DNA from: Buttiauxella massiliensis
Lineage (GTDB): Bacteria; Pseudomonadota; Gammaproteobacteria; Enterobacterales; Enterobacteriaceae
Assembly: GCF_902500225.1 (NCBI RefSeq)
Contig: NZ_LR722651.1
Span: 310,001-374,000, forward strand
Direction of reading: 5' to 3'
Length of the DNA: 64,000 bases
Under the pieces are notes generated by a model. That model saw only the letters and a list, made by a program, of their open reading frames with translations, was not told the origin of the DNA and ran no database searches. This document shows positions 1 through 64,000 of the stretch, piece after piece (position 1 is the stretch's first letter; each line of letters opens with the position of its first letter). Both the position numbers and the translations under genes were made by a program.

Positions 1-45
1 GTGGCTCGCTTTAACTAAAGATAGTTGAGCGGGGCCAAAACGGCA

Positions 46-822
46 TCAGGAGAGGCGAATCAGCACATTCTCCAACTGTTCAAACGGAATTGGGCGTGAG
101 AGGAAATAACCTTGCGCGGCATAGGCGGGAGAGCGTTGGACATCACGCCATTCATCTTCAGTTTCAACACCTTCAACGATGACACCCTTGCAGTAGCGGT
201 TCATCAATTGCAGCAGCATGGTGAATAAATTGCGACCTTCATCGGTGGTGCGCAGCATGATAAACAACTCACGCGCGACTTTGATGTAGTCATAGTGCAT
301 CTCACTCAATGCGGAGAAATTCGCAACACCTGTACCGAAATCATCAAGCCACAACGGGCCAAATTCCTGCATCCCAGCAAGCGTCACAGCCTGTGGTTGG
401 GTGATGTGCTCAACCAGCTCAAAACGCACCCACGGCATTTTATTGATAAGCGTAAGAATCGGCTGGTGCTGTTTCATCGCCATCAATGTCGGGCCATCAA
501 CATTTACCGAGGCTAAAATTTTATAGCCAAGGAAGATGGATTCCCACTCAGCCAGCAGGCTAAGTTGCTCTTCGATAACCATCAGGCGTGAGCGGCTGGA
601 TATGGACGTGAAGTAACGATCCGGTGGAATGCGAATTTCCGGCTCATCCGGGTGAGTCACCACCGTCAGCAACTCTATTGCCATTAAGCTGCCGTCGATT
701 TTATAAATCGGCTGGAAGGTGTACTGCCGCTGGCATTGCAGCCAGAACCGCCGTTCCTGCAAACTTTCGACACTCGCCTCAAGCGTATTAAGCCGGTGAG
801 TGATCTGCTTAAACTTCATCAT
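46..822 (-). CDS. pdeH: cyclic-di-GMP phosphodiesterase PdeH (YhjH), EAL domain
   Basis: 258 aa, close to the E. coli length. It is a stand-alone EAL domain that hydrolyses c-di-GMP to pGpG in the cytosol; in E. coli it keeps c-di-GMP low so that YcgR does not brake the flagellum. Visible catalytic features are the EAL-equivalent E50-L51-L52, N107, E135, the D160-D161-F-G-T-G loop, K181 and E217, so it looks active. The first of two adjacent ATGs (822) is preferred because AGGA lies 6 nt upstream. It is transcribed away from kdgK, and a sigma-28 promoter lies upstream (867-893), which fits class III flagellar control. The first 45 bases of the window hold no gene that I can see. Confidence 0.95.
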   Translation of the reverse strand: MMKFKQITHRLNTLEASVESLQERRFWLQCQRQYTFQPIYKIDGSLMAIELLTVVTHPDEPEIRIPPDRYFTSISSRSRLMVIEEQLSLLAEWESIFLGYKILASVNVDGPTLMAMKQHQPILTLINKMPWVRFELVEHITQPQAVTLAGMQEFGPLWLDDFGTGVANFSALSEMHYDYIKVARELFIMLRTTDEGRNLFTMLLQLMNRYCKGVIVEGVETEDEWRDVQRSPAYAAQGYFLSRPIPFEQLENVLIRLS

Positions 823-866
823 GTACGTCCTGTTTACCTTGATAACTCAGATGGCTCATCGAGAAG

Positions 867-893
867 TTATCGGCGTGGCGCATGAGAACTTTA
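867..893 (-). promoter_or_regulatory. sigma-28 (FliA) promoter of pdeH
   Basis: On the minus strand the sequence reads TAAAGTTC, 11 nt, GCCGATAA. The FliA consensus is TAAAGTTT-N11-GCCGATAA, so 15 of 16 consensus bases match with exact spacing. Transcription would start near 860, leaving a leader of about 40 nt before pdeH. Confidence 0.88.
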
Positions 894-970
894 TGTTCGC
901 TTTCAGTACAACCTCAATCAATGCGAGTTATCTAACATCGGCAATAAACTGCCTTAGCTCAAAGTTTTCC

Positions 971-984
971 GAAACATCGTTTTA
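971..984 (+). promoter_or_regulatory. putative KdgR operator upstream of kdgK
   Basis: GAAACATCGTTTTA matches the core of the enterobacterial KdgR box (GAAACATTGTTTCA) at 12 of 14 positions. It lies about 70 bp before the kdgK start. KdgR represses KDG and pectin catabolic genes. The match is by eye only. Confidence 0.55.
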
Positions 985-1051
985 AATTGTTTGACTCGTT
1001 TTTAGCCGACCAGCAAACTAGTGCCAATTTCATTAATTCAGGTTTACTGCT

Positions 1052-1984
1052 ATGCCAACGCGCAAAATCGCCGTTATCGGTGAATGTATGATTGAACTGT
1101 CGCAAAAAGGTGCGGAAGTTAGCCGCGGCTTTGGTGGCGATACCCTAAACACTTCCGTTTATATCGCACGTCAGGTTGACGCAGCCGATCTTGAAGTCCA
1201 TTACGTTACAGCTCTGGGTGAAGATAACTTCAGCCAGCAAATGCTCGACGCATGGCAGCAAGAAAATGTTCACACCGAACTGACACAGCGCCTGGAGCAC
1301 CGTCTGCCGGGTCTGTATTACATCGAAACCGACTCTACCGGTGAGCGCACGTTCTATTACTGGCGCAACGAAGCCGCAGCCCGTTTCTGGCTGGAGAGCG
1401 ATCAAGCTCAGGCTATTTGCGCAGAACTGGCACAGTTCGACTACCTGTATCTGAGCGGTATCAGTCTGGCTATCCTCAACGCGGCTAGCCGTGAAAAGCT
1501 GATGGCTCTGCTGACTCAGTGCCGTGCGAACGGTTGCAAGGTTATCTTCGATAACAACTACCGTCCGCGCCTGTGGGCAAGCCGTGAAGAGACGCAACAG
1601 GTCTATCAGCAAATGCTGACCTGCACCGACATCGCGTTCCTGACGCTGGATGACGAAGATTTGTTGTGGGGCGAGAAGCCTGTTGAAGAAGTGATTCACC
1701 GTACTCAGGCAGCTGGTGTGCGTGAAGTGGTTATCAAGCGTGGCGCTGATTCTTGCCTGGTAGCGATTCAGGGTGAGTCAACATTAGAAGTGCCAGCGGT
1801 GAAATTACCGAAAGAAAAAGTTATCGATACTACGGCTGCTGGTGACTCTTTCAGCGCGGGCTATCTGGCGGTGCGTTTGACCGGTGGCAATGCAGAAGAA
1901 GCAGCAAAACGCGGGCATTTGACCGCGAGCACCGTGATTCAGTATCGCGGCGCGATCATTCCTAAAGAAGCGATGCCAAAGTAA
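1052..1984 (+). CDS. kdgK: 2-keto-3-deoxygluconate kinase
   Basis: 310 aa PfkB-family sugar kinase that phosphorylates 2-keto-3-deoxygluconate to KDPG, feeding the Entner-Doudoroff aldolase in hexuronate breakdown. The N-terminal glycine-rich segment (GFGGDTLNTSVY) and the PfkB signature 2 with its catalytic Asp (DTTAAGDSFSAG, about residues 259-270) are both present. Length and sequence agree with E. coli KdgK over the whole protein. It stands alone, with a KdgR-like operator upstream and a bidirectional terminator after the stop codon, convergent with yhjJ. Confidence 0.95.
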   Translation: MPTRKIAVIGECMIELSQKGAEVSRGFGGDTLNTSVYIARQVDAADLEVHYVTALGEDNFSQQMLDAWQQENVHTELTQRLEHRLPGLYYIETDSTGERTFYYWRNEAAARFWLESDQAQAICAELAQFDYLYLSGISLAILNAASREKLMALLTQCRANGCKVIFDNNYRPRLWASREETQQVYQQMLTCTDIAFLTLDDEDLLWGEKPVEEVIHRTQAAGVREVVIKRGADSCLVAIQGESTLEVPAVKLPKEKVIDTTAAGDSFSAGYLAVRLTGGNAEEAAKRGHLTASTVIQYRGAIIPKEAMPK

Positions 1985-1994
1985 TAAGGGTGTC

Positions 1995-2020
1995 AAAAAG
2001 GCGCCGAAAGGCGCCTTTTT
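1995..2020. terminator. bidirectional terminator between kdgK and yhjJ
   Basis: Perfect 11-bp inverted repeat AAAAAGGCGCC with a GAAA loop and GGCGCCTTTTT. The GC core is flanked by A and T tracts, so it can end transcription from both convergent genes. Confidence 0.9.
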
Positions 2021-2029
2021 ATTTTACGG

Positions 2030-3517
2030 TCACTGAGCCGGAGGAATATCTGAAGTCGTATCCTGCTTAGGTTCATCCGTTATCGGAAGTGCCTTCGAAG
2101 GAACCATCACTTTATCCCACGTCGCTTGCAAATCCTTCATATTGAACTCAGGTTCACCCTGCGGTTGCAACAACACCAGAGCCATATCCTGAGACAACTG
2201 CTGGCGCAAATCCTGGTTCAGCATGTTCAGCGTCAAACTGTTCAGGAAATTCTGACGCAGCTTCTGATACTGTTCCGGTGCGATATCAACCACCTGGTTT
2301 TGCAGTGAACGCATACGCTGGCTTATCAACACGTCGGTGTCAGTACGCGCATAAGTGGCAAACAACTTGGCAAGCTCAGCTTTTTTCTGTGCAATTAACA
2401 CATCAAATTCTTCCTGCGAAAGCCCTTTATCACGCACCTTAAGCAACTCTTTTCCCACGGTCGCCAAATTAGCATTCAGTTTATCGTTAGGTGAATCAAG
2501 GTTAATGCCACATTGCGCACGCTGGTACAGCACGCGGCAATCGAAGCTCAGGTTGAGGTCTGTCTGGTTCTGCTTGCTCAGATTCTGCTGCACATGCCAG
2601 AAAAGCGCCTCACGGGCGAGATCTGCACGCCAGTAATGCAATAGCGCAGAAGACTCACGAATAGGCTGCCAGGCGTTATCCCACATCAGTGAGAGCCTGT
2701 CCTGACGCACACTATCGGTCATCAAACTTACCGGAGTGCGTTTAAGCGGAGAAAGCGTTGCAACCGGTGCTGGTGATTCGCGCTTGCCGGTCAGGGTGCC
2801 AAAAGTTTTGTTGATTTGATCGGCTACGCTACGGCTATCGACATTACCCACCACAATCAGCGTCATTGCATCCGGGGTATACCATTTCTGGTAAAACGCC
2901 TTCAGTTGTTCGTTATCAACCGGCTGCTTGAGATCTTCTGCCGGGTCATGGCCCAACAGCGTGGAACCTTGTAGGCGATAGCGCCACCAGTTGTCTTTGG
3001 TGTTCATCGGCCAGGTGGCGACCATATCCTGAGCTTGCAGCGCGACATTCACCGTTTCTGGGGTAATGGCCATTTTGCCGCTACTGTCTGAAAGATAGGT
3101 TAAGGCTTCTTTAAGTAAATCATTGCGGTTATTTGGCAGGCTGAGATTAAACAGCGTGAAGTCATAAGAGACGATAACCGGGGGCAGCGGACGCGTTGGG
3201 TCCACACTTTGCTGCCATAAAGAGCGAGCCTGTAACGGCTGCAAGCTGCCGCTTTGTGTCAGCGCCAGACGAGGTAAAAAGTGGCTATAGCCGCTCTGTT
3301 GGGTGGTTTCAGTCAATGAACCAGTATTAACCAACAGACGAATTTCAATACGATCGCTAGGACGCTGAGGTGTGGCCAGGACTTGCCATTGAAAACCGTT
3401 GGCCAGCGTCCCTTGTTGCCAGGCTGGGTCGGGCTGAAGTGCTTCTGCCTGCACATTACTGGCGGCGGCGACCAACAGCAATCCGCCAGCTAAGAGTCGA
3501 ATTTTGGTGCCCTGCAT
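2030..3517 (-). CDS. yhjJ: YhjJ, periplasmic M16-peptidase-like protein, probably inactive
   Basis: 495 aa with a Sec signal peptide (cleavage after VQA, about residue 24), so it is probably periplasmic. It aligns along its length with E. coli YhjJ, a member of the insulinase/pitrilysin (M16) family. Active M16 enzymes carry HxxEH; the corresponding place here reads SHFLPRLAL, so the Glu and second His of the zinc site are missing. The E. coli homologue is degenerate too, so this is a family trait and not a fresh mutation. It probably has a binding or scaffold role; the function is unknown. The C terminus is proline-rich and acidic. Confidence 0.88.
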   Translation of the reverse strand: MQGTKIRLLAGGLLLVAAASNVQAEALQPDPAWQQGTLANGFQWQVLATPQRPSDRIEIRLLVNTGSLTETTQQSGYSHFLPRLALTQSGSLQPLQARSLWQQSVDPTRPLPPVIVSYDFTLFNLSLPNNRNDLLKEALTYLSDSSGKMAITPETVNVALQAQDMVATWPMNTKDNWWRYRLQGSTLLGHDPAEDLKQPVDNEQLKAFYQKWYTPDAMTLIVVGNVDSRSVADQINKTFGTLTGKRESPAPVATLSPLKRTPVSLMTDSVRQDRLSLMWDNAWQPIRESSALLHYWRADLAREALFWHVQQNLSKQNQTDLNLSFDCRVLYQRAQCGINLDSPNDKLNANLATVGKELLKVRDKGLSQEEFDVLIAQKKAELAKLFATYARTDTDVLISQRMRSLQNQVVDIAPEQYQKLRQNFLNSLTLNMLNQDLRQQLSQDMALVLLQPQGEPEFNMKDLQATWDKVMVPSKALPITDEPKQDTTSDIPPAQ

Positions 3518-3693
3518 GTGAACCCCTGGAAAACAATCCTGATTAAAAAGTGTAATGGCGACATAGCATTACGCAATAAAGCCACCACAAGTGGCATTTC
3601 ACCACTCCGTTTGACCGCATCTTCGCGGAAACGTCACTTTAAAATTGAAAAAAACGCCAAAGAAAATGGCTCAGGGGTCAATTATGCGCAGCA

Positions 3694-3722
3694 GCCCACA
3701 GCGAGGGCAAGTCGCTGTGGGC
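3694..3722. repeat. inverted repeat downstream of dctA
   Basis: An 11-bp perfect inverted repeat (GCCCACAGCGA, 7-nt loop, TCGCTGTGGGC) begins 11 bp beyond the dctA stop. No T-tract follows on the dctA strand, so it may be an mRNA 3'-end stabiliser or a weak or Rho-assisted terminator. Confidence 0.5.
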
Positions 3723-3733
3723 AATTGAGAGGG

Positions 3734-5131
<1,398 letters not shown>

Positions 5132-5183
5132 TTAAATAATTGAGCTGACTCGCGCCAGCCAAGTAACAATTACAACAAATCAT

Positions 5184-6656
5184 TTACTGTTGAGGGGTAG
5201 ATAGATACTGCGCATCAAACTCTTTAAGAGTCATGGCCCTGGAGAATAGATAACCCTGAGCAAGAGTCACACCTTCGTTTAATAGCCAGTCACATTGAGC
5301 CTGGTTCTCAATCCCTTCAGCTACAAGTTTCAGCCCAAGAGTTTTCGCCATACCGATAATCACGCCAGCCATCGCACTGTCTTCCGGCAGGCCATCGATA
5401 AAGCTCTTGTCGAGTTTCAGGATATCTACCGGCAACGCTTTCAAATGGTGCAAATGGCGCAGGCTGGCATAGCCCATCCCAAAGTCATCCAATGCGATGC
5501 GCACTCCGGCTTTACGCAACGGGCGCAAAATATTCACGGCTTCTGTAGGATCGTCGATGCGGTGGCTTTCGGTAACTTCCAGAATCAACGTGCCGGATTG
5601 AATGCGATAACGCGCCAGCATTTCCAGTAGCGATGAACCCATCTTTTTGTGCAGCAATTGCTGAGCCGAGACATTCACACTCAGCGGCATGGTTATCCCA
5701 CGGCTTTGCCAGTCCGCCAGCACGCGGCAAGACTCTTCAAGCACCCAGTTACCAATCATGTACATCAGGCCACAATTTTCGATGCGTTCAATCAATCCAT
5801 CGGGTAAAACCCAGCTACCATCGGGCTGCTGCATCCGTAGAAACACTTCCGCACTGACCACTTCCTGGGTGCGCATATTGACTTGCGGCTGCAACCAAAT
5901 GGCAAACTGCTGATCCTCAAACGCATTCAGTAAATCATGTTCCTGCGTCAAATGGCGTGGCATCATCATTTGCTGATTACGGTTATAGCTGCGCACCAAC
6001 ATGCCAATTTCATCATCATGATGCAGCGCGGGCAGCTTGAGTTGATGGCCCGCCGCATTCTGTGGACTGAGGTTATCAAGCTCACGAGCAATTTTGCGTA
6101 TCGGATGGACAATCAAACGGTTAATCGACCAGCTAATCGCCACCGACAGAACCAGCGCCAGCAGTAAATAGGTGGTGAGCAAAGTGGAAATCGTACTAAT
6201 GATGAATTTGTACATCCGCCAGGAATCCGCTTGCAGCACCAGATAGGCCAACGGCTGTGGATTTGCCGGGCGCTCCAGTGAATACAACGGTAATGAAATT
6301 TGCACCGGAAGCTCGAACAGACGGGCGATCCACATCGGAATAGGCCGCTCTGGCGCAAAGCTCTGCCGTAATGCCTGGAACTGGTTCGGTAGTACCACAT
6401 CCGCCCGGCTAATAATGCCGGATGGCTGAATTTGATTCAGGATGTATTCGGCCTGAGGAATATCTGCCTTGAGGATAGCGGCAGACAGCGGAAGACGCAC
6501 CGAATGGGCAATTTTCTCCATTTGGCTTGCTGTGTCGTAGCGGCTCTGCTGCACAAAGTGAAAAAGCTGTACCACGATAAAAATGAAAATAAACAACATG
6601 GCAACGGCTGATACCATTGCCATTTGTTTAATCGTTAATGAACGACTGACTCGCAA
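5184..6656 (-). CDS. pdeK: PdeK (YhjK)-type EAL phosphodiesterase lacking the GGDEF domain
   Basis: 490 aa, whereas E. coli YhjK is about 650 aa. Order: TM1 (about residues 13-35), a periplasmic sensor domain, TM2 (about 155-180), HAMP, then directly the EAL domain. The degenerate GGDEF domain that lies between HAMP and EAL in the E. coli protein (about 155 residues) is absent, and the frame is intact across the join ([10 protein letters not shown] to [10 protein letters not shown]). EAL residues remain: AEVF in place of [24 protein letters not shown] and AEGIEN. The chosen start is a TTG ([10 protein letters not shown]) with GGAG 7 nt upstream; it matches E. coli. It lies next to the bcs operon and probably acts on the c-di-GMP that activates BcsA. 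Confidence 0.85.
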
Positions 6657-6769
6657 ACTGACTCTCCACAATGACTGTGCCCTGCTAAACCCAGACGAGT
6701 ATACTGCATTGTGCTTCCTTTTAGGCGCCAGGCTTGAGGATCAGAGAAATCTGTAATCGTTTTTACTAA

Positions 6770-9700
6770 TCAGAAATCGGCGTAAGGCACTAAAGGTTGC
6801 GGTGGCATATTCATATCGCCCTGCCAGCCTGCCAGCGAATAACGCACGAAAATCAGCGCGTGGCTTGGCGTGTAATCTTTCGCTTGTTGAATATCAATTC
6901 CGGCACCAATCGACCAGTGTGAATCAATGCGCCTTTCAATCAACGCGCGCGCCGTATAACCAAAACCGTTGCTGCTGCTCCCGCCAGACGGGTCGTTACG
7001 ATCCGGATAATCATATTCATCGGCGACCGTATTAAAGGTGTCTGGCACCAGGCTTGAAATTGGGTAGCGCTTCCCGGCGTCAGATTTAGAATAGGACCAC
7101 GAACCCGAAGCACCCAACTCCCACGACCAGTTTTCAGTTCGCTGACGCCAGATAACCGGAATAGCGAACGAGACATACTGCTGCGGGCTGTAATAGCCGC
7201 CCTGGCCGAGGAAATAGTCGCTCAGATCTTTGTCGTAATGCCACAGCATGTTGGTCAGGCCAACGGTCAGGCGGCGATTGTTTTCGTTAATCAGCTTGTA
7301 GTAATAACCGGTCATGAAACGCACGCGCCAGTTGTCTGCAACGTTTTCGCCGGTCAGGGTATCACCGCTCAAACTGGCCCAGACGCCGTTCGCTTCCCCT
7401 TTATCATAGCTGGTACTGACGCCAATTCCCGTGGCGCGCACACCGCCCCACACGGTGTTGGTGTTGGGATCGCGCTGCCCGGCAAATGAAAGCATTGAAC
7501 TGGAAATCGGGCGACGATGGGCGTTCAGCGTATAGCCCATCGGGCCGATGTCATTGCTGTAACTCACACCACCGACTACGTCTACGACATCAAAACCCAG
7601 CGGTGTGGTCCCAATATCCGTTTCCCATGTGTCGTTTTTCCAGCCGACGGCCAGGCTCGCGCCATTGGCACGCTGATGGTTGCTGCCGGTACAAGTGTGA
7701 TTATTACAGGTTCCCCAGCGTTCATTGTAGCCACCATCCCCGCTGTTTTCGAACGTCCCGGCGTCCATCCCCACCACATCGGTGCGGAACCACATCCGCC
7801 CATCGCTGAGTGGAGCATCCACTTGCAGCATGGTGGTGTGCGCCTGAAGATCGGAATACCCCGGCGTACCGCTCGAACCCCAGTAATCATGGTCGAGCGT
7901 GACATTCACATCCTGCTGGCGGTAGAGATCGGCGGCATCGCTGCGCAGCCCACGTTTGAGCCAGTCATCTTTGGCATCGTTGCGCGTCAGGCGGGTAAAG
8001 GTGTCGTTGTCCATCGGGCGTGTATCAGCCACGCCGGATGCCAGCATCGCGTCTTTGTAGGTTTCTATTGCCTGCTGCGGCTGATGGTTTTCAGCCTGAA
8101 AACGTGCGCCATCGCGCATCACCAGCGCACTTTCCATCGAGGGTGGCTGGCTTTTAGCCAGCGGAATAATGCGCGCAAAGGTTTGTTCGGCCTGCGTGGT
8201 ATCGCCAACAGCGCTCTGAACGTTGGCGATACGGCGTTCGGTATTAACCGACGGCGGCTCGCTGGCGACTGGCGGCATCTGAGTTAACTGCTCGCGCGCC
8301 TGAATTTTATTGCCCTGCGCCGCATACACTTCAGCAAGGCCAAGCCGGGCATCGTTATTGGCTGGGTCGCGTTGCAGCACCTGTTGATATTGCGCGGTGG
8401 CGGTGGCGTGATCACCGCGTTGTGTTGCCCAGTCCGCGAGAGTCAGATCAATACGATCAGATTGCGGCTGCTGTTTGAGCAGCATAATGGCTTCACTTTC
8501 TTTGCCGCTGTCACGCAGGCGATTCGCCGTTTCCATTATGCGATTGCTTTGCAGGCGGTCGGCGAGTTCGTTGATATTGCCATTCCACTGGCTGCGCGGC
8601 AGGGTATTCAAATGAGTCAGTGCCGCCGCATCCTGATTCTTTCCGGACAGATACAATCCGTTGGCATAAACCTGTTCCGGGTCTGCCGGGCGGCGTTTTG
8701 CAAGGCCGCTCATTAACGCATCCGCTTCGCTGTGTTTGCCTGCGGCATCCAAATCTTTGCCCAGGCGATAAGTAATCCATACGCTTTCCGGGTCAAGTTT
8801 CAGGCGCTGACGCTGTACTTGCGCGGCTCGCACCCACTGGCCCTGGCTTTCCAGAGCGGTGGCTTCCTGCTCCAGGCGATCACCTTCAAGGCTACGTTCG
8901 ATATCGTCAATGCTGCGTCGCTGGCTGGCAGACAGGCTCTGGATAAACGCCGTAGCCCGTTCAGGAGACTGGCGGCGGTAAACATTCGCCAGCCCTCGCA
9001 CCGCATTGCTGTTGCCGCGGTCCATCCGTAATGCCTGCTGGTAATAGCGTTCGGCAGCCGCATCGTCTTTACGCGCAACCGCAACATCGCCCAACCCAAG
9101 CACGGCGTAGCTGTCGGTATTATCAACGTCGCGCGCCTGCTGATATTTTTGCTGCGCGCCCGCCAGGTTATTGGCTTTGAGCTGCGCATCACCTTGTTCA
9201 ATCAGCAGCCAGTAGCGGTTGGTTTTCAGCAGGCTATCCCATTTGCTGCGGTTGTCGCTGTTCGGGTCCATGCTGATGGCTTTTTCAAACTGCTGGACGG
9301 CACGCGCGCGGTTTCCCTGCTGGGAATACGCCTGGCCTAACGCCCCAACGGCTTCGCTGTCGTTGTGGTTTGAGACCAGCGCTTCTTGCAGTTGCGGTAT
9401 GGCTTTCCCTCCACTACCGGAACCGACATCCGCCATCCCCTGCGAGCGGGCTTTAAAAGCCGGGTCGGAGAGCTGCTTCTGCTGTTCGGCAAGTGCGGCG
9501 CGGGCGGTATCAACCGTTTCACCTTCACTGAAGGTGCCGAGGAAGCGCTGTAACGCAGCGACACTTGCGTCGCTCACAGGAAGGTTTCTGATTTGGTCAT
9601 ACCAAATATTTGCCGCGTCTTTACGGCCATTATTGGATTTTGCCATCTGCTCCAGAACGTCAAAACCTTCACTACTGCGCCCATTGGCAAACATCAGGCG

Positions 9701-10264
9701 CGCAAGATTGCTTTGCAGTTCAACGTTACCAGGGTTGGTGGAATTAAGCGTTTTGAGTTGATCGATAGCCTGCGCGCGCCGGGCGGGATCTTTTGCCATC
9801 AGCGTCCAGTATTCCACCGCCAGAGTTCCTGCCGGTGGATTACCGTTAAAGAGTTTTTGATAAGCTGCAATCGCTTCTGTTGTATGCCCCGTAGTGGCCT
9901 GCAAGCGCGCTTGTTGCAACTGTTGGCGCCCTTCCGGCGTTGACAGCATCATGGTGACTTGCGACTGCTGGTAAGCAGAAGAGGATGGCGCAAGCTGCGA
10001 CAGGCGATCGAACTGCTTCTTCGCCCCTTCGTTATCGCCCTGGCGCAGCAAATAACGCATACGTGCCGCAATCACGTCCGGGTTGTTAGGGTCCATTAGC
10101 TCGAGCCGATACAAGGACTGGCGAACCAAATCCTCACGTTTGCTGGCTTCACCTAACCGCACCTGTTCCAGCAGTTGCTGTTGTGGCGTCACGGCGGCAT
10201 TTGCCCAGGGCATCAGCACCAGGCCGAGTGATAAACTAATAATATTTAATGAGAATTTGCGCAT
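6770..10264 (-). CDS. bcsC: cellulose export protein BcsC (TPR scaffold and outer-membrane barrel)
   Basis: 1164 aa. A signal peptide (cleavage after ANA, about residue 23) is followed by about 750 residues of TPR repeats with A/G/Y/P signatures, then a C-terminal beta-barrel of roughly 350 residues ending in an aromatic residue (YADF). The TPR part spans the periplasm and binds the polysaccharide and pEtN machinery; the barrel is the outer-membrane pore. It is the last gene of bcsRQABZC, starts 19 bp inside bcsZ, and has GGGGCAAGG just before its ATG. Length agrees with E. coli BcsC (1157). Confidence 0.95.
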
Positions 10265-11352
10265 GCCTTGCCCCAGCTTGGGATTAGCTCACCCTGAGCA
10301 TTAAAACGAAAATGTCGCTGATCCCATCCCTGGCCAAAAAGCGTTAACACCGTGTTGTAGTACTCGCCTTGACGTAACGGATTTTGTTTCATCCGCTGGC
10401 GCTGCATTTCCCGGGCTTTATCGCTCTGCAAAAAAGGGAGCAGCGCGGCAGAGAAGCCCACCGGGCCGTCACCATGGCTTTCACCCGTTTCAATAGCGAC
10501 ATTTTCCGGCGGCAGACCAGACTGTTCGGTTATCTCCGCCATCGGTTTCCAGCGTTCGAGCAACTGCGCTTTGTAGGGATCGTTATCCGCCATCATGCCT
10601 GCCCACAAATAAACGCGAATCGCGTCATAACTGCCCGTCAGCGTCGTTTTCCCTTTGAATTCCCAACCTTTTTCCGCGACCCAATCGACCCAATCAGGGG
10701 CGAACCCTTTGGGAGAAGTCTCGAGTAAAAGACGCTGGTTGGTATCGCGCATCGATACCCACGGGCCGCTGTAGCGCGCCACGCGGCTTAATACTAACTG
10801 CGGTAAATAGCTGGGATTCAACCGCCAGCGAGGTTCATGGTTAAACCCGACTTTGCCGGGTAATAACATGTAGCCCAGACCGGGGATGTTAGCCACTTCC
10901 TCTTTGGCAACGCGCCTTAACAACTGCTGCCCAAGCCGCATATATTCGGGGTTCTTCCATAGCCGCCCGGCTTCCAGCAGGCTCCATACAATCCACATAT
11001 CCGCATCGCTTGCCGAATTGCTATCCAGCACCGCCCAGGTGTTTTGGCCTTTACGCCCCCACAACCAGGCGGGCAAATTATTTTTTAGCGAACCCTGTGC
11101 CAGATTGTTCTGCGTCCACTGTAATAGCTGCGCAAAAGCCTTTTGATCATTGGCGGCCAAAGCGAAGAACAACGCGTAACTTTGCCCTTCAGACGTGGTG
11201 ATTTTGCGTTCATCACTGGGGTCGATAACCCGCCCCTGGTCGCTGATGTACTCTTTTTTAAACTGCTCCCAGGCAGGCCAGCCACAGGCTGCCTGCCCGG
11301 AGAACGAGACGAAAAGCCATCCTGCCAGTAGCGTCCTCGTCAGAGTTTTCAT
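10246..11352 (-). CDS. bcsZ: periplasmic endo-1,4-beta-glucanase BcsZ (GH8)
   Basis: 368 aa GH8 cellulase with a signal peptide (cleavage after GQA, about residue 21). The general acid is E55 in TTSEGQSY; the Asp in [14 protein letters not shown] is the probable catalytic base. It trims or releases nascent cellulose in the periplasm during export. Three bases separate it from bcsB, and it overlaps bcsC by 19 bp, so it is translationally tied into the operon. Confidence 0.95.
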
Positions 11353-11355
11353 ACG

Positions 11356-13707
11356 TTATTCATCATCGGCGTCAATACGGCGACGACTCAGGATGCGCAG
11401 GATCCGCCACAACACCCAGGCCAGCAGCACTACGCTAATCGCCGCCAGTAACGCCAACAGCACCGGATGGGTGGAGAGCGCATACCAGACGCGCTCGAAC
11501 CACGGTAAATGCCCGACGTAATAAATATTCCCCACCCGAATGCCGTTGACGCCAGATTCACGGATCACCGCCACCGAGCCGGAAACGGCGGCGCGCTTGC
11601 CGCTGTCGTTCATGGCGTTGTTCAGCAATTCGAAACCACGCGGGCTGTCAGCCAGCAAAGCGACAACACTGCGCTGGTCGTTATACGGTGACTGGAACCC
11701 AACAATGGCGGCCATCGCGCCCTGCGAGGAGATGGTGGTTTGCGTATCGGCTATGCGGTCAGACTGATCCAACATGGTGCTTTGCAAAACTGACTGGCGC
11801 ATCGGGGTTTTCACCCAGCTTTTCGCCGCATCCACCAGCAAGTCCACACGTTTATCGTCTTTGAGATCCTCCGGGATAGTGCCAATTATCATAATGTCGG
11901 CATCTTTCCCCTGAATGGTGCTGGCATCATCGGTAACCGTGACGTTAATCGCCGGGAAACCGGTTTGCGAGCCAATGGTGCCCAGCGCGTTAAACATCGC
12001 GGTGAGTTGCGCCGGTTTCGGCTCTTTGTTCACCACGACGATAGTTTGCGACAAATCTGCCATACGGCTGAACGGGAAGCCCGCGTTGGCAAATGAACGC
12101 AAATCGGGCATCGCAATAAAGTGATAGTAGTTAGAGAAGTCCATGGTGGAGTCGCCCTCAATGACCACATGGTTCTGCACCGGCTGGAAGGTAATACAGT
12201 TTTCGAGAGAACCGCCTGGCATCGGGTTCATGTAGACAAAATCAAAGCGCAGATGGTTAGCCGCACCCAGTCGAAGCGCCGGGAGCGCTACATCATTTTT
12301 ACCATCCAGCAGCCCTTGCAGAACCGGCAGACGCAGCATCAGCTTGCTGTTTTCTTCATTCGGCTGGAGGTTAAACGACTGTAGGAACTGGTCGTTGAGG
12401 CTAATGTCCATGCGCGAACTGTCTTTTATTGGCGGCGCGGTATAGCGATATTTCAGGTCCATATCGATGCCGTTGCTGCGTATCAGGTAGAGATCCGGCG
12501 GCAGATTCAACGTGACGTTAATCGACGCGGGCTCAAGGCCGGTGGCCTGCAATTGCTCCTCGTAACTTTTCAGCTCATCCAGCGTAATGGGGCGGTCGGT
12601 GCGTACCCAGTTCGGCGCATCGTAAGGCTTACGCGGCAGTAGCGGCTTCACATCATCAATGGTGACGCTGTTGCCACGGAACAGCACGTTACCCTGAGCG
12701 ATCCCTTTTGCTGCCTGAATCAGGTCTTTATCATCGCGGCCAAACACCACCAGCAGTTTCACGTACGGGTTATCCGGATGGCTAATCATCTCAACCGTAG
12801 GCGCGGTAACCGGCGGGTGGTCACGTAAGAAATCAGGGCGCTTGTCGTTGGTTGCAAACACGATGCCGTTACGGTCTGGCAGTTGGTTGTACAGCACCGG
12901 GAACTGCTGGCCGCGCCACACGGAGCGGGAGCCGAACCAGGAAGCGACAATCCCGGCGGCACGTTGCTGTTCAATATCAGGCGTACCGGCAAAGACCATT
13001 GGCAACACCAGCGGGCGGTTGTCACGGCTATCAAAGAACGGAACCGGGAAGTGCGACAAATCATCGCGCACCGGAAGGCGTTGATAAGTTAGCGCCAGCG
13101 AACTGCTACGGCCAATATCCAGCCACAGCGTCGAGTTCGACGGGTTTTCGCAGATGTCGCGGTAGTGGCCGACAAACTCCATGCGTATCTTGTTAAAGTC
13201 CGTGATGTACAGCGGATCGATTGGCAACTGGGCGGAAGTTTTTTTGCCCAGTTGCTCTTTGGTCACCGGCAGTACGCCCATCAACTCTTCGTTCAGATAA
13301 ACTTTCAGTTGCGACTGCACCGGCAGCAGTGATGGCGACGGGGTGTATTCCAGATTCAGCATCGCTTTAGAAACCACTTCATCGCTACGCATGCCAAACT
13401 CAATCGAGCCCGTCGGGTTCACGCCGCGCAGCACCATGCTGCCCGGAGGCGGGGCGATTTGGGCGAAATTCAACTTCACATCACGGGACGGAACGCTCTC
13501 CTCAACAACGGGAGTATTCGCCCTTGCCGCAGGCTCAGGCTGTTCGCCTTGCGCAGGGGCAGGCACCGGCGCAGTTTCAGGAGCCGTGGATGGAGCCACT
13601 GCAACAGGAACATCTGTCGTAACCTCATCAGCAGCATTTGCCATTATTACCGGCAGGGCGTTAAGACTCAGTGCCGCTGCGCAAAACCAGGATAGTCTTC
13701 TTTTCAT
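11356..13707 (-). CDS. bcsB: cellulose synthase periplasmic subunit BcsB
   Basis: 783 aa. It has a signal peptide (about residues 1-24), an Ala/Pro/Glu-rich linker to about residue 65, the paired carbohydrate-binding and flavodoxin-like domains, and a C-terminal membrane anchor (HPVLLALLAAISVVLLAWVL) followed by an Arg-rich cytosolic tail. The anchor packs on BcsA and is needed for catalysis. The frame runs 41 codons further upstream, but that stretch lies inside bcsA; the start at MKRRLSWFCA gives a proper signal peptide and matches E. coli. It begins 10 nt after the bcsA stop. Confidence 0.94.
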   Translation of the reverse strand: MKRRLSWFCAAALSLNALPVIMANAADEVTTDVPVAVAPSTAPETAPVPAPAQGEQPEPAARANTPVVEESVPSRDVKLNFAQIAPPPGSMVLRGVNPTGSIEFGMRSDEVVSKAMLNLEYTPSPSLLPVQSQLKVYLNEELMGVLPVTKEQLGKKTSAQLPIDPLYITDFNKIRMEFVGHYRDICENPSNSTLWLDIGRSSSLALTYQRLPVRDDLSHFPVPFFDSRDNRPLVLPMVFAGTPDIEQQRAAGIVASWFGSRSVWRGQQFPVLYNQLPDRNGIVFATNDKRPDFLRDHPPVTAPTVEMISHPDNPYVKLLVVFGRDDKDLIQAAKGIAQGNVLFRGNSVTIDDVKPLLPRKPYDAPNWVRTDRPITLDELKSYEEQLQATGLEPASINVTLNLPPDLYLIRSNGIDMDLKYRYTAPPIKDSSRMDISLNDQFLQSFNLQPNEENSKLMLRLPVLQGLLDGKNDVALPALRLGAANHLRFDFVYMNPMPGGSLENCITFQPVQNHVVIEGDSTMDFSNYYHFIAMPDLRSFANAGFPFSRMADLSQTIVVVNKEPKPAQLTAMFNALGTIGSQTGFPAINVTVTDDASTIQGKDADIMIIGTIPEDLKDDKRVDLLVDAAKSWVKTPMRQSVLQSTMLDQSDRIADTQTTISSQGAMAAIVGFQSPYNDQRSVVALLADSPRGFELLNNAMNDSGKRAAVSGSVAVIRESGVNGIRVGNIYYVGHLPWFERVWYALSTHPVLLALLAAISVVLLAWVLWRILRILSRRRIDADDE

Positions 13708-13717
13708 CGCGTTTTCA

Positions 13718-16339
13718 TCATTGTTGGGCCAATGCAGACACGGTCCGCTGTACTGCCAGGTTATTCCCCGGGCTACGCGGAATAAATGACACAATCCAGT
13801 CCACCAACATCGTGACGGAGTGGAAAACAATTTTTAGTGAAGGGGGAGCAAACTCCGCCAGATGTCGGTAACCCCGGAAACCGAGTTTGAAAATATCCAG
13901 CAGGCTTTCCAGCGGTTTATCTTCCGGGAAACTGTCCTGCCAAAGCGCCCAGGTATCGGCTCTGGCAAAAGTACATTGAATAAAATCAATATGTTGTCGG
14001 GTAGTCATTTCGGTGAGCTGTAGCCCCACCTCGTCGCCAAAGACGCGCATCACCTTCGCCGGGAAGAAATACTCCTGCTGACCGCGTTTGAGCAGCAGGT
14101 TCACTTTTTGGCCTTCCAGCACGTTGGCCGCACCGTGGATTTTGATCCCCACCCCGCCATCGGAGTAATCATGTAAGGTGCAAGGGAACAGGTGGCCGTC
14201 TTCACGCGCAATGGCCGCAGGCATCGCAATTTCAACGCGGTGCCCGTGCCTGACCTGTTTACTTTCCACAGAGACAGCCACCGCTCCCCCCAGAATCGTC
14301 AGGTTGTAGAACACCCACACCACACTGACCACCACGGTCAACATTTCGTTTTCCGGGCCTTCCATAAAACGCCAGACGCCAAATGCCACACCCAGAAGAT
14401 TCAGCATCACCAGCCACAGATACGGCTTACTGATCACCCAGTCGACATATTCGTTTTCGACAAGGCCTCCTTTCGCCGTCACGTTAAACTTGCCTTTTTG
14501 CGGGCTGAACAAAGCCATCAGCGTAGGATGGGCAATATACCAGGCCAGTACCGTTTCGTAGATTTCGCTCCAGAAGGAGTAACGATATTTGCCCTGGATC
14601 TTCGAGTTGGTCAGGCTTGCGTGGATCATGTGCGGCAGAACGAAGAGCGCAATCATCAGGGCCGGGGCGTAAATGATGTAAGCGTGCAACAACAGAAACG
14701 CCAGCGGTGCTGTCAGGAAGATCAGACGGGGAATACCTGATAAGAAGTGGAACATGGCGTTCGCGTAGCACAGGCGCTGGGCGAATTTGAGCCCTTTGCC
14801 GAACAGCGGGTTATCGAGACGGAAGATTTGCGTCATGCCACGCGCCCAGCGAATACGCTGGCCGATATGCGCAGACAAACTCTCCGTCGCAAGCCCAGCC
14901 GCCTGCGGAATTCGCAGATACGCGGAGGTCCAACCGCGACGGTGCAGGCGCAATGAGGTGTGTGCATCTTCGGTTACTGTCTCAACGGCAATTCCGCCAA
15001 TATCATCCAGCGGCTCGCGGCGAATCACTGCACAAGAACCACAGAAGAACGTGGCATCCCACATGTCGTTCCCGTCCTGCACCAGGCCGTAGAACAGCGT
15101 GCCTTCGTTAGGGGTTTTACGGAATCGCCCGAGGTTGCGTTCAAACGGATCGGGAGAGAAAAAGTGATGCGGCGTTTGCATCATCGCCAGCTTTTTCTCT
15201 TTGAAGAACCAGCCCATGGTTAACTGGAGGAACGAGCGGGTCGGTACGTGGTCGCAGTCAAAAATAGCCACAAACTCACCGGTGGCGTATTTCAGCGCAT
15301 TGTTGATGTTCCCGGCTTTGGCGTGGTTATGTGTGGTTCGTGCAATGTATTTCACCCCCACCGAATCAGCAAACTGGCGGAAATCTTCCCGCCCGCCATC
15401 GTCCAGGATCCAGATGTTGAGTTTGTCTTTTGGCCAGTCGATACCGAGCGAGGCGTAGATCGTACTCTTCACCACACTCAAGTCTTCGTTATAAGTCGGC
15501 ACGAATATATCAACGGAGGGCCAGGTGTTGGTGTCTTTCGGCATCGGCACCGGCTGGCGGTTAAGCGGCCAGACAACCTGGAAATACCCCAGCACCAACA
15601 CCAGCCAGGCGTACGTTTCCGCAAAGAGCAGGATCAGGCCACACACCAGGCTTACCGGGTCGCTCCAGTTCAGCGTCGAGGTATAACGCCACCAGATATA
15701 ACGGCAGGATACGGTCAGCGACAGCACGATCATCATTAATGCCGAGAAGCGCCCCGGCAGGCGCCGCACCAGCAGTGCCACCCCCCAAAGCAGTACCAGG
15801 AAGGTAAACTGCGCCAGCGGATTGAATGGCTGAGTGATACACAGTAGCGCCAGGACACCGGAGAACACAGTGACGACGCCGAGCACAAATCGCCGCAGGC
15901 CATGGCTCAGGTGGCCCAACTCTTTTTCGTTTTCCAGATGGTCAGTATGCTGGCTGAAGCGCTCAGGTAATTTATCGAGCCAGCCGTACCAACTGGTACG
16001 CCATGCCTGCATTCTGTCCAGCGATTTGAAATTTACCCACTGGCCTTGTCTCTTTTCCGGCAGGCGTATCAGCAGCCAGAGGCTCTGGAGCGTATAGCGC
16101 ACGGCATCCAGTGGGCGCGGACGTAATGGATTAATATGCGGATAAAGTTGGGCCTGTTGTTTACGCAACCGCGTCCAGTTTGCGTTTTCCAGCGGCAACA
16201 GCGTCCACGCCAGAATAAACCAAAGGCAACCGAGTGCAGCGCTAAACGGCGGCGCACCGTTACGGCGATAAGTGTGATACCGAACGCTAAGCCGCTGGCT
16301 GGCGGCGGGCAGCAGCAGCCAGTTCGCCAGCGAGGTCAT
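13718..16339 (-). CDS. bcsA: cellulose synthase catalytic subunit BcsA (GT2, PilZ)
   Basis: 873 aa inner-membrane processive glycosyltransferase that polymerises UDP-glucose into beta-1,4-glucan and threads it through its own channel. GT2 motifs are present in order: LDDGG (about residue 315), FDCDH (about 359), TEDAH (about 457) and QRIRWARG (about 494). A C-terminal PilZ domain has the RHGHR arginine cluster (about 698) and DYSDGGVGI (about 730), so c-di-GMP activation is expected. Several TM clusters flank the GT domain. It overlaps bcsQ by 4 bp and belongs to bcsRQABZC. Confidence 0.96.
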   Translation of the reverse strand: MTSLANWLLLPAASQRLSVRYHTYRRNGAPPFSAALGCLWFILAWTLLPLENANWTRLRKQQAQLYPHINPLRPRPLDAVRYTLQSLWLLIRLPEKRQGQWVNFKSLDRMQAWRTSWYGWLDKLPERFSQHTDHLENEKELGHLSHGLRRFVLGVVTVFSGVLALLCITQPFNPLAQFTFLVLLWGVALLVRRLPGRFSALMMIVLSLTVSCRYIWWRYTSTLNWSDPVSLVCGLILLFAETYAWLVLVLGYFQVVWPLNRQPVPMPKDTNTWPSVDIFVPTYNEDLSVVKSTIYASLGIDWPKDKLNIWILDDGGREDFRQFADSVGVKYIARTTHNHAKAGNINNALKYATGEFVAIFDCDHVPTRSFLQLTMGWFFKEKKLAMMQTPHHFFSPDPFERNLGRFRKTPNEGTLFYGLVQDGNDMWDATFFCGSCAVIRREPLDDIGGIAVETVTEDAHTSLRLHRRGWTSAYLRIPQAAGLATESLSAHIGQRIRWARGMTQIFRLDNPLFGKGLKFAQRLCYANAMFHFLSGIPRLIFLTAPLAFLLLHAYIIYAPALMIALFVLPHMIHASLTNSKIQGKYRYSFWSEIYETVLAWYIAHPTLMALFSPQKGKFNVTAKGGLVENEYVDWVISKPYLWLVMLNLLGVAFGVWRFMEGPENEMLTVVVSVVWVFYNLTILGGAVAVSVESKQVRHGHRVEIAMPAAIAREDGHLFPCTLHDYSDGGVGIKIHGAANVLEGQKVNLLLKRGQQEYFFPAKVMRVFGDEVGLQLTEMTTRQHIDFIQCTFARADTWALWQDSFPEDKPLESLLDIFKLGFRGYRHLAEFAPPSLKIVFHSVTMLVDWIVSFIPRSPGNNLAVQRTVSALAQQ

Positions 16340-17100
16340 GATTGAGGCCCTGAAACCAGGGTTTCTGCGTCTCTCGGATCAGCAAAATTGAGCAAGCACC
16401 AACTCGCCAGCGTCATCAACTCTTCTGCTGCGAGGGAATCTGGTCGATATTCGCCGAGCGGCTGTTTCATCGCCGCTGACTCCGCCAGGGCCTCATCACG
16501 ATGGATAACAATGGGGATCATGTTGTGCTGGCTTTGCAGCCACAGCTGGTAAATATCATCCTGTAACTGGCTTGCCACCAACAGATAGTTGACCAGAATC
16601 CGCGCCGAAGCGGGCAGCGTTTGCTGATGGAGACGTGTGTGGCAGTTAATATCAGGCTTCACTATGGTCAACACGTTATCGATTTTGCTCATTAATCGAC
16701 GCGTGAGTCGGTCATAGCCGTAAGGCAAATCAACCAGAATCCATTGATACCGCCCGCTAGATTTCAGCTCCTCAAGCCCATCCACGAAATCGCCAAGTGT
16801 CTCTTCAAGTGAAGAGGCATTTTCTCGCTCATGTGGGGTAAGTTGCCCGAAGGGCAGAACATCCAGATGGGTGTCGTAGTGCCAGCCTGTTTCTTGCCAG
16901 CTATTGTTGTCCAGCAGCGCACGCGCCCAGCCGCCCTTATGAGCGAAATCGATGTTGAAAGACAGGCGTAGCAAATTGTCTGGTGAGGCATCCACCACCA
17001 GAACCGACTCGCCTAATTGTTGTAATGACCACCCAAGCGCTGCGGTGATAGAGGTGGTTCCCACACCACCACGCAACCCTTGTAACCCAATGATCGCCAT
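16336..17100 (-). CDS. bcsQ: cellulose biosynthesis protein BcsQ (MinD/ParA-like ATPase)
   Basis: 254 aa SIMIBI-class ATPase homologue that, with BcsR and BcsE, builds the cytosolic cap of the Bcs secretion complex. The P-loop (GLQGLRGGVGTTS, residues 5-17) lacks both lysines of a MinD-type KGGxGKT loop; the same RGGVGTT form occurs in E. coli BcsQ. Here the frame is full length, unlike E. coli K-12, where a premature stop in this gene contributes to loss of cellulose. It overlaps bcsA by 4 bp. Confidence 0.94.
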   Translation of the reverse strand: MAIIGLQGLRGGVGTTSITAALGWSLQQLGESVLVVDASPDNLLRLSFNIDFAHKGGWARALLDNNSWQETGWHYDTHLDVLPFGQLTPHERENASSLEETLGDFVDGLEELKSSGRYQWILVDLPYGYDRLTRRLMSKIDNVLTIVKPDINCHTRLHQQTLPASARILVNYLLVASQLQDDIYQLWLQSQHNMIPIVIHRDEALAESAAMKQPLGEYRPDSLAAEELMTLASWCLLNFADPRDAETLVSGPQS

Positions 17101-17110
17101 CAGGTACTCC

Positions 17111-17296
17111 CTATTGTTGCGTTAATTCCGCCAGTAATGGCCAGCGTTTCATCGCCGCTGCCAACTGCTCTCGTTGTGATATATCGGTATAATCTATTTC
17201 TGGTAGTGAAAATGCTTTGCTGAGCGCCAAAAAATCATTCTGGAAAGCATACACAAGGGTGTTTTGCAGAACATCTTCACCTTCTTTTTCATGCAT
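17111..17296 (-). CDS. bcsR: cellulose biosynthesis protein BcsR
   Basis: 61 aa cytosolic protein. Its C-terminal half (FSLPEIDYTDISQREQLAAA) is almost the same as in E. coli BcsR (YhjR, 62 aa), while the first 15 residues differ. BcsR binds BcsQ and regulates assembly of the cyclic cap. It is first in the bcsRQABZC operon, 10 bp before bcsQ, and divergent from bcsEFG. Confidence 0.9.
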   Translation of the reverse strand: MHEKEGEDVLQNTLVYAFQNDFLALSKAFSLPEIDYTDISQREQLAAAMKRWPLLAELTQQ

Positions 17297-17449
17297 TATG
17301 GCTCACATTCCTTAGCCGTAATCATTAAGAAGACAGGCATATGTTAGGAAACAAGAAAATGTATTGGCTATACATGCTAAAACCGATGCTCTTTATTTTC
17401 AATCTTAGGTTTATTTCTTGCCTTTCGCTAGTAAACTGACAGACATACT

Positions 17450-17574
17450 ACACACTAAATAATCTAAGTTGCATCTCGATAGCACGAGAGCGAAACCCGA
17501 TAAGTTTACCCAGGTGAGTGATTCGGGTGAGTGGACGCAGCCAACAAAGAGGCTGATTGAAGTGTGATGGGTAT
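17450..17574. repeat. ERIC repeat (diverged, full length) in the bcsR/bcsE intergenic region
   Basis: About 125 bp. The right half reads ACCCAGGTGAGTGATTCGGG, then TGAGTGGACGCAGCCAAC, then GTGATGGGTATA, which follows the ERIC/IRU consensus; the left end (AAATAATCTAAGTTGC) mirrors the right end, giving the usual long imperfect palindrome. It ends about 20 bp before the bcsE start and so lies in the bcsE leader. Confidence 0.72.
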
Positions 17575-17596
17575 AATTAATAATAAAGAGGACGCC

Positions 17597-19159
17597 ATGG
17601 AACCCATATTTCTGCTCGGCATCCGTTCATTATGGGACGAATTGCGGAACATGCCTGCCGGTGGCGTCTGGTGGCTTAATCTCGATCGCCACGAAGACGC
17701 TATAAAGCTTTTAAATCAAACAGTTGCAGCGCAAGGCTACCACGCTAAAACCGCTGTTATTACTATGGGCGCAAAGCCGCAAGACATCATTAAATTAGAT
17801 GATGATCACGGTCCAAAAAAAATCCGCCTTTTTAGCATGCCAAAATCTCAAAATAGTCTAGAATTTCTGCGCCGCGATTTAATGTGTAACATAAATCCAG
17901 AATATTATTTCTTTATATTACTGGTCTCAGACAACATCTGGGACAATATACCCCCTGAAAAACTAAGGAAATGGCTGAGAAGCATTAACAAATGGGCGCG
18001 TCGCTATAAATGCTCTTTATTACTCCTTAATTCTGGCAGTAGTAGTGATAAACAAAGGTCATTATTAGTTGGCGAACATAGAATACTTAATGGCCTCGCA
18101 AGCCTGCGCTATCAGGATGATATTTACCGCTACGATGTCTCTTTTTGGTGTAATGAAAAAGGGGTCAGCGCTCAACAGCAGTTGGATTTGCAGTGGACAA
18201 ACGATGGCTGGCAACCGGTGGAAACCACTGAAACTCAACCGCAACCACGCAGCGACGAAAAACAAATTCTAAGCCATGCGACCATTCTGGAAGGTGCTCC
18301 GCCGCTCTCAGAATATTGGAAGGTGTTTGATAATAACGAAGCCTTATTTGAGGCAGCCCGTACGAGCCAGGCGGCAACCGTTATTTTCTCGCTTTCCAAA
18401 AACAGCCAGATAGACAGCATTGCCCGCCAGATACACACCTTACGTCGCCAGCGCGGCAGCGCCCTGAAACTCATCGTGCGGGAAAACACCGCCAGCCTGC
18501 GTGCCACGGATGAGCGCCTGCTACTCGGTTGCGGCGCTACCCTGATCATCCCCTGGAATGCGCCACTGTCTCGCAGCCTGACCATGATAGAAAGCGTGCA
18601 AGGCCAACATTTCAGCCGCCATGTGCCGGAAGACATTAACGTGCTTATCGACCGCATGCAGCCGCTAAAACTGCGTGGTTACCAGCCATGGGGCGACTTC
18701 TGCAACGCGATTTCTACCTTGTTGAATAACACGCTGTTGCCGCAGGATGGCAAAGGGGTGATGGTCGCGTTGCGCCCTGCACCTGGCTTGAGCACGGAAC
18801 AAGTGATGACATTGTGCCGCACCAACCGTACCGGCGATATCGTCACCATCAGCGAAAACCGCCTGACGCTGTTCCTCTCGTTTTGCCGTATAAACGACCT
18901 CGATACCGCACTGAGGAATATTTTCCCGCTACCGGTGGGCGATATTTTTTCTAACCGGATGGTGTGGTACGAAGACAACCAAATCGCTGCGGAAATCATG
19001 CAAATGCAGGCGTTGAATCCAGAAAAATGGGCCAAACCTTTAGCCGTCCCGGTAGAAATTAGCGAGGCGCGCAATGCCCGACGTGACAGTGAGGCGGTGC
19101 GCCGGGTCCCAACGCCTGTTGCTCTTTTGAAAGCGCCTGAGCGGGAGCAAGCACAATAA
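17597..19159 (+). CDS. bcsE: cellulose biosynthesis c-di-GMP-binding protein BcsE
   Basis: 520 aa cytosolic protein (GIL-type c-di-GMP sensor) that boosts cellulose output and joins the BcsRQ cap to BcsF at the membrane. The C-terminal region has the RxGD element (RTNRTGDIV) known to bind c-di-GMP, plus the conserved RENTASLRATDERLLL stretch. The frame is open upstream, but the ATG at 17597 has AAAGAGGA ideally placed and gives the E. coli-like N terminus MEPIFLLGIRSLWDEL. It is divergent from bcsR. Its stop overlaps the bcsF start by one base. Confidence 0.94.
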   Translation: MEPIFLLGIRSLWDELRNMPAGGVWWLNLDRHEDAIKLLNQTVAAQGYHAKTAVITMGAKPQDIIKLDDDHGPKKIRLFSMPKSQNSLEFLRRDLMCNINPEYYFFILLVSDNIWDNIPPEKLRKWLRSINKWARRYKCSLLLLNSGSSSDKQRSLLVGEHRILNGLASLRYQDDIYRYDVSFWCNEKGVSAQQQLDLQWTNDGWQPVETTETQPQPRSDEKQILSHATILEGAPPLSEYWKVFDNNEALFEAARTSQAATVIFSLSKNSQIDSIARQIHTLRRQRGSALKLIVRENTASLRATDERLLLGCGATLIIPWNAPLSRSLTMIESVQGQHFSRHVPEDINVLIDRMQPLKLRGYQPWGDFCNAISTLLNNTLLPQDGKGVMVALRPAPGLSTEQVMTLCRTNRTGDIVTISENRLTLFLSFCRINDLDTALRNIFPLPVGDIFSNRMVWYEDNQIAAEIMQMQALNPEKWAKPLAVPVEISEARNARRDSEAVRRVPTPVALLKAPEREQAQ

Positions 19160-19353
19160 TGATGAACATAACTGACATCGCTCAACTGGTGCTATTGTGC
19201 GCGGTGATATTTATTCCGTTGGGTTATTCTGCGCACCACTGGCTGCCACGATTGACGGCACTGATCCGGCTGTTGTTCTTAAAACCACGTTACGTTAAAT
19301 CGGCCGGAACGCTGCGCCGATCTTCTGTCAAGGCTGACCATCGACATGACTAA
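19159..19353 (+). CDS. bcsF: BcsF, small inner-membrane anchor of the cellulose/pEtN system
   Basis: 64 aa with one N-terminal TM helix (about residues 8-26) and a basic cytosolic tail containing LKPRYVKSAGTLRR, almost as in E. coli BcsF. It recruits BcsE to the membrane and works with BcsG. It is translationally coupled at both ends: a 1-bp overlap with bcsE and an 8-bp overlap with bcsG. Confidence 0.92.
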   Translation: MMNITDIAQLVLLCAVIFIPLGYSAHHWLPRLTALIRLLFLKPRYVKSAGTLRRSSVKADHRHD

Positions 19354-21022
19354 TCAAACAAAACCTGGGGCAATGCCCGTCTCTTTTTGGCAGAACTGGC
19401 GCGGTCTGGGTGGCTGGAACTACTATTTTTTGCTCAAGTTCGGCTTGTTATGGACCGGATATCTCAACTTCCATCCATTGGCAAACCTGGTGTTTGTCGC
19501 ATTCCTGCTGTTCCCATTGCCGAACCTGACGTTCCACCGCATTCGCAACTGGATTGCCATCCCCGTCGGGATTGGCCTTTTCTGGCATGACACCTGGTTA
19601 CCGGGCCCGGGCAGTATCATGGCGCAAGGTTCGCAGCTTGCGGGCTTTAGCATGGATTACATTATCGATTTGGTGACACGCTTTATTAACTGGCAGATGG
19701 TCGGAGCCGCTTTTGTGCTGCTGGTCGTCTGGATGTTTATCTCTCAGTGGCTGCGCGTTACGGTTTTTGTGGTGGCGGCGCTGATATGGCTGAACATCCT
19801 CACCCTAGCAGGCCCGGCGATTTCCCTTTTCCCCTCTGCGGCACAAACACCAACCGCAGCAACAGCGGGGAGTGCGGCAGTAACAGAAACCGGAGGCAGC
19901 ATAGCGCCGGTTCCAGGAGATATTCCGGCCCAGACCGCACCACCGACGACGCAGAACCTCACCGCCTGGCTGAACAACTTCTATGCCAGTGAAGCCAAAC
20001 GCGTGACTCACTTCCCGACCTCGCTCCCGGCAGATGCACAGCCGTTTGAGCTGCTGGTGATCAACATTTGCTCGCTCTCCTGGGCCGATATTGATGCCGC
20101 GGGTTTAAGTGCGCATCCGCTGTGGAAACACTTCGATATTCTGTTTAATAACTTTAACTCAGCGACCTCTTACAGTGGCCCGGCAGCAATTCGCCTGCTG
20201 CGTGCCAGCTGCGGGCAAACCTCGCACAAAGGTCTTTACCAGCCCGTTTCTAACCAGTGTTACCTGTTTGAAAACCTGGCGAAACTGGGCTTTAGCCAAC
20301 ACCTGATGCTGGACCATAACGGTATATTCGGCGATTTCCTCAAAGAGATCCGCGAAAATGGCGGCGTGCAGTCTCCGTTGATGAACCAGGAAGGGTTGCC
20401 GACTGGCTTGCTGTCGTTTGATAACTCGCCGGTCTACGACGACACGGCGGTGCTGAATCGCTGGATGGAAGGGGAAGGACGCGAACCTAACACGCGCAGC
20501 GCTACATTCTTTAACCTGCTGCCGCTGCACGATGGCAACCACTATCCGGGCAACAACAAAACTGCCGACTACAACATCCGCGCCCAAAAACTGTTTGATG
20601 AACTGGATGCGTTTCTCACGCAGCTTGAGAAATCTGGCCGCAAAGTGATGGTGGTGATTGTGCCGGAACATGGGGCCGCACTGAAAGGTGACAAAATGCA
20701 GGTTTCCGGGTTGCGCGATATTCCAAGCCCGTCCATCACGCATGTCCCGGCCGGTGTGAAATTCGTCGGCATGAAAGCCCCGCATCAAGGGGAGACGATC
20801 AAAATCAGCCAGCCAAGCAGCATGCTGGCAATCTCCGAACTGGTGGCGCGTTCCGTTGATGGCAAAAACTTTGTTGCCGAGCAGGTGGACTGGGATTCGC
20901 TAACTAAAAACCTGCCACAAACCGCAGCGGTATCTGAGAACTCGAATGCCATTGTGATCCAGTATCAGGATAAACCGTATGTGCGCCTGAGCGGTGGGGA
21001 TTGGGTGCCATATCCGCAGTAA
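19346..21022 (+). CDS. bcsG: cellulose phosphoethanolamine transferase BcsG
   Basis: 558 aa. The N-terminal part (about 1-170) has several TM helices; an Ala/Thr/Pro-rich linker leads to a periplasmic alkaline-phosphatase-superfamily domain (about 195-558). Catalytic and zinc features are the Cys in NICSLSW (about 241), the nucleophilic Ser in SATSYSGPA (about 277) and the Glu-His pair in VIVPEHGAAL. The enzyme moves phosphoethanolamine from phosphatidylethanolamine onto cellulose. Its presence with bcsE and bcsF predicts pEtN-cellulose and not plain cellulose. Confidence 0.95.
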   Translation: MTNQTKPGAMPVSFWQNWRGLGGWNYYFLLKFGLLWTGYLNFHPLANLVFVAFLLFPLPNLTFHRIRNWIAIPVGIGLFWHDTWLPGPGSIMAQGSQLAGFSMDYIIDLVTRFINWQMVGAAFVLLVVWMFISQWLRVTVFVVAALIWLNILTLAGPAISLFPSAAQTPTAATAGSAAVTETGGSIAPVPGDIPAQTAPPTTQNLTAWLNNFYASEAKRVTHFPTSLPADAQPFELLVINICSLSWADIDAAGLSAHPLWKHFDILFNNFNSATSYSGPAAIRLLRASCGQTSHKGLYQPVSNQCYLFENLAKLGFSQHLMLDHNGIFGDFLKEIRENGGVQSPLMNQEGLPTGLLSFDNSPVYDDTAVLNRWMEGEGREPNTRSATFFNLLPLHDGNHYPGNNKTADYNIRAQKLFDELDAFLTQLEKSGRKVMVVIVPEHGAALKGDKMQVSGLRDIPSPSITHVPAGVKFVGMKAPHQGETIKISQPSSMLAISELVARSVDGKNFVAEQVDWDSLTKNLPQTAAVSENSNAIVIQYQDKPYVRLSGGDWVPYPQ

Positions 21023-21059
21023 GGGATGTGTCGCTGGCGTCTTCAAACGTATAGGGAAT

Positions 21060-21092
21060 AATCGCGACTGTTAAGTCAGTGCAGTCGCGATT
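21060..21092 (+). repeat. perfect inverted repeat after bcsG
   Basis: AATCGCGACTG, 11-nt loop, CAGTCGCGATT. It lies 38 bp beyond the bcsG stop. No strong T-tract follows, so it may be a weak terminator or 3'-end protecting hairpin for bcsEFG. Confidence 0.5.
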
Positions 21093-21248
21093 AACTTGAA
21101 CCGATCAGTTTCGACGACCACTATTCAGGAGCGCCAGCATGTCAGTCACATATTTGCTGACTTAGAAGCTCACCATTTTGTCGTTAAACTCCGGAGCTCT
21201 CGCTGCGGTGTAGGGTGGCAAGCCGTAACGATTCCCACCCCATAAAAC

Positions 21249-21425
21249 CTAGTGGATCCCCGACACCGCCTCGCCGCTCATCATCACCAATCCAGATTCC
21301 GTACGAACAAAGCGCGGGGCGTTGAGCGTGACTTTCAACATCTCCAGCGCCGCAAGCAAACGGCCACACAGCGCCATACATTCGGTGTTGTTGTCGTTTT
21401 CGATGAATGCATCGATATGGAACAA
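21249..21425 (-). pseudogene. unrecognised gene remnant
   Basis: An open stretch of about 58 codons without a plausible start reads LFHIDAFIENDNNTECMALC and continues to ESGLVMMSGEAVSGIH before TAG. Residue composition looks like real coding sequence and not noise, but I do not recognise the family. It abuts a second remnant on the other strand. In E. coli this interval, between bcsG and dppF, carries yhjV; neither fragment is yhjV. Confidence 0.4.
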
Positions 21426-21610
21426 TCATCAAACGTGACAAAAAACCAAAAGACGTCGGCAAGTCCCCACATTTTAAAATCCGCATCGATCCCGCGTTAC
21501 ATAAACAGTTAGATGTATAAGCCGCAGAACAAGGCATGAGCCTGGCGAACTGGTTTAAGAATCTGGCGCGCGAAGAACTCAAGAAGAAAGGGATAGAGCC
21601 GAAAGGATAA
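21422..21610 (+). pseudogene. broken ribbon-helix-helix (Arc/HicB-like) gene
   Basis: One frame reads KKPKDVGKSPHFKIRIDPAL, HKQLDV, stop (TAA, 21518-21520), then AAEQGMSLANWFKNLAREEL and KKKGIEPKG, stop (TAA, 21608-21610). The beta-strand (FKIRIDP) followed by two helices with GMSLANW is the pattern of ribbon-helix-helix DNA-binding proteins such as HicB-type antitoxin C termini. One in-frame stop splits it and no good start is visible. It is a decayed remnant; family assignment is by eye. Confidence 0.55.
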
Positions 21611-21619
21611 ACGCTGGTC

Positions 21620-21664
21620 ACCCTCACCCCGGCCCTCTCCTGGGGGAGAGGGTTAGGGTGAGGG
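21620..21664. repeat. palindromic intergenic repeat (CCCTCACCC/GGGTGAGGG type)
   Basis: A long hairpin pairs CCCTCACCC and CCCTCTCC with GGAGAGGG and GGGTGAGGG around a short loop. It lies 10 bp beyond the dppF stop. Its core CCCTCTCC...GGAGAGGG recurs between dppA and dppB (25669-25690), so it is a dispersed palindromic element and could also end dpp transcription. Confidence 0.6.
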
Positions 21665-21673
21665 CGTCCTGAA

Positions 21674-22678
21674 TTACCGAATTTCCCCGTTCTCATCCTG
21701 ATCAACAGCGAAACACGCCACCAGTTGGCCGCCGTACTCTTTAAGCTGTGGCTGCAACTGCGTGCACGGCCCAAAGCGGCGGCGGCAGCGGGCGTTGAAC
21801 GCGCAGCCCGGAGGCGGGTTCAATGGGCTTGGCAGTTCACCGGTGAGTTTGATGCGTTCGCGGCGGTCGTCCGGGTTCAGGCGTGGTGTGGCAGATAACA
21901 GTGCCTGAGTGTACGGGTGGCGCGGGTTAGAGAAGATCTGGTCTTTGGTGCCCTTCTCCACGCAGCGGCCTAAGTACATCACCATCACTTCGTCGGCGAT
22001 GTGTTCCACCACAGACAAATCGTGGGAGATAAACACATACGACAGCCCCATTTCCTGCTGCAAATCCATCATCAGGTTCAGAACCTGCGCACGAACGGAA
22101 ACGTCGAGCGCCGAAACCGGTTCATCGGCGATCACCACGTCCGGATCGAGCATCAAGCCACGGGCGATAGCGATACGCTGGCGCTGGCCGCCGGAGAACA
22201 TATGCGGATAGCGGTCGTAATGTTCGGTTTTCAGGCCGACTTTCGCCATCATCGCCAGCGATTTTTCACGGCGTTCGGCTTTGCTCAGGCTGGTGTTGAT
22301 TTGCAGTGGCTCTTCAAGAATTTGCCCCACTTTTTTACGTGGATTCAGCGAGCCGTACGGATTCTGGAACACAATCTGGATTTTCTGGCGACGCAGCTTT
22401 TCAGCTGTTTCATCAGGCTTGAGCAGATCCTGGCCCTGATAATACAGTTCACCACCAGTCGGGATTTCGATCATCGTCAGCAGGCGGCCCAGCGTGGATT
22501 TACCACAGCCCGATTCGCCCACTACCGCCAGCGTTTTGCCGCGTTCGAGTTCAAACGAAACGCCATCCAGCGCTTTTACCAGGCGTTCCTGGCCGAAAAA
22601 GCCTTTCTTCACCGGGTAGTGTTTTTTCAGGTCGATGGCCTGCAACAGAGGTTGCGCAGTGGCCTTATCGGTACTCAT
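21674..22678 (-). CDS. dppF: dipeptide ABC transporter ATP-binding protein DppF
   Basis: 334 aa ABC ATPase of the oligopeptide/dipeptide family. It has Walker [11 protein letters not shown]-loop FQNPYGS, signature [14 protein letters not shown], Walker B VVIADEP, and the family C-terminal region with clustered cysteines ([11 protein letters not shown]...FGPC...VAC). Together with DppD it powers dipeptide and haem-type import through DppBC. It overlaps dppD by 4 bp and is last in dppABCDF. Confidence 0.96.
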
Positions 22679-23658
22679 AGCGTTGGCCTCCCGGCATCAT
22701 CGAGTGGGAAGTGGCATTTGGACTGACGCCCGTTATCCACCATATTCAGTTCTGGCTCTATGCTGCGACATTTGTCGGTGGCATACGGGCAGCGTGGGTT
22801 GAGCAGGCAGCCGTTCGGACGGTCGTACTTACCCGGAACCACGCCCGGCAACGAGGCCAGGCGCGCTTTGTCCTGCGCAAATTCAGGCAGCGCTCGCAGC
22901 AACGCCTGAGTGTACGGGTGACGCGGCGCACGGAAGATATCTTGCGATGCCCCTGTTTCCACCACTTGTCCGGCGTACATCACGATGATTTTGTGTGCCG
23001 CTTCAGCCACCAGCGCGAGGTCATGGGTGATAAGAATCAGAGCCATGTTCTCTTTTTGCTGGAGTTCCAGTAACAGTTCGATGATTTGCGCCTGGATGGT
23101 CACGTCCAGTGCGGTGGTTGGTTCATCAGCAATCAGCAGTTTTGGACGACAGGCAATCGCCATCGCGATCATTACACGCTGGCTCATACCGCCGGAAAGC
23201 TGGTGCGGGTAAACGTCCAGACGCGAAGCCGCATCGGGAATACCCACCAGGTTCAGCAGGTCGATAGCACGCTGAACACGGGTTTTCTTGTTGCCGCCCT
23301 GGTGCACCTTGATAGCTTCCATAATCTGGAAACCGACGGTGTAGCAAGGGTTGAGGCTGGTCATCGGGTCCTGGAAGATCATCGCCACTTCGGCGCCGAC
23401 CAGGTTACGACGCTCTTTCTCAGAAATCTTTTGCAGATCCTGGCCGTTAAATTCCAGTTTTTCGGCCATTACGCGGCCAGGGTAATCAATCAGCCCCATA
23501 ATCGCCAGCGAGCTTACCGATTTACCGGAACCTGATTCCCCAACGATACCGACAACTTCGCCCTGATTTACACTGTAACTCACGCGGTCTACGGCACGGA
23601 ACGGTGTCTTTTCGTCGCCGAAATGCACCGATAATTTATTTACATTCAATAACGCCAT
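22675..23658 (-). CDS. dppD: dipeptide ABC transporter ATP-binding protein DppD
   Basis: 327 aa ABC ATPase with Walker [11 protein letters not shown]-loop [10 protein letters not shown], signature [14 protein letters not shown], Walker [13 protein letters not shown] and H-loop ITHDLALV. The C-terminal cysteine cluster ([15 protein letters not shown]) is typical of the Dpp/Opp ATPases. It is partner of DppF and lies 11 bp after dppC. Confidence 0.96.
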
Positions 23659-23669
23659 TACGTAGCCCT

Positions 23670-24572
23670 TTACTGCTTGAGTTTAGGATCGAGCGCGTCA
23701 CGCAGCCCGTCACCCATCAGGTTAAATGCCAGCACCGTCAGCAGGATGGCGACACCCGGGAAGGTAACCACCCACCAGGCACTTTGTGCGAACTGCAACA
23801 CGTCGGAGAGCATGGTGCCCCACTCCGGTGTTGGCGGTTGCGCACCCATGCCCAGGAAGCCGAGAGCGGCCATATCGAGAATGGCGTTAGAGAAGCCAAG
23901 CGAGGCCTGCACAATCAGCGGTGCCAGGCAGTTTGGCAGAATGTTGATGAACATCTGGCGCATCGGGCTTGCACCCGCCACGCGAGAGGCCGTCACATAG
24001 TCGCGGTTCACTTCCACCAGCACCGCGCCGCGCGTCAATCGCACATAGTGCGGCAGCGCAACGAAGGTTAAGGCAAGCGAGGCGTTGACAATCGACGGGC
24101 CGAAGATTGCCACCAATACCAGCGCCAACAGCAGGCTTGGCAATGCCAGCATGATGTCGACAACACGCATGATGATGTTGTCGATAAGGCCGCCGAAGTA
24201 GCCCGCAACCAGGCCGAGGACGACGCCCATGACCAGCGACAGCACCACCACCAGGCAGCCGACCAACAGCGACAGACGCGCGCCGTACATCAGGCGAGCC
24301 ATGATGTCGCGGCCTACGTCGTCAGTACCAAGCAGGAACTGCCAGCTACCACCATCCTGCCAGACCGGAGGGTGCAGCAACGAGTCACGGAACTGTTCTG
24401 CCGGGCCGTGTGGCGCGAGAACGTTGGCGAATATGGCGATCAAGATCATCGCGGTGACATACACCAGACCGATGACCGCCCCTTTGTTACGTTTAAAGTA
24501 GTGCCAGAATTCCTGGAATGGCGTCATTGGAACTGGCGCCGCTACCACTTTGTTTTCAGTTAATTGCGTCAT
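23670..24572 (-). CDS. dppC: dipeptide ABC transporter permease DppC
   Basis: 300 aa inner-membrane permease with an N-terminal cytosolic tail and about six TM helices. The EAA-type coupling loop ([20 protein letters not shown]) contacts the ATPases, and the C terminus [14 protein letters not shown] is the conserved OppC-family tail. It forms the channel with DppB. It lies 9 bp from dppB in the operon. Confidence 0.95.
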
Positions 24573-24581
24573 GATGGCCCC

Positions 24582-25601
24582 TTATTTCTTATGGCGTATA
24601 CGCGGGTTCACCACGCCGTACAGTAAGTCGACGATCAGGTTCACGAGGATAATCATCGTCGCGACCAACAATACGCCGCCCTGCACTACCGGGTAGTCAC
24701 GACGTTGCAATGCATCAATCAGCCAGCGGCCAAGGCCCGGCCAGGAGAAGATGGTTTCCGTCAGAATTGCACCAGCCAACAAGGTACCGACCTGCAGGCC
24801 GATAACCGTCACAACTGGCAGCATAGCGTTGCGCAGAGCATGAACCACGATGACGCGCATACGCGTCAGGCCTTTAGCGCGGGCGGTACGGATGTAGTCC
24901 TCACCGAGCACTTCCAGCATTGAAGAACGGGTCATACGCACGATAACCGCCAGCGGGATCGTACCGAGCACCACGGCTGGCAATATCATATGCATCACTG
25001 CATCGATGAAGTCGCCCGGCTCACCCCATATGGCGGTGTCTATCAGCATAAAACCGGTGAGGGGCAAGGTGTCGTCGAGGAATACCGTATCGCTGACGCG
25101 CCCTGATACCGGGGTGAGGTTCCAGTAGACGGAAACCAGCATGATTAACATCATACCCCACCAGAAAATAGGCATTGAGTAGCCTGTCAGAGCAAGGCCC
25201 ACTGAGGTGTGGTCAAACACGGAACCACGTTTAACCGCAGCCAGCACGCCAACCGGAATACCCACGGCAACGGCAAACAACATCGCGCAGACACCGAGTT
25301 CCATAGTCGCTTTAAAACGCGGTACGAACTCGTCCCACACAGGAAGACGGCTTTTTAACGAAATGCCCAAGTCGCCGTGCATCACGCCCCAAATATAATG
25401 GACGTATTGCTGCCACATAGGCTTGTCGAGGCCAAGTTCAGCCAACAACTGAGCATGACGTTCAGGAGAGATACCGCGCTCACCGGCCATAATCATCACC
25501 GGGTCACCGGGAATCATATGCACGAAGGCGAAGGTAAGAAGGGTAATACCGATAAAAGTGGGGATAACTAGCCCCAGACGTCGGAGGATGAACTGCAACA
25601 T
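24582..25601 (-). CDS. dppB: dipeptide ABC transporter permease DppB
   Basis: 339 aa inner-membrane permease of the OppB family: N terminus MLQFILRRLGLVIPTF, six TM helices, and the coupling loop GEDYIRTARAKGLTRMRVIV. It pairs with DppC. A 113-bp gap with two hairpins separates it from dppA, which usually lets the binding protein be made in excess of the membrane parts. Confidence 0.95.
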   Translation of the reverse strand: MLQFILRRLGLVIPTFIGITLLTFAFVHMIPGDPVMIMAGERGISPERHAQLLAELGLDKPMWQQYVHYIWGVMHGDLGISLKSRLPVWDEFVPRFKATMELGVCAMLFAVAVGIPVGVLAAVKRGSVFDHTSVGLALTGYSMPIFWWGMMLIMLVSVYWNLTPVSGRVSDTVFLDDTLPLTGFMLIDTAIWGEPGDFIDAVMHMILPAVVLGTIPLAVIVRMTRSSMLEVLGEDYIRTARAKGLTRMRVIVVHALRNAMLPVVTVIGLQVGTLLAGAILTETIFSWPGLGRWLIDALQRRDYPVVQGGVLLVATMIILVNLIVDLLYGVVNPRIRHKK

Positions 25602-25620
25602 AACCCGGATTCTCTGTAGT

Positions 25621-25690
25621 GACTGAAAGCCTTGCAGCCTTCAGTCTGTATTGCTCACAAATCTTTCACCCTCTCCCCAGTGGGAGAGGG
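25621..25690. repeat. two hairpins in the dppA-dppB gap
   Basis: The first is GACTGAA...TTCAGTC (25621-25646); the second is a perfect 9-bp stem CCCTCTCCC-CAGT-GGGAGAGGG (25669-25690) that shares its core with the repeat after dppF. Between a binding-protein gene and its permease gene such structures normally lower downstream expression. Confidence 0.65.
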
Positions 25691-25714
25691 AATAAAGCAC
25701 GCTACTGTTATTTA

Positions 25715-27322
25715 TTATTCGACAGACACGTTCTCAAAGTGGTGTTTGCCCAATGGGTCAACCACATAACCTTTCACTTCTTTGCGCACAGGCTCGTATA
25801 CCGTGGAGTGAGCAACGATCAGCGCCGGAGCCTGGTCATGCATCACTACCTGAGCTTGCTTGTACAGTTCGATACGCTTGTTGTGATCGTCAGTTGCACG
25901 CGCAGGTTGAATCAGGTCTTCAAACGGCTTGTAGCACCAGCGAGAGTAGTTAGAACCGTCTTTTGCTGCGGCACAGCTGAACAGCGTCGCGAAGAAGTTA
26001 TCCGGGTCCCCATTGTCGCCAGTCCAGCCCATCATCACAGCCTGGTGTTCACCGGCTTTAGCGCGTTTCAGGTACTCGCCCCACTCGTAAGTTACGATTT
26101 TGGCGGTCACACCGACTTTCGCCCAGTCAGCCTGAATCATCTCAGCCATACGGCGAGCGTTCGGGTTGTACGGACGCTGTACTGGCATTGCCCACAGATC
26201 AACGGTGAAGCCGTCAGCGTGGCCGGATTCTTTCAGCAACGCTTTTGCTTTCTCAGGATCGTAGGTGTAATCCTTCACGTCATCGTTGTAGCCCCACATA
26301 GTTGGTGGGATCAGGTTTTTAGCCGCAGTACCTGCGCCTTGATAAACCGCTTTGATGATCGCTTCTTTGTTCACCGCGTAAGTCAGCGCCTGACGCACTT
26401 TCACGTCATCAAACGGTTTCTTCTCGGTGTTGAAGGACAAGTAACCCACGTTCAGGCCAGCCTGTTCCATCAAGTTGATGCTCTTGTCTTGCTTCATGCG
26501 AGCGATGTCAGCCGGGTTTGGATACGGCATAACCTGGCACTCGTTTTTCTGCAATTTGGCGTAACGCACGGAAGCATCAGGCGTAATGGAGAAGACCAGA
26601 CGATCGATCTGCGGCTTGGTGCCCCAGTAGCCCGGGAACGCTTTGTACAGAATGCGAGAATCTTTCTGGTATTGCAGCAGCTGGAACGGACCGGTACCGA
26701 TTGGGTTCAGGTCCGTTTTTTCCGGCGTGCCGGCTTTCATCATGTTGTCAGCATATTCTTTGGAAAGAATAGAGGCGAAGTCCATCGCGAGATCAGCCAG
26801 GAATGGCGACTCTGGACGAGTCAGCACGAACTGAACGGTATTGTCGTCCACTTTCTTAATTTCGCTGATCAGGTCAGATAAACCCATGCCTTCGAAGTAT
26901 TCGTAGCTGCCGCCAGAAACTTTGTGGTACGGGTTGTTGGCATTTTTCTGACGATCAAATGAGAACACGACGTCATCTGCATTCAGATCGCGTGTTGGTT
27001 TGAAATCTTTGTTGTCCTGCCACTTCACACCTGAACGAAGGTGGAAGGTATAGGTTTTACCGTCTGCACTGACTTCCCATTTCTCAGCAAGGCCCGGAAT
27101 AATTTCAGTGGTACCCGTTTTGAACTCGACCAAGCGGTTATAGATTGGCACTGAACTGGCATCGTAAGTTGTACCAGAGGTGAACAACTGCGGGTTAAAA
27201 CCTTCTGGGGAACCTTCTGAGCAATACACCAGGGTTTTTGCCTGAACGCTAGCTGCTACGGTCAAGGCCACCAGGCTCAGACCAAACTTCAGCATCCCTG
27301 ACTTCTTCAAGGAAAGACTCAT
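25715..27322 (-). CDS. dppA: periplasmic dipeptide-binding protein DppA
   Basis: 535 aa extracytoplasmic solute-binding protein (family 5). The signal peptide (KKSGMLKFGLSLVALTVAAS, cleavage VQA-KTLVY) is clear, and the mature protein begins KTLVYCSEGSPEGFNPQLF as in E. coli. It binds dipeptides and also serves haem uptake and peptide taxis in E. coli. The ATG at 27322 has GGAG about 8 nt upstream and matches the E. coli start; the longer frame is rejected. The leader carries the C/A-rich stretch AACATCACAACGGAG, a likely pairing site for the GcvB small RNA, which represses dppA in enterics. Confidence 0.96.
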   Translation of the reverse strand: MSLSLKKSGMLKFGLSLVALTVAASVQAKTLVYCSEGSPEGFNPQLFTSGTTYDASSVPIYNRLVEFKTGTTEIIPGLAEKWEVSADGKTYTFHLRSGVKWQDNKDFKPTRDLNADDVVFSFDRQKNANNPYHKVSGGSYEYFEGMGLSDLISEIKKVDDNTVQFVLTRPESPFLADLAMDFASILSKEYADNMMKAGTPEKTDLNPIGTGPFQLLQYQKDSRILYKAFPGYWGTKPQIDRLVFSITPDASVRYAKLQKNECQVMPYPNPADIARMKQDKSINLMEQAGLNVGYLSFNTEKKPFDDVKVRQALTYAVNKEAIIKAVYQGAGTAAKNLIPPTMWGYNDDVKDYTYDPEKAKALLKESGHADGFTVDLWAMPVQRPYNPNARRMAEMIQADWAKVGVTAKIVTYEWGEYLKRAKAGEHQAVMMGWTGDNGDPDNFFATLFSCAAAKDGSNYSRWCYKPFEDLIQPARATDDHNKRIELYKQAQVVMHDQAPALIVAHSTVYEPVRKEVKGYVVDPLGKHHFENVSVE

Positions 27323-28065
27323 TCTTCTGCTCCGTTGTGATGTTCCCTTTATCTTTCTTGCCACGGCTTTACAGGCTGCCTTTACTCACACCGATCGCTT
27401 ACACAAGTAAGCTCACAATGATTTGTTCAGTTACCGCAGTGCTGCAGCAAGAAATAATTCGGGGACATATGTCGTGTTGTTTTTTCCGTTAGACCTTTGT
27501 TATTTGTGTGCGGTCCGTTCGGTATGCCCGGAGGCGGTAGTGAGGCCAGGTGTTCCTTTCGTCAGGCTAGCTGTGTGGTAGTGCGGACTGTCCATAATTT
27601 GCCCCTCACGCCCTACAATCTGTCAATAGATGAGTAAAACGTCAATATAGGTAACGGGGATTTACAACCGAGGTGAGAATCAGCGAACAAAGTTTAAAAA
27701 AAGCCAGCCGCTCTGTTTCCAGCAGGGAAATTTATGCTACTGCCATGTAGCCAGAATTATCCACTGATTAAAAGACGAGCGGGAGTGGTATGCAGTTGTG
27801 CTATTTCTGTAAAATTTCTTGCCAGATGCTGATTATCTGAACGATAAGTTTTGTGATCCACATCTCTTACAGCGAATCATGCTGGTATGAAACATAAGCA
27901 ATGGCGTATTAACCCACGATTTTCCATAACAAAATACGATGGGAAATGTCACAAAAGCATATAAAGACAGATGTTGGACGATGAAGCGGATATTTTTGCA
28001 AGATTAGGGATTTAACGTGGGGCGGATGAGCGAGATGTCAGATGCGTGGCGGTAAACTACGGACG
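27323..28065. promoter_or_regulatory. about 740-bp gene-free region upstream of dppA
   Basis: No convincing gene. It must hold the dppA promoter and leader. A CRP-like half match TTTTGTGATCCACATCTC lies near 27850, and C/A-rich stretches near 27465-27480 could pair with GcvB. The remainder shows no repeat or ORF that I would support. Confidence 0.45.
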
Positions 28066-28066
28066 T

Positions 28067-28096
28067 AAAAAAACCCAACCTTGCGGTTGGGTTTTC
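28067..28096 (-). terminator. terminator after the tRNA-Pro 3' fragment
   Basis: On the minus strand AAAACCCAACC, loop GCAA, GGTTGGG, then a run of seven T. It immediately follows the duplicated tRNA 3' end at 28100-28122. Confidence 0.85.
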
Positions 28097-28099
28097 TTG

Positions 28100-28122
28100 A
28101 ATTTGGTCGGCGAGAGAGGATT
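28100..28122 (-). repeat. duplicated tRNA-Pro 3' end (23-bp direct repeat)
   Basis: These 23 bp are identical to 28249-28271, which covers the last bases of the tRNA-Pro gene, its CCA and four bases beyond. Only the acceptor and part of the T stem are present, so it is not a functional tRNA. It may be a vestigial attachment site or the stump of a former tandem tRNA gene. Confidence 0.85.
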
Positions 28123-28215
28123 ATTCCCCTGCGGGCCGTTGCTGAAGCAACGTTGTCTCGCTGCGCTCGGCTCAAACCTCCTTCGGAGGTTCTCATCCTC
28201 TTCAAACTCCAGATG

Positions 28216-28246
28216 CAAAAAGACCAACCCGAAGGTTGGTCTTTTC
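28216..28246 (-). terminator. terminator of tRNA-Pro
   Basis: Minus strand AAAAGACCAACC, loop TTCG, GGTTGGTC then T5. It begins a few bases beyond the encoded CCA. Confidence 0.9.
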
Positions 28247-28252
28247 TAAATT

Positions 28253-28329
28253 TGGTCGGCGAGAGAGGATTCGAACCTCCGACCCACTGGTCCCAAACCA
28301 GTTGCGCTACCAAGCTGCGCTACTCGCCG
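28253..28329 (-). tRNA. tRNA-Pro (anticodon UGG)
   Basis: 77 nt including encoded CCA. The minus strand starts CGGCGAGTAGCGCAGCTTGG; the anticodon stem ACTGG/CCAGT encloses loop TTTGGGA, so the anticodon is TGG. T loop GGTTCGAATCC and acceptor CGGCGAG/CTCGCCG pair fully. In E. coli the locus between dppA and eptB holds proK (CGG); the sequence here matches proM-type tRNA-Pro(UGG). Symbol left empty for that reason. Confidence 0.96.
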
Positions 28330-28429
28330 AATGCGGAGCGCATCTTACTGCGCACCGTTTTACCCGTCAATCCCTGAAACTGAAAATCTTGTCTGTTTGC
28401 TTTAAATTCCAGCACATGTGGCTAAAAAG

Positions 28430-30115
28430 TTACTGTGCGGCTTTCTTTTCCGGCACATGGCACCAGTTGTTGTTCTGGTTAATACCACCGTCTGGAGACG
28501 TGTAACCCAGGCAACCCATGATGGTGTCGTACAGTTCAACATGGCGATGCGGCACCTTCATTTTTGCCTGTTCCTGCATATGTGCAAACTCACGTGCGCG
28601 CTCCGGGTTTTCCAGATATTTATCAGATGCCCAAACCAGTAACGGCACACGGAACTGCTCAGGTGGTGCCATTTTACGTGGTGTACCGTGCAGGTGTTTG
28701 CGCTCGTCAATTGACTCGCCGTGGTCAGAAGCATAGAAAATAATTGCGCGCTTATCACGCAGCTCAGAAATCACTTGTTCAAGCACACTGTCGGTATACA
28801 GCACGGAGTTATCAAAAGCGTTAATCAGCTGCTCTTTGCTGCACTCTTTATCAATGCTGACGCACTCTGGAGTCCATTTCGCGTAGCTGCGTGGGTAACG
28901 TTGCACGTAAGAGAAGTGCGAGCCTTTGGTGTGCAGCACAATCAAATGCTTGCCGTTAGGATGCTGGTCTACAGAACGTTTCATCTCTTCGACCAGCAGC
29001 ATGTCATCGACTTGCTTACCACGGTTACGCGGTTCAGCGGCAATCTGCTCACGGTAAGAGAAGTTATCTGCCATTGTGTTGCCGTAGAACCAGACTTCAC
29101 TTTGCATCGCAAAAAGGTTTGAGCTGAAACCAAGCTGTTTAAGTACCGCAAAGACGTTCTGCTCTTTCAGAGTACGCTGCGGATTCTCTTCCGCACCGCC
29201 TTCACGCACGAACATACAACGCAGCGAAAGCTTAGTCGCGGTATCACAAGATTCACCTCTGAACGCGACCAGATTTTTCTCCTGGGCGAGTTTTGGTGTG
29301 GTGTCACGGTCATAACCCAGAATACCCATGTGATCCCAGCGAGTGGTTTCGCCAATCACAAACACAACATAGGTATCATCGAGCTCTTTTGGCGCGACAT
29401 AAGTAAACTTCTTCGCTGGATTGAGCAACGAACTATTGTCGTTGGACTCATCAGCCTGAGCCCAGGCAAAAAGACCCAACGCTGAGACCCAGTTTGATGG
29501 CAGATAAGAGTTAGCCACCACGCCGCCGTAGCTTGGCATATCTACCGTGGAGCGTTTTTCTGTGCGATTTTGTTGTTTATCGAGTAAACGCAGTGGTGCC
29601 CAAACCATCAGTCCAGCCAACAGCACGATGGCCACGTTTTTGATGCGCTGACCTGGGGTTTTCAATTGGTTGAGCAAGGTATCGCGTGTTTTGCTTCCCC
29701 AGATAAGTACCAACGGAATAGCACTGACCAAAACCATCCACAATACGAATTGATAGCCGACAATTTCTTTCGAGAGGTCGATATCTGTGGTCATCACCGA
29801 AGCGATAATACCGTAGCCAATAACGACGTTAAGCAACGTCATGTAATAGCTGGCACCAACGGAACACAACACGATTAATGTAGCGAGGATTCGCCAGACG
29901 GTACGACCGAACAGGGATAACACGCGGAATAAAAAGAAAGTGACCAGAACGCAAGCCACAACCTCAGCAACCATGGAGAAACCTTTCAGGCGACTAAAGT
30001 CCTGAGCAAATCCCATGAAACGATTATAAAAAACCGAGAGGTTTAAAAATATGCCGATGTATACCGCTAACAGAAAACAGAGTTTCTGCTGGGTCATCGA
30101 TTTAATGTAATTCAT
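28430..30115 (-). CDS. eptB: Kdo2-lipid A phosphoethanolamine transferase EptB
   Basis: 561 aa inner-membrane enzyme that adds phosphoethanolamine to the outer Kdo of LPS. About five N-terminal TM helices (residues 1-170) precede a periplasmic sulfatase-fold domain. Metal and catalytic motifs are FVIGETTRWDHMGI (Glu ligand), the nucleophile Thr in CDTATKLSLRC, LHTKGSHF and FYASDHGESIDE (Asp-His). The start MNYIKSMTQQKL matches E. coli; the frame extends 16 codons upstream but these are not conserved. In E. coli it is controlled by sigma-E and the MgrR small RNA. The last 60 residues carry cysteines seen in the E. coli protein. Confidence 0.94.
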   Translation of the reverse strand: MNYIKSMTQQKLCFLLAVYIGIFLNLSVFYNRFMGFAQDFSRLKGFSMVAEVVACVLVTFFLFRVLSLFGRTVWRILATLIVLCSVGASYYMTLLNVVIGYGIIASVMTTDIDLSKEIVGYQFVLWMVLVSAIPLVLIWGSKTRDTLLNQLKTPGQRIKNVAIVLLAGLMVWAPLRLLDKQQNRTEKRSTVDMPSYGGVVANSYLPSNWVSALGLFAWAQADESNDNSSLLNPAKKFTYVAPKELDDTYVVFVIGETTRWDHMGILGYDRDTTPKLAQEKNLVAFRGESCDTATKLSLRCMFVREGGAEENPQRTLKEQNVFAVLKQLGFSSNLFAMQSEVWFYGNTMADNFSYREQIAAEPRNRGKQVDDMLLVEEMKRSVDQHPNGKHLIVLHTKGSHFSYVQRYPRSYAKWTPECVSIDKECSKEQLINAFDNSVLYTDSVLEQVISELRDKRAIIFYASDHGESIDERKHLHGTPRKMAPPEQFRVPLLVWASDKYLENPERAREFAHMQEQAKMKVPHRHVELYDTIMGCLGYTSPDGGINQNNNWCHVPEKKAAQ

Positions 30116-30383
30116 GCAGGTTGTCCGAAAAATAAAGCAAAAAGGAGATGTTATAAACATCACTCAGACTCCCCTTGGTGAAGAAAATTCTGAGCAATAA
30201 AAAATAGAGTCCGAATCAGGATGATTCTTAGCCAATTTTTGGCGCGGATTAGTAGAACATAGGGAGAGAAAAAAGTATCGGCAAAATTCGTGATTCACAC
30301 GCTTGTTTACATATCTCATGCTGGCTCAACGCAGGTGGGTTATGGAACATATCAGGCAATATTGGTGATGCAGAGAGGTAGTT

Positions 30384-30968
30384 ATGCTGTCTTTAGAAGA
30401 GCGCGCACGCCGATATGCAACGAAAGCTCATGCAGCTTGCGATCAGCGCCGCAAATATACTCTTGAGCCATATATCGTCCATCCAGCAGCCGTGGTGGAG
30501 ATAGTCAGGAGCGTTTCTCCCATTGAGGAAGTGCTCGCGGCAGCCTGGTTGCACGACACTGTTGAGGACACCGGCACCACGCTTATCGACATTCAGGAGC
30601 ACTTTGGCCCGGATGTGGCGACTTTGGTGGCAATGGTTACCAACCCTGAACAACTCCCCGGCACCAATCGCATGCATCGTAAACGTGCTCACTTCCTGCA
30701 TACCGCCAACGCAAGCCAGGAAGCGCAAACCATCAAACTGGCTGACATCATCGATAACACGCGTGAAATTTTGCTCTACGACCCGCACTTTGCTCGAGTC
30801 TATTTGATAGAAAAACGTATTCAGTTGGCAGGGTTACAGCGGGGAAATGAGATTTTAAAAGCACAAGCGGAAGGCATTATAGAACAGGGAATTTCACAAT
30901 TAATGATGCCGCCGTATAACGTCCCGGCGGCATGGTTTGCGGCATTAATGGCTCGCTATCAAGCGTGA
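30384..30968 (+). CDS. HD-domain hydrolase, MESH1/SpoT-hydrolase-like
   Basis: 194 aa. The HD metal site is complete: H33, H57-D58 (AAWLHDTVEDTG), E61-D62 and D121 (IKLADIIDN). This spacing and the ED pair are those of (p)ppGpp hydrolase domains of SpoT and the stand-alone MESH1 family. No synthetase, TGS or ACT domain is present. A pyrophosphohydrolase acting on (p)ppGpp or a related nucleotide is inferred, not shown. AGAGG lies 5 nt before the ATG. It is absent between eptB and yhjX in E. coli K-12, and its last 10 bp overlap the end of convergent yhjX. Confidence 0.8.
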   Translation: MLSLEERARRYATKAHAACDQRRKYTLEPYIVHPAAVVEIVRSVSPIEEVLAAAWLHDTVEDTGTTLIDIQEHFGPDVATLVAMVTNPEQLPGTNRMHRKRAHFLHTANASQEAQTIKLADIIDNTREILLYDPHFARVYLIEKRIQLAGLQRGNEILKAQAEGIIEQGISQLMMPPYNVPAAWFAALMARYQA

Positions 30969-32161
30969 GCTTCTTGATAAACTTCGCGCGCTGGAGTGCG
31001 GATGGTGGTGGAAATCGCCAGAGACAAAATCAGCAGGGCAAAGATGACGCAGAAGGTCACGTAGAAGCCGCCGAAGATAGAAGCGATAATCGAACCACAA
31101 ATGCTGCCGATACCGAATCCTAAGTAAATCACACCGTAGTTTTTAGTCAGGTTATTCAGACCAAAGAACTCGCTCACCAGTGATGGGTAAACGGTGATGG
31201 TGCCGCCGAAGTTAAACGCTACACAGGCAATCGCTGCAAAGAAAGTCACTTCATTAAGTGGAGCGAACAACAGTGCAGCCATACCGACTAAAGAAATAAC
31301 CTGACCGATAGTGATAACGCGGATACGAGCAATTTTATCGGACAGAATACCCAGCACCAGGCGGCCACTCAGGTTCGCAATTGCAATAACGGTTACCGCG
31401 TTTGCCGCAGACTCAGCAGTCAAATGCACCATGCCTTGTGCGATATCTTTTGCTACGCCGATAACATACAAACCACTCATGCAGGCAGTCAGGAACATGA
31501 CAGCTAGCATCCAATACTGTGGTTTACGCATAGATTCTGCCAGGGTGTAATCTTTTTCAGCTACACCATTTGCGGTTTTAACTTCCTGTAATGGCGCATC
31601 TTTCATCAGTAATGAACCGAGAAGAATCATCACCATCGCCAAGCCACCCCAAATCATAAAGGTGCTTTCCAGGCCGACGGTCGCCAGCAAATGGCTGTCG
31701 ATATATTTGAAGCCCAGGCTGCCGAGGCCGTAAGAGCCAATGGCAAATGCGGAAATCAGACCTTTACGCTCCGGGAACCATTTCACGCAGTTGGAGAGCG
31801 TTAACAGGTAACCTGCACCATCTGCCAGGCCCACCAGCACACCGGCACTCAACCACAGCATCAGCAAGTTATTGGAATGTGCGGTCAGGAAGAAGCCGAC
31901 ACCCAGCAGCACGCCAGCCGCCATCGTCACTTTACGAACGCCAAAACGTTCCTGCAATTTGCCCGCAACGGAAGAGGAAATCGCAAGTCCGAGGCTTAAT
32001 AAACCAAAGGAGAATGCTACCTGGCTGATTGGCTCACCCAGTTTTTGCGACAGTGCGCTATTGAACAAGCTCCAGGTATAAACGGAACCCAGTGCAAACT
32101 GGGTAATGATGGTGCCGATCAGAGTTAACCAACGGGTACGGTTGTAGGTAGAATTATTCAT
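30959..32161 (-). CDS. yhjX: pyruvate-responsive MFS transporter YhjX
   Basis: 400 aa, 12 TM helices, oxalate/formate-antiporter-like branch of the major facilitator superfamily. Long stretches such as SNCVKWFPERKGLISAFAIG and KPQYWMLAVMFLTACMSGLY are the same as E. coli YhjX. In E. coli the gene is induced by the YpdAB pyruvate-sensing system. A match to the YpdB operator lies upstream at 32241-32271. The start MNNSTYNRTRW has GCGGA 8 nt before it; a TTG five codons upstream is less likely. Confidence 0.94.
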   Translation of the reverse strand: MNNSTYNRTRWLTLIGTIITQFALGSVYTWSLFNSALSQKLGEPISQVAFSFGLLSLGLAISSSVAGKLQERFGVRKVTMAAGVLLGVGFFLTAHSNNLLMLWLSAGVLVGLADGAGYLLTLSNCVKWFPERKGLISAFAIGSYGLGSLGFKYIDSHLLATVGLESTFMIWGGLAMVMILLGSLLMKDAPLQEVKTANGVAEKDYTLAESMRKPQYWMLAVMFLTACMSGLYVIGVAKDIAQGMVHLTAESAANAVTVIAIANLSGRLVLGILSDKIARIRVITIGQVISLVGMAALLFAPLNEVTFFAAIACVAFNFGGTITVYPSLVSEFFGLNNLTKNYGVIYLGFGIGSICGSIIASIFGGFYVTFCVIFALLILSLAISTTIRTPAREVYQEAHA

Positions 32162-32240
32162 GGCAGATGTCCGCAAAATTTAAGAGAAATCTTCTGCTGC
32201 CAAGAGTAACGAAGTGCATTTTATTCCAGGAGAAAAAGGC

Positions 32241-32271
32241 ATGAAGTGCATTCAGGCCGGAATGAAATGCA
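32241..32271 (-). promoter_or_regulatory. YpdB-type operator of yhjX
   Basis: Minus strand TGCATTTCAT, 11 nt, TGCACTTCAT. The published E. coli YpdB site is GGCATTTCAT-N11-GGCATTTCAT, so spacing is exact and each half matches at 8-9 of 10. A third similar half, TGCACTTCGT, lies at 32209-32218 on the same strand. Confidence 0.82.
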
Positions 32272-32399
32272 CCTGAGAGGGTATGAATGGCCTGGACGTT
32301 GATTCAAAAATGAATAACGTTAGTAGTTACTATCAATATAAGGTACGTAAACACTGATTATTAAATGTTAAATATATCAATTTAAGGTTACGTTAATGA

Positions 32400-33116
32400 T
32401 CAAAAACGCGCACTGACGCCAACGTTATATATATATGCCTCACCCGTCGTTAATCCTTCGGCTTGCGACATAGAAGCAAACGCTGCCATATTTTTACCAA
32501 TTGGCATATCGGCACCCACGGTCACATCCATCCAGCTCGCATCCTGACTCGTCACGACATTTGTTCGCAGTCCTGACTGTGCCTTCCAGAGATTTTCACC
32601 ATATTGATGGTTATAGCTAACTTGGGCCCACGGGCGCAGATAGCCGACCGACGAATCCAGACGCCAACCCACAGTAGAGACACTGGCATGCCAGAGTTGA
32701 TCGGTAAATTGCGCGGCAACAGCAGAGTCACCATATTCGTTGTAAATACTCGTGGATGAGCCATCCCAGCTGTATTTTGCTGTCGGGCCGGTTGTGATAT
32801 TGCCAGGCAAAGAGATATTCCAGCCGATGCCCAAAAGTGAGGTATCAGCGCTAATATTATCGTTACCAGAAACGAGCATCAGCCCCTCCTGGTTTTGGGA
32901 GGTAAAAGAAGAATTAATCCTTTCTGCGAGAATATCGTTGTAGCTTGGTTGGCGATTACTGTCCCAAGTGTAACGATCCTGCGCTTCGCCCGAAGTTTCT
33001 TCGGCGACATATTCTTGTTGCCAGGCAAATACATTCGTAGCATGTGACAGGCAACACAAAGCCAGCACCGTGGAGAAAGTGACACGGCGACCACTGCGTA
33101 TAATTTTGATCATCAA
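32400..33116 (-). CDS. yhjY: YhjY, outer-membrane autotransporter-barrel-like protein
   Basis: 238 aa with an N-terminal signal peptide (cleavage near VFA-WQ, residue 31) and a C-terminal region that looks like an autotransporter beta-domain: alternating hydrophobic strands, GWRLDSSVGYLRPWAQVSYN, and a terminal Phe (VSARF). No passenger domain or lipase motif is present, so it is probably a small outer-membrane barrel. Its place between yhjX and tag matches E. coli yhjY. Function is unknown. Confidence 0.8.
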   Translation of the reverse strand: MMIKIIRSGRRVTFSTVLALCCLSHATNVFAWQQEYVAEETSGEAQDRYTWDSNRQPSYNDILAERINSSFTSQNQEGLMLVSGNDNISADTSLLGIGWNISLPGNITTGPTAKYSWDGSSTSIYNEYGDSAVAAQFTDQLWHASVSTVGWRLDSSVGYLRPWAQVSYNHQYGENLWKAQSGLRTNVVTSQDASWMDVTVGADMPIGKNMAAFASMSQAEGLTTGEAYIYNVGVSARF

Positions 33117-33283
33117 AACGACTCCAGAAAAGAGCCAAATCCGGCGATATTATTAGTCTTTTTGTCGGGCTTGCGGATAACCCCTAAATAACTCATGGTG
33201 TATCAAGATGGCCCTGAATTAACTATTGTCGCTTTATTTCGCACGTCAAGTTGGCACGAGAAATTTCATCAAAGGAGAAACGT

Positions 33284-33847
33284 ATGCTGCGTTGTGGATG
33301 GGTATCCAATGACCCGCTCTATATCGAGTACCACGATAAGGAATGGGGTGTGCCGATGACTGACGGGCAACACCTGTTTGAGATGATTTGCCTTGAAGGA
33401 CAACAGGCCGGTTTATCATGGATAACCGTGCTGAAAAAACGCGAAAACTACCGTCGCTGCTTTAAAAATTTCGATCCGCAGGCCGTGGCTTTACTGCAAC
33501 CGGAAGATGTCGACGAACTGGTACAGGATGCCGGTATTATCCGTCATCGCGGGAAAATAGAAGCCATCATCAATAACGCGAAAGCGTATCTGGCGATGGA
33601 AGCCAACGGTGAGAAATTCCCGGAGTTTGTCTGGTCGTTTGTCGATAACCAGGCACAGATTACACAGGCGGCAACGCTTGCAGAAATCCCTACCACCACC
33701 CCCGCTTCCGACGCGTTATCAAAAGCGCTGAAAAAACGCGGCTTTAAGTTTGTGGGGTCAACCATTTGCTACTCATTTATGCAGGCCTGTGGACTGGTCA
33801 ATGACCACGTCACCACTTGCTTCTGCCATCCCGATAATCTCAAATGA
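33284..33847 (+). CDS. tag: 3-methyladenine DNA glycosylase I (constitutive)
   Basis: 187 aa HhH-superfamily base-excision repair enzyme that removes 3-methyladenine. The structural zinc ligands are visible as C4 and H17 near the N terminus and the His/Cys pair in NDHVTTCFCHP near the C terminus; the conserved LSWITVLKKRENYR segment is present. AAAGGAG precedes the ATG at 33284. A longer in-frame start 11 codons upstream is not supported. It overlaps yiaC by 4 bp. Confidence 0.95.
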   Translation: MLRCGWVSNDPLYIEYHDKEWGVPMTDGQHLFEMICLEGQQAGLSWITVLKKRENYRRCFKNFDPQAVALLQPEDVDELVQDAGIIRHRGKIEAIINNAKAYLAMEANGEKFPEFVWSFVDNQAQITQAATLAEIPTTTPASDALSKALKKRGFKFVGSTICYSFMQACGLVNDHVTTCFCHPDNLK

Positions 33848-34284
33848 TTCGCCGCCTACAGCCTGGTGAAATGGATGAACTGATTGAAATCTGGCTTGCC
33901 AGCACGATTCAGGCTCATCCATTTATTAGCGAAAATTACTGGCACGAAAGTGAGTCCATCGTACGGAATGTCTATATTCCGCAATCTGCGACCTGGGTTT
34001 ATCTGCATCAGGGCAAAGTGGTGGGATTTATTAGCGTGCTGGATTCGCTATTTATTGGCGCACTGTTTGTTAGCGAACCTTTTATAGGCAAAGGAATGGG
34101 GCAAGCGTTGATGGAGCACGTCAAAGCGCTTTATCCCTCACTGAGCCTTGAGGTTTACCAGAAGAATCATCGGGCAGTACATTTCTACCATCACCAGGGC
34201 TTTCGCATTGAAGAAAGCGCCTGGCAAAACGAAACGCACCACCCGACATGGATTATGAGCTGGCAGGCGGAGCAAATGCTGTAA
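33844..34284 (+). CDS. yiaC: GNAT-family N-acetyltransferase YiaC
   Basis: 146 aa GNAT fold. The acetyl-CoA loop region reads [19 protein letters not shown], with the following [21 protein letters not shown] motif. In E. coli YiaC acts as a protein lysine acetyltransferase. Its ATG overlaps the tag stop (ATGA), so it is translationally coupled. Its 3' end overlaps the convergent bisC by 32 bp. Confidence 0.9.
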
Positions 34285-36583
34285 CTTCCGGTACCGGGCC
34301 GAGATACTTTTCGGCCCACACCAGAGACGAGTTTGCAGCACAGCCATTTGCCAACCGCGAAGTCGGAATATCGAGCGTCAGCACATTTACCGCACCGTTT
34401 TTACACAGTTTTTCATCGTCTAAATCCGGCCATGCCCCCTGGTGAATACAGACCACTCCAGGCTTTATGCCTTCGGTTACCAGCGCACCCACCAGCACCT
34501 GCCCACGCGCATTCCAGACACGCACTAAATCACCATCCGCAATGCCACGTTCAGCCGCATCTTTTGGATGCAACGTTAACGGCTCACGCCCGGCAATGGC
34601 GTATTTGTCACGCAATGCCGCATAGTTGAGTTGGCTATGCAGGCGGTGTGCCGGATGAGATGAAAGCAGTTGAAGTTGGCCGGACTGCGCATTGCCTTGC
34701 CATTCGTCTGGCGCAAGCCAGGTCGGATGCGGAGGGCAATCAGCGTAACCAAAACTGGCAATACGCTCGGAATAAATTTCGATTTTCCCGCTTGGTGTTT
34801 TTAATGAATTAGCCTGCGGATCATGGCGGAAATCAGCGAAACGGATAAATCCGGCGTTCTTTTCACTTTCCGGCATTTCTATCAGTTGGTTAGCTTCCCA
34901 GAACTGTTTAAATTCCGGCAGTTCTACCTGCTGTGTCGCACCGCGCTTGCGCGCAATGTCATAGAACTCTTCCAGCCATTGCAGCTCGGTTTTTCCTTCA
35001 CTAAAACGGGCTTCGCCGCCCTCTTCCCACAATGCACTGAGCTGGGCAAAAACATCGAAATCATTGCGCGCCTCCCCTTGTGGGGAAACGACCTGCTTCA
35101 TCGGCACTAAATGCTGGTTACTGTAATCACCGGTCATCGTTAAATCATTGCGCTCAAACGATGTGGTGATCGGCAACACAATATCTGCGTGTTTTGCGGC
35201 CGCCGTCCAGAAGCATTCGGAAATAACGACCAACTCCGGTTTCTGCCAGGCTTTTATTAGACGATTGGTATCTTGATGGTGGGTAAAATTACCGCCTCCC
35301 GCCCACCAGAGCATGCGAATATCCGGGAATATTTTTTGCTGCCCGTTGTGCTGATACTCGCCACCTGGGTTTTCCAGCGCCTCAACAATGCGTGCCACCG
35401 GGATTTTCTCGACAGCATCTGTACCGTTTGCCACCGTTCCCTGCATTGAACCCAGCACCGCCGCGCGTCGCGTCGGGTTTCCGCCGTTCGCAAAGTGATA
35501 AGACAAACCAAAACCGCCGCCCGGCGTACCAATTTGCCCCAGCATCGCGGCAAGCGTGACCAGCATCCAGTGCTTTTGCTCGCCATACTGCTGGCGCTGC
35601 ATCCCCCAGCCCGACATCAGCATGGTGCGATTGCGGCTAAACACCTGCGCCAGATATTCAATGGTTTGCACCGGCACACCACAAATCTTCGCTGCCCATT
35701 CGGCATTTTTCGGCTGGCCATCGGTTTCACCCGTCAGATAAGCGGCGAATTTTTCGTAGCCATGAGTACAGCTCGCCAGGAAGTCTGTGTCGTGCCAGCC
35801 GTGTTTAACCAGCGTATGCGCGATACCCAACATCAACGCGACATCAGTTCCCATATTTGGAGCAATCCACTGGGCATTTTCACCAAAAAAATCCACCGTT
35901 TCCGATCGCATCGGATCAATGGCGATCACGGTTTTACCGCTGTTTTTCAGTTGCTCAAAAAACTTCACGCCCTGTTCGTCGCTGGCGTTCCAGGCAATCT
36001 TTAGTGTGTTCAATGGGTTGGCACTCCAAAGCACCACCACATCGCTGTGCTCCAGCACCAGCGGCCAGCTGGTTTGCTGCTGATAAACCTCATTTGAGCC
36101 AACCACATACGGCATAATGACTTGTGCCGCACCGGTGGAGTAATCCCCCAAATGCCCGGTATAGCCACCCGCCAAATTCATATAACGCTGTAATAACGTA
36201 GACGCTTTATGAAGCACCCCATTGGAGCGCCAGCCGTAGGAACCCGCGAAAATAGACGCTGCTCCATAAGTCTTGCGAATGCGTTGGTGCTGCTGGTGAA
36301 TCAACTGGAGCGCTTCATCCCAGCTGATACGCACATACTCATCTTCACCCCGCACACCTTGTGGTGCCTCGGGTGAGACAAGAAAACCTTTCCTGGCCAT
36401 GGGATACTGCACACGAGCTTTACTGTGTACCTGGTCCGGAACTGCGCTTTGCAATGAATTCTCATGCCCGGTTTCCAATGCCCCTCTGGAAGCGAGAACT
36501 CGCTCTCCGTCAGTTTCAACGATCATCGGGCCCCAGTGTGCGGCAGTTAGAATTTTCTTGTTTGATGAGAATGCGTTAGCCAA
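34253..36583 (-). CDS. bisC: biotin sulfoxide reductase (molybdopterin)
   Basis: 776 aa cytosolic DMSO-reductase-family molybdoenzyme that reduces biotin sulfoxide, and free methionine-S-sulfoxide in E. coli. There is no signal peptide and no N-terminal Fe-S motif. The Mo-ligand serine lies in [12 protein letters not shown]. Cofactor-binding stretches include [34 protein letters not shown] and the C-terminal [13 protein letters not shown]. Length agrees with E. coli BisC (777). It is divergent from yiaD and convergent with yiaC. Confidence 0.95.
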
Positions 36584-36749
36584 TTCGGGCTCCCTTATTT
36601 ACAGGTGTTGTGCAGGTGGCGGCCTGATGGCCACTCAATATTTTGTTTACAAATTCAGACGACTCTATAGAAATTTCTACACATTCACACGGCATAATCA
36701 ACCGCCGCTGAAGTCGCGGTTGAGTTATTAAATTCACAAAGGAAATGAG

Positions 36750-37412
36750 ATGAAAAAACGCGTCATGATGATTGCCGCCATTGTTTGCGGCACGTTAGCA
36801 GTTTCTGGTTGTACTACGAACCCTTACACCGGCGAACGTGAAGCAGGGAAATCAGGCATTGGAGCCGGTATTGGCTCGCTGGTAGGCGCAGGCGTTGGCG
36901 CTCTCTCCTCATCGAAAAAAGATCGCGGCAAAGGCGCTTTGATTGGTGCCGCAGCAGGTGCTGCATTAGGTGGTGGCGTCGGTTATTACATGGATGTGCA
37001 GGAAGCGAAACTTCGCGAAAAAATGCAGGGAACGGGCGTGAGTGTGACGCGTAGTGGCGACAACATCGTGCTTAACATGCCAAACAATGTCACCTTCGAC
37101 AGCAGCAGCGCAACACTGAAACCGGCTGGTGCGAATACCCTGACCGGAGTGGCAATGGTATTAAAAGAATACCCAAAAACTGCGGTTAATATCGTTGGTT
37201 ACACTGACAGCACCGGCAGCCAGGAGCTGAACATGAAACTTTCCCAGCAGCGTGCAGATGGTGTGGGTAGCGCGCTGATTACACAAGGTGTGGCAGCAAA
37301 CCGTGTGCGTACCACAGGTGCAGGCCCGGCGAATCCAATCGCCAGCAACAGCACGGCTGAAGGCAAAGCGCAGAACCGCCGCGTAGAAATTACGCTGAGC
37401 CCACTGTCTTAA
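36750..37412 (+). CDS. yiaD: YiaD, OmpA-family lipoprotein
   Basis: 220 aa. A signal peptide with lipobox VSGC (Cys about residue 21) precedes a glycine-zipper stretch (GIGAGIGSLVGAGVG, then ALIGAAAGAALGGGVGYY), then a C-terminal OmpA-like peptidoglycan-binding domain with NIVGYTDSTGSQELN and NRRVEITLSP. An outer-membrane lipoprotein tethered to peptidoglycan is expected. In E. coli it suppresses a bamD defect when overproduced. AAAGGAAATGAG precedes the ATG. Confidence 0.94.
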   Translation: MKKRVMMIAAIVCGTLAVSGCTTNPYTGEREAGKSGIGAGIGSLVGAGVGALSSSKKDRGKGALIGAAAGAALGGGVGYYMDVQEAKLREKMQGTGVSVTRSGDNIVLNMPNNVTFDSSSATLKPAGANTLTGVAMVLKEYPKTAVNIVGYTDSTGSQELNMKLSQQRADGVGSALITQGVAANRVRTTGAGPANPIASNSTAEGKAQNRRVEITLSPLS

Positions 37413-37433
37413 GCATTGGATTTGGCTGTATCT

Positions 37434-37456
37434 CGCCCTGGCTCATTGCCAGGGCG
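37434..37456. repeat. hairpin between yiaD and the convergent DUF5666-like gene
   Basis: Perfect 9-bp stem CGCCCTGGC, loop TCATT, GCCAGGGCG. There is no T-tract in either direction. It could serve as a 3'-end structure for both convergent transcripts. Confidence 0.5.
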
Positions 37457-37469
37457 AAAAACTCTGCAT

Positions 37470-38087
37470 TTACATCGGCGGTGTCAGGCCATCTTTACCA
37501 GCGGATATACCGCGTGCAACTAACTGACCTTTATCATCTTTCGCGGTGTGTAAAACGACTTTAGTACCTGGTTTCAACAGTGATTTATCCGCTGGGGTAA
37601 TCAGCACGACCGGAGCGTCATCCGGAACAATGACTGTTTTTTCCTGATCTTTAACCTTCACCGTCATCGTACGGCCATGACTATTAACCAGTTTTCCGAC
37701 CGTACCGTTGGTCATGGTGTTTACATTGCCGTCGGCAGACTCAAAAGGGTTAAACCCTTCACCCGATCCCCGCAAGCTCGGCGCGAATACATGTACTTCT
37801 AACGCTTTCAGCGTGCCATCAGCCTGCTGCACCGCCGCTGTGCCAATAAAACTATCAGGTTTGATATCACTTACTTTTGCCTCGCTGACGCTATTCACTT
37901 TAGTTTGATCGGTCAGTGCGATATCGAGCTTCTCCCCCTGCCGCGTGGTGATTTTGAGTGTATTACCATTCACAGCATCGATAATGCCACGCACCGGTCT
38001 GATAACATTTTCAGCTGCCGTCGCCATAGAACCAGCACTCAGCAGCAATGCGCTGAGCAGCAAAGCGGAAAAACAATGCTTAGTCAT
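37470..38087 (-). CDS. periplasmic DUF5666-like protein
   Basis: 205 aa with a clear signal peptide (cleavage ATA-AENV, about residue 25). Two repeats of a small beta-rich unit follow, each with the pattern G-I/V-hydrophobic-x-D/N-G-x-T-L/M-x-V-K (VRGIIDAVNGNTLKITT and TVGKLVNSHGRTMTVKV). This is the OB-like DUF5666 pattern. I know of no experimentally defined function. It has no E. coli K-12 counterpart beside yiaD. Confidence 0.7.
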   Translation of the reverse strand: MTKHCFSALLLSALLLSAGSMATAAENVIRPVRGIIDAVNGNTLKITTRQGEKLDIALTDQTKVNSVSEAKVSDIKPDSFIGTAAVQQADGTLKALEVHVFAPSLRGSGEGFNPFESADGNVNTMTNGTVGKLVNSHGRTMTVKVKDQEKTVIVPDDAPVVLITPADKSLLKPGTKVVLHTAKDDKGQLVARGISAGKDGLTPPM

Positions 38088-38286
38088 TTTTCTCTCCAGT
38101 ATTCAGTTTATGAATCATTAGCAAGCTTATTAAGGGTAATTCGCAAATGAAAACCGGTGAGGAAAGTCGTTTGAAAGAGTGTGTTTAAACATTTCGCCAA
38201 ATCGTGTGACGCCAGGCAGTCGCAGCTAAACTAACCATGATACGCTGCGTGAATACGCTTACCATCGTGCTGCTTCAGGAAGAGAT

Positions 38287-38583
38287 ATGGCTTACAAATT
38301 TGCTCTGATAGTGCTTATCCCACTTGCCATTATTGGCTGTTCATCGACTGATACCTCAGGCTATGACGGGCATAAAACCATTAGCCCGGCAGAGACTAAC
38401 GAGGCATTAATCATGCGCTCGCAATATCCGGATCAGTATTATGGCCGTGAAAATTTAACTACGGAGCAGCGCAGAGAAATAAGTGAGAAAATGCGTGCAG
38501 ACAGGCTGGAAGCACGAGGACGGCAGGATAACAGCACTGACAGTGGCGATGGCTTCGGGCAATCCGTTCCCCACGGGTTTTAG
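38287..38583 (+). CDS. small lipoprotein of unknown function
   Basis: 98 aa. Signal peptide with lipobox AIIGC (Cys18) followed by Ser-Ser-Thr, so probably an outer-membrane lipoprotein. The mature part is hydrophilic and charged, with a helical stretch rich in Arg and Glu (TTEQRREISEKMRADRLEAR). GGAAGAGAT lies just before the ATG. A bidirectional terminator follows. I do not recognise the family. Confidence 0.75.
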   Translation: MAYKFALIVLIPLAIIGCSSTDTSGYDGHKTISPAETNEALIMRSQYPDQYYGRENLTTEQRREISEKMRADRLEARGRQDNSTDSGDGFGQSVPHGF

Positions 38584-38607
38584 AACTCAGTCAATTTCAG
38601 AACCTAC

Positions 38608-38650
38608 AAAAACAAAAAACCCCGCTGGTGAGGCGAGGTTTTTTGTTTTT
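38608..38650. terminator. bidirectional terminator
   Basis: The stem AACAAAAAACCCCGC pairs with GGCGAGGTTTTTTGTT around a 6-nt loop, with A and T tracts on either side. It serves the lipoprotein gene on the plus strand and the DUF6404-like gene on the minus strand. Confidence 0.85.
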
Positions 38651-38666
38651 GCTACTTTATAAAAAG

Positions 38667-39014
38667 CTATACATCTTCCCAGGCGGGCAATCTATAGAAC
38701 CATCGACTCAAAGCATAATACACAGTCATTATTAAACCGAACGTGACTCCTGCTGACAGTATTTTTAACAACATAGCTTCGGCACTATCTCCATCATTCC
38801 TCCACTGCACAAACCACATAATTCCCCCCCACAGCACGCCAAAGTAGAGGCTGAAGTTCAGGAAAACTATGTAAAAAGGAACAAAATGTGGAGGCCGACA
38901 CTTGAAATTAAAACGCCAGAGTAAATTGACATAGGGTGGAGCATAGGTGCTTTTCCACATGCCCGTTTTGGCAAGCAAATTGAGCGCACGCTGTTTCTTC
39001 GCTTTGAAATCCAT
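38667..39014 (-). CDS. DUF6404-like small membrane protein
   Basis: 115 aa. The N-terminal cytosolic part has the pattern KKQRALNLLAKTGMWKSTYA, then PPYVNLLWRFNFKCRPPHF, and two TM helices follow (about 46-66 and 83-104). This arrangement fits the DUF6404 family of enterobacterial inner-membrane proteins, whose function is unknown. It shares a terminator with the convergent lipoprotein gene. Confidence 0.7.
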   Translation of the reverse strand: MDFKAKKQRALNLLAKTGMWKSTYAPPYVNLLWRFNFKCRPPHFVPFYIVFLNFSLYFGVLWGGIMWFVQWRNDGDSAEAMLLKILSAGVTFGLIMTVYYALSRWFYRLPAWEDV

Positions 39015-39270
39015 CTCTACTCATCTCCTGGTAATAGTTTTTAACCTCAAGGATATATCTCGTCTTTGAGTGACACTGAGTCTCATCCCCCATTTCTGGC
39101 AACATAAATTGCCGTTCAGGCTTTACATGCTGCCAATTTATCTCTCATTCAAAAGGTGTCAGGCCATAGGGTTTCATCGTCTTTGTGTGGTAGATTCCTC
39201 TCGATTTTTTGGCACAGTCAGTTTTATAAACTGACAATTGGCATCAACACCCCAAATAACACCTGAGAAA

Positions 39271-40455
39271 ATGAAAAAGTTAGCCAATATTCACCTGCTG
39301 ATGATGTTGATTCTGCTGGTTGCTGTCGGGCAAATGACGCAAACCATTTATATCCCTTCAATTCCCGATATGGCTCACGACTTCGGCGTGCGCAACGGGG
39401 CAATTCAGCAAGTGATGGCGGCGTATTTGCTGACCTATGGCGTGTCACAGCTTATCTACGGGCCAATTTCAGACCGCATCGGCCGCCGCCCGGTCATTCT
39501 CACCGGTATGAGTATTTTCATCCTCGCCACACTTTGGGCTCTGTTCACCACTAATTTGACGGCTCTGGTGATTGCCAGTGCGTTGCAGGGAATGGGGACA
39601 GGAGTTGCAGGAGTGATGGCACGAACCATGCCGCGTGACCTTTACGAAGGTGCATCGCTCCGTTCTGCCAACAGTCTGCTGAATATGGGGATTCTGGTCA
39701 GCCCGCTATTGGCTCCGGTCATTGGGGGGATGCTTGATTCCGTATGGGGCTGGCGTGCTTGCTACGGCTTCTTGCTGGTGCTTTGCACCATTGTCGCCTT
39801 CTGCATGTTGCGCTGGTTACCTGAAACGCGCCCAGTTCAGGCTAAACCTCAACGACTGGTTGCGAGCTATAAAGCCTTACTAGGCAGCGGTTCGTTTAAT
39901 TGTTATCTGCTGATGCTGGTCGGTGGATTGGCAGGCGTAGCCGTATTTGAAGCCTGTTCCGGTGTATTGATGGGCGGCGTTCTTGGGCTCAATGGCGTAG
40001 TGGTGAGTATTCTGTTTATTCTCCCTATCCCAGCAGCCTTCTTTGGCTCCTGGTATGCTGGCCGGGAGAATGCGCGCTTCTCTTCATTGATGTGGCAAGC
40101 CGTATTGAGCTGCCTGTTTGCCGGCATTTTGATGTGGATTCCAGGCTGGCTTGGAATTATGAATATCTGGACATTACTGGTGCCAGCCGCGCTGTTCTTC
40201 TTCGGTGCAGGGATGTTATTCCCACTGGCTACCAGCGGCGCAATGGAGCCGTTCCCATTCCTCGCAGGCACCGCCGGTGCGCTGGTTGGTGGGCTGCAAA
40301 ATATCGGTTCTGGAGCGATGGCGTGGTTTTCTGCGTTGCTGCCACAAACCGGGCAATTCAGCCTCGGCATGTTGATGACCGCGATGGGTGTGATGATTTT
40401 GTTCTGCTGGCTTCCGCTGTCGCATAAGTTTCAGCGGCATGGTGAAGCAGTGTAA
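39271..40455 (+). CDS. emrD: multidrug efflux MFS transporter EmrD
   Basis: 394 aa, exactly the E. coli EmrD length, 12 TM helices of the DHA1 family. It has the MFS motif A YGPISDRIGRRPV, the antiporter motif C region LLNMGILVSPLLAPVIGG, and the conserved FFFGAGMLFPLATSGAMEPF. It exports uncouplers and detergents and is driven by protons. An upstream TTG would add 11 residues, but the ATG matches the family N terminus. It marks the start of the second E. coli-like synteny block. Confidence 0.94.
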   Translation: MKKLANIHLLMMLILLVAVGQMTQTIYIPSIPDMAHDFGVRNGAIQQVMAAYLLTYGVSQLIYGPISDRIGRRPVILTGMSIFILATLWALFTTNLTALVIASALQGMGTGVAGVMARTMPRDLYEGASLRSANSLLNMGILVSPLLAPVIGGMLDSVWGWRACYGFLLVLCTIVAFCMLRWLPETRPVQAKPQRLVASYKALLGSGSFNCYLLMLVGGLAGVAVFEACSGVLMGGVLGLNGVVVSILFILPIPAAFFGSWYAGRENARFSSLMWQAVLSCLFAGILMWIPGWLGIMNIWTLLVPAALFFFGAGMLFPLATSGAMEPFPFLAGTAGALVGGLQNIGSGAMAWFSALLPQTGQFSLGMLMTAMGVMILFCWLPLSHKFQRHGEAV

Positions 40456-40487
40456 TTTCCGCTCAACCCGAGCAGGTGAAACGCAAG

Positions 40488-40519
40488 CGTAGGTCGGGTA
40501 AGCGTAGCGCTACCCGACA
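40488..40519. repeat. REP-like palindrome
   Basis: CGTAGGTCGGGTAAGCG followed by TAGCGCTACCCGACA forms the usual REP-type stem with a mismatched middle. It lies between the convergent emrD and ABC ATPase genes. A second REP-like copy is at 46879-46911. Confidence 0.75.
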
Positions 40520-40528
40520 CTATCCAAC

Positions 40529-41260
40529 TTAAAGCACTTTACTCAAAAACTCTTTGGTACGTGGGTTAGTAGGGTTGCTAAACAGCTGCGACGGTGGCCC
40601 CTGCTCCTGAATCACACCCTGATCAATAAACACCACGCGATCCGCCACTTCACGGGCAAACCCCATTTCGTGAGTGACGATAACCATTGTCATTCCTTCC
40701 AGAGCCAGCTGTTTCATCACGGCCAGGACTTCACCTACCAGTTCCGGGTCGAGTGCTGAAGTTGGCTCATCAAACAGAATGATCGACGGCTCCATTGCCA
40801 GCGCACGGGCAATCGCCACACGCTGTTGCTGCCCACCGGAAAGGCTTGACGGCCAGGCGTCGATTTTGTCTATCAACCCAACCTTTTGCAGCAACTTTTC
40901 CGCACGCGACACGGCTTCAGCCTTCGAAAAACCTTTAAGCGACATCGGCGCCATCGTCAGGTTTTCCAGCACTGTCATATGTGGGAACAGGTTGAAACGC
41001 TGGAACACCATGCCAATACTTTCGCGCAGCGTGTTGAGGTTAGTTTTTGGGTCGTGTACGGCAAAACCGTTCACCATTACCTCACCACCATCCGGCTTTT
41101 CCAGCGCATTCAGGCAGCGTAGAAAGGTACTCTTACCGGAACCGGACGGACCAATCACACACACCACTTCCTGTGGCGCGATATCACAGGAAATGCCGCG
41201 CAGCACATGGGTTTTGCCAAATTGTTTCTGTAAATCCTTAACGTGAATCACTTTTGCCAA
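40529..41260 (-). CDS. polar amino-acid ABC transporter ATP-binding protein
   Basis: 243 aa, GlnQ/ArtP/HisP family: Walker [11 protein letters not shown]-loop [17 protein letters not shown], signature [16 protein letters not shown], Walker [16 protein letters not shown]-loop VTHEMGFA. It is the third gene of a binding protein-permease-ATPase operon and overlaps the permease by 23 bp. Sequence alone does not fix the substrate; ARG-box-like sites upstream of the operon hint at a basic amino acid. Confidence 0.9.
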
Positions 41261-42002
41261 ACCTCTTTTCCATGTGTTGCACCATCAGCGAGAGCATGAA
41301 CGTCAGCACCCAATACACCAGCGAGATCGTCAGGTACGGTTCCCAATAAGTCGCATAAGCGCCAGAGACGGTACGTGCAGCGTAGGCCAAATCTGCAAGG
41401 CCAATCGCTGAAGCCAGTGAAGAATCTTTCACAATGGCGATAGCGTTATTACCTAGCGGCGGCAGAATCCGGCGGAATGCCTGCGGCAAAATCACTTTGC
41501 GCATCGTTTTGCCCCAGCCCATACCTAAAGCGCGGGAAGCTTCCATCTGGCCTTTATCGATAGACTGAATACCCGCACGGAAAATCTCAGAGACATAAGC
41601 TCCGGCATTGAGGGTAATCGCCACCACGCACGAGAGAAATGCGCCATATTCAGAGCGCAGTGCACGGGCAAAATCGACTGACATCAGCCCACTGGTCACC
41701 AACATGCCATCACGCGGGTTGATAAACAGCGGCACCAGCGCAAAGTGAACCACCATGATTTGCACAAACAGTGGTGTGCCACGGAACGCACTCACGTAAA
41801 CGCGCACCGGCCACTGCACCGCATAACGCAGCACGTGTTTCCACGGGCCATCTTCGGCATGCGCCATGCGGCCCAGACCAAGCAGCAAGCCCCATGTGGT
41901 GCCTAAAATAACGCAGATGATGGTGCACTTGATGGTCATGATCGCGCCTTGCATAAATAGCGGCGCGTATTCTGAGATTATCTCCCAGCGAAATCCGGTC
42001 AT
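41238..42002 (-). CDS. polar amino-acid ABC transporter permease
   Basis: 254 aa of the HisMQ type with about five TM helices and the coupling loop [20 protein letters not shown]. Only one permease gene is present, so it probably works as a homodimer, as GlnP does. AAGGACAGG precedes the ATG. A strong hairpin and a short ERIC relic separate it from the binding-protein gene. Confidence 0.9.
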
Positions 42003-42013
42003 ACCTGTCCTTG

Positions 42014-42034
42014 TTGGGGCCGAAACGGCCCCAA
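42014..42034. repeat. strong hairpin between binding-protein and permease genes
   Basis: Perfect 9-bp stem TTGGGGCCG, loop AAA, CGGCCCCAA, directly before the ERIC relic. Such structures often reduce read-through from a highly expressed binding-protein gene. Confidence 0.75.
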
Positions 42035-42038
42035 GTCA

Positions 42039-42098
42039 TATACCCATTATCCTTCAAGCTGCAGGGGTGTTGGCTGCAACTCGAATGCTAACGGGTAT
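42039..42098. repeat. short ERIC element with internal deletion
   Basis: About 60 bp: TACCCATTATCCTTCAAGCT, then GCAGGGGTGTTGGCTGC, then AACTCGAATGCTAACGGGTA. It is the two ERIC termini joined, without the central conserved core. It forms a long imperfect palindrome inside the ABC operon. Confidence 0.75.
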
Positions 42099-42104
42099 CG
42101 CAAA

Positions 42105-42884
42105 TTATTCAGCGGGAAGAGTTGGAACGTTGCTATCAAACCACGTGGAATAGATTTTTGCGTAGGTCCCGTCGGCGACGATTTTCTTCAGGCCTGCGTT
42201 GATTTTACCCAGTAGTTCCTGGTTATCTTTCGCTACGGCAATACCGAAATACTGGCGTTCGAATTTGTCATCTTTAACCGCTTTCAACGCTTTTTCCGGG
42301 TGAGATTTGATGTAGTACTTCACCACACCCACATCACCAACAGCCGCGTCTATGCCGTCTTCAGCAAGTTCTTGCAGCATCAGCGGCGTATTATCAAAGC
42401 GTTTGATATCAGTGCTGTTTTTACCCAGCGTGTCGGACACGACAGTATCGCCAGCGCTAGAGTTCACTACGCCAACTTTCTTACCTTTGAGCGCGTTAAC
42501 GGAATCCACTTTGGAGTCATTAGGTACCACGATGGACTGCTCTGCCGGGAAGTATGGTGCGGAGAAATCAACCATCGCTTTGCGTTTATCGGTGATGGTG
42601 ATGCCAGAAATAATGATGTCACGGTCGCCGGAGTTCAGCGTGGCAAAAATACCTTCCCACGGTGTATTAACCAGTTTGATATCAAAGCCTTCTGCTTTGG
42701 CGATAGCTTTGATGATATCGATATCAAAACCTTCCAGCTGTTTCTGGCTGTTTTCAAATTCAAATGGGCGGTATGTACCGCCAGAACCCACGACATAGGT
42801 TTGCTGTGCGGCATAAGCGGAAGAGACAACGGAGGACAACATGCACCCGGCGAAAACAACTGATTTAACTAATTTCCTGAACAT
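42105..42884 (-). CDS. periplasmic polar amino-acid-binding protein
   Basis: 259 aa, family 3 solute-binding protein (PBPb fold). A signal peptide (cleavage AYA-AQQ, about residue 26) is followed by conserved features GTYRPFEFEN, DIIKAIAKAEGF, DIIISGITITDKRKAMVDFS and GDVGVVKYY. The Arg in TDKRKAMVDFSAPYF contacts the ligand carboxylate in this family. It is first in the operon. Two ARG-box-like sequences lie 18-52 bp before the start codon. Confidence 0.9.
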   Translation of the reverse strand: MFRKLVKSVVFAGCMLSSVVSSAYAAQQTYVVGSGGTYRPFEFENSQKQLEGFDIDIIKAIAKAEGFDIKLVNTPWEGIFATLNSGDRDIIISGITITDKRKAMVDFSAPYFPAEQSIVVPNDSKVDSVNALKGKKVGVVNSSAGDTVVSDTLGKNSTDIKRFDNTPLMLQELAEDGIDAAVGDVGVVKYYIKSHPEKALKAVKDDKFERQYFGIAVAKDNQELLGKINAGLKKIVADGTYAKIYSTWFDSNVPTLPAE

Positions 42885-42901
42885 TTTGCACTCCGAAAAG
42901 T

Positions 42902-42936
42902 TATTTAGTTATGCATTTAATTTGCATAAAAATACA
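42902..42936. promoter_or_regulatory. possible tandem ARG boxes (ArgR)
   Basis: Two AT-rich imperfect palindromes are centred 21 bp apart, the usual ARG-box pair spacing: TATTTAGTTATGCA (42902-42915, weak) and TGCATAAAAATACA (42923-42936, better; consensus core TGAATWWWWATTCA). Judged by eye. Confidence 0.4.
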
Positions 42937-43027
42937 TAAATTGGCGGGAAGCATCAACTGAAAGTTACAACAGACTCATTTTTCGGAGTTCGTCCCGCAT
43001 ATGAAACAACGCCGTGACAGCACCAAA

Positions 43028-43951
43028 TCAAACTTGTGATTGCAGCCAGTGAATAAACGCTTCAATTTTTGGCCATTGCCGCCCGGGTAGCGTAGTTGCG
43101 TAATAATGTTGATGGCATTTCAACGTCATATCACCAAATGGAGCAACTAACTCGCCGCGATCCAGGCGCTTTTGCACCAGCCTTTTTCGCCCCATTGCCA
43201 CACCTATCTGGTTTACGGCGGCAATAACAGCTAAGTCTGAACGATCAAATCCAATGCCTGAAGATGAAGGTAAATCGATGGAAAAATGTTGCGCCCAGCT
43301 ATGCCATTCGTCCGTGCCCGAATCGTTACTCCACGCCTGGCGGTCATGTAGCAGCGTACAGTTTCGTAAGAACTCTGGTTTATTATGCAATTCGAATCGC
43401 TGTGCATATTCCGGACTGCAAACCGGCAAGATGTCTTCATCCATCAGAAAATGATGGGTTAGCTGTGATGAAGGGGCATCGTCAAAATAAAGCGCCAGGT
43501 CGACTCCAGCACGTTGCAGATTCACGTTGTCGTTGCCAGTGAGAATGGTCAGTGAAATGGAAGGGTAGCGCCGCGTAAAATCACCCAAAATCGGCACCAG
43601 CCAACACTGAGCAATTGAAGGACGCGAATAAATAGTCAGCAAGCCCGACAGCTCCTGGTTTTTGATATCCAGGATCTCCTGATTTAACGTATCCAGCGAT
43701 GATTTCAGCGCCCAAAAAACTCGTTTTCCTTCATGTGTTAACTCAACTTTACGGTGTGAACGCACAAACAGCTGGATCCCCAACTCCTGCTCAAGCTGAT
43801 TAATCCGATGGCTGACCGCGCTCGAACTTAGCGAAAGCTCTGCCGCTGCCAGCGCGAAGGATTGATGCCGAGCTGCGACTTCAAATGTGTAGAGTTTTGA
43901 TAGCTGCCAGCCGTTGAGCAGGCGGTTTCTGACTTCACGAATCGGGTCCAT
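43028..43951 (-). CDS. dsdC: D-serine-responsive LysR-type regulator DsdC
   Basis: 307 aa. The N-terminal winged helix-turn-helix (about residues 18-80) contains LAAAELSLSSSAVSHRINQL, and a LysR effector domain follows. It is divergent from dsdXA, the arrangement of the E. coli D-serine locus, and activates those genes when D-serine is present. The 225-bp divergent region must hold the DsdC sites; I cannot place them with confidence. Confidence 0.92.
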   Translation of the reverse strand: MDPIREVRNRLLNGWQLSKLYTFEVAARHQSFALAAAELSLSSSAVSHRINQLEQELGIQLFVRSHRKVELTHEGKRVFWALKSSLDTLNQEILDIKNQELSGLLTIYSRPSIAQCWLVPILGDFTRRYPSISLTILTGNDNVNLQRAGVDLALYFDDAPSSQLTHHFLMDEDILPVCSPEYAQRFELHNKPEFLRNCTLLHDRQAWSNDSGTDEWHSWAQHFSIDLPSSSGIGFDRSDLAVIAAVNQIGVAMGRKRLVQKRLDRGELVAPFGDMTLKCHQHYYATTLPGRQWPKIEAFIHWLQSQV

Positions 43952-44176
43952 AGCGCTTTCCTGAAAGATAAATCATGGCGACATTGTAAAATACGCCCTC
44001 GAAAACGTCGTTTTAAGATGTGAAAAATCGAACCAACATCAATTTAACACCCCTAATTTCGACCTGAATCACTCTTTTGCCTCAATCTGGCTCATCTGAG
44101 ATGCTATTTATATCGTTTGTCAGCCAGGAGCAATTTTTATCCAATAGCGGCAGATAAATCGCAGAGTGAGGTGGGT

Positions 44177-45514
44177 ATGGAATCTCAGATTTGGGTTGTG
44201 GGAACGCTGCTCAGCAGCATAATTTTAATCGTCTTTACCATCGTAAAACTGAAGTTTCACCCTTTCCTCGCTTTGTTGCTGGCCAGTTTTTTTGTCGGCA
44301 CCATGATGAGTATGAGCCCGCTGGATATGGTGAACGCCATTGAAAACGGCATTGGCAGCACGTTGGGCTTCCTCGCGGCGGTCATCGGCCTTGGCACGAT
44401 TCTGGGCAAGATGATGGAAGTGTCAGGCGGCGCCGAGCGGATTGGCCTGGCGTTACAGCGCTGCCGATGGTTATCGGCTGATGTGATAATGGTGTTGGTT
44501 GGCTTGATTTGCGGTATCACGCTGTTTGTGGAGGTCGGTGTGGTGTTGCTGATTCCGCTGGCATTTTCTATCGCCAAAAAGACCAATACCTCTTTGCTGA
44601 AACTGGCTATTCCATTGTGTACTGCGTTAATGGCAGTGCATTGCGTGGTTCCGCCACACCCAGCGGCGATGTTTGTCACCAACAAACTGGGTGCGGATGT
44701 CGGCACAGTGATTGTGTATGGTTTACTGGTGGGCTTAACTGCATCACTAGTCGGCGGGCCACTGTTCCTGAAAATCGTCGGCAATCGTCTGCCGTTTAAA
44801 GCGGTCCCTGCTGAATTTTCTGACCTGAAAGTTCGTAACGAAGAAACGCTGCCTTCATTAGGCGCGACGCTGTTTACGATTTTACTGCCGATTGGTCTGA
44901 TGCTGGTCAAAACCCTCGCTGAGCTGAATATGGCGAAAGGCGGGGCGTTGTACACCGTGCTGGAATTTATCGGTAACCCAATAACAGCCATGTTTATTGC
45001 GGTGTTTGTCGCCTATTACGTGCTTGGATTACGCCAGCATATCGGCATGAGCCAACTGTTAACCCATACCGAGAATGGCTTTGGTTCTATCGCCAACATT
45101 TTGCTGATTATCGGTGCGGGCGGTGCGTTTAACGCCATTCTGAAAACCAGTGGCCTGGCAGATTCGCTGGCGGTGTTGCTCTCCAATTTGCACATGCACC
45201 CGATTTTACTGGCATGGCTGGTCGCCCTGATTTTGCATGCGGCTGTAGGCTCTGCAACAGTGGCAATGATGGGCGCAACCGCTATTGTGGCACCGATGCT
45301 GCCGCTTTATCCCAACGTCAGCCCGGAAATTATCACCATTGCTATTGGCTCCGGCGCAATTGGCTGCACCATCGTCACGGACTCACTGTTCTGGCTGGTG
45401 AAGCAATATTGCGGCGCAACGCTTAACGAAACATTCAAATACTATACAACGGCGACTTTTATCGCCTCTCTGTTAGCACTGGGCGCGACGTTCCTGCTTT
45501 CCTTTATCATCTAA
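44177..45514 (+). CDS. dsdX: D-serine/proton symporter DsdX
   Basis: 445 aa, same length as E. coli DsdX, GntP family with 12 or more TM helices. Family-typical stretches such as FLAAVIGLGTILGKMMEVSG, CGITLFVEVGVVLLIPLAFS and GSGAIGCTIVTDSLFWLVKQ are present. The frame opens 20 codons upstream, but the ATG at 44177 has GAGGTGGG just before it and matches E. coli. dsdA follows after 18 bp. Confidence 0.95.
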   Translation: MESQIWVVGTLLSSIILIVFTIVKLKFHPFLALLLASFFVGTMMSMSPLDMVNAIENGIGSTLGFLAAVIGLGTILGKMMEVSGGAERIGLALQRCRWLSADVIMVLVGLICGITLFVEVGVVLLIPLAFSIAKKTNTSLLKLAIPLCTALMAVHCVVPPHPAAMFVTNKLGADVGTVIVYGLLVGLTASLVGGPLFLKIVGNRLPFKAVPAEFSDLKVRNEETLPSLGATLFTILLPIGLMLVKTLAELNMAKGGALYTVLEFIGNPITAMFIAVFVAYYVLGLRQHIGMSQLLTHTENGFGSIANILLIIGAGGAFNAILKTSGLADSLAVLLSNLHMHPILLAWLVALILHAAVGSATVAMMGATAIVAPMLPLYPNVSPEIITIAIGSGAIGCTIVTDSLFWLVKQYCGATLNETFKYYTTATFIASLLALGATFLLSFII

Positions 45515-45532
45515 GCGCAAAGAGATTGTCTT

Positions 45533-46861
45533 ATGAAAAACGCTGAAATAAACACATTGATTCAACAGTTTCCGCTGGTTCGCGATCTGATTGATTTGCA
45601 AGAAACCCGTTGGTTTAACCCGGAAACCACAACGCTTGCCGAAGGCTTACCGTACGTGGGGCTGACCGCCGAAGATGTGCAGGATGCCCATGCACGCCTG
45701 ACGCGTTTTGCGCCTTATCTGGCGCAGGCATTCCCGGAAACCGCTGCGACTAACGGCATTATCGAGTCCGAACTGGTCGCCATTCCAGCAATGCAAAAAC
45801 GCCTGGAAAAAGAGTTTGATCAGAAAATCTGCGGCCAGTTGCTGCTGAAAAAGGACAGCCATCTGCCAATTTCAGGTTCCATCAAAGCGCGTGGCGGGAT
45901 TTATGAAGTCCTGACTCATGCCGAAAAACTGGCAATCGAAGCCGGTTTACTGACCACCGAAGATGATTACACCAGACTGCTATCACCTGAATTTAAAGCT
46001 TTCTTTAGCCAGTACAGCATCGCGGTTGGCTCAACCGGCAACCTGGGGTTATCCATCGGCATCATGAGCGCGCGCATTGGCTTTAATGTCACCGTGCATA
46101 TGTCTGCCGATGCCCGAGCGTGGAAAAAAGCCAAACTGCGCAGCCATGGCGTCACGGTTGTGGAATACGAGCAGGATTACGGTGTCGCCGTAGAGCAGGG
46201 CCGTAAAGCGGCTGAATCCGACCCTAACTGTTTCTTTATCGACGACGAAAATTCACGCACGCTTTTCCTCGGCTACTCAGTTGCCGGCCAGCGCTTAAAA
46301 GACCAGTTTACCCAGCAAGGTCGAGTTGTGGATAAAGAACACCCGCTGTTTGTTTACCTGCCGTGCGGCGTGGGCGGTGGGCCTGGTGGTGTGGCATTTG
46401 GTCTGAAAATGGCGTTCGGTGATAACGTTCACTGCTTCTTTGCAGAACCGACGCATTCGCCTTGTATGCTGCTGGGGGTTTATACCGGCCTGCATGATGA
46501 GATATCCGTGCAAGATTTGGGTATTGATAATGTTACTGCCGCTGATGGCCTGGCGGTGGGGCGTGCGTCCGGGTTTGTTGGACGCGCAATGCAACGGTTA
46601 CTCGATGGTTTCTATACTCTTGAAGACCAGACCATGTACCGGTTGCTCGGCTGGCTTGCGGAAGAAGAAAATATTCGTCTTGAACCTTCTGCGCTGGCGG
46701 GAATGCCAGGTCCACAGCACGTAAGTGCAGATACGGCTTACCAGCAGATGCATGGCTTCACAGCGCAGCAACTGCAAAATGCTACTCATATCGTTTGGGC
46801 GACAGGTGGCGGCATGGTGCCAGAAGCGGAGATGGCGCAGTATCTGGCGAAAGCGAAGTAA
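45533..46861 (+). CDS. dsdA: D-serine ammonia-lyase (dehydratase)
   Basis: 442 aa fold-type II PLP enzyme that converts D-serine to pyruvate and ammonia, which detoxifies it and allows growth on it. The Schiff-base lysine is K118 in SGSIKARGG, and the PLP-phosphate glycine loop is [24 protein letters not shown] also matches the family. It is co-transcribed with dsdX. Confidence 0.96.
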
Positions 46862-46878
46862 TCCGTTTACAGCAAAGT

Positions 46879-46911
46879 TGTCGGATGTCGCTAACGCTAA
46901 TCCGACCTACG
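46879..46911. repeat. REP-like palindrome between dsdA and the agl operon
   Basis: TGTCGGATGTCGCTAACGC then TAATCCGACCTACG: two pairing arms with an imperfect centre, typical of REP elements in convergent intergenic gaps. Confidence 0.75.
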
Positions 46912-46912
46912 A

Positions 46913-46947
46913 AAAAATCTGGAGTAAGGTGCAGCCCCTTACTCCAG
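46913..46947 (-). terminator. terminator of the agl operon
   Basis: Minus strand CTGGAGTAAGG, short loop, CCTTACTCCAG followed by ATTTTTT. It begins 8 bp beyond the 6-phospho-alpha-glucosidase stop. Confidence 0.88.
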
Positions 46948-46954
46948 TTCGCCG

Positions 46955-49896
<2,942 letters not shown>

Positions 49897-50043
49897 TTTT
49901 AAATCCTCACTTAACAACCTGTAGGGTAAATGGCCTTATTTTTTAACGCTGGCCTGCGACTGAGAGTAGGGAGACACAGGTGACTTATCGTTGCCCGTCG
50001 CACCGATTCGTGATCGCTTTCATAGTTTTTATTTGGGGTAAGT

Positions 50044-50071
50044 TGTCTACTTTTTGATAGTTAAATAGACA
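50044..50071. promoter_or_regulatory. candidate operator in the aglA/yidP divergent region
   Basis: TGTCTA, 16 bp, TAGACA forms an inverted repeat between the divergent PTS and GntR genes. A similar half site, GGTCTAC, occurs at 50184-50190 next to the regulator's ribosome-binding site. Binding by the adjacent GntR protein is inferred. Confidence 0.45.
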
Positions 50072-50192
50072 CGATGATTTTTAATTTCTTGTTCATCATG
50101 AAAATATGAAATAAAAATCATTTAAATCATGAATTTGATTAATGAAATGACGGTTCTATAAACCCAATTCGAAGCGGCTAAGAGGTCTACAG

Positions 50193-50921
50193 GTGATCTA
50201 CAAATCTATCGCCGATCGGTTACGCATCCGGCTAAATTCTGCTGATTACAACATAGGCAGCCCGCTACCTTCTGAAGTTCGCCTGGCAGGCGAGTTTGGT
50301 GTTTCACGTATGACGATTCGTAAAGCCATCGATTTGTTGGTGGGCTGGGGGTTGGTCGTACGCCGCCATGGCAGTGGCACTTATGTAGCGAAGAAAGATG
50401 TTCACCATGAAACCACGAATCTCACCGGGTTTATTGAGGTGATGCGTAACCAGGGCAAAGAGGTGGTGAGTAATGTGCTGGAGTTCAATGTGATGCCCGC
50501 CCCACCAGCAATCGCCAGCCAATTACGCATTAATATTGATGAACGGATCTATTTCTCGCGCCGGGTTCGCTCGGTAGATGGCAAGCCGTTAATGGTAGAA
50601 GACAGCTATATGCCGGTGAAATTATTCCGTAATTTGTCCGTCGCACATCTGGAAGGTTCTAAATTCAGTTATATAGAAGATGAGTGCCACATCATCGTCT
50701 GTGGTAACTACGAAAGCCTCACACCCGTGCTGGCCGACAAGAAAATGGCAAATCTGCTCAATATCGATGAGCTAACACCCATTCTGCGCATCACGTCACT
50801 GTCATACAGCGACAGCGGTGACTATGTGAATTATTCGGTGATGTTCCGAAATGCCAGCGAATACCAGGTGGATTACCATTTGCGGCGGGTGCATATGAAT
50901 AGAATAAGAGATGAGGCATAA
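50193..50921 (+). CDS. yidP: GntR/UTRA-family regulator YidP
   Basis: 242 aa. The N-terminal GntR winged helix-turn-helix (about 1-65) contains GEFGVSRMTIRKAIDLLV and RRHGSGTYV; the C-terminal UTRA effector domain has the conserved YFSRRVRSVDGKPLMVEDSY. It starts at GTG, with AAGAGG about 9 nt upstream. It is divergent from aglAB and probably represses it until a phosphorylated alpha-glucoside binds. It corresponds to E. coli yidP next to glvCG. Confidence 0.92.
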   Translation: MIYKSIADRLRIRLNSADYNIGSPLPSEVRLAGEFGVSRMTIRKAIDLLVGWGLVVRRHGSGTYVAKKDVHHETTNLTGFIEVMRNQGKEVVSNVLEFNVMPAPPAIASQLRINIDERIYFSRRVRSVDGKPLMVEDSYMPVKLFRNLSVAHLEGSKFSYIEDECHIIVCGNYESLTPVLADKKMANLLNIDELTPILRITSLSYSDSGDYVNYSVMFRNASEYQVDYHLRRVHMNRIRDEA

Positions 50922-50959
50922 ACATAGCTTGCTGATAACTAATTTAATAAAAATAAGAT

Positions 50960-50985
50960 AATTGCTGCCCTAATGGGCAGCAATT
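50960..50985. terminator. terminator between yidP and the HNH gene
   Basis: Perfect 11-bp stem AATTGCTGCCC, loop TAAT, GGGCAGCAATT. It is followed by TTCGTT on the plus strand and by an AT-rich stretch on the minus strand. It separates two convergent genes. Confidence 0.7.
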
Positions 50986-51009
50986 TCGTTAAAAGCTCTG
51001 AATTCATTT

Positions 51010-51903
51010 TTACTTCTTAAATACATTTTCTCTATGCCATTCAAGAAATGTGTAAGCCTTTGGATGAAATTCGCGAACCCGTTGGATTTTGATGTTTAAA
51101 TCTTGCCATATTTTACTGTCAAAGCATGGGCTTAGCATTACTAATCCATCGTTGGTAAACGACAAGTAACCATTATCGAAAAGCACGTCTATATGAGCAG
51201 CGAGCATAATCCCGTTATAAGGATTCAACCGTTCTGAACCAGTCTCACAAGCGCGCCAGGGTTTAATATGACTTGCTATAAGTAGAGGAAGGAAAGAAAC
51301 ACCAGTCACAGGGCATGCTGGATAAATTTTCAAACATTCCACCCGGAACATCCCCTGACCCCGACGCGCTTCAATGTACGTCAGTTTCTCTGTTTCACTC
51401 AGAGATACATCAGTAAGGATTTCTTCAACATCCTCAACTTCCGGAGCATATATACTCGTCATAACAGTTGTATAAATGTCTCTGTTTGGCGCGTGTCTTT
51501 TAGCAGTTAACGTTGACGCAATAATATCCGTGGGAATTCCTGCTGGAACATTAATATATTTTATTTTTGAACCATATGAACGGTTACCTGTGAACTCCTC
51601 CCAATTCAAAGTTGTTTTCCCATGAATATGAGCATTTGTAAAATATACTACTTTCTTATTTACTTTTACGCCTTCAACTTCATGAATCTTGACTATATCT
51701 GCAACTATAATATCGAATTGAGATTTATTAACATCATCTTCCTTGCGAATAATAATAACCTCCGGAACTTTACCTTTACCAATAACCCATTTTCCGGAGT
51801 GCCCATCTTTTCCTTCCATATGAAAATTGGCGCCACTTGTTTCAACAATTACTGCAAGTCTGGATGGAGATGCTTTATTAAAGCTGATATTATTCTTTTC
51901 CAC
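51010..51903 (-). CDS. HNH endonuclease with uncharacterised N-terminal domain
   Basis: 297 aa. The C-terminal HNH domain (about residues 178-255) is complete: SHIKPW (His212), LNPYNG (Asn227, Asn230) and AAHIDVLFDNG (His237), the pattern of HNH proteins of restriction type. The first 165 residues form a separate, mostly beta-predicted domain that I do not recognise; it may bind DNA or a modified base. GTG at 51903 is preferred because AAGGAAG lies 6 nt upstream. The gene is AT-rich compared with its neighbours and has no counterpart between yidP and yidE in E. coli. No methylase gene is adjacent. Confidence 0.82.
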   Translation of the reverse strand: MEKNNISFNKASPSRLAVIVETSGANFHMEGKDGHSGKWVIGKGKVPEVIIIRKEDDVNKSQFDIIVADIVKIHEVEGVKVNKKVVYFTNAHIHGKTTLNWEEFTGNRSYGSKIKYINVPAGIPTDIIASTLTAKRHAPNRDIYTTVMTSIYAPEVEDVEEILTDVSLSETEKLTYIEARRGQGMFRVECLKIYPACPVTGVSFLPLLIASHIKPWRACETGSERLNPYNGIMLAAHIDVLFDNGYLSFTNDGLVMLSPCFDSKIWQDLNIKIQRVREFHPKAYTFLEWHRENVFKK

Positions 51904-52016
51904 AATACACTTCCTTATATAGGGTAGATCGATATGCAACAGAATTCTACGCGTTGTGTATTATTATCGACCGCGCGTGATTTTTCTTTAGCAATTAATA
52001 AATAAAAGGGATTCAG

Positions 52017-52751
52017 CTATTTGATGAAATGTACTTTTTCAGCACCATAACAGTTTATAAAATTAACGGCACCCTTAGGTAGGTTAAGAAAACGAGCACC
52101 TGTAACATCACAATCCTCCAATACCAATGGGCGTTCAACAATGTTGCAATGTGAAAAAGTGGTATTTTTTAGATTGCAATTCATAAAGACTACGCGTTGT
52201 AAATTACACTTATTTATAACCGTGCTTTCGAATGAGGTGTTTTCAAAAAAGCAACTTCGTAGAACAGATGAATAGATGATCGCATTAACAATACCAGAGA
52301 AAGTAACCAGACCACGTAAGACGCAATCAACAAGCAATCCTTTAATAGAAAATTCCGACAAGCGCTCTCCAGTATTATCAATCGACCGAGATTCAACTCC
52401 ATCCAATTGCAATGAAATACCTGAACTTAGCCTTATAAAAGAATCTTGTAATACTCCATTTTTAATATGTAATTTTCCTTTTGAATTTAACACTGAGTTT
52501 TCGATGAAGTTTTCAAATAGTAAGAGGTCACCATCTATTTTAAACAATGAGTTTATTACCTTACCATTAAGTACCTCTATCCTCGAATGGCTACCATGGT
52601 CTCTATATATATCAATCAGACAGTTATTCAAATTGCACTTATTAATAAGTGAAATACCAATTAGATTATATGCAATTATTTTTTCATTTTTTAGAATGGC
52701 ATTATTGAAGGCGAAAGAAGTCGCCTCCCTGATAACTTGGGGGGTCAACAT
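52017..52751 (-). CDS. pentapeptide-repeat-like beta-helix protein
   Basis: 244 aa without signal peptide or TM helix. The second half repeats short strands of the A(N/D)LxN type (INKCNLQRVVFMNCNLKNTT, then FSHCNIVERPLVLEDCDVTG), which suggests a right-handed quadrilateral beta-helix; the first half is more degenerate. AGGAG lies 6 nt before the ATG at 52751. It is co-directional with the HNH gene 113 bp downstream and equally AT-rich. A terminator-like hairpin sits just before its ribosome-binding site. Function is unknown; nuclease immunity or DNA mimicry is speculative. Confidence 0.72.
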   Translation of the reverse strand: MLTPQVIREATSFAFNNAILKNEKIIAYNLIGISLINKCNLNNCLIDIYRDHGSHSRIEVLNGKVINSLFKIDGDLLLFENFIENSVLNSKGKLHIKNGVLQDSFIRLSSGISLQLDGVESRSIDNTGERLSEFSIKGLLVDCVLRGLVTFSGIVNAIIYSSVLRSCFFENTSFESTVINKCNLQRVVFMNCNLKNTTFSHCNIVERPLVLEDCDVTGARFLNLPKGAVNFINCYGAEKVHFIK

Positions 52752-52767
52752 GATAGCTCCTGGACGC

Positions 52768-52796
52768 AAAAAAAACCGCTAACAAAAGTAAGCGGT
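52768..52796 (-). terminator. terminator or attenuator in the leader of the pentapeptide-like gene
   Basis: Minus strand ACCGCT-TAC-TTTT-GTT-AGCGGT followed by eight T. The T run ends 17 bp before the start codon at 52751, on the coding strand. It either ends transcripts coming from yidE or attenuates the islet. Confidence 0.75.
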
Positions 52797-53038
52797 GACG
52801 ATAACGATGATGAGAACACTTGTCGGTTATAGCAAAAAAATCGATGGCACTACAATCGCTATTTCGTCCTATTATTTGCAAAATTGAAAATAAAAAAATC
52901 ATGTAATTCAATTAATTACATAAAAATCACACCATCAATGATTATGTTTATCACCCTGTAACAGCAAATGCGTAATCGGCGATAGCCATCTTCCAGCAAA
53001 AAACGTCATGGAGAAATGGCTGTCGCAATGAGTTAAAT

Positions 53039-54694
53039 TCACATCCAAAACAATACCGCCAATAGCTGCGGCGTAATAATGCGCAGGAACATTACCAGTG
53101 GATAAACAGTGGCATAAGAGAGTGCCGCCGCTCCACTGGTTGCGTGCAAGCCGTTGGCAAAAGCCAGCGCAGGGGGATCGGTCATTGAGCCTGCCAACAT
53201 TCCGCACAGTGTCAGATAATTCATTTTGGCGAGCAATCTTGCCAACAATCCAGTAACCAGCAATGGAATACCCGTAATCAGAATCCCGTAGCCAATCCAA
53301 CTCACTCCGTCTCCGTGCAGCAAAGTACTGACAAAATCACCGCCCGATTTCAATCCAACCACCGCCAGGAATAGCACAATTCCTAACTCGCGCAGCGCAA
53401 GATTCGCACTTGGCGGCATAAACCAATAGAGCTTGCCGATGCTGCCAATTCGCCCAAGAATGATCGCCATTATAAGCGGCCCACCTGCCAGCCCAAGACG
53501 TAGAGCCACAGGGAAACCAGGGATGAAAAGCGGGATGGAACCGAGCAACACCCCAAGACCAATGCCGATAAATACCGGAAGCATTTGTACCTGCTGGAGT
53601 TTCTGTTGCGCGTTACCGACTTCAGCGGCTACTGCTTCTATAGATTCCGGGCGACCCACCAGGTTCAGGATGTCACCAAATTGCAGGCTGGCATTGCTGC
53701 TTGCGACCAGTTCAATACCTGCACGATTCAGGCGCGAAATCACCACGTCATACTTTTGTTTTAAATGCAGATCGCGAATTTTCTTGCCGAGCACTTTCTC
53801 GTTAGTCACCACCACACGTTCAACGCGCAGGTCTGTGCCACGAGTCGAAAGCGAGGTATCCACCTGCTGGCCGATCACCAGCAATGCAGAGTGCAGATCT
53901 TTTTCCTGGCCGACGAGGTGGAGTAAATCTCCGGTTTGAATAACCGTGCCAGGCGCTGGCACCATCAGCAATTCCCCACGTTTCAAACGCGAACAAATAA
54001 TAGTGTCGCTATTAAGGACCGGCACTTCCTGAATAGGTAATCCGTTAAGGTTAGGGTTGGCAACACAGATATTCATGGTCTGGAGTTGCGCGTGGTTTTG
54101 CCCACTACTGTTATCAAAGCGTTGTGCTTCTTGATCGACATTAATTCTAAATGCCATGCGAATTAACCACATGGTCAGAAGAATCCCGCAAATACCGAAC
54201 GGATAAGCCATCGCGTAGCTCATCCCCATTTTATCGACCAACTCTGAAGGCGTGCCGAGGTCGGTCAAAATTTGCTGACCTGCACCTAACGCTGGAGTGT
54301 TAGTTACCGCTCCCGAGAAAACACCGAGCACCACAGGAAGCGGAACATCGAAGATTTTATGGACAAGTGCCGTGACCAGCGCACCAATCACTACAATCAG
54401 AAGAGCAAATAGATTAAGGCGTAAACCGGAAACGCGTAGCGAGGAGAAGAAGCCTGGCCCAACCTGAATACCAATGGTGTAGACGAAGAGGATCAAGCCG
54501 AATTCCTGAATGAAATGAAGCATATCTCCATTCAGGCTTACTCCAGCCTCACTAACGAAATGGCCAACAATAATCCCGCCAAACAGCACGCCACCGATAC
54601 CAAATCCGACACCGCGGATTTTGATATTGCCAATCCATAGGCCGACGACTGCGACCAGAGCCAACATACTGACAGTTAACGCTATTCCACTCAT
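53039..54694 (-). CDS. yidE: YidE, putative transporter (AspT-type with paired RCK_C domains)
   Basis: 551 aa: five or six N-terminal TM helices, two central TrkA-C/RCK_C domains (about residues 195-370, with [20 protein letters not shown]), then a second TM block containing [20 protein letters not shown] and [17 protein letters not shown]. This is the AAE (aspartate-alanine exchanger) layout. Substrate is unknown. The start [11 protein letters not shown] has AGGGA upstream and matches E. coli (553 aa). About 240 bp with no gene I trust separate its stop from the pentapeptide gene. Confidence 0.92.
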
Positions 54695-54774
54695 CGAAGA
54701 TTTCCCTGTGAATAACATCATCGTTACAAGGGATTCTGGCAGAGAGGAGAGGGAGTTAATGGGGTGCAGAGCAC

Positions 54775-54801
54775 AAAAAAAGGCCCCATAAAATGGGGCC
54801 T
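54775..54801 (-). terminator. terminator of ibpAB
   Basis: Minus strand AGGCCCCAT, loop TTT, ATGGGGCCT followed by a run of T. It begins 18 bp beyond the ibpB stop. Confidence 0.92.
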
Positions 54802-54818
54802 AAAAGGGGATACTTAGT

Positions 54819-55247
54819 TTAGCTGTTGAGTGCCGGACGTTCGCTGATAGCAATGCGTTTTGGCGCAACGGCTTCAGGGATTTCACGCACCAGATCTATA
54901 TGCAGCAGACCGTTGGTAAAGGTCGCGCCAGATACTTTCATATATTCAGCAAGGGTAAAGCTCAGGTTAAATGGCTGAGTCACTAACCCTTGATGCAGCC
55001 AGGTTGGCTCTTTCTCAGGTTTAACCGGCGTCCCTTTCACATGCAGACGTGTACCTTCCAGTTCAATTTCGAGATCTTCCTGGCGGAACCCTGCCAGCGC
55101 AAGCGTAATGCGGTAATGATTGTCATCGCCTTTTTCAATGTTGTAAGGCGGGAATGACTGGCCTTCAGCGCTTGTTTGTAAAGCATTAGCCAGTTTGTCA
55201 AAACCGATCCATTGACGCAGCAGAGGTGATAAATCGTGATTACGCAT
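54819..55247 (-). CDS. ibpB: small heat-shock protein IbpB
   Basis: 142 aa alpha-crystallin-type holdase. The central alpha-crystallin domain (about 35-125) has [20 protein letters not shown] and the beta-strand end [16 protein letters not shown]; the C terminus carries the I-x-I anchor RIAISERP. It holds unfolding proteins for DnaK/ClpB together with IbpA. AAGGAGAAAACTT precedes the ATG; the longer upstream frame is not conserved. It is second in ibpAB, with its own thermometer-like leader. Confidence 0.96.
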
Positions 55248-55361
55248 AAGTTTTCTCCTTCTTTGAAGCGAGTTAAGTCTTACCAGTATGCGAACTGGTA
55301 TTGGCTCCCTATCGGCAAGCCAGCCTTTATTGTCTGGGCCACACAATGCGACCCGCTGAAA
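55248..55361 (-). promoter_or_regulatory. ibpB leader with ROSE-like RNA thermometer
   Basis: On the minus strand the last part reads CTCGCTTCAAAGAAGGAG before the ATG. The TCGCT segment can pair with the AAGGAG ribosome site, the UYGCU signature of ROSE thermometers. Another stem ACCAGT...ACTGGT precedes it. Confidence 0.6.
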
Positions 55362-55775
55362 TTAATTGATTTCGATACGGCGCGGTTTCATCGCTTCCGG
55401 AATCACGCGTTCCAGGTCGATATACAGCAGGCCGTTAACCAGGTTAGCACCACGGATGTGGATGTTTTCCGCTAACTGGAATTTGCGTTCGAAGTTGCGC
55501 TCAGCAATTCCCTGATAGAGATAAGTGCGTTCTGGTTGCGGATCTGCATGCGCGCCCTTAATAACGAGCAGGTTATCCTGGGCTGTAATGTCCAGCTCGC
55601 TTTCGGCGAAACCGGCAACAGCAATCGCAATGCGATAGTTATTTTCGTCAACTAATTCAACATTGTATGGAGGATAGCCGCCGTTGCTCTGGCTTTGGTT
55701 GTTTTCCAGCAGGTTAAACAGACGGTCAAAACCAATAGCTGAACGATAAAGCGGGGATAGGTCGAAATTACGCAT
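55362..55775 (-). CDS. ibpA: small heat-shock protein IbpA
   Basis: 137 aa alpha-crystallin-type chaperone. [20 protein letters not shown] opens the core domain, [15 protein letters not shown] closes it, and the C-terminal anchor PRRIEIN is an I-x-I motif. It forms mixed oligomers with IbpB on aggregates. A sigma-32-like promoter and a ROSE thermometer lie upstream. Confidence 0.97.
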
Positions 55776-55880
55776 ATATAAAAACTCCTGAAATCAGCGA
55801 GAATCAAACATTGCCTTCCATCATGGACAGGCTTCTAAAACCAAGTACCCTTACGGCGTACTTTTTCTGACTACATCTCT
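55776..55880 (-). promoter_or_regulatory. ibpA ROSE RNA thermometer (5' leader)
   Basis: The last leader hairpin on the minus strand reads TCTCGCTGATTTCAGGAG, with the conserved UCGCU (55796-55800) opposite the AGGAG ribosome site (55785-55789). Upstream stems include GTACGCCGTAAGGGTAC. ROSE elements melt on heat shock and release ibpA translation. Confidence 0.82.
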
Positions 55881-55910
55881 AAAATCTGTCCGTATTCACG
55901 CTTTTCAAGG
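55881..55910 (-). promoter_or_regulatory. sigma-32-like promoter of ibpAB
   Basis: Minus strand CCTTGAAA (-35, good match to CTTGAAA), 13-14 nt, then a weak -10 around GACAGATTT. It is the expected heat-shock promoter position about 100 nt before ibpA. Confidence 0.65.
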
Positions 55911-56091
55911 CCACAAAAGGAAATTTTTTGCGGCTTCTGCTGTCAGTACATAGACTGTCCTGGTAGTAAACAGGATTTATCTGCGATAGCCGCCACAGAG
56001 TGGCAAGAGCTATATATTAATTATCTGCATGGGTGATATAAACCAGAGCAGCCTGGCCGGAAATGGCCCCCAGAAACGATAAGCAACACTA

Positions 56092-56412
56092 ATGATGAAA
56101 AGCTATCTTCCAACATTAATTCTCGGCAGCGGATTGCTAACAGTCAGCGGATGTTCAAGTGTGATGACTCACACTGGTGGGCAAGAGGGATACTATCCAG
56201 GCACACGTGCTAGTTACGAAATGCTGGCCGATGGCGAGACAAGCTGGGGATACAAACCTTTTGTCGCGCTGGATATGCCGTTTACGGCAGTAATGGATAC
56301 CGTGTTGTTGCCGTGGGATATGTTCCGCACCGACAAGTCAATCAAATCTAAAGTAGAAGCAAGCGAGAAGCAGAATCTGGCAACCAATTCTGTGATCCCG
56401 CCTGTTCAGTAA
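56092..56412 (+). CDS. yidQ: YidQ, YceK/YidQ-family lipoprotein
   Basis: 106 aa. Signal peptide with lipobox VSGC (Cys21), then SSVMTHTGGQEGYYPGTRAS and LDMPFTAVMDTVLLPWD, the conserved YceK/YidQ (DUF1375) pattern. A probable outer-membrane lipoprotein of unknown function. It is divergent from ibpAB; two adjacent ATGs are possible starts. The 316-bp upstream gap holds the ibpA leader and promoter. Confidence 0.88.
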   Translation: MMKSYLPTLILGSGLLTVSGCSSVMTHTGGQEGYYPGTRASYEMLADGETSWGYKPFVALDMPFTAVMDTVLLPWDMFRTDKSIKSKVEASEKQNLATNSVIPPVQ

Positions 56413-57681
56413 TTAAAACCCTGTTTGCGTCATAAACAACTGACGGAATCCGTCCACATCCTGCATCCAGGCGATGTATTTGCTATCAGGTGAAAACACC
56501 ACCGCATCCGCTGAAGGCGCACAACTATCTGTTGCTGTAAGCGGCGTGATTTCACCATCGTTTAAATCGCACAATACAATCTGCCCATTCCTCACAAAGC
56601 CCAACGATTGCCCTGAGGGATGCCAGTTAAACGCCGACTGGATATCATCTTGCCCATCCGTAAGTTGGTGTGGCTGCCCACCGTTTGGCGAAATCAGATA
56701 CATTTGCACAATACCTGCATCATCGCGCATCAAGAACGCCAATAAACTGCCGTCCGGACTGCTTCGCACCCAATGCCTTGGCTGGGTGGCTAATCCTGGG
56801 TAACGCTGCTGATGAGTGAAAGTCAGACGTTTTTGCTCAATGCCCGCAGGTGGTGCAGGCAGCGAGGTTGGCGTTCCTTCAATTGGCTCGCAACCCGCCT
56901 GGAAATAAGCTTCTTTGTTTTCAGGCAAATCGACGATAAACAGCTCGGGTACTTTCTCGCCCTGGGCTGAAAGAGTATCGCCAATAAACGCCAGCGCCCA
57001 ACGTTGTTGGCAGCCATCAGGTTTAAAATAGCCATGGTTGCCCACCCAACCTTCTTCATAGGCACGATTTATTTCATCGCTTCCAGGCTGTGGTAATGGC
57101 GTAGTGCGGCTCACCAGCACGCAATAATGGCTACCATCATATTCCCGAGGATGCTGTTTAACAGGTGTCACCGGGCCGAATGGCAGAGCAATACCGACGT
57201 TACGCAGATCTTTTGCCGCATCATATTCATGCATCACATGGTCGTTATAGGTGAAGCTCACGCGTGCACCATCTGGGCTCCAGACGTGGACATGGCTGCC
57301 GCCACGCAAAGCGCCGGGGGTAAACGGTGGGGTAATATCCATTGCATCGAGATTGGTTGCGATACCGTTTTCGGCCACCACGCCACGGCGGTGATGGAAA
57401 TCGTAATGCCAGCTTTCGTCGGGGTTTTCCGGGCCGTGAATGAAGATATAGCGCTCGGGTTGCTGCGGGTTCACGGTCACCACGCCGACATGCGCGCCAT
57501 GCGATGCCTGATAGATCAGTTCCACTTCGCCAGTCATCACGTTAACCCTTTCAATCGTTTCACTGGTAAACGAGGCGCCAGAAGGGCGAACATCAAACAC
57601 CAACCACTGGCTATCTGGTGTCCAGGTGTTGATGTTAGTGAGTTGGTGGTTACGTGGTGCAAAGGTGAGTTGTTTGGTCAT
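56413..57681 (-). CDS. yidR: YidR, DUF3748 beta-propeller protein
   Basis: 422 aa. Repeated blades with TolB/WD-like signatures (WTPDSQWLVFDV, HVWSPDGARVSFTYND, RSSPDGSLLAFLM, FNWHPSGQSLGFVRNG, VFSPDSKYIAWM) indicate a beta-propeller. It corresponds to E. coli YidR, whose role is unproven. The propeller resembles that of oligogalacturonate lyases, but I see no basis to claim that activity. There is no signal peptide. It is convergent with yidQ, with no gap. Confidence 0.88.
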   Translation of the reverse strand: MTKQLTFAPRNHQLTNINTWTPDSQWLVFDVRPSGASFTSETIERVNVMTGEVELIYQASHGAHVGVVTVNPQQPERYIFIHGPENPDESWHYDFHHRRGVVAENGIATNLDAMDITPPFTPGALRGGSHVHVWSPDGARVSFTYNDHVMHEYDAAKDLRNVGIALPFGPVTPVKQHPREYDGSHYCVLVSRTTPLPQPGSDEINRAYEEGWVGNHGYFKPDGCQQRWALAFIGDTLSAQGEKVPELFIVDLPENKEAYFQAGCEPIEGTPTSLPAPPAGIEQKRLTFTHQQRYPGLATQPRHWVRSSPDGSLLAFLMRDDAGIVQMYLISPNGGQPHQLTDGQDDIQSAFNWHPSGQSLGFVRNGQIVLCDLNDGEITPLTATDSCAPSADAVVFSPDSKYIAWMQDVDGFRQLFMTQTGF

Positions 57682-58037
57682 GATTTACCCCGAGATATTG
57701 GACGCCTCAGGGTAAATCATTGATGGTTTTTATCCCACCCAAACCGCCAACAAAGTTAAACACTCCACAGCGCCGAGATACTGGGAAATATCTTCAATGA
57801 ACAGCATTCACGACCAAATGCTGTCTATCAGAAACGAACGGGGAAAATCAGTAGGAAACTGTTCGCAAAGGTGATAAAAGCCAAAATCCTGACCTCGGCA
57901 TGGTCGAGAAAATTAGTCATGAAAAGCCGATTTGCCGATGTGCCAGTGATACCGGACCTGTAATGCAGCGGTTCAGCCATTGAGTCTGGTTGACTCCCGC
58001 AGAGGCAACCAGACTGACAGAAACCACCACAACGTCA
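57682..58037. other. gene-free gap between yidR and yidA
   Basis: No credible ORF. E. coli K-12 carries cbrA, dgo and other genes in this interval, which are absent here. A 9-bp inverted repeat GTCTGGTTG...CAACCAGAC (57984-58014) lies 23 bp beyond the yidA stop; it lacks a T-tract but may mark the yidA transcript end. Confidence 0.6.
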
Positions 58038-58850
58038 TTAATTCAAAACAAACTTCTCAATCGCGTACGCAACGCCATCTTCAAGGTTTGATTTAGTAAC
58101 AAAGTTGCTGACTTCTTTCACTTTATCGATAGCGTTATCCATCGCAACACCGAGGCCAGCGTATTCCAGCATCGCGATGTCATTTTCCTGGTCGCCCAAC
58201 GTCATCACTTCTTCTTGTTTGATGCCGAGAGATTCAGCCAGCGCTTTTACGCCAGTACCTTTGTTGACTCGCTTATCGAGAATCTCAAGGAAATATGGCG
58301 AGCTTTTCAGCAACGTATAACGCTCATACACGTCGGCTGGAATTTTGGCGATCGCTTTATCCAAAATAGCCGGCTCATCGATCATCATCACTTTCAGATA
58401 CGCACCGTTTTTATCCATGTTTTCTGGCTCGCTGAACACCAGCGGGATATTGGCAATGAAGGATTCATGAACGGTGTAGTAGCTGATATCACGGTTCGCG
58501 GTGTATAGGGTGTGCCTGTCCAGCGCATGGAAGTGGGAACCGACTTCACGGGAAAGCTGTTCCAGATAGCGGTAGTCGTCGTAACTCAGCGCGGTTTGTG
58601 CCACGGTGCTGCCGTCGCTGGCCTTCTGCACTAACGCACCGTTATAGGTGATGCAGTAGTCATTCGGCTTATCCATATGCAGCTCGCGGAGATAGCTCTC
58701 AACACCTGCAAAAGGGCGTCCGGTACACAAAACAACATTTACACCGCGTTCGCGCGCGCTGGCGATAGCGGCTTTAACGGCTGGAGAAATGGTGTGGTCA
58801 GGCAGCAACAATGTGCCGTCCATATCAATAGCAATGAGTTTTATAGGCAT
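58038..58850 (-). CDS. yidA: sugar phosphatase YidA (HAD, Cof type)
   Basis: 270 aa HAD-superfamily IIB phosphatase. Motif I is DMDGTLLLPD (nucleophile D9), motif II is the Thr in LCTGR, motif III is the Lys in NKGTGVKAL, and motif IV is GDQENDIAM. It dephosphorylates sugar phosphates such as alpha-glucose-1-phosphate in E. coli. It is followed downstream by yidR in the same orientation. Confidence 0.95.
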   Translation of the reverse strand: MPIKLIAIDMDGTLLLPDHTISPAVKAAIASARERGVNVVLCTGRPFAGVESYLRELHMDKPNDYCITYNGALVQKASDGSTVAQTALSYDDYRYLEQLSREVGSHFHALDRHTLYTANRDISYYTVHESFIANIPLVFSEPENMDKNGAYLKVMMIDEPAILDKAIAKIPADVYERYTLLKSSPYFLEILDKRVNKGTGVKALAESLGIKQEEVMTLGDQENDIAMLEYAGLGVAMDNAIDKVKEVSNFVTKSNLEDGVAYAIEKFVLN

Positions 58851-58945
58851 AGGATTTTCTGAGGTAATGAGTTTATCTCATGCTAACGCGATTAAGCTCG
58901 CAAAAATAGCGCTACGTTACGGGTGAAAAAGGTCCGTTTTTTGGA

Positions 58946-58976
58946 TGAAAAAACGCCACCCGAAGAAAGTGGCGTT
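58946..58976 (-). terminator. terminator downstream of yidB
   Basis: Minus strand AACGCCAC, 9-nt loop, GTGGCGTT then TTTTC. It lies just past the ERIC element that follows yidB. Confidence 0.78.
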
Positions 58977-59102
58977 GATACCCAAAATAATTCGAGTTGC
59001 AGAAAAGGCGGCAAGCACGACAATCCCAATGAGCTTACCCAAGCAAGTGATTTAGGTGAGCGTGTGCAGCCAACGCATCTGCGGCTTGAAGTATGACGGG
59101 TC
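58977..59102. repeat. ERIC repeat (full length)
   Basis: 126 bp starting GATACCCAAAATAATTCGAG and ending GCTTGAAGTATGACGGGTC, with the central core GAGCTTACCCAAGCAAGTGA and GGTGAGCGTGTGCAGCC. This is a close match to the ERIC/IRU consensus. Its edge touches the yidB stop codon, so it lies in the 3' UTR of yidB. Confidence 0.9.
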
Positions 59103-59492
59103 TTAGCTGAAGAATTTATCCTTTAGCATATGGAAGCCTTTGGTCAGCAAATCTTCGTCGTGAGCGACTTCACCTGCAGGCGATAAAGTATCGACGATTT
59201 TCGGGAACTGCTCAGCCAGCAGTTGCGATGCGCTTCCCACATCAATCCCGAGTTTTTCAGCCAGACCGCTGATTGCTGGTGTGCCCAGCACATCTTGGAT
59301 TTGCTCTGGGCTAACGCTTTGATTATGCGCGCCGCTCAGCCAGGAGGTGACAACATCAGAGAAACCCTTTTCGCGAAACTGCTCAAGAATTGCCTGAATG
59401 CCGCCTTGTTCATTAATCCATGTAAGGATGACTTTGAATTTACCTGCATCGCCACCCCCCATCATGCCAGTAACTTGATCGAATAAACCCAT
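59103..59492 (-). CDS. yidB: YidB, DUF937 protein
   Basis: 129 aa. N terminus MGLFDQVTGMMGG and central ILEQFREKGFSDVVTSWLSG then QIQDVLGTPAISGLAEKLG follow the DUF937 pattern of E. coli YidB (132 aa). It is predicted cytosolic and helical; function is unknown. GAGGA lies 8 nt before the ATG; a longer frame by six codons is less likely. Confidence 0.9.
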   Translation of the reverse strand: MGLFDQVTGMMGGGDAGKFKVILTWINEQGGIQAILEQFREKGFSDVVTSWLSGAHNQSVSPEQIQDVLGTPAISGLAEKLGIDVGSASQLLAEQFPKIVDTLSPAGEVAHDEDLLTKGFHMLKDKFFS

Positions 59493-59626
59493 GACCGTGT
59501 CCTCTTGCAATCACGAAGTGTGCAATAGAAGTGTAGTCACTTCCGACCAATAACCGCCTTTTAAACCTAAAAAATCATTGCTGGGTCAAAACGGTTTGTC
59601 TATCGGCTGTTATCTTTTCAGGCTCA

Positions 59627-60814
59627 CTAATTATAATCAGCGATAACTTCAACAACCGCATTTGCCGGCCCTGGCTGTACTTCACCTTCAGTACGTATAT
59701 AACGGGCGGCCATATTCACCGTCATATTGTTCGTTGAACCAATCGGAAAATTTGCCGTGGCCCGCTGAATAGGGGTATTGAATATAACGGGTTGAGCCGG
59801 GGTGAGTGCCGCTGATTGCGCAGCCACAGTTCCCCAGGCAAGCTGAACGCCGTATCCTTCAGCGCCACCGCTGTTAAGCTTCATGATCCCTCGAACGCTA
59901 TCAAATATTTCCGTACGCGGTACAACAGTAAGATTGACATTCTGGTTAAAGACCGTAACCCCAGTTCGCGACGTTACAGTATTGTTGCCGGTATTTACGT
60001 TTCCCGTTCGGCCATAGCCCATCGCCGGCGGGCATTTCAACGTGAAACTGGCATCCTTCCATGGTGAAGGTGCCCCTCTGCTTGCTCCCTGTGGGGTTCC
60101 CTCTAAAGTGACATTATAAGTGCCCATTGGAACGTTGATATTATTAAAACTACAGGTACCGGTTGAAAGAGTAATATTCCCTGAAATAACTGCCGAGTTT
60201 GTGGTAAAGGTATTGCTGATCAAATTAGGGCCATTATTAGGGGTGCTACCCCAGCTATCCGAACCACTAACCGGCTGATAAGCCTGTACCACATTAAAGC
60301 CATCAAAATTTATAACATTACCGGGGTTTGCTGCGCCCGGTAATTTCCACAACGCAACTCTAATATAGAACTGGCCACCTGGACCCATCCCCCCCGTATA
60401 GCTTCTCCAGGGATTTTGATAGTCACCAAGTGGCCCCTTTGCCTGATCTAAATTATAAAATTACAGACCAAACCCGGTGCCAGGTATCGGGAATATCCAG
60501 TTACCACTTGCGCTATCTCTGACAGGTTCTGATCCCGCAGGCGGGACGACATATTGAAGATAATTAGCTACCACATTGGGTGAGCATGACGTGATTCGAC
60601 TGGACCATCCCCATACAAATCCACTCCAGGTATAAAGAAGTTTGTACTGAGAGGGGTTGCCGGGCGCGGTGAGAGAATCCTGCGAGGTATTGTAGGGCAG
60701 CAACTGATTTGCTATGGGTGAAGACCCGCTGTTTACACAATTGATTACTGCTGCTGAGGCTGAAAAATTACAGCAAAGATAAACGAATAACAGTAAACAA
60801 TTTAGTTTATGCAT
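59627..60814 (-). pseudogene. fimbrial adhesin gene interrupted by one in-frame TAA
   Basis: Two parts lie in the same frame. The first 117 codons (60814-60464) begin with a signal peptide (MHKLNCLLLFVYLCCNFSAS, cleavage ASA-AVINC) and end ...IPGTGFGL. TAA follows at 60461-60463. The frame then continues FYNLDQAKGPLGDYQNPWRS, GQFYIRVALWKLP and a FimH-type pilin domain ending NAVVEVIADYN. Without the stop it would be about 395 aa: N-terminal lectin-like domain plus C-terminal pilin domain. No usher, chaperone or major pilin gene is nearby. AAAGGC precedes the ATG. Recent nonsense loss or a sequencing error is possible. Confidence 0.85.
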
Positions 60815-61158
60815 AACTCAGCCTTTTATATCATTGTCAGTATGTAAACAGGTAGCTGTAGTGGTTAATAACGTTTATTTGTTTATGGATAGAACAACAA
60901 CATTAATAATTTAATTTAATTTAACATGGAGGGTCTAAAATAAATTTATATTGAAGTAAGACTAGTATATTTACTCACATATGCACTACAATAAAATAAC
61001 CACATATGAATAAAAACCATTTTATCACAGGATAAAATTCACAGGCGTAAAAACTATTTATTTTAAGATAATGCTGTAAACAAAATTCTCTAAATAAATA
61101 GAGAGTGCTGGCAAGTCATTTATTTAAATATATAAAAGAAGCAGTGAAGGGGAAAAAA
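60815..61158. other. AT-rich gene-free stretch between the adhesin and gyrB
   Basis: About 340 bp of markedly AT-rich DNA with many TAT and AAT runs and no supported ORF. It includes the adhesin promoter region and, with the adhesin gene, looks like an insertion between yidB and gyrB, which lie next to each other in E. coli. Confidence 0.6.
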
Positions 61159-61185
61159 CCTCTTCCCCGAAAGTGGGAGAAGAGG
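61151..61185 (-). terminator. terminator of gyrB
   Basis: Minus strand CCTCTTCTCCC, short loop, GGGGAAGAGG followed by six T. It begins 10 bp after the gyrB stop. Confidence 0.9.
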
Positions 61186-61194
61186 CTAATACGA

Positions 61195-64000
<2,806 letters not shown>

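Follow-up and report, generated by a model that had tools for sequence, protein, structure and literature searches.

An accessory cassette of two genes is inserted between yidP and yidE of Buttiauxella massiliensis; at its core is, on balance, probably a modification-dependent (type IV-like) restriction endonuclease with a new sensor. The cassette encodes an HNH nuclease and a pentapeptide/beta-helix protein, here called PP. What is new in it is the sequence of the putative sensor, the presence of a beta-helix partner and the hairpin in the leader; a sensor-HNH modification-dependent nuclease is of a known kind. The original prediction of an undescribed system stands for the gene combination and for the sequence of the reader domain, but not for the type of nuclease. 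In the titles and opening lines of abstracts found in the literature, no pentapeptide-HNH defence pair is described, and in the available part of PMC10853773 pentapeptide repeats are mentioned solely in fusion with Orc/CDC6 proteins.

An AT-rich cassette at the yidP-yidE junction

The islet (positions 51013-52751 of the 64-kb window, the whole stretch of DNA analysed here) has a GC content of 36.2% vs 50.7% for the window as a whole, a level found in 0.64% of equal-length stretches when these are taken at 50-base steps and the islet itself is counted. Its two genes, identified from the list of open reading frames, are co-directional on the minus strand, with PP first and an intergenic gap of ~113 nt (Table 1). 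No methylase and no further gene-like frame is present in the islet, the longest others being antisense frames of 168 and 101 aa. The earlier picture of an AT-rich islet with two co-directional genes and no methylase, set between genes that are neighbours in E. coli, was thus borne out: in E. coli records both ends of the query matched within ~220 bp, which places yidP next to yidE, and Klebsiella records gave the same result. No integrase, tRNA or flanking direct repeat marks an insertion at the islet, and the sole tRNA of the window lies at 28253. Nor is a phage, a defence island or a second defence gene shown beside the pair, which we count against the restriction reading. At the islet edge (50892-50921), yidP extends several residues (MNRIRDEA) beyond the stop of its Buttiauxella relatives.

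Table 1. Features of the cassette and its flanks (window coordinates)
Feature	Position	Strand	Basis
yidP (GntR/UTRA regulator), left flank	50193..50921	+	ORF list, family profile matches
Terminator-like inverted repeat behind HNH gene	50960..50985	-	11 pairs; -19.4 kcal/mol, z -7.55
HNH nuclease gene, 297 aa, GTG start, stop 51010-51012	51010..51903	-	ORF, RBS-backed start, HNH_2, VcaM4I match
VcaM4I-type HNH domain, residues 161-297, predicted catalytic H212, N230, D239, D243	51013..51423	-	6yex alignment, VIA
N-terminal domain, residues 1-137, putative PUA-superfamily modification reader	51493..51903	-	AF2 model, VIA Z <= 5.5
PP, 244 aa, first gene of pair	52017..52751	-	ORF, start, PF00805, AF2 beta-helix, VIA
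Shine-Dalgarno AGGAG of PP	52757..52761	-	Sequence; kept in A111
Terminator-like hairpin (52775-52796) with U8 tract (52768-52775), putative attenuator	52768..52796	-	Folding vs shuffles
Putative promoter: extended -10 TGCTATAAC, weak -35 TTGTAG, box GGACGAAATAGCG common to A111	52826..52869	-	Alignment
yidE (AspT/YidE-type transporter), right flank	53039..54721	-	ORF list, family profile matches

A survey of yidP-yidE junctions located the pair a second time, in Buttiauxella sp. A111, with order and site identical to those of the window. Twelve Buttiauxella genomes were examined, eight of which carry yidP (E <= 1e-60); yidE follows it directly in six of these eight, and the other two are the window's genome and that of A111, where the pair occupies the site. 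These are the two known copies in the collections searched, so the two genes do co-occur elsewhere, once, and nowhere else that was searched. In other genera we recovered 26 yidP loci. At 15 of them yidE stands right behind, with a gap of 20-52 bp in 14 and of 199 bp in one (L156); the remaining 11 lack yidE in the 1.5-kb flank, two having short stray matches only. Neither PP nor HNH was present at any of the 26, and the idea that the junction is a cross-genus hotspot was rejected on this count.

In a tree of yidP and yidE, the window's genome groups with G007 (support 97; 97.0% identity) and A111 with G011 (support 100; 98.4% identity). Both G007 and G011 have a clean, empty yidP-yidE site, and neither PP nor HNH was matched anywhere in either genome. 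Between the window and A111, protein identity is 70% for PP and 73% for the nuclease, far under that of yidP. As point estimates from the only two copies of the pair, dS is 1.13 for PP and 0.89 for HNH (flanks: yidP 0.92, yidE 1.14), and dN/dS is 0.175 for PP and 0.186 for HNH (flanks: 0.025-0.031), the nuclease dividing into an N-terminal half at 0.28 and a C-terminal half at 0.095. Because dS equals that of the flanks and both genes are under purifying selection, the pair appears to be old and maintained. It was either ancestral, with several losses, or exchanged between lineages by recombination through the flanks; judged by these ratios, both proteins are kept by selection under either history.

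A VcaM4I-type nuclease with an unfamiliar N-terminal domain

Translation of the nuclease was assigned to the GTG at 51903, behind AAGGAAG, which yields 297 aa; a longer, 309-aa frame opens at an upstream TTG. The expectation of a restriction-type HNH nuclease was supported by Pfam HNH_2 on residues 209-261 of the 309-aa frame (E 2.1e-10) and by comparison with VcaM4I (6yex), which the HNH domain matches at E 5.3e-27 by phmmer and with Z 22.4 in VIA structural comparison (141 aligned, 1.4 Å, 39% identity). TagI is a more distant match (Z 9.9, 105 aligned, 2.9 Å), and with the whole-nuclease model as query 6yex was the sole Foldseek match at E <= 0.001. Residues H224, N241, D250 and D254 of VcaM4I align with H212, N230, D239 and D243 here, and these four are invariant in 40 aligned sequences. 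According to the accessible text of PMC7897488, H224A, D250A and D254A impair VcaM4I activity, and N241 supplies the motif's Asn. We assign the HNH domain, from sequence and model, to the type of VcaM4I (EVE-HNH), a modification-dependent restriction endonuclease; its catalytic residues are intact and cutting is predicted. A stand-alone or modification-dependent defence module, the earlier best guess, is supported in kind by this HNH type together with the lack of an adjacent methylase and the patchy presence at the site.

The same part of PMC7897488 reports that VcaM4I dimerises through its HNH domains, that its linker helix is inhibitory, and that the bare HNH domain without this helix is toxic to cells. 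In the AF2 model of the Buttiauxella nuclease, the place of the VcaM4I inhibitory linker is taken by predicted helices at 143-152, 159-163 and 170-180.

Proteins with a VcaM4I-type HNH are encoded at 73 loci on viral contigs, of which 57 were examined. The N-terminus resembles that of L066, an EVE-HNH protein that matches VcaM4I across both domains, in 47 of the 57 and is of other kinds in ten. When viral-contig N-termini were scanned with Pfam (n=58), DUF7662 was detected in eight and MrcB_N in one. The VcaM4I-type HNH thus appears, by sequence, to be a module that can be joined to various N-termini. In E. coli, 122 of 5426 genomes have relatives that cover just the HNH part (181 bp at 68%). 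One of these (L171, NZ_CP019250.1) has tRNA-Leu, yjgR and an AAA-domain gene as neighbours, which resembles an island. In another Enterobacteriaceae genome, two different HNH proteins (L003/L013, G020:C1:3233396-3235010) are encoded ~1.3 kb apart on one strand.

The N-terminal domain had been described as unrecognised, and it remained so in every sequence search. No Pfam family reached its cut-off, the nearest being DUF7272 (E 0.11, 12.5 bits vs 27), and the PDB gave no sequence match up to E 10. Relatives were likewise absent from plasmids and phages (tblastn to E 1), from viral contigs, and from 369 genomes of the class besides the window's own. Among genome contigs, 52 stretches fit the search pattern and one, that of A111, encodes a relative of the domain; in 372 genomes of the family, all 50 matches, from 46 other genomes, begin only at residue 158 of the 309-aa frame or beyond. 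Full-length membership in the EVE class was tried and set aside: it has no sequence support from the PDB or Pfam, hhalign to a 12-sequence EVE profile gave a probability of 0.1 with a two-sequence query profile of little power, and phmmer against the 57 viral-contig N-termini reached a best E of 0.33.

Fold prediction, proposed earlier together with the profile search, gave a mixed answer: profiles recognise no known family, and the predicted fold is weakly PUA-like, with Z no higher than 5.5. The AF2 model has five strands plus helices, with pLDDT mostly 50-75 and two loops below 50, and Foldseek returned no N-terminal match at E <= 0.001. The 50 listed VIA matches include 22 to the N-terminal half, 20 of them to PUA-superfamily readers: 15 YTH, 2 McrB N-terminal domains, and what we take to be 1 ASCH and 2 EVE-type structures. 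A phage baseplate protein and a pyrophosphatase make up the remainder of the 22. The best match, 6p0f, has Z 5.5 over 104 aligned residues at 3.9 Å; every N-terminal Z is below 8, the level under which a match may reflect a mere common arrangement, and matches within 1 Z count as tied, so that YTH and EVE are not separated. The N-terminal model thus weakly resembles YTH, McrB, EVE and ASCH domains, which serve as sensors in known modification-dependent endonucleases. Since the class of match is consistent and the domain stands before a VcaM4I-type HNH, a PUA-like reader is our best guess from the model. Loop 95-113, modelled at low confidence, is more conserved between the window and A111 than any other part of the domain (17/19 identical, against 13/18 in loop 26-43 and 25/50 in 114-163), and its conservation would fit a binding loop.

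The beta-helix protein and its leader

PP most likely starts at the ATG at 52751, behind AGGAG. A pentapeptide-like beta-helix had been anticipated, and both lines of analysis agree: PF00805 scores 21.8 vs a cut-off of 20.2 (in the A111 copy 23.8 vs 20.2, with PF13599 at 38.8 vs 38), and AF2 predicts a beta-helix along nearly the full length, residues 122-150 being unreliable, with a mean pLDDT of 72.5 for the best of five models that range down to 27. Among 372 genomes of the family, 12 including the window's own match PP at E <= 1e-3, and the C-terminal half has two clear relatives outside Buttiauxella (E 2e-15 and 4e-14). A profile search of 325 genomes of the order added two weak relatives besides the window's own protein, and none was found in plasmids (E 1e-3) or viral contigs. 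Short relatives of the C-terminal half lie beside gor (L016:1480-2793 and L017:1480-2807). The gene divergent from them encodes 235-239 aa with AAHGS and GSCFAG motifs, which are reminiscent of caspase-like peptidases; Pfam, PADLOC and the PDB sequences gave no match for it.

Does PP belong with the nuclease? The nuclease could act alone and PP could be an unrelated passenger in the same insert, as would suit VcaM4I-type enzymes, which in the text seen of PMC7897488 are orphan, self-restrained single proteins. The closest relatives of PP outside Buttiauxella, which adjoin gor and another gene rather than an HNH, point the same way. A passenger sits poorly with the purifying selection on PP (dN/dS 0.175), which has run in step with that on HNH over a dS of ~1, and with the equal place and order of the genes in both copies behind a common leader ahead of PP. 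We regard the passenger reading as doubtful, though by no means negligible.

That leader contains a terminator-like hairpin whose U8 tract ends about 16-17 nt upstream of the ATG of PP, a gap that contains the ribosome site. Its stability is -10.5 kcal/mol in the window (z -4.45, 0/200 shuffles as good) and -10.4 kcal/mol in A111 (z -4.30, 1/200 shuffles as good); a terminator scan calls the A111 hairpin but misses that of the window, where the stem contains a mismatch. There is no room for a promoter between hairpin and PP, and transcripts bound for PP must therefore pass the hairpin. A putative promoter with an extended -10 lies just upstream of it in both copies. When the yidE-PP intergenic regions of the window and A111 are aligned, identity is ~0.5 over columns 1-185, 0.71 over columns 186-305, and 0.87 in the putative promoter block (columns 186-200); consensus promoter scans of both copies did not list the extended -10 TGCTATAAC. 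Across 12 Buttiauxella genomes the exact leader motif occurs at the two pair loci only, with two further matches at 3 mismatches. The plainest way past the hairpin would be low-level read-through. More speculatively, a 5' stretch may sequester the PP ribosome site, as it does in both predicted folds, in a different register and depending on where transcription starts. Downstream of the HNH gene, GCTGCC/GGCAGC of the inverted repeat is kept in A111.

A leader peptide was considered and rejected: a reading frame does run open across the hairpin in the window and in A111, yet by eye A111 has no visible ATG, GTG or TTG start. A search of Rfam over 50800-53100 gave 10 weak matches up to E 5, none at the gathering score, and the match of Hrs13 over the leader (17.3 bits of 52, E 0.45) was treated as chance.

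A leader throttled by a hairpin would also suit a toxin-antitoxin-like guard pair, in which HNH would be a toxin that damages DNA generally and PP its protein inhibitor, encoded upstream of it; a phage that interferes with expression would then unleash the nuclease, resulting in abortive infection. The PP-then-HNH order, the co-inheritance and the constraint on both genes are all in keeping with such a pair, as is the toxicity of the VcaM4I HNH without its linker helix (PMC7897488, in the part consulted). Against it, the nuclease has a large folded N-terminal domain as in modified-DNA sensors, and the helices at the place of the VcaM4I inhibitory linker might make an antitoxin unneeded. The two genes are moreover ~113 nt apart, with no tight overlap. 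Toxin-antitoxin gene pairs commonly overlap tightly. Such a guard pair is, in our view, unlikely.

Pentapeptide proteins of the Qnr/MfpA type share with PP the pentapeptide repeats and the right-handed beta-helix, and pentapeptide solenoids including QnrB1, EfsQnr and MfpA are its top Foldseek matches. In VIA, tailspikes and other beta-helices rank above Qnr-type proteins, EfsQnr (Z 13.3) being 42nd and tied with many sugar-acting beta-helices. PP differs from Qnr/MfpA in its irregular N-terminal half and its near-neutral net charge (K+R minus D+E), +2 and -2 in the two copies (pI 8.06 and 6.30). It is not a member of these families by sequence, scoring 15-20 bits against NCBIfam cut-offs of 240-500 (MfpA 19.6/360, Qnr 17/240). 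Because of this charge and its generic beta-helix, DNA mimicry by PP, as the original prediction had imagined, is unsupported, and we think it very improbable that PP is a DNA mimic occupying the nuclease or gyrase, for all its pentapeptide repeats above the PF00805 cut-off and its solenoid matches.

A proposed mechanism and its relation to known systems

In the restriction reading that we favour, the N-terminal PUA-like domain would bind a modified base in invading phage DNA, and binding would release the C-terminal HNH domains, which would dimerise as in VcaM4I and cut the DNA. More tentatively, the leader hairpin may hold expression low, and PP, which is translated first, may be an accessory inherited along with the nuclease, most likely restraining or scaffolding it as a protein partner. 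In the genome we identified a single MethyltransfD12 gene (275-aa frame, E 8.6e-78) and a DNA_methylase gene (484-aa frame, E 8.6e-77), the latter with weaker partial matches in a second frame; we read the two genes as Dam-like and Dcm-like. With such marks on the host DNA, the reader would have to be blind to GATC 6mA and CCWGG 5mC unless some restraint acted on it. It is mainly because the host DNA is itself methylated that PP is worth considering as a restraining partner. The VcaM4I model does not require PP, because the relatives described in the portion of PMC7897488 to hand are self-restrained by the linker helix.

A more elaborate, two-component version of this scheme would have a PUA-fold reader of a new class, which might be YTH-like and see adenine methylation, fused to the VcaM4I-type HNH; the beta-helix partner would license or restrain the nuclease, since the system could otherwise target the Dam and Dcm marks of the host, and the system would be armed by a signal as the leader attenuator is passed. 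We hold this version, taken as a whole, to be rather unlikely.

VcaM4I itself is the nearest relative, alike in the C-terminal HNH, the catalytic residues, the layout of a sensor (putative in Buttiauxella) ahead of the nuclease and the lack of a companion methylase (PMC7897488, as far as seen; 6yex), and of similar length (309 aa vs 297 aa). It differs in its N-terminal EVE domain, to which the Buttiauxella N-terminal domain is not detectably related by sequence. Unlike that of VcaM4I, the Buttiauxella nuclease gene is paired, much as in an operon, with the gene of a beta-helix protein, and a terminator hairpin precedes both. The N-terminal YTH domain of Thermococcus gammatolerans McrB (6p0f, 6p0g) is the top structural match of the N-terminal model (Z 5.5), at a weak Z and 10% identity. 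The McrB N-terminal domain belongs to a GTP-driven McrBC complex. It is termed a 6mA-sensing YTH domain in the text available from PMC7897488. TagI (SRA-HNH) shares the HNH fold (Z 9.9) and the sensor-nuclease layout but has an SRA sensor and a less similar HNH domain (PMC6212794, seen in part). CMoRE is likewise a single-protein sensor-nuclease acting on modified phage DNA, but with a GIY-YIG nuclease and reversed domain order, and its abstract mentions no partner gene (PMC12923530).

Modification-dependent endonucleases have been described as lone proteins whose sensor is recognised; here the putative sensor has no sequence relative in the collections searched beyond the A111 copy, and the gene has a co-inherited beta-helix partner that follows a terminator hairpin. 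If PP does nothing, the nuclease would still be a new sensor fusion of a known sort. If PP restrains the nuclease, the pair would show how a host with methylated DNA of its own keeps such an enzyme, and would provide a new modification reader.
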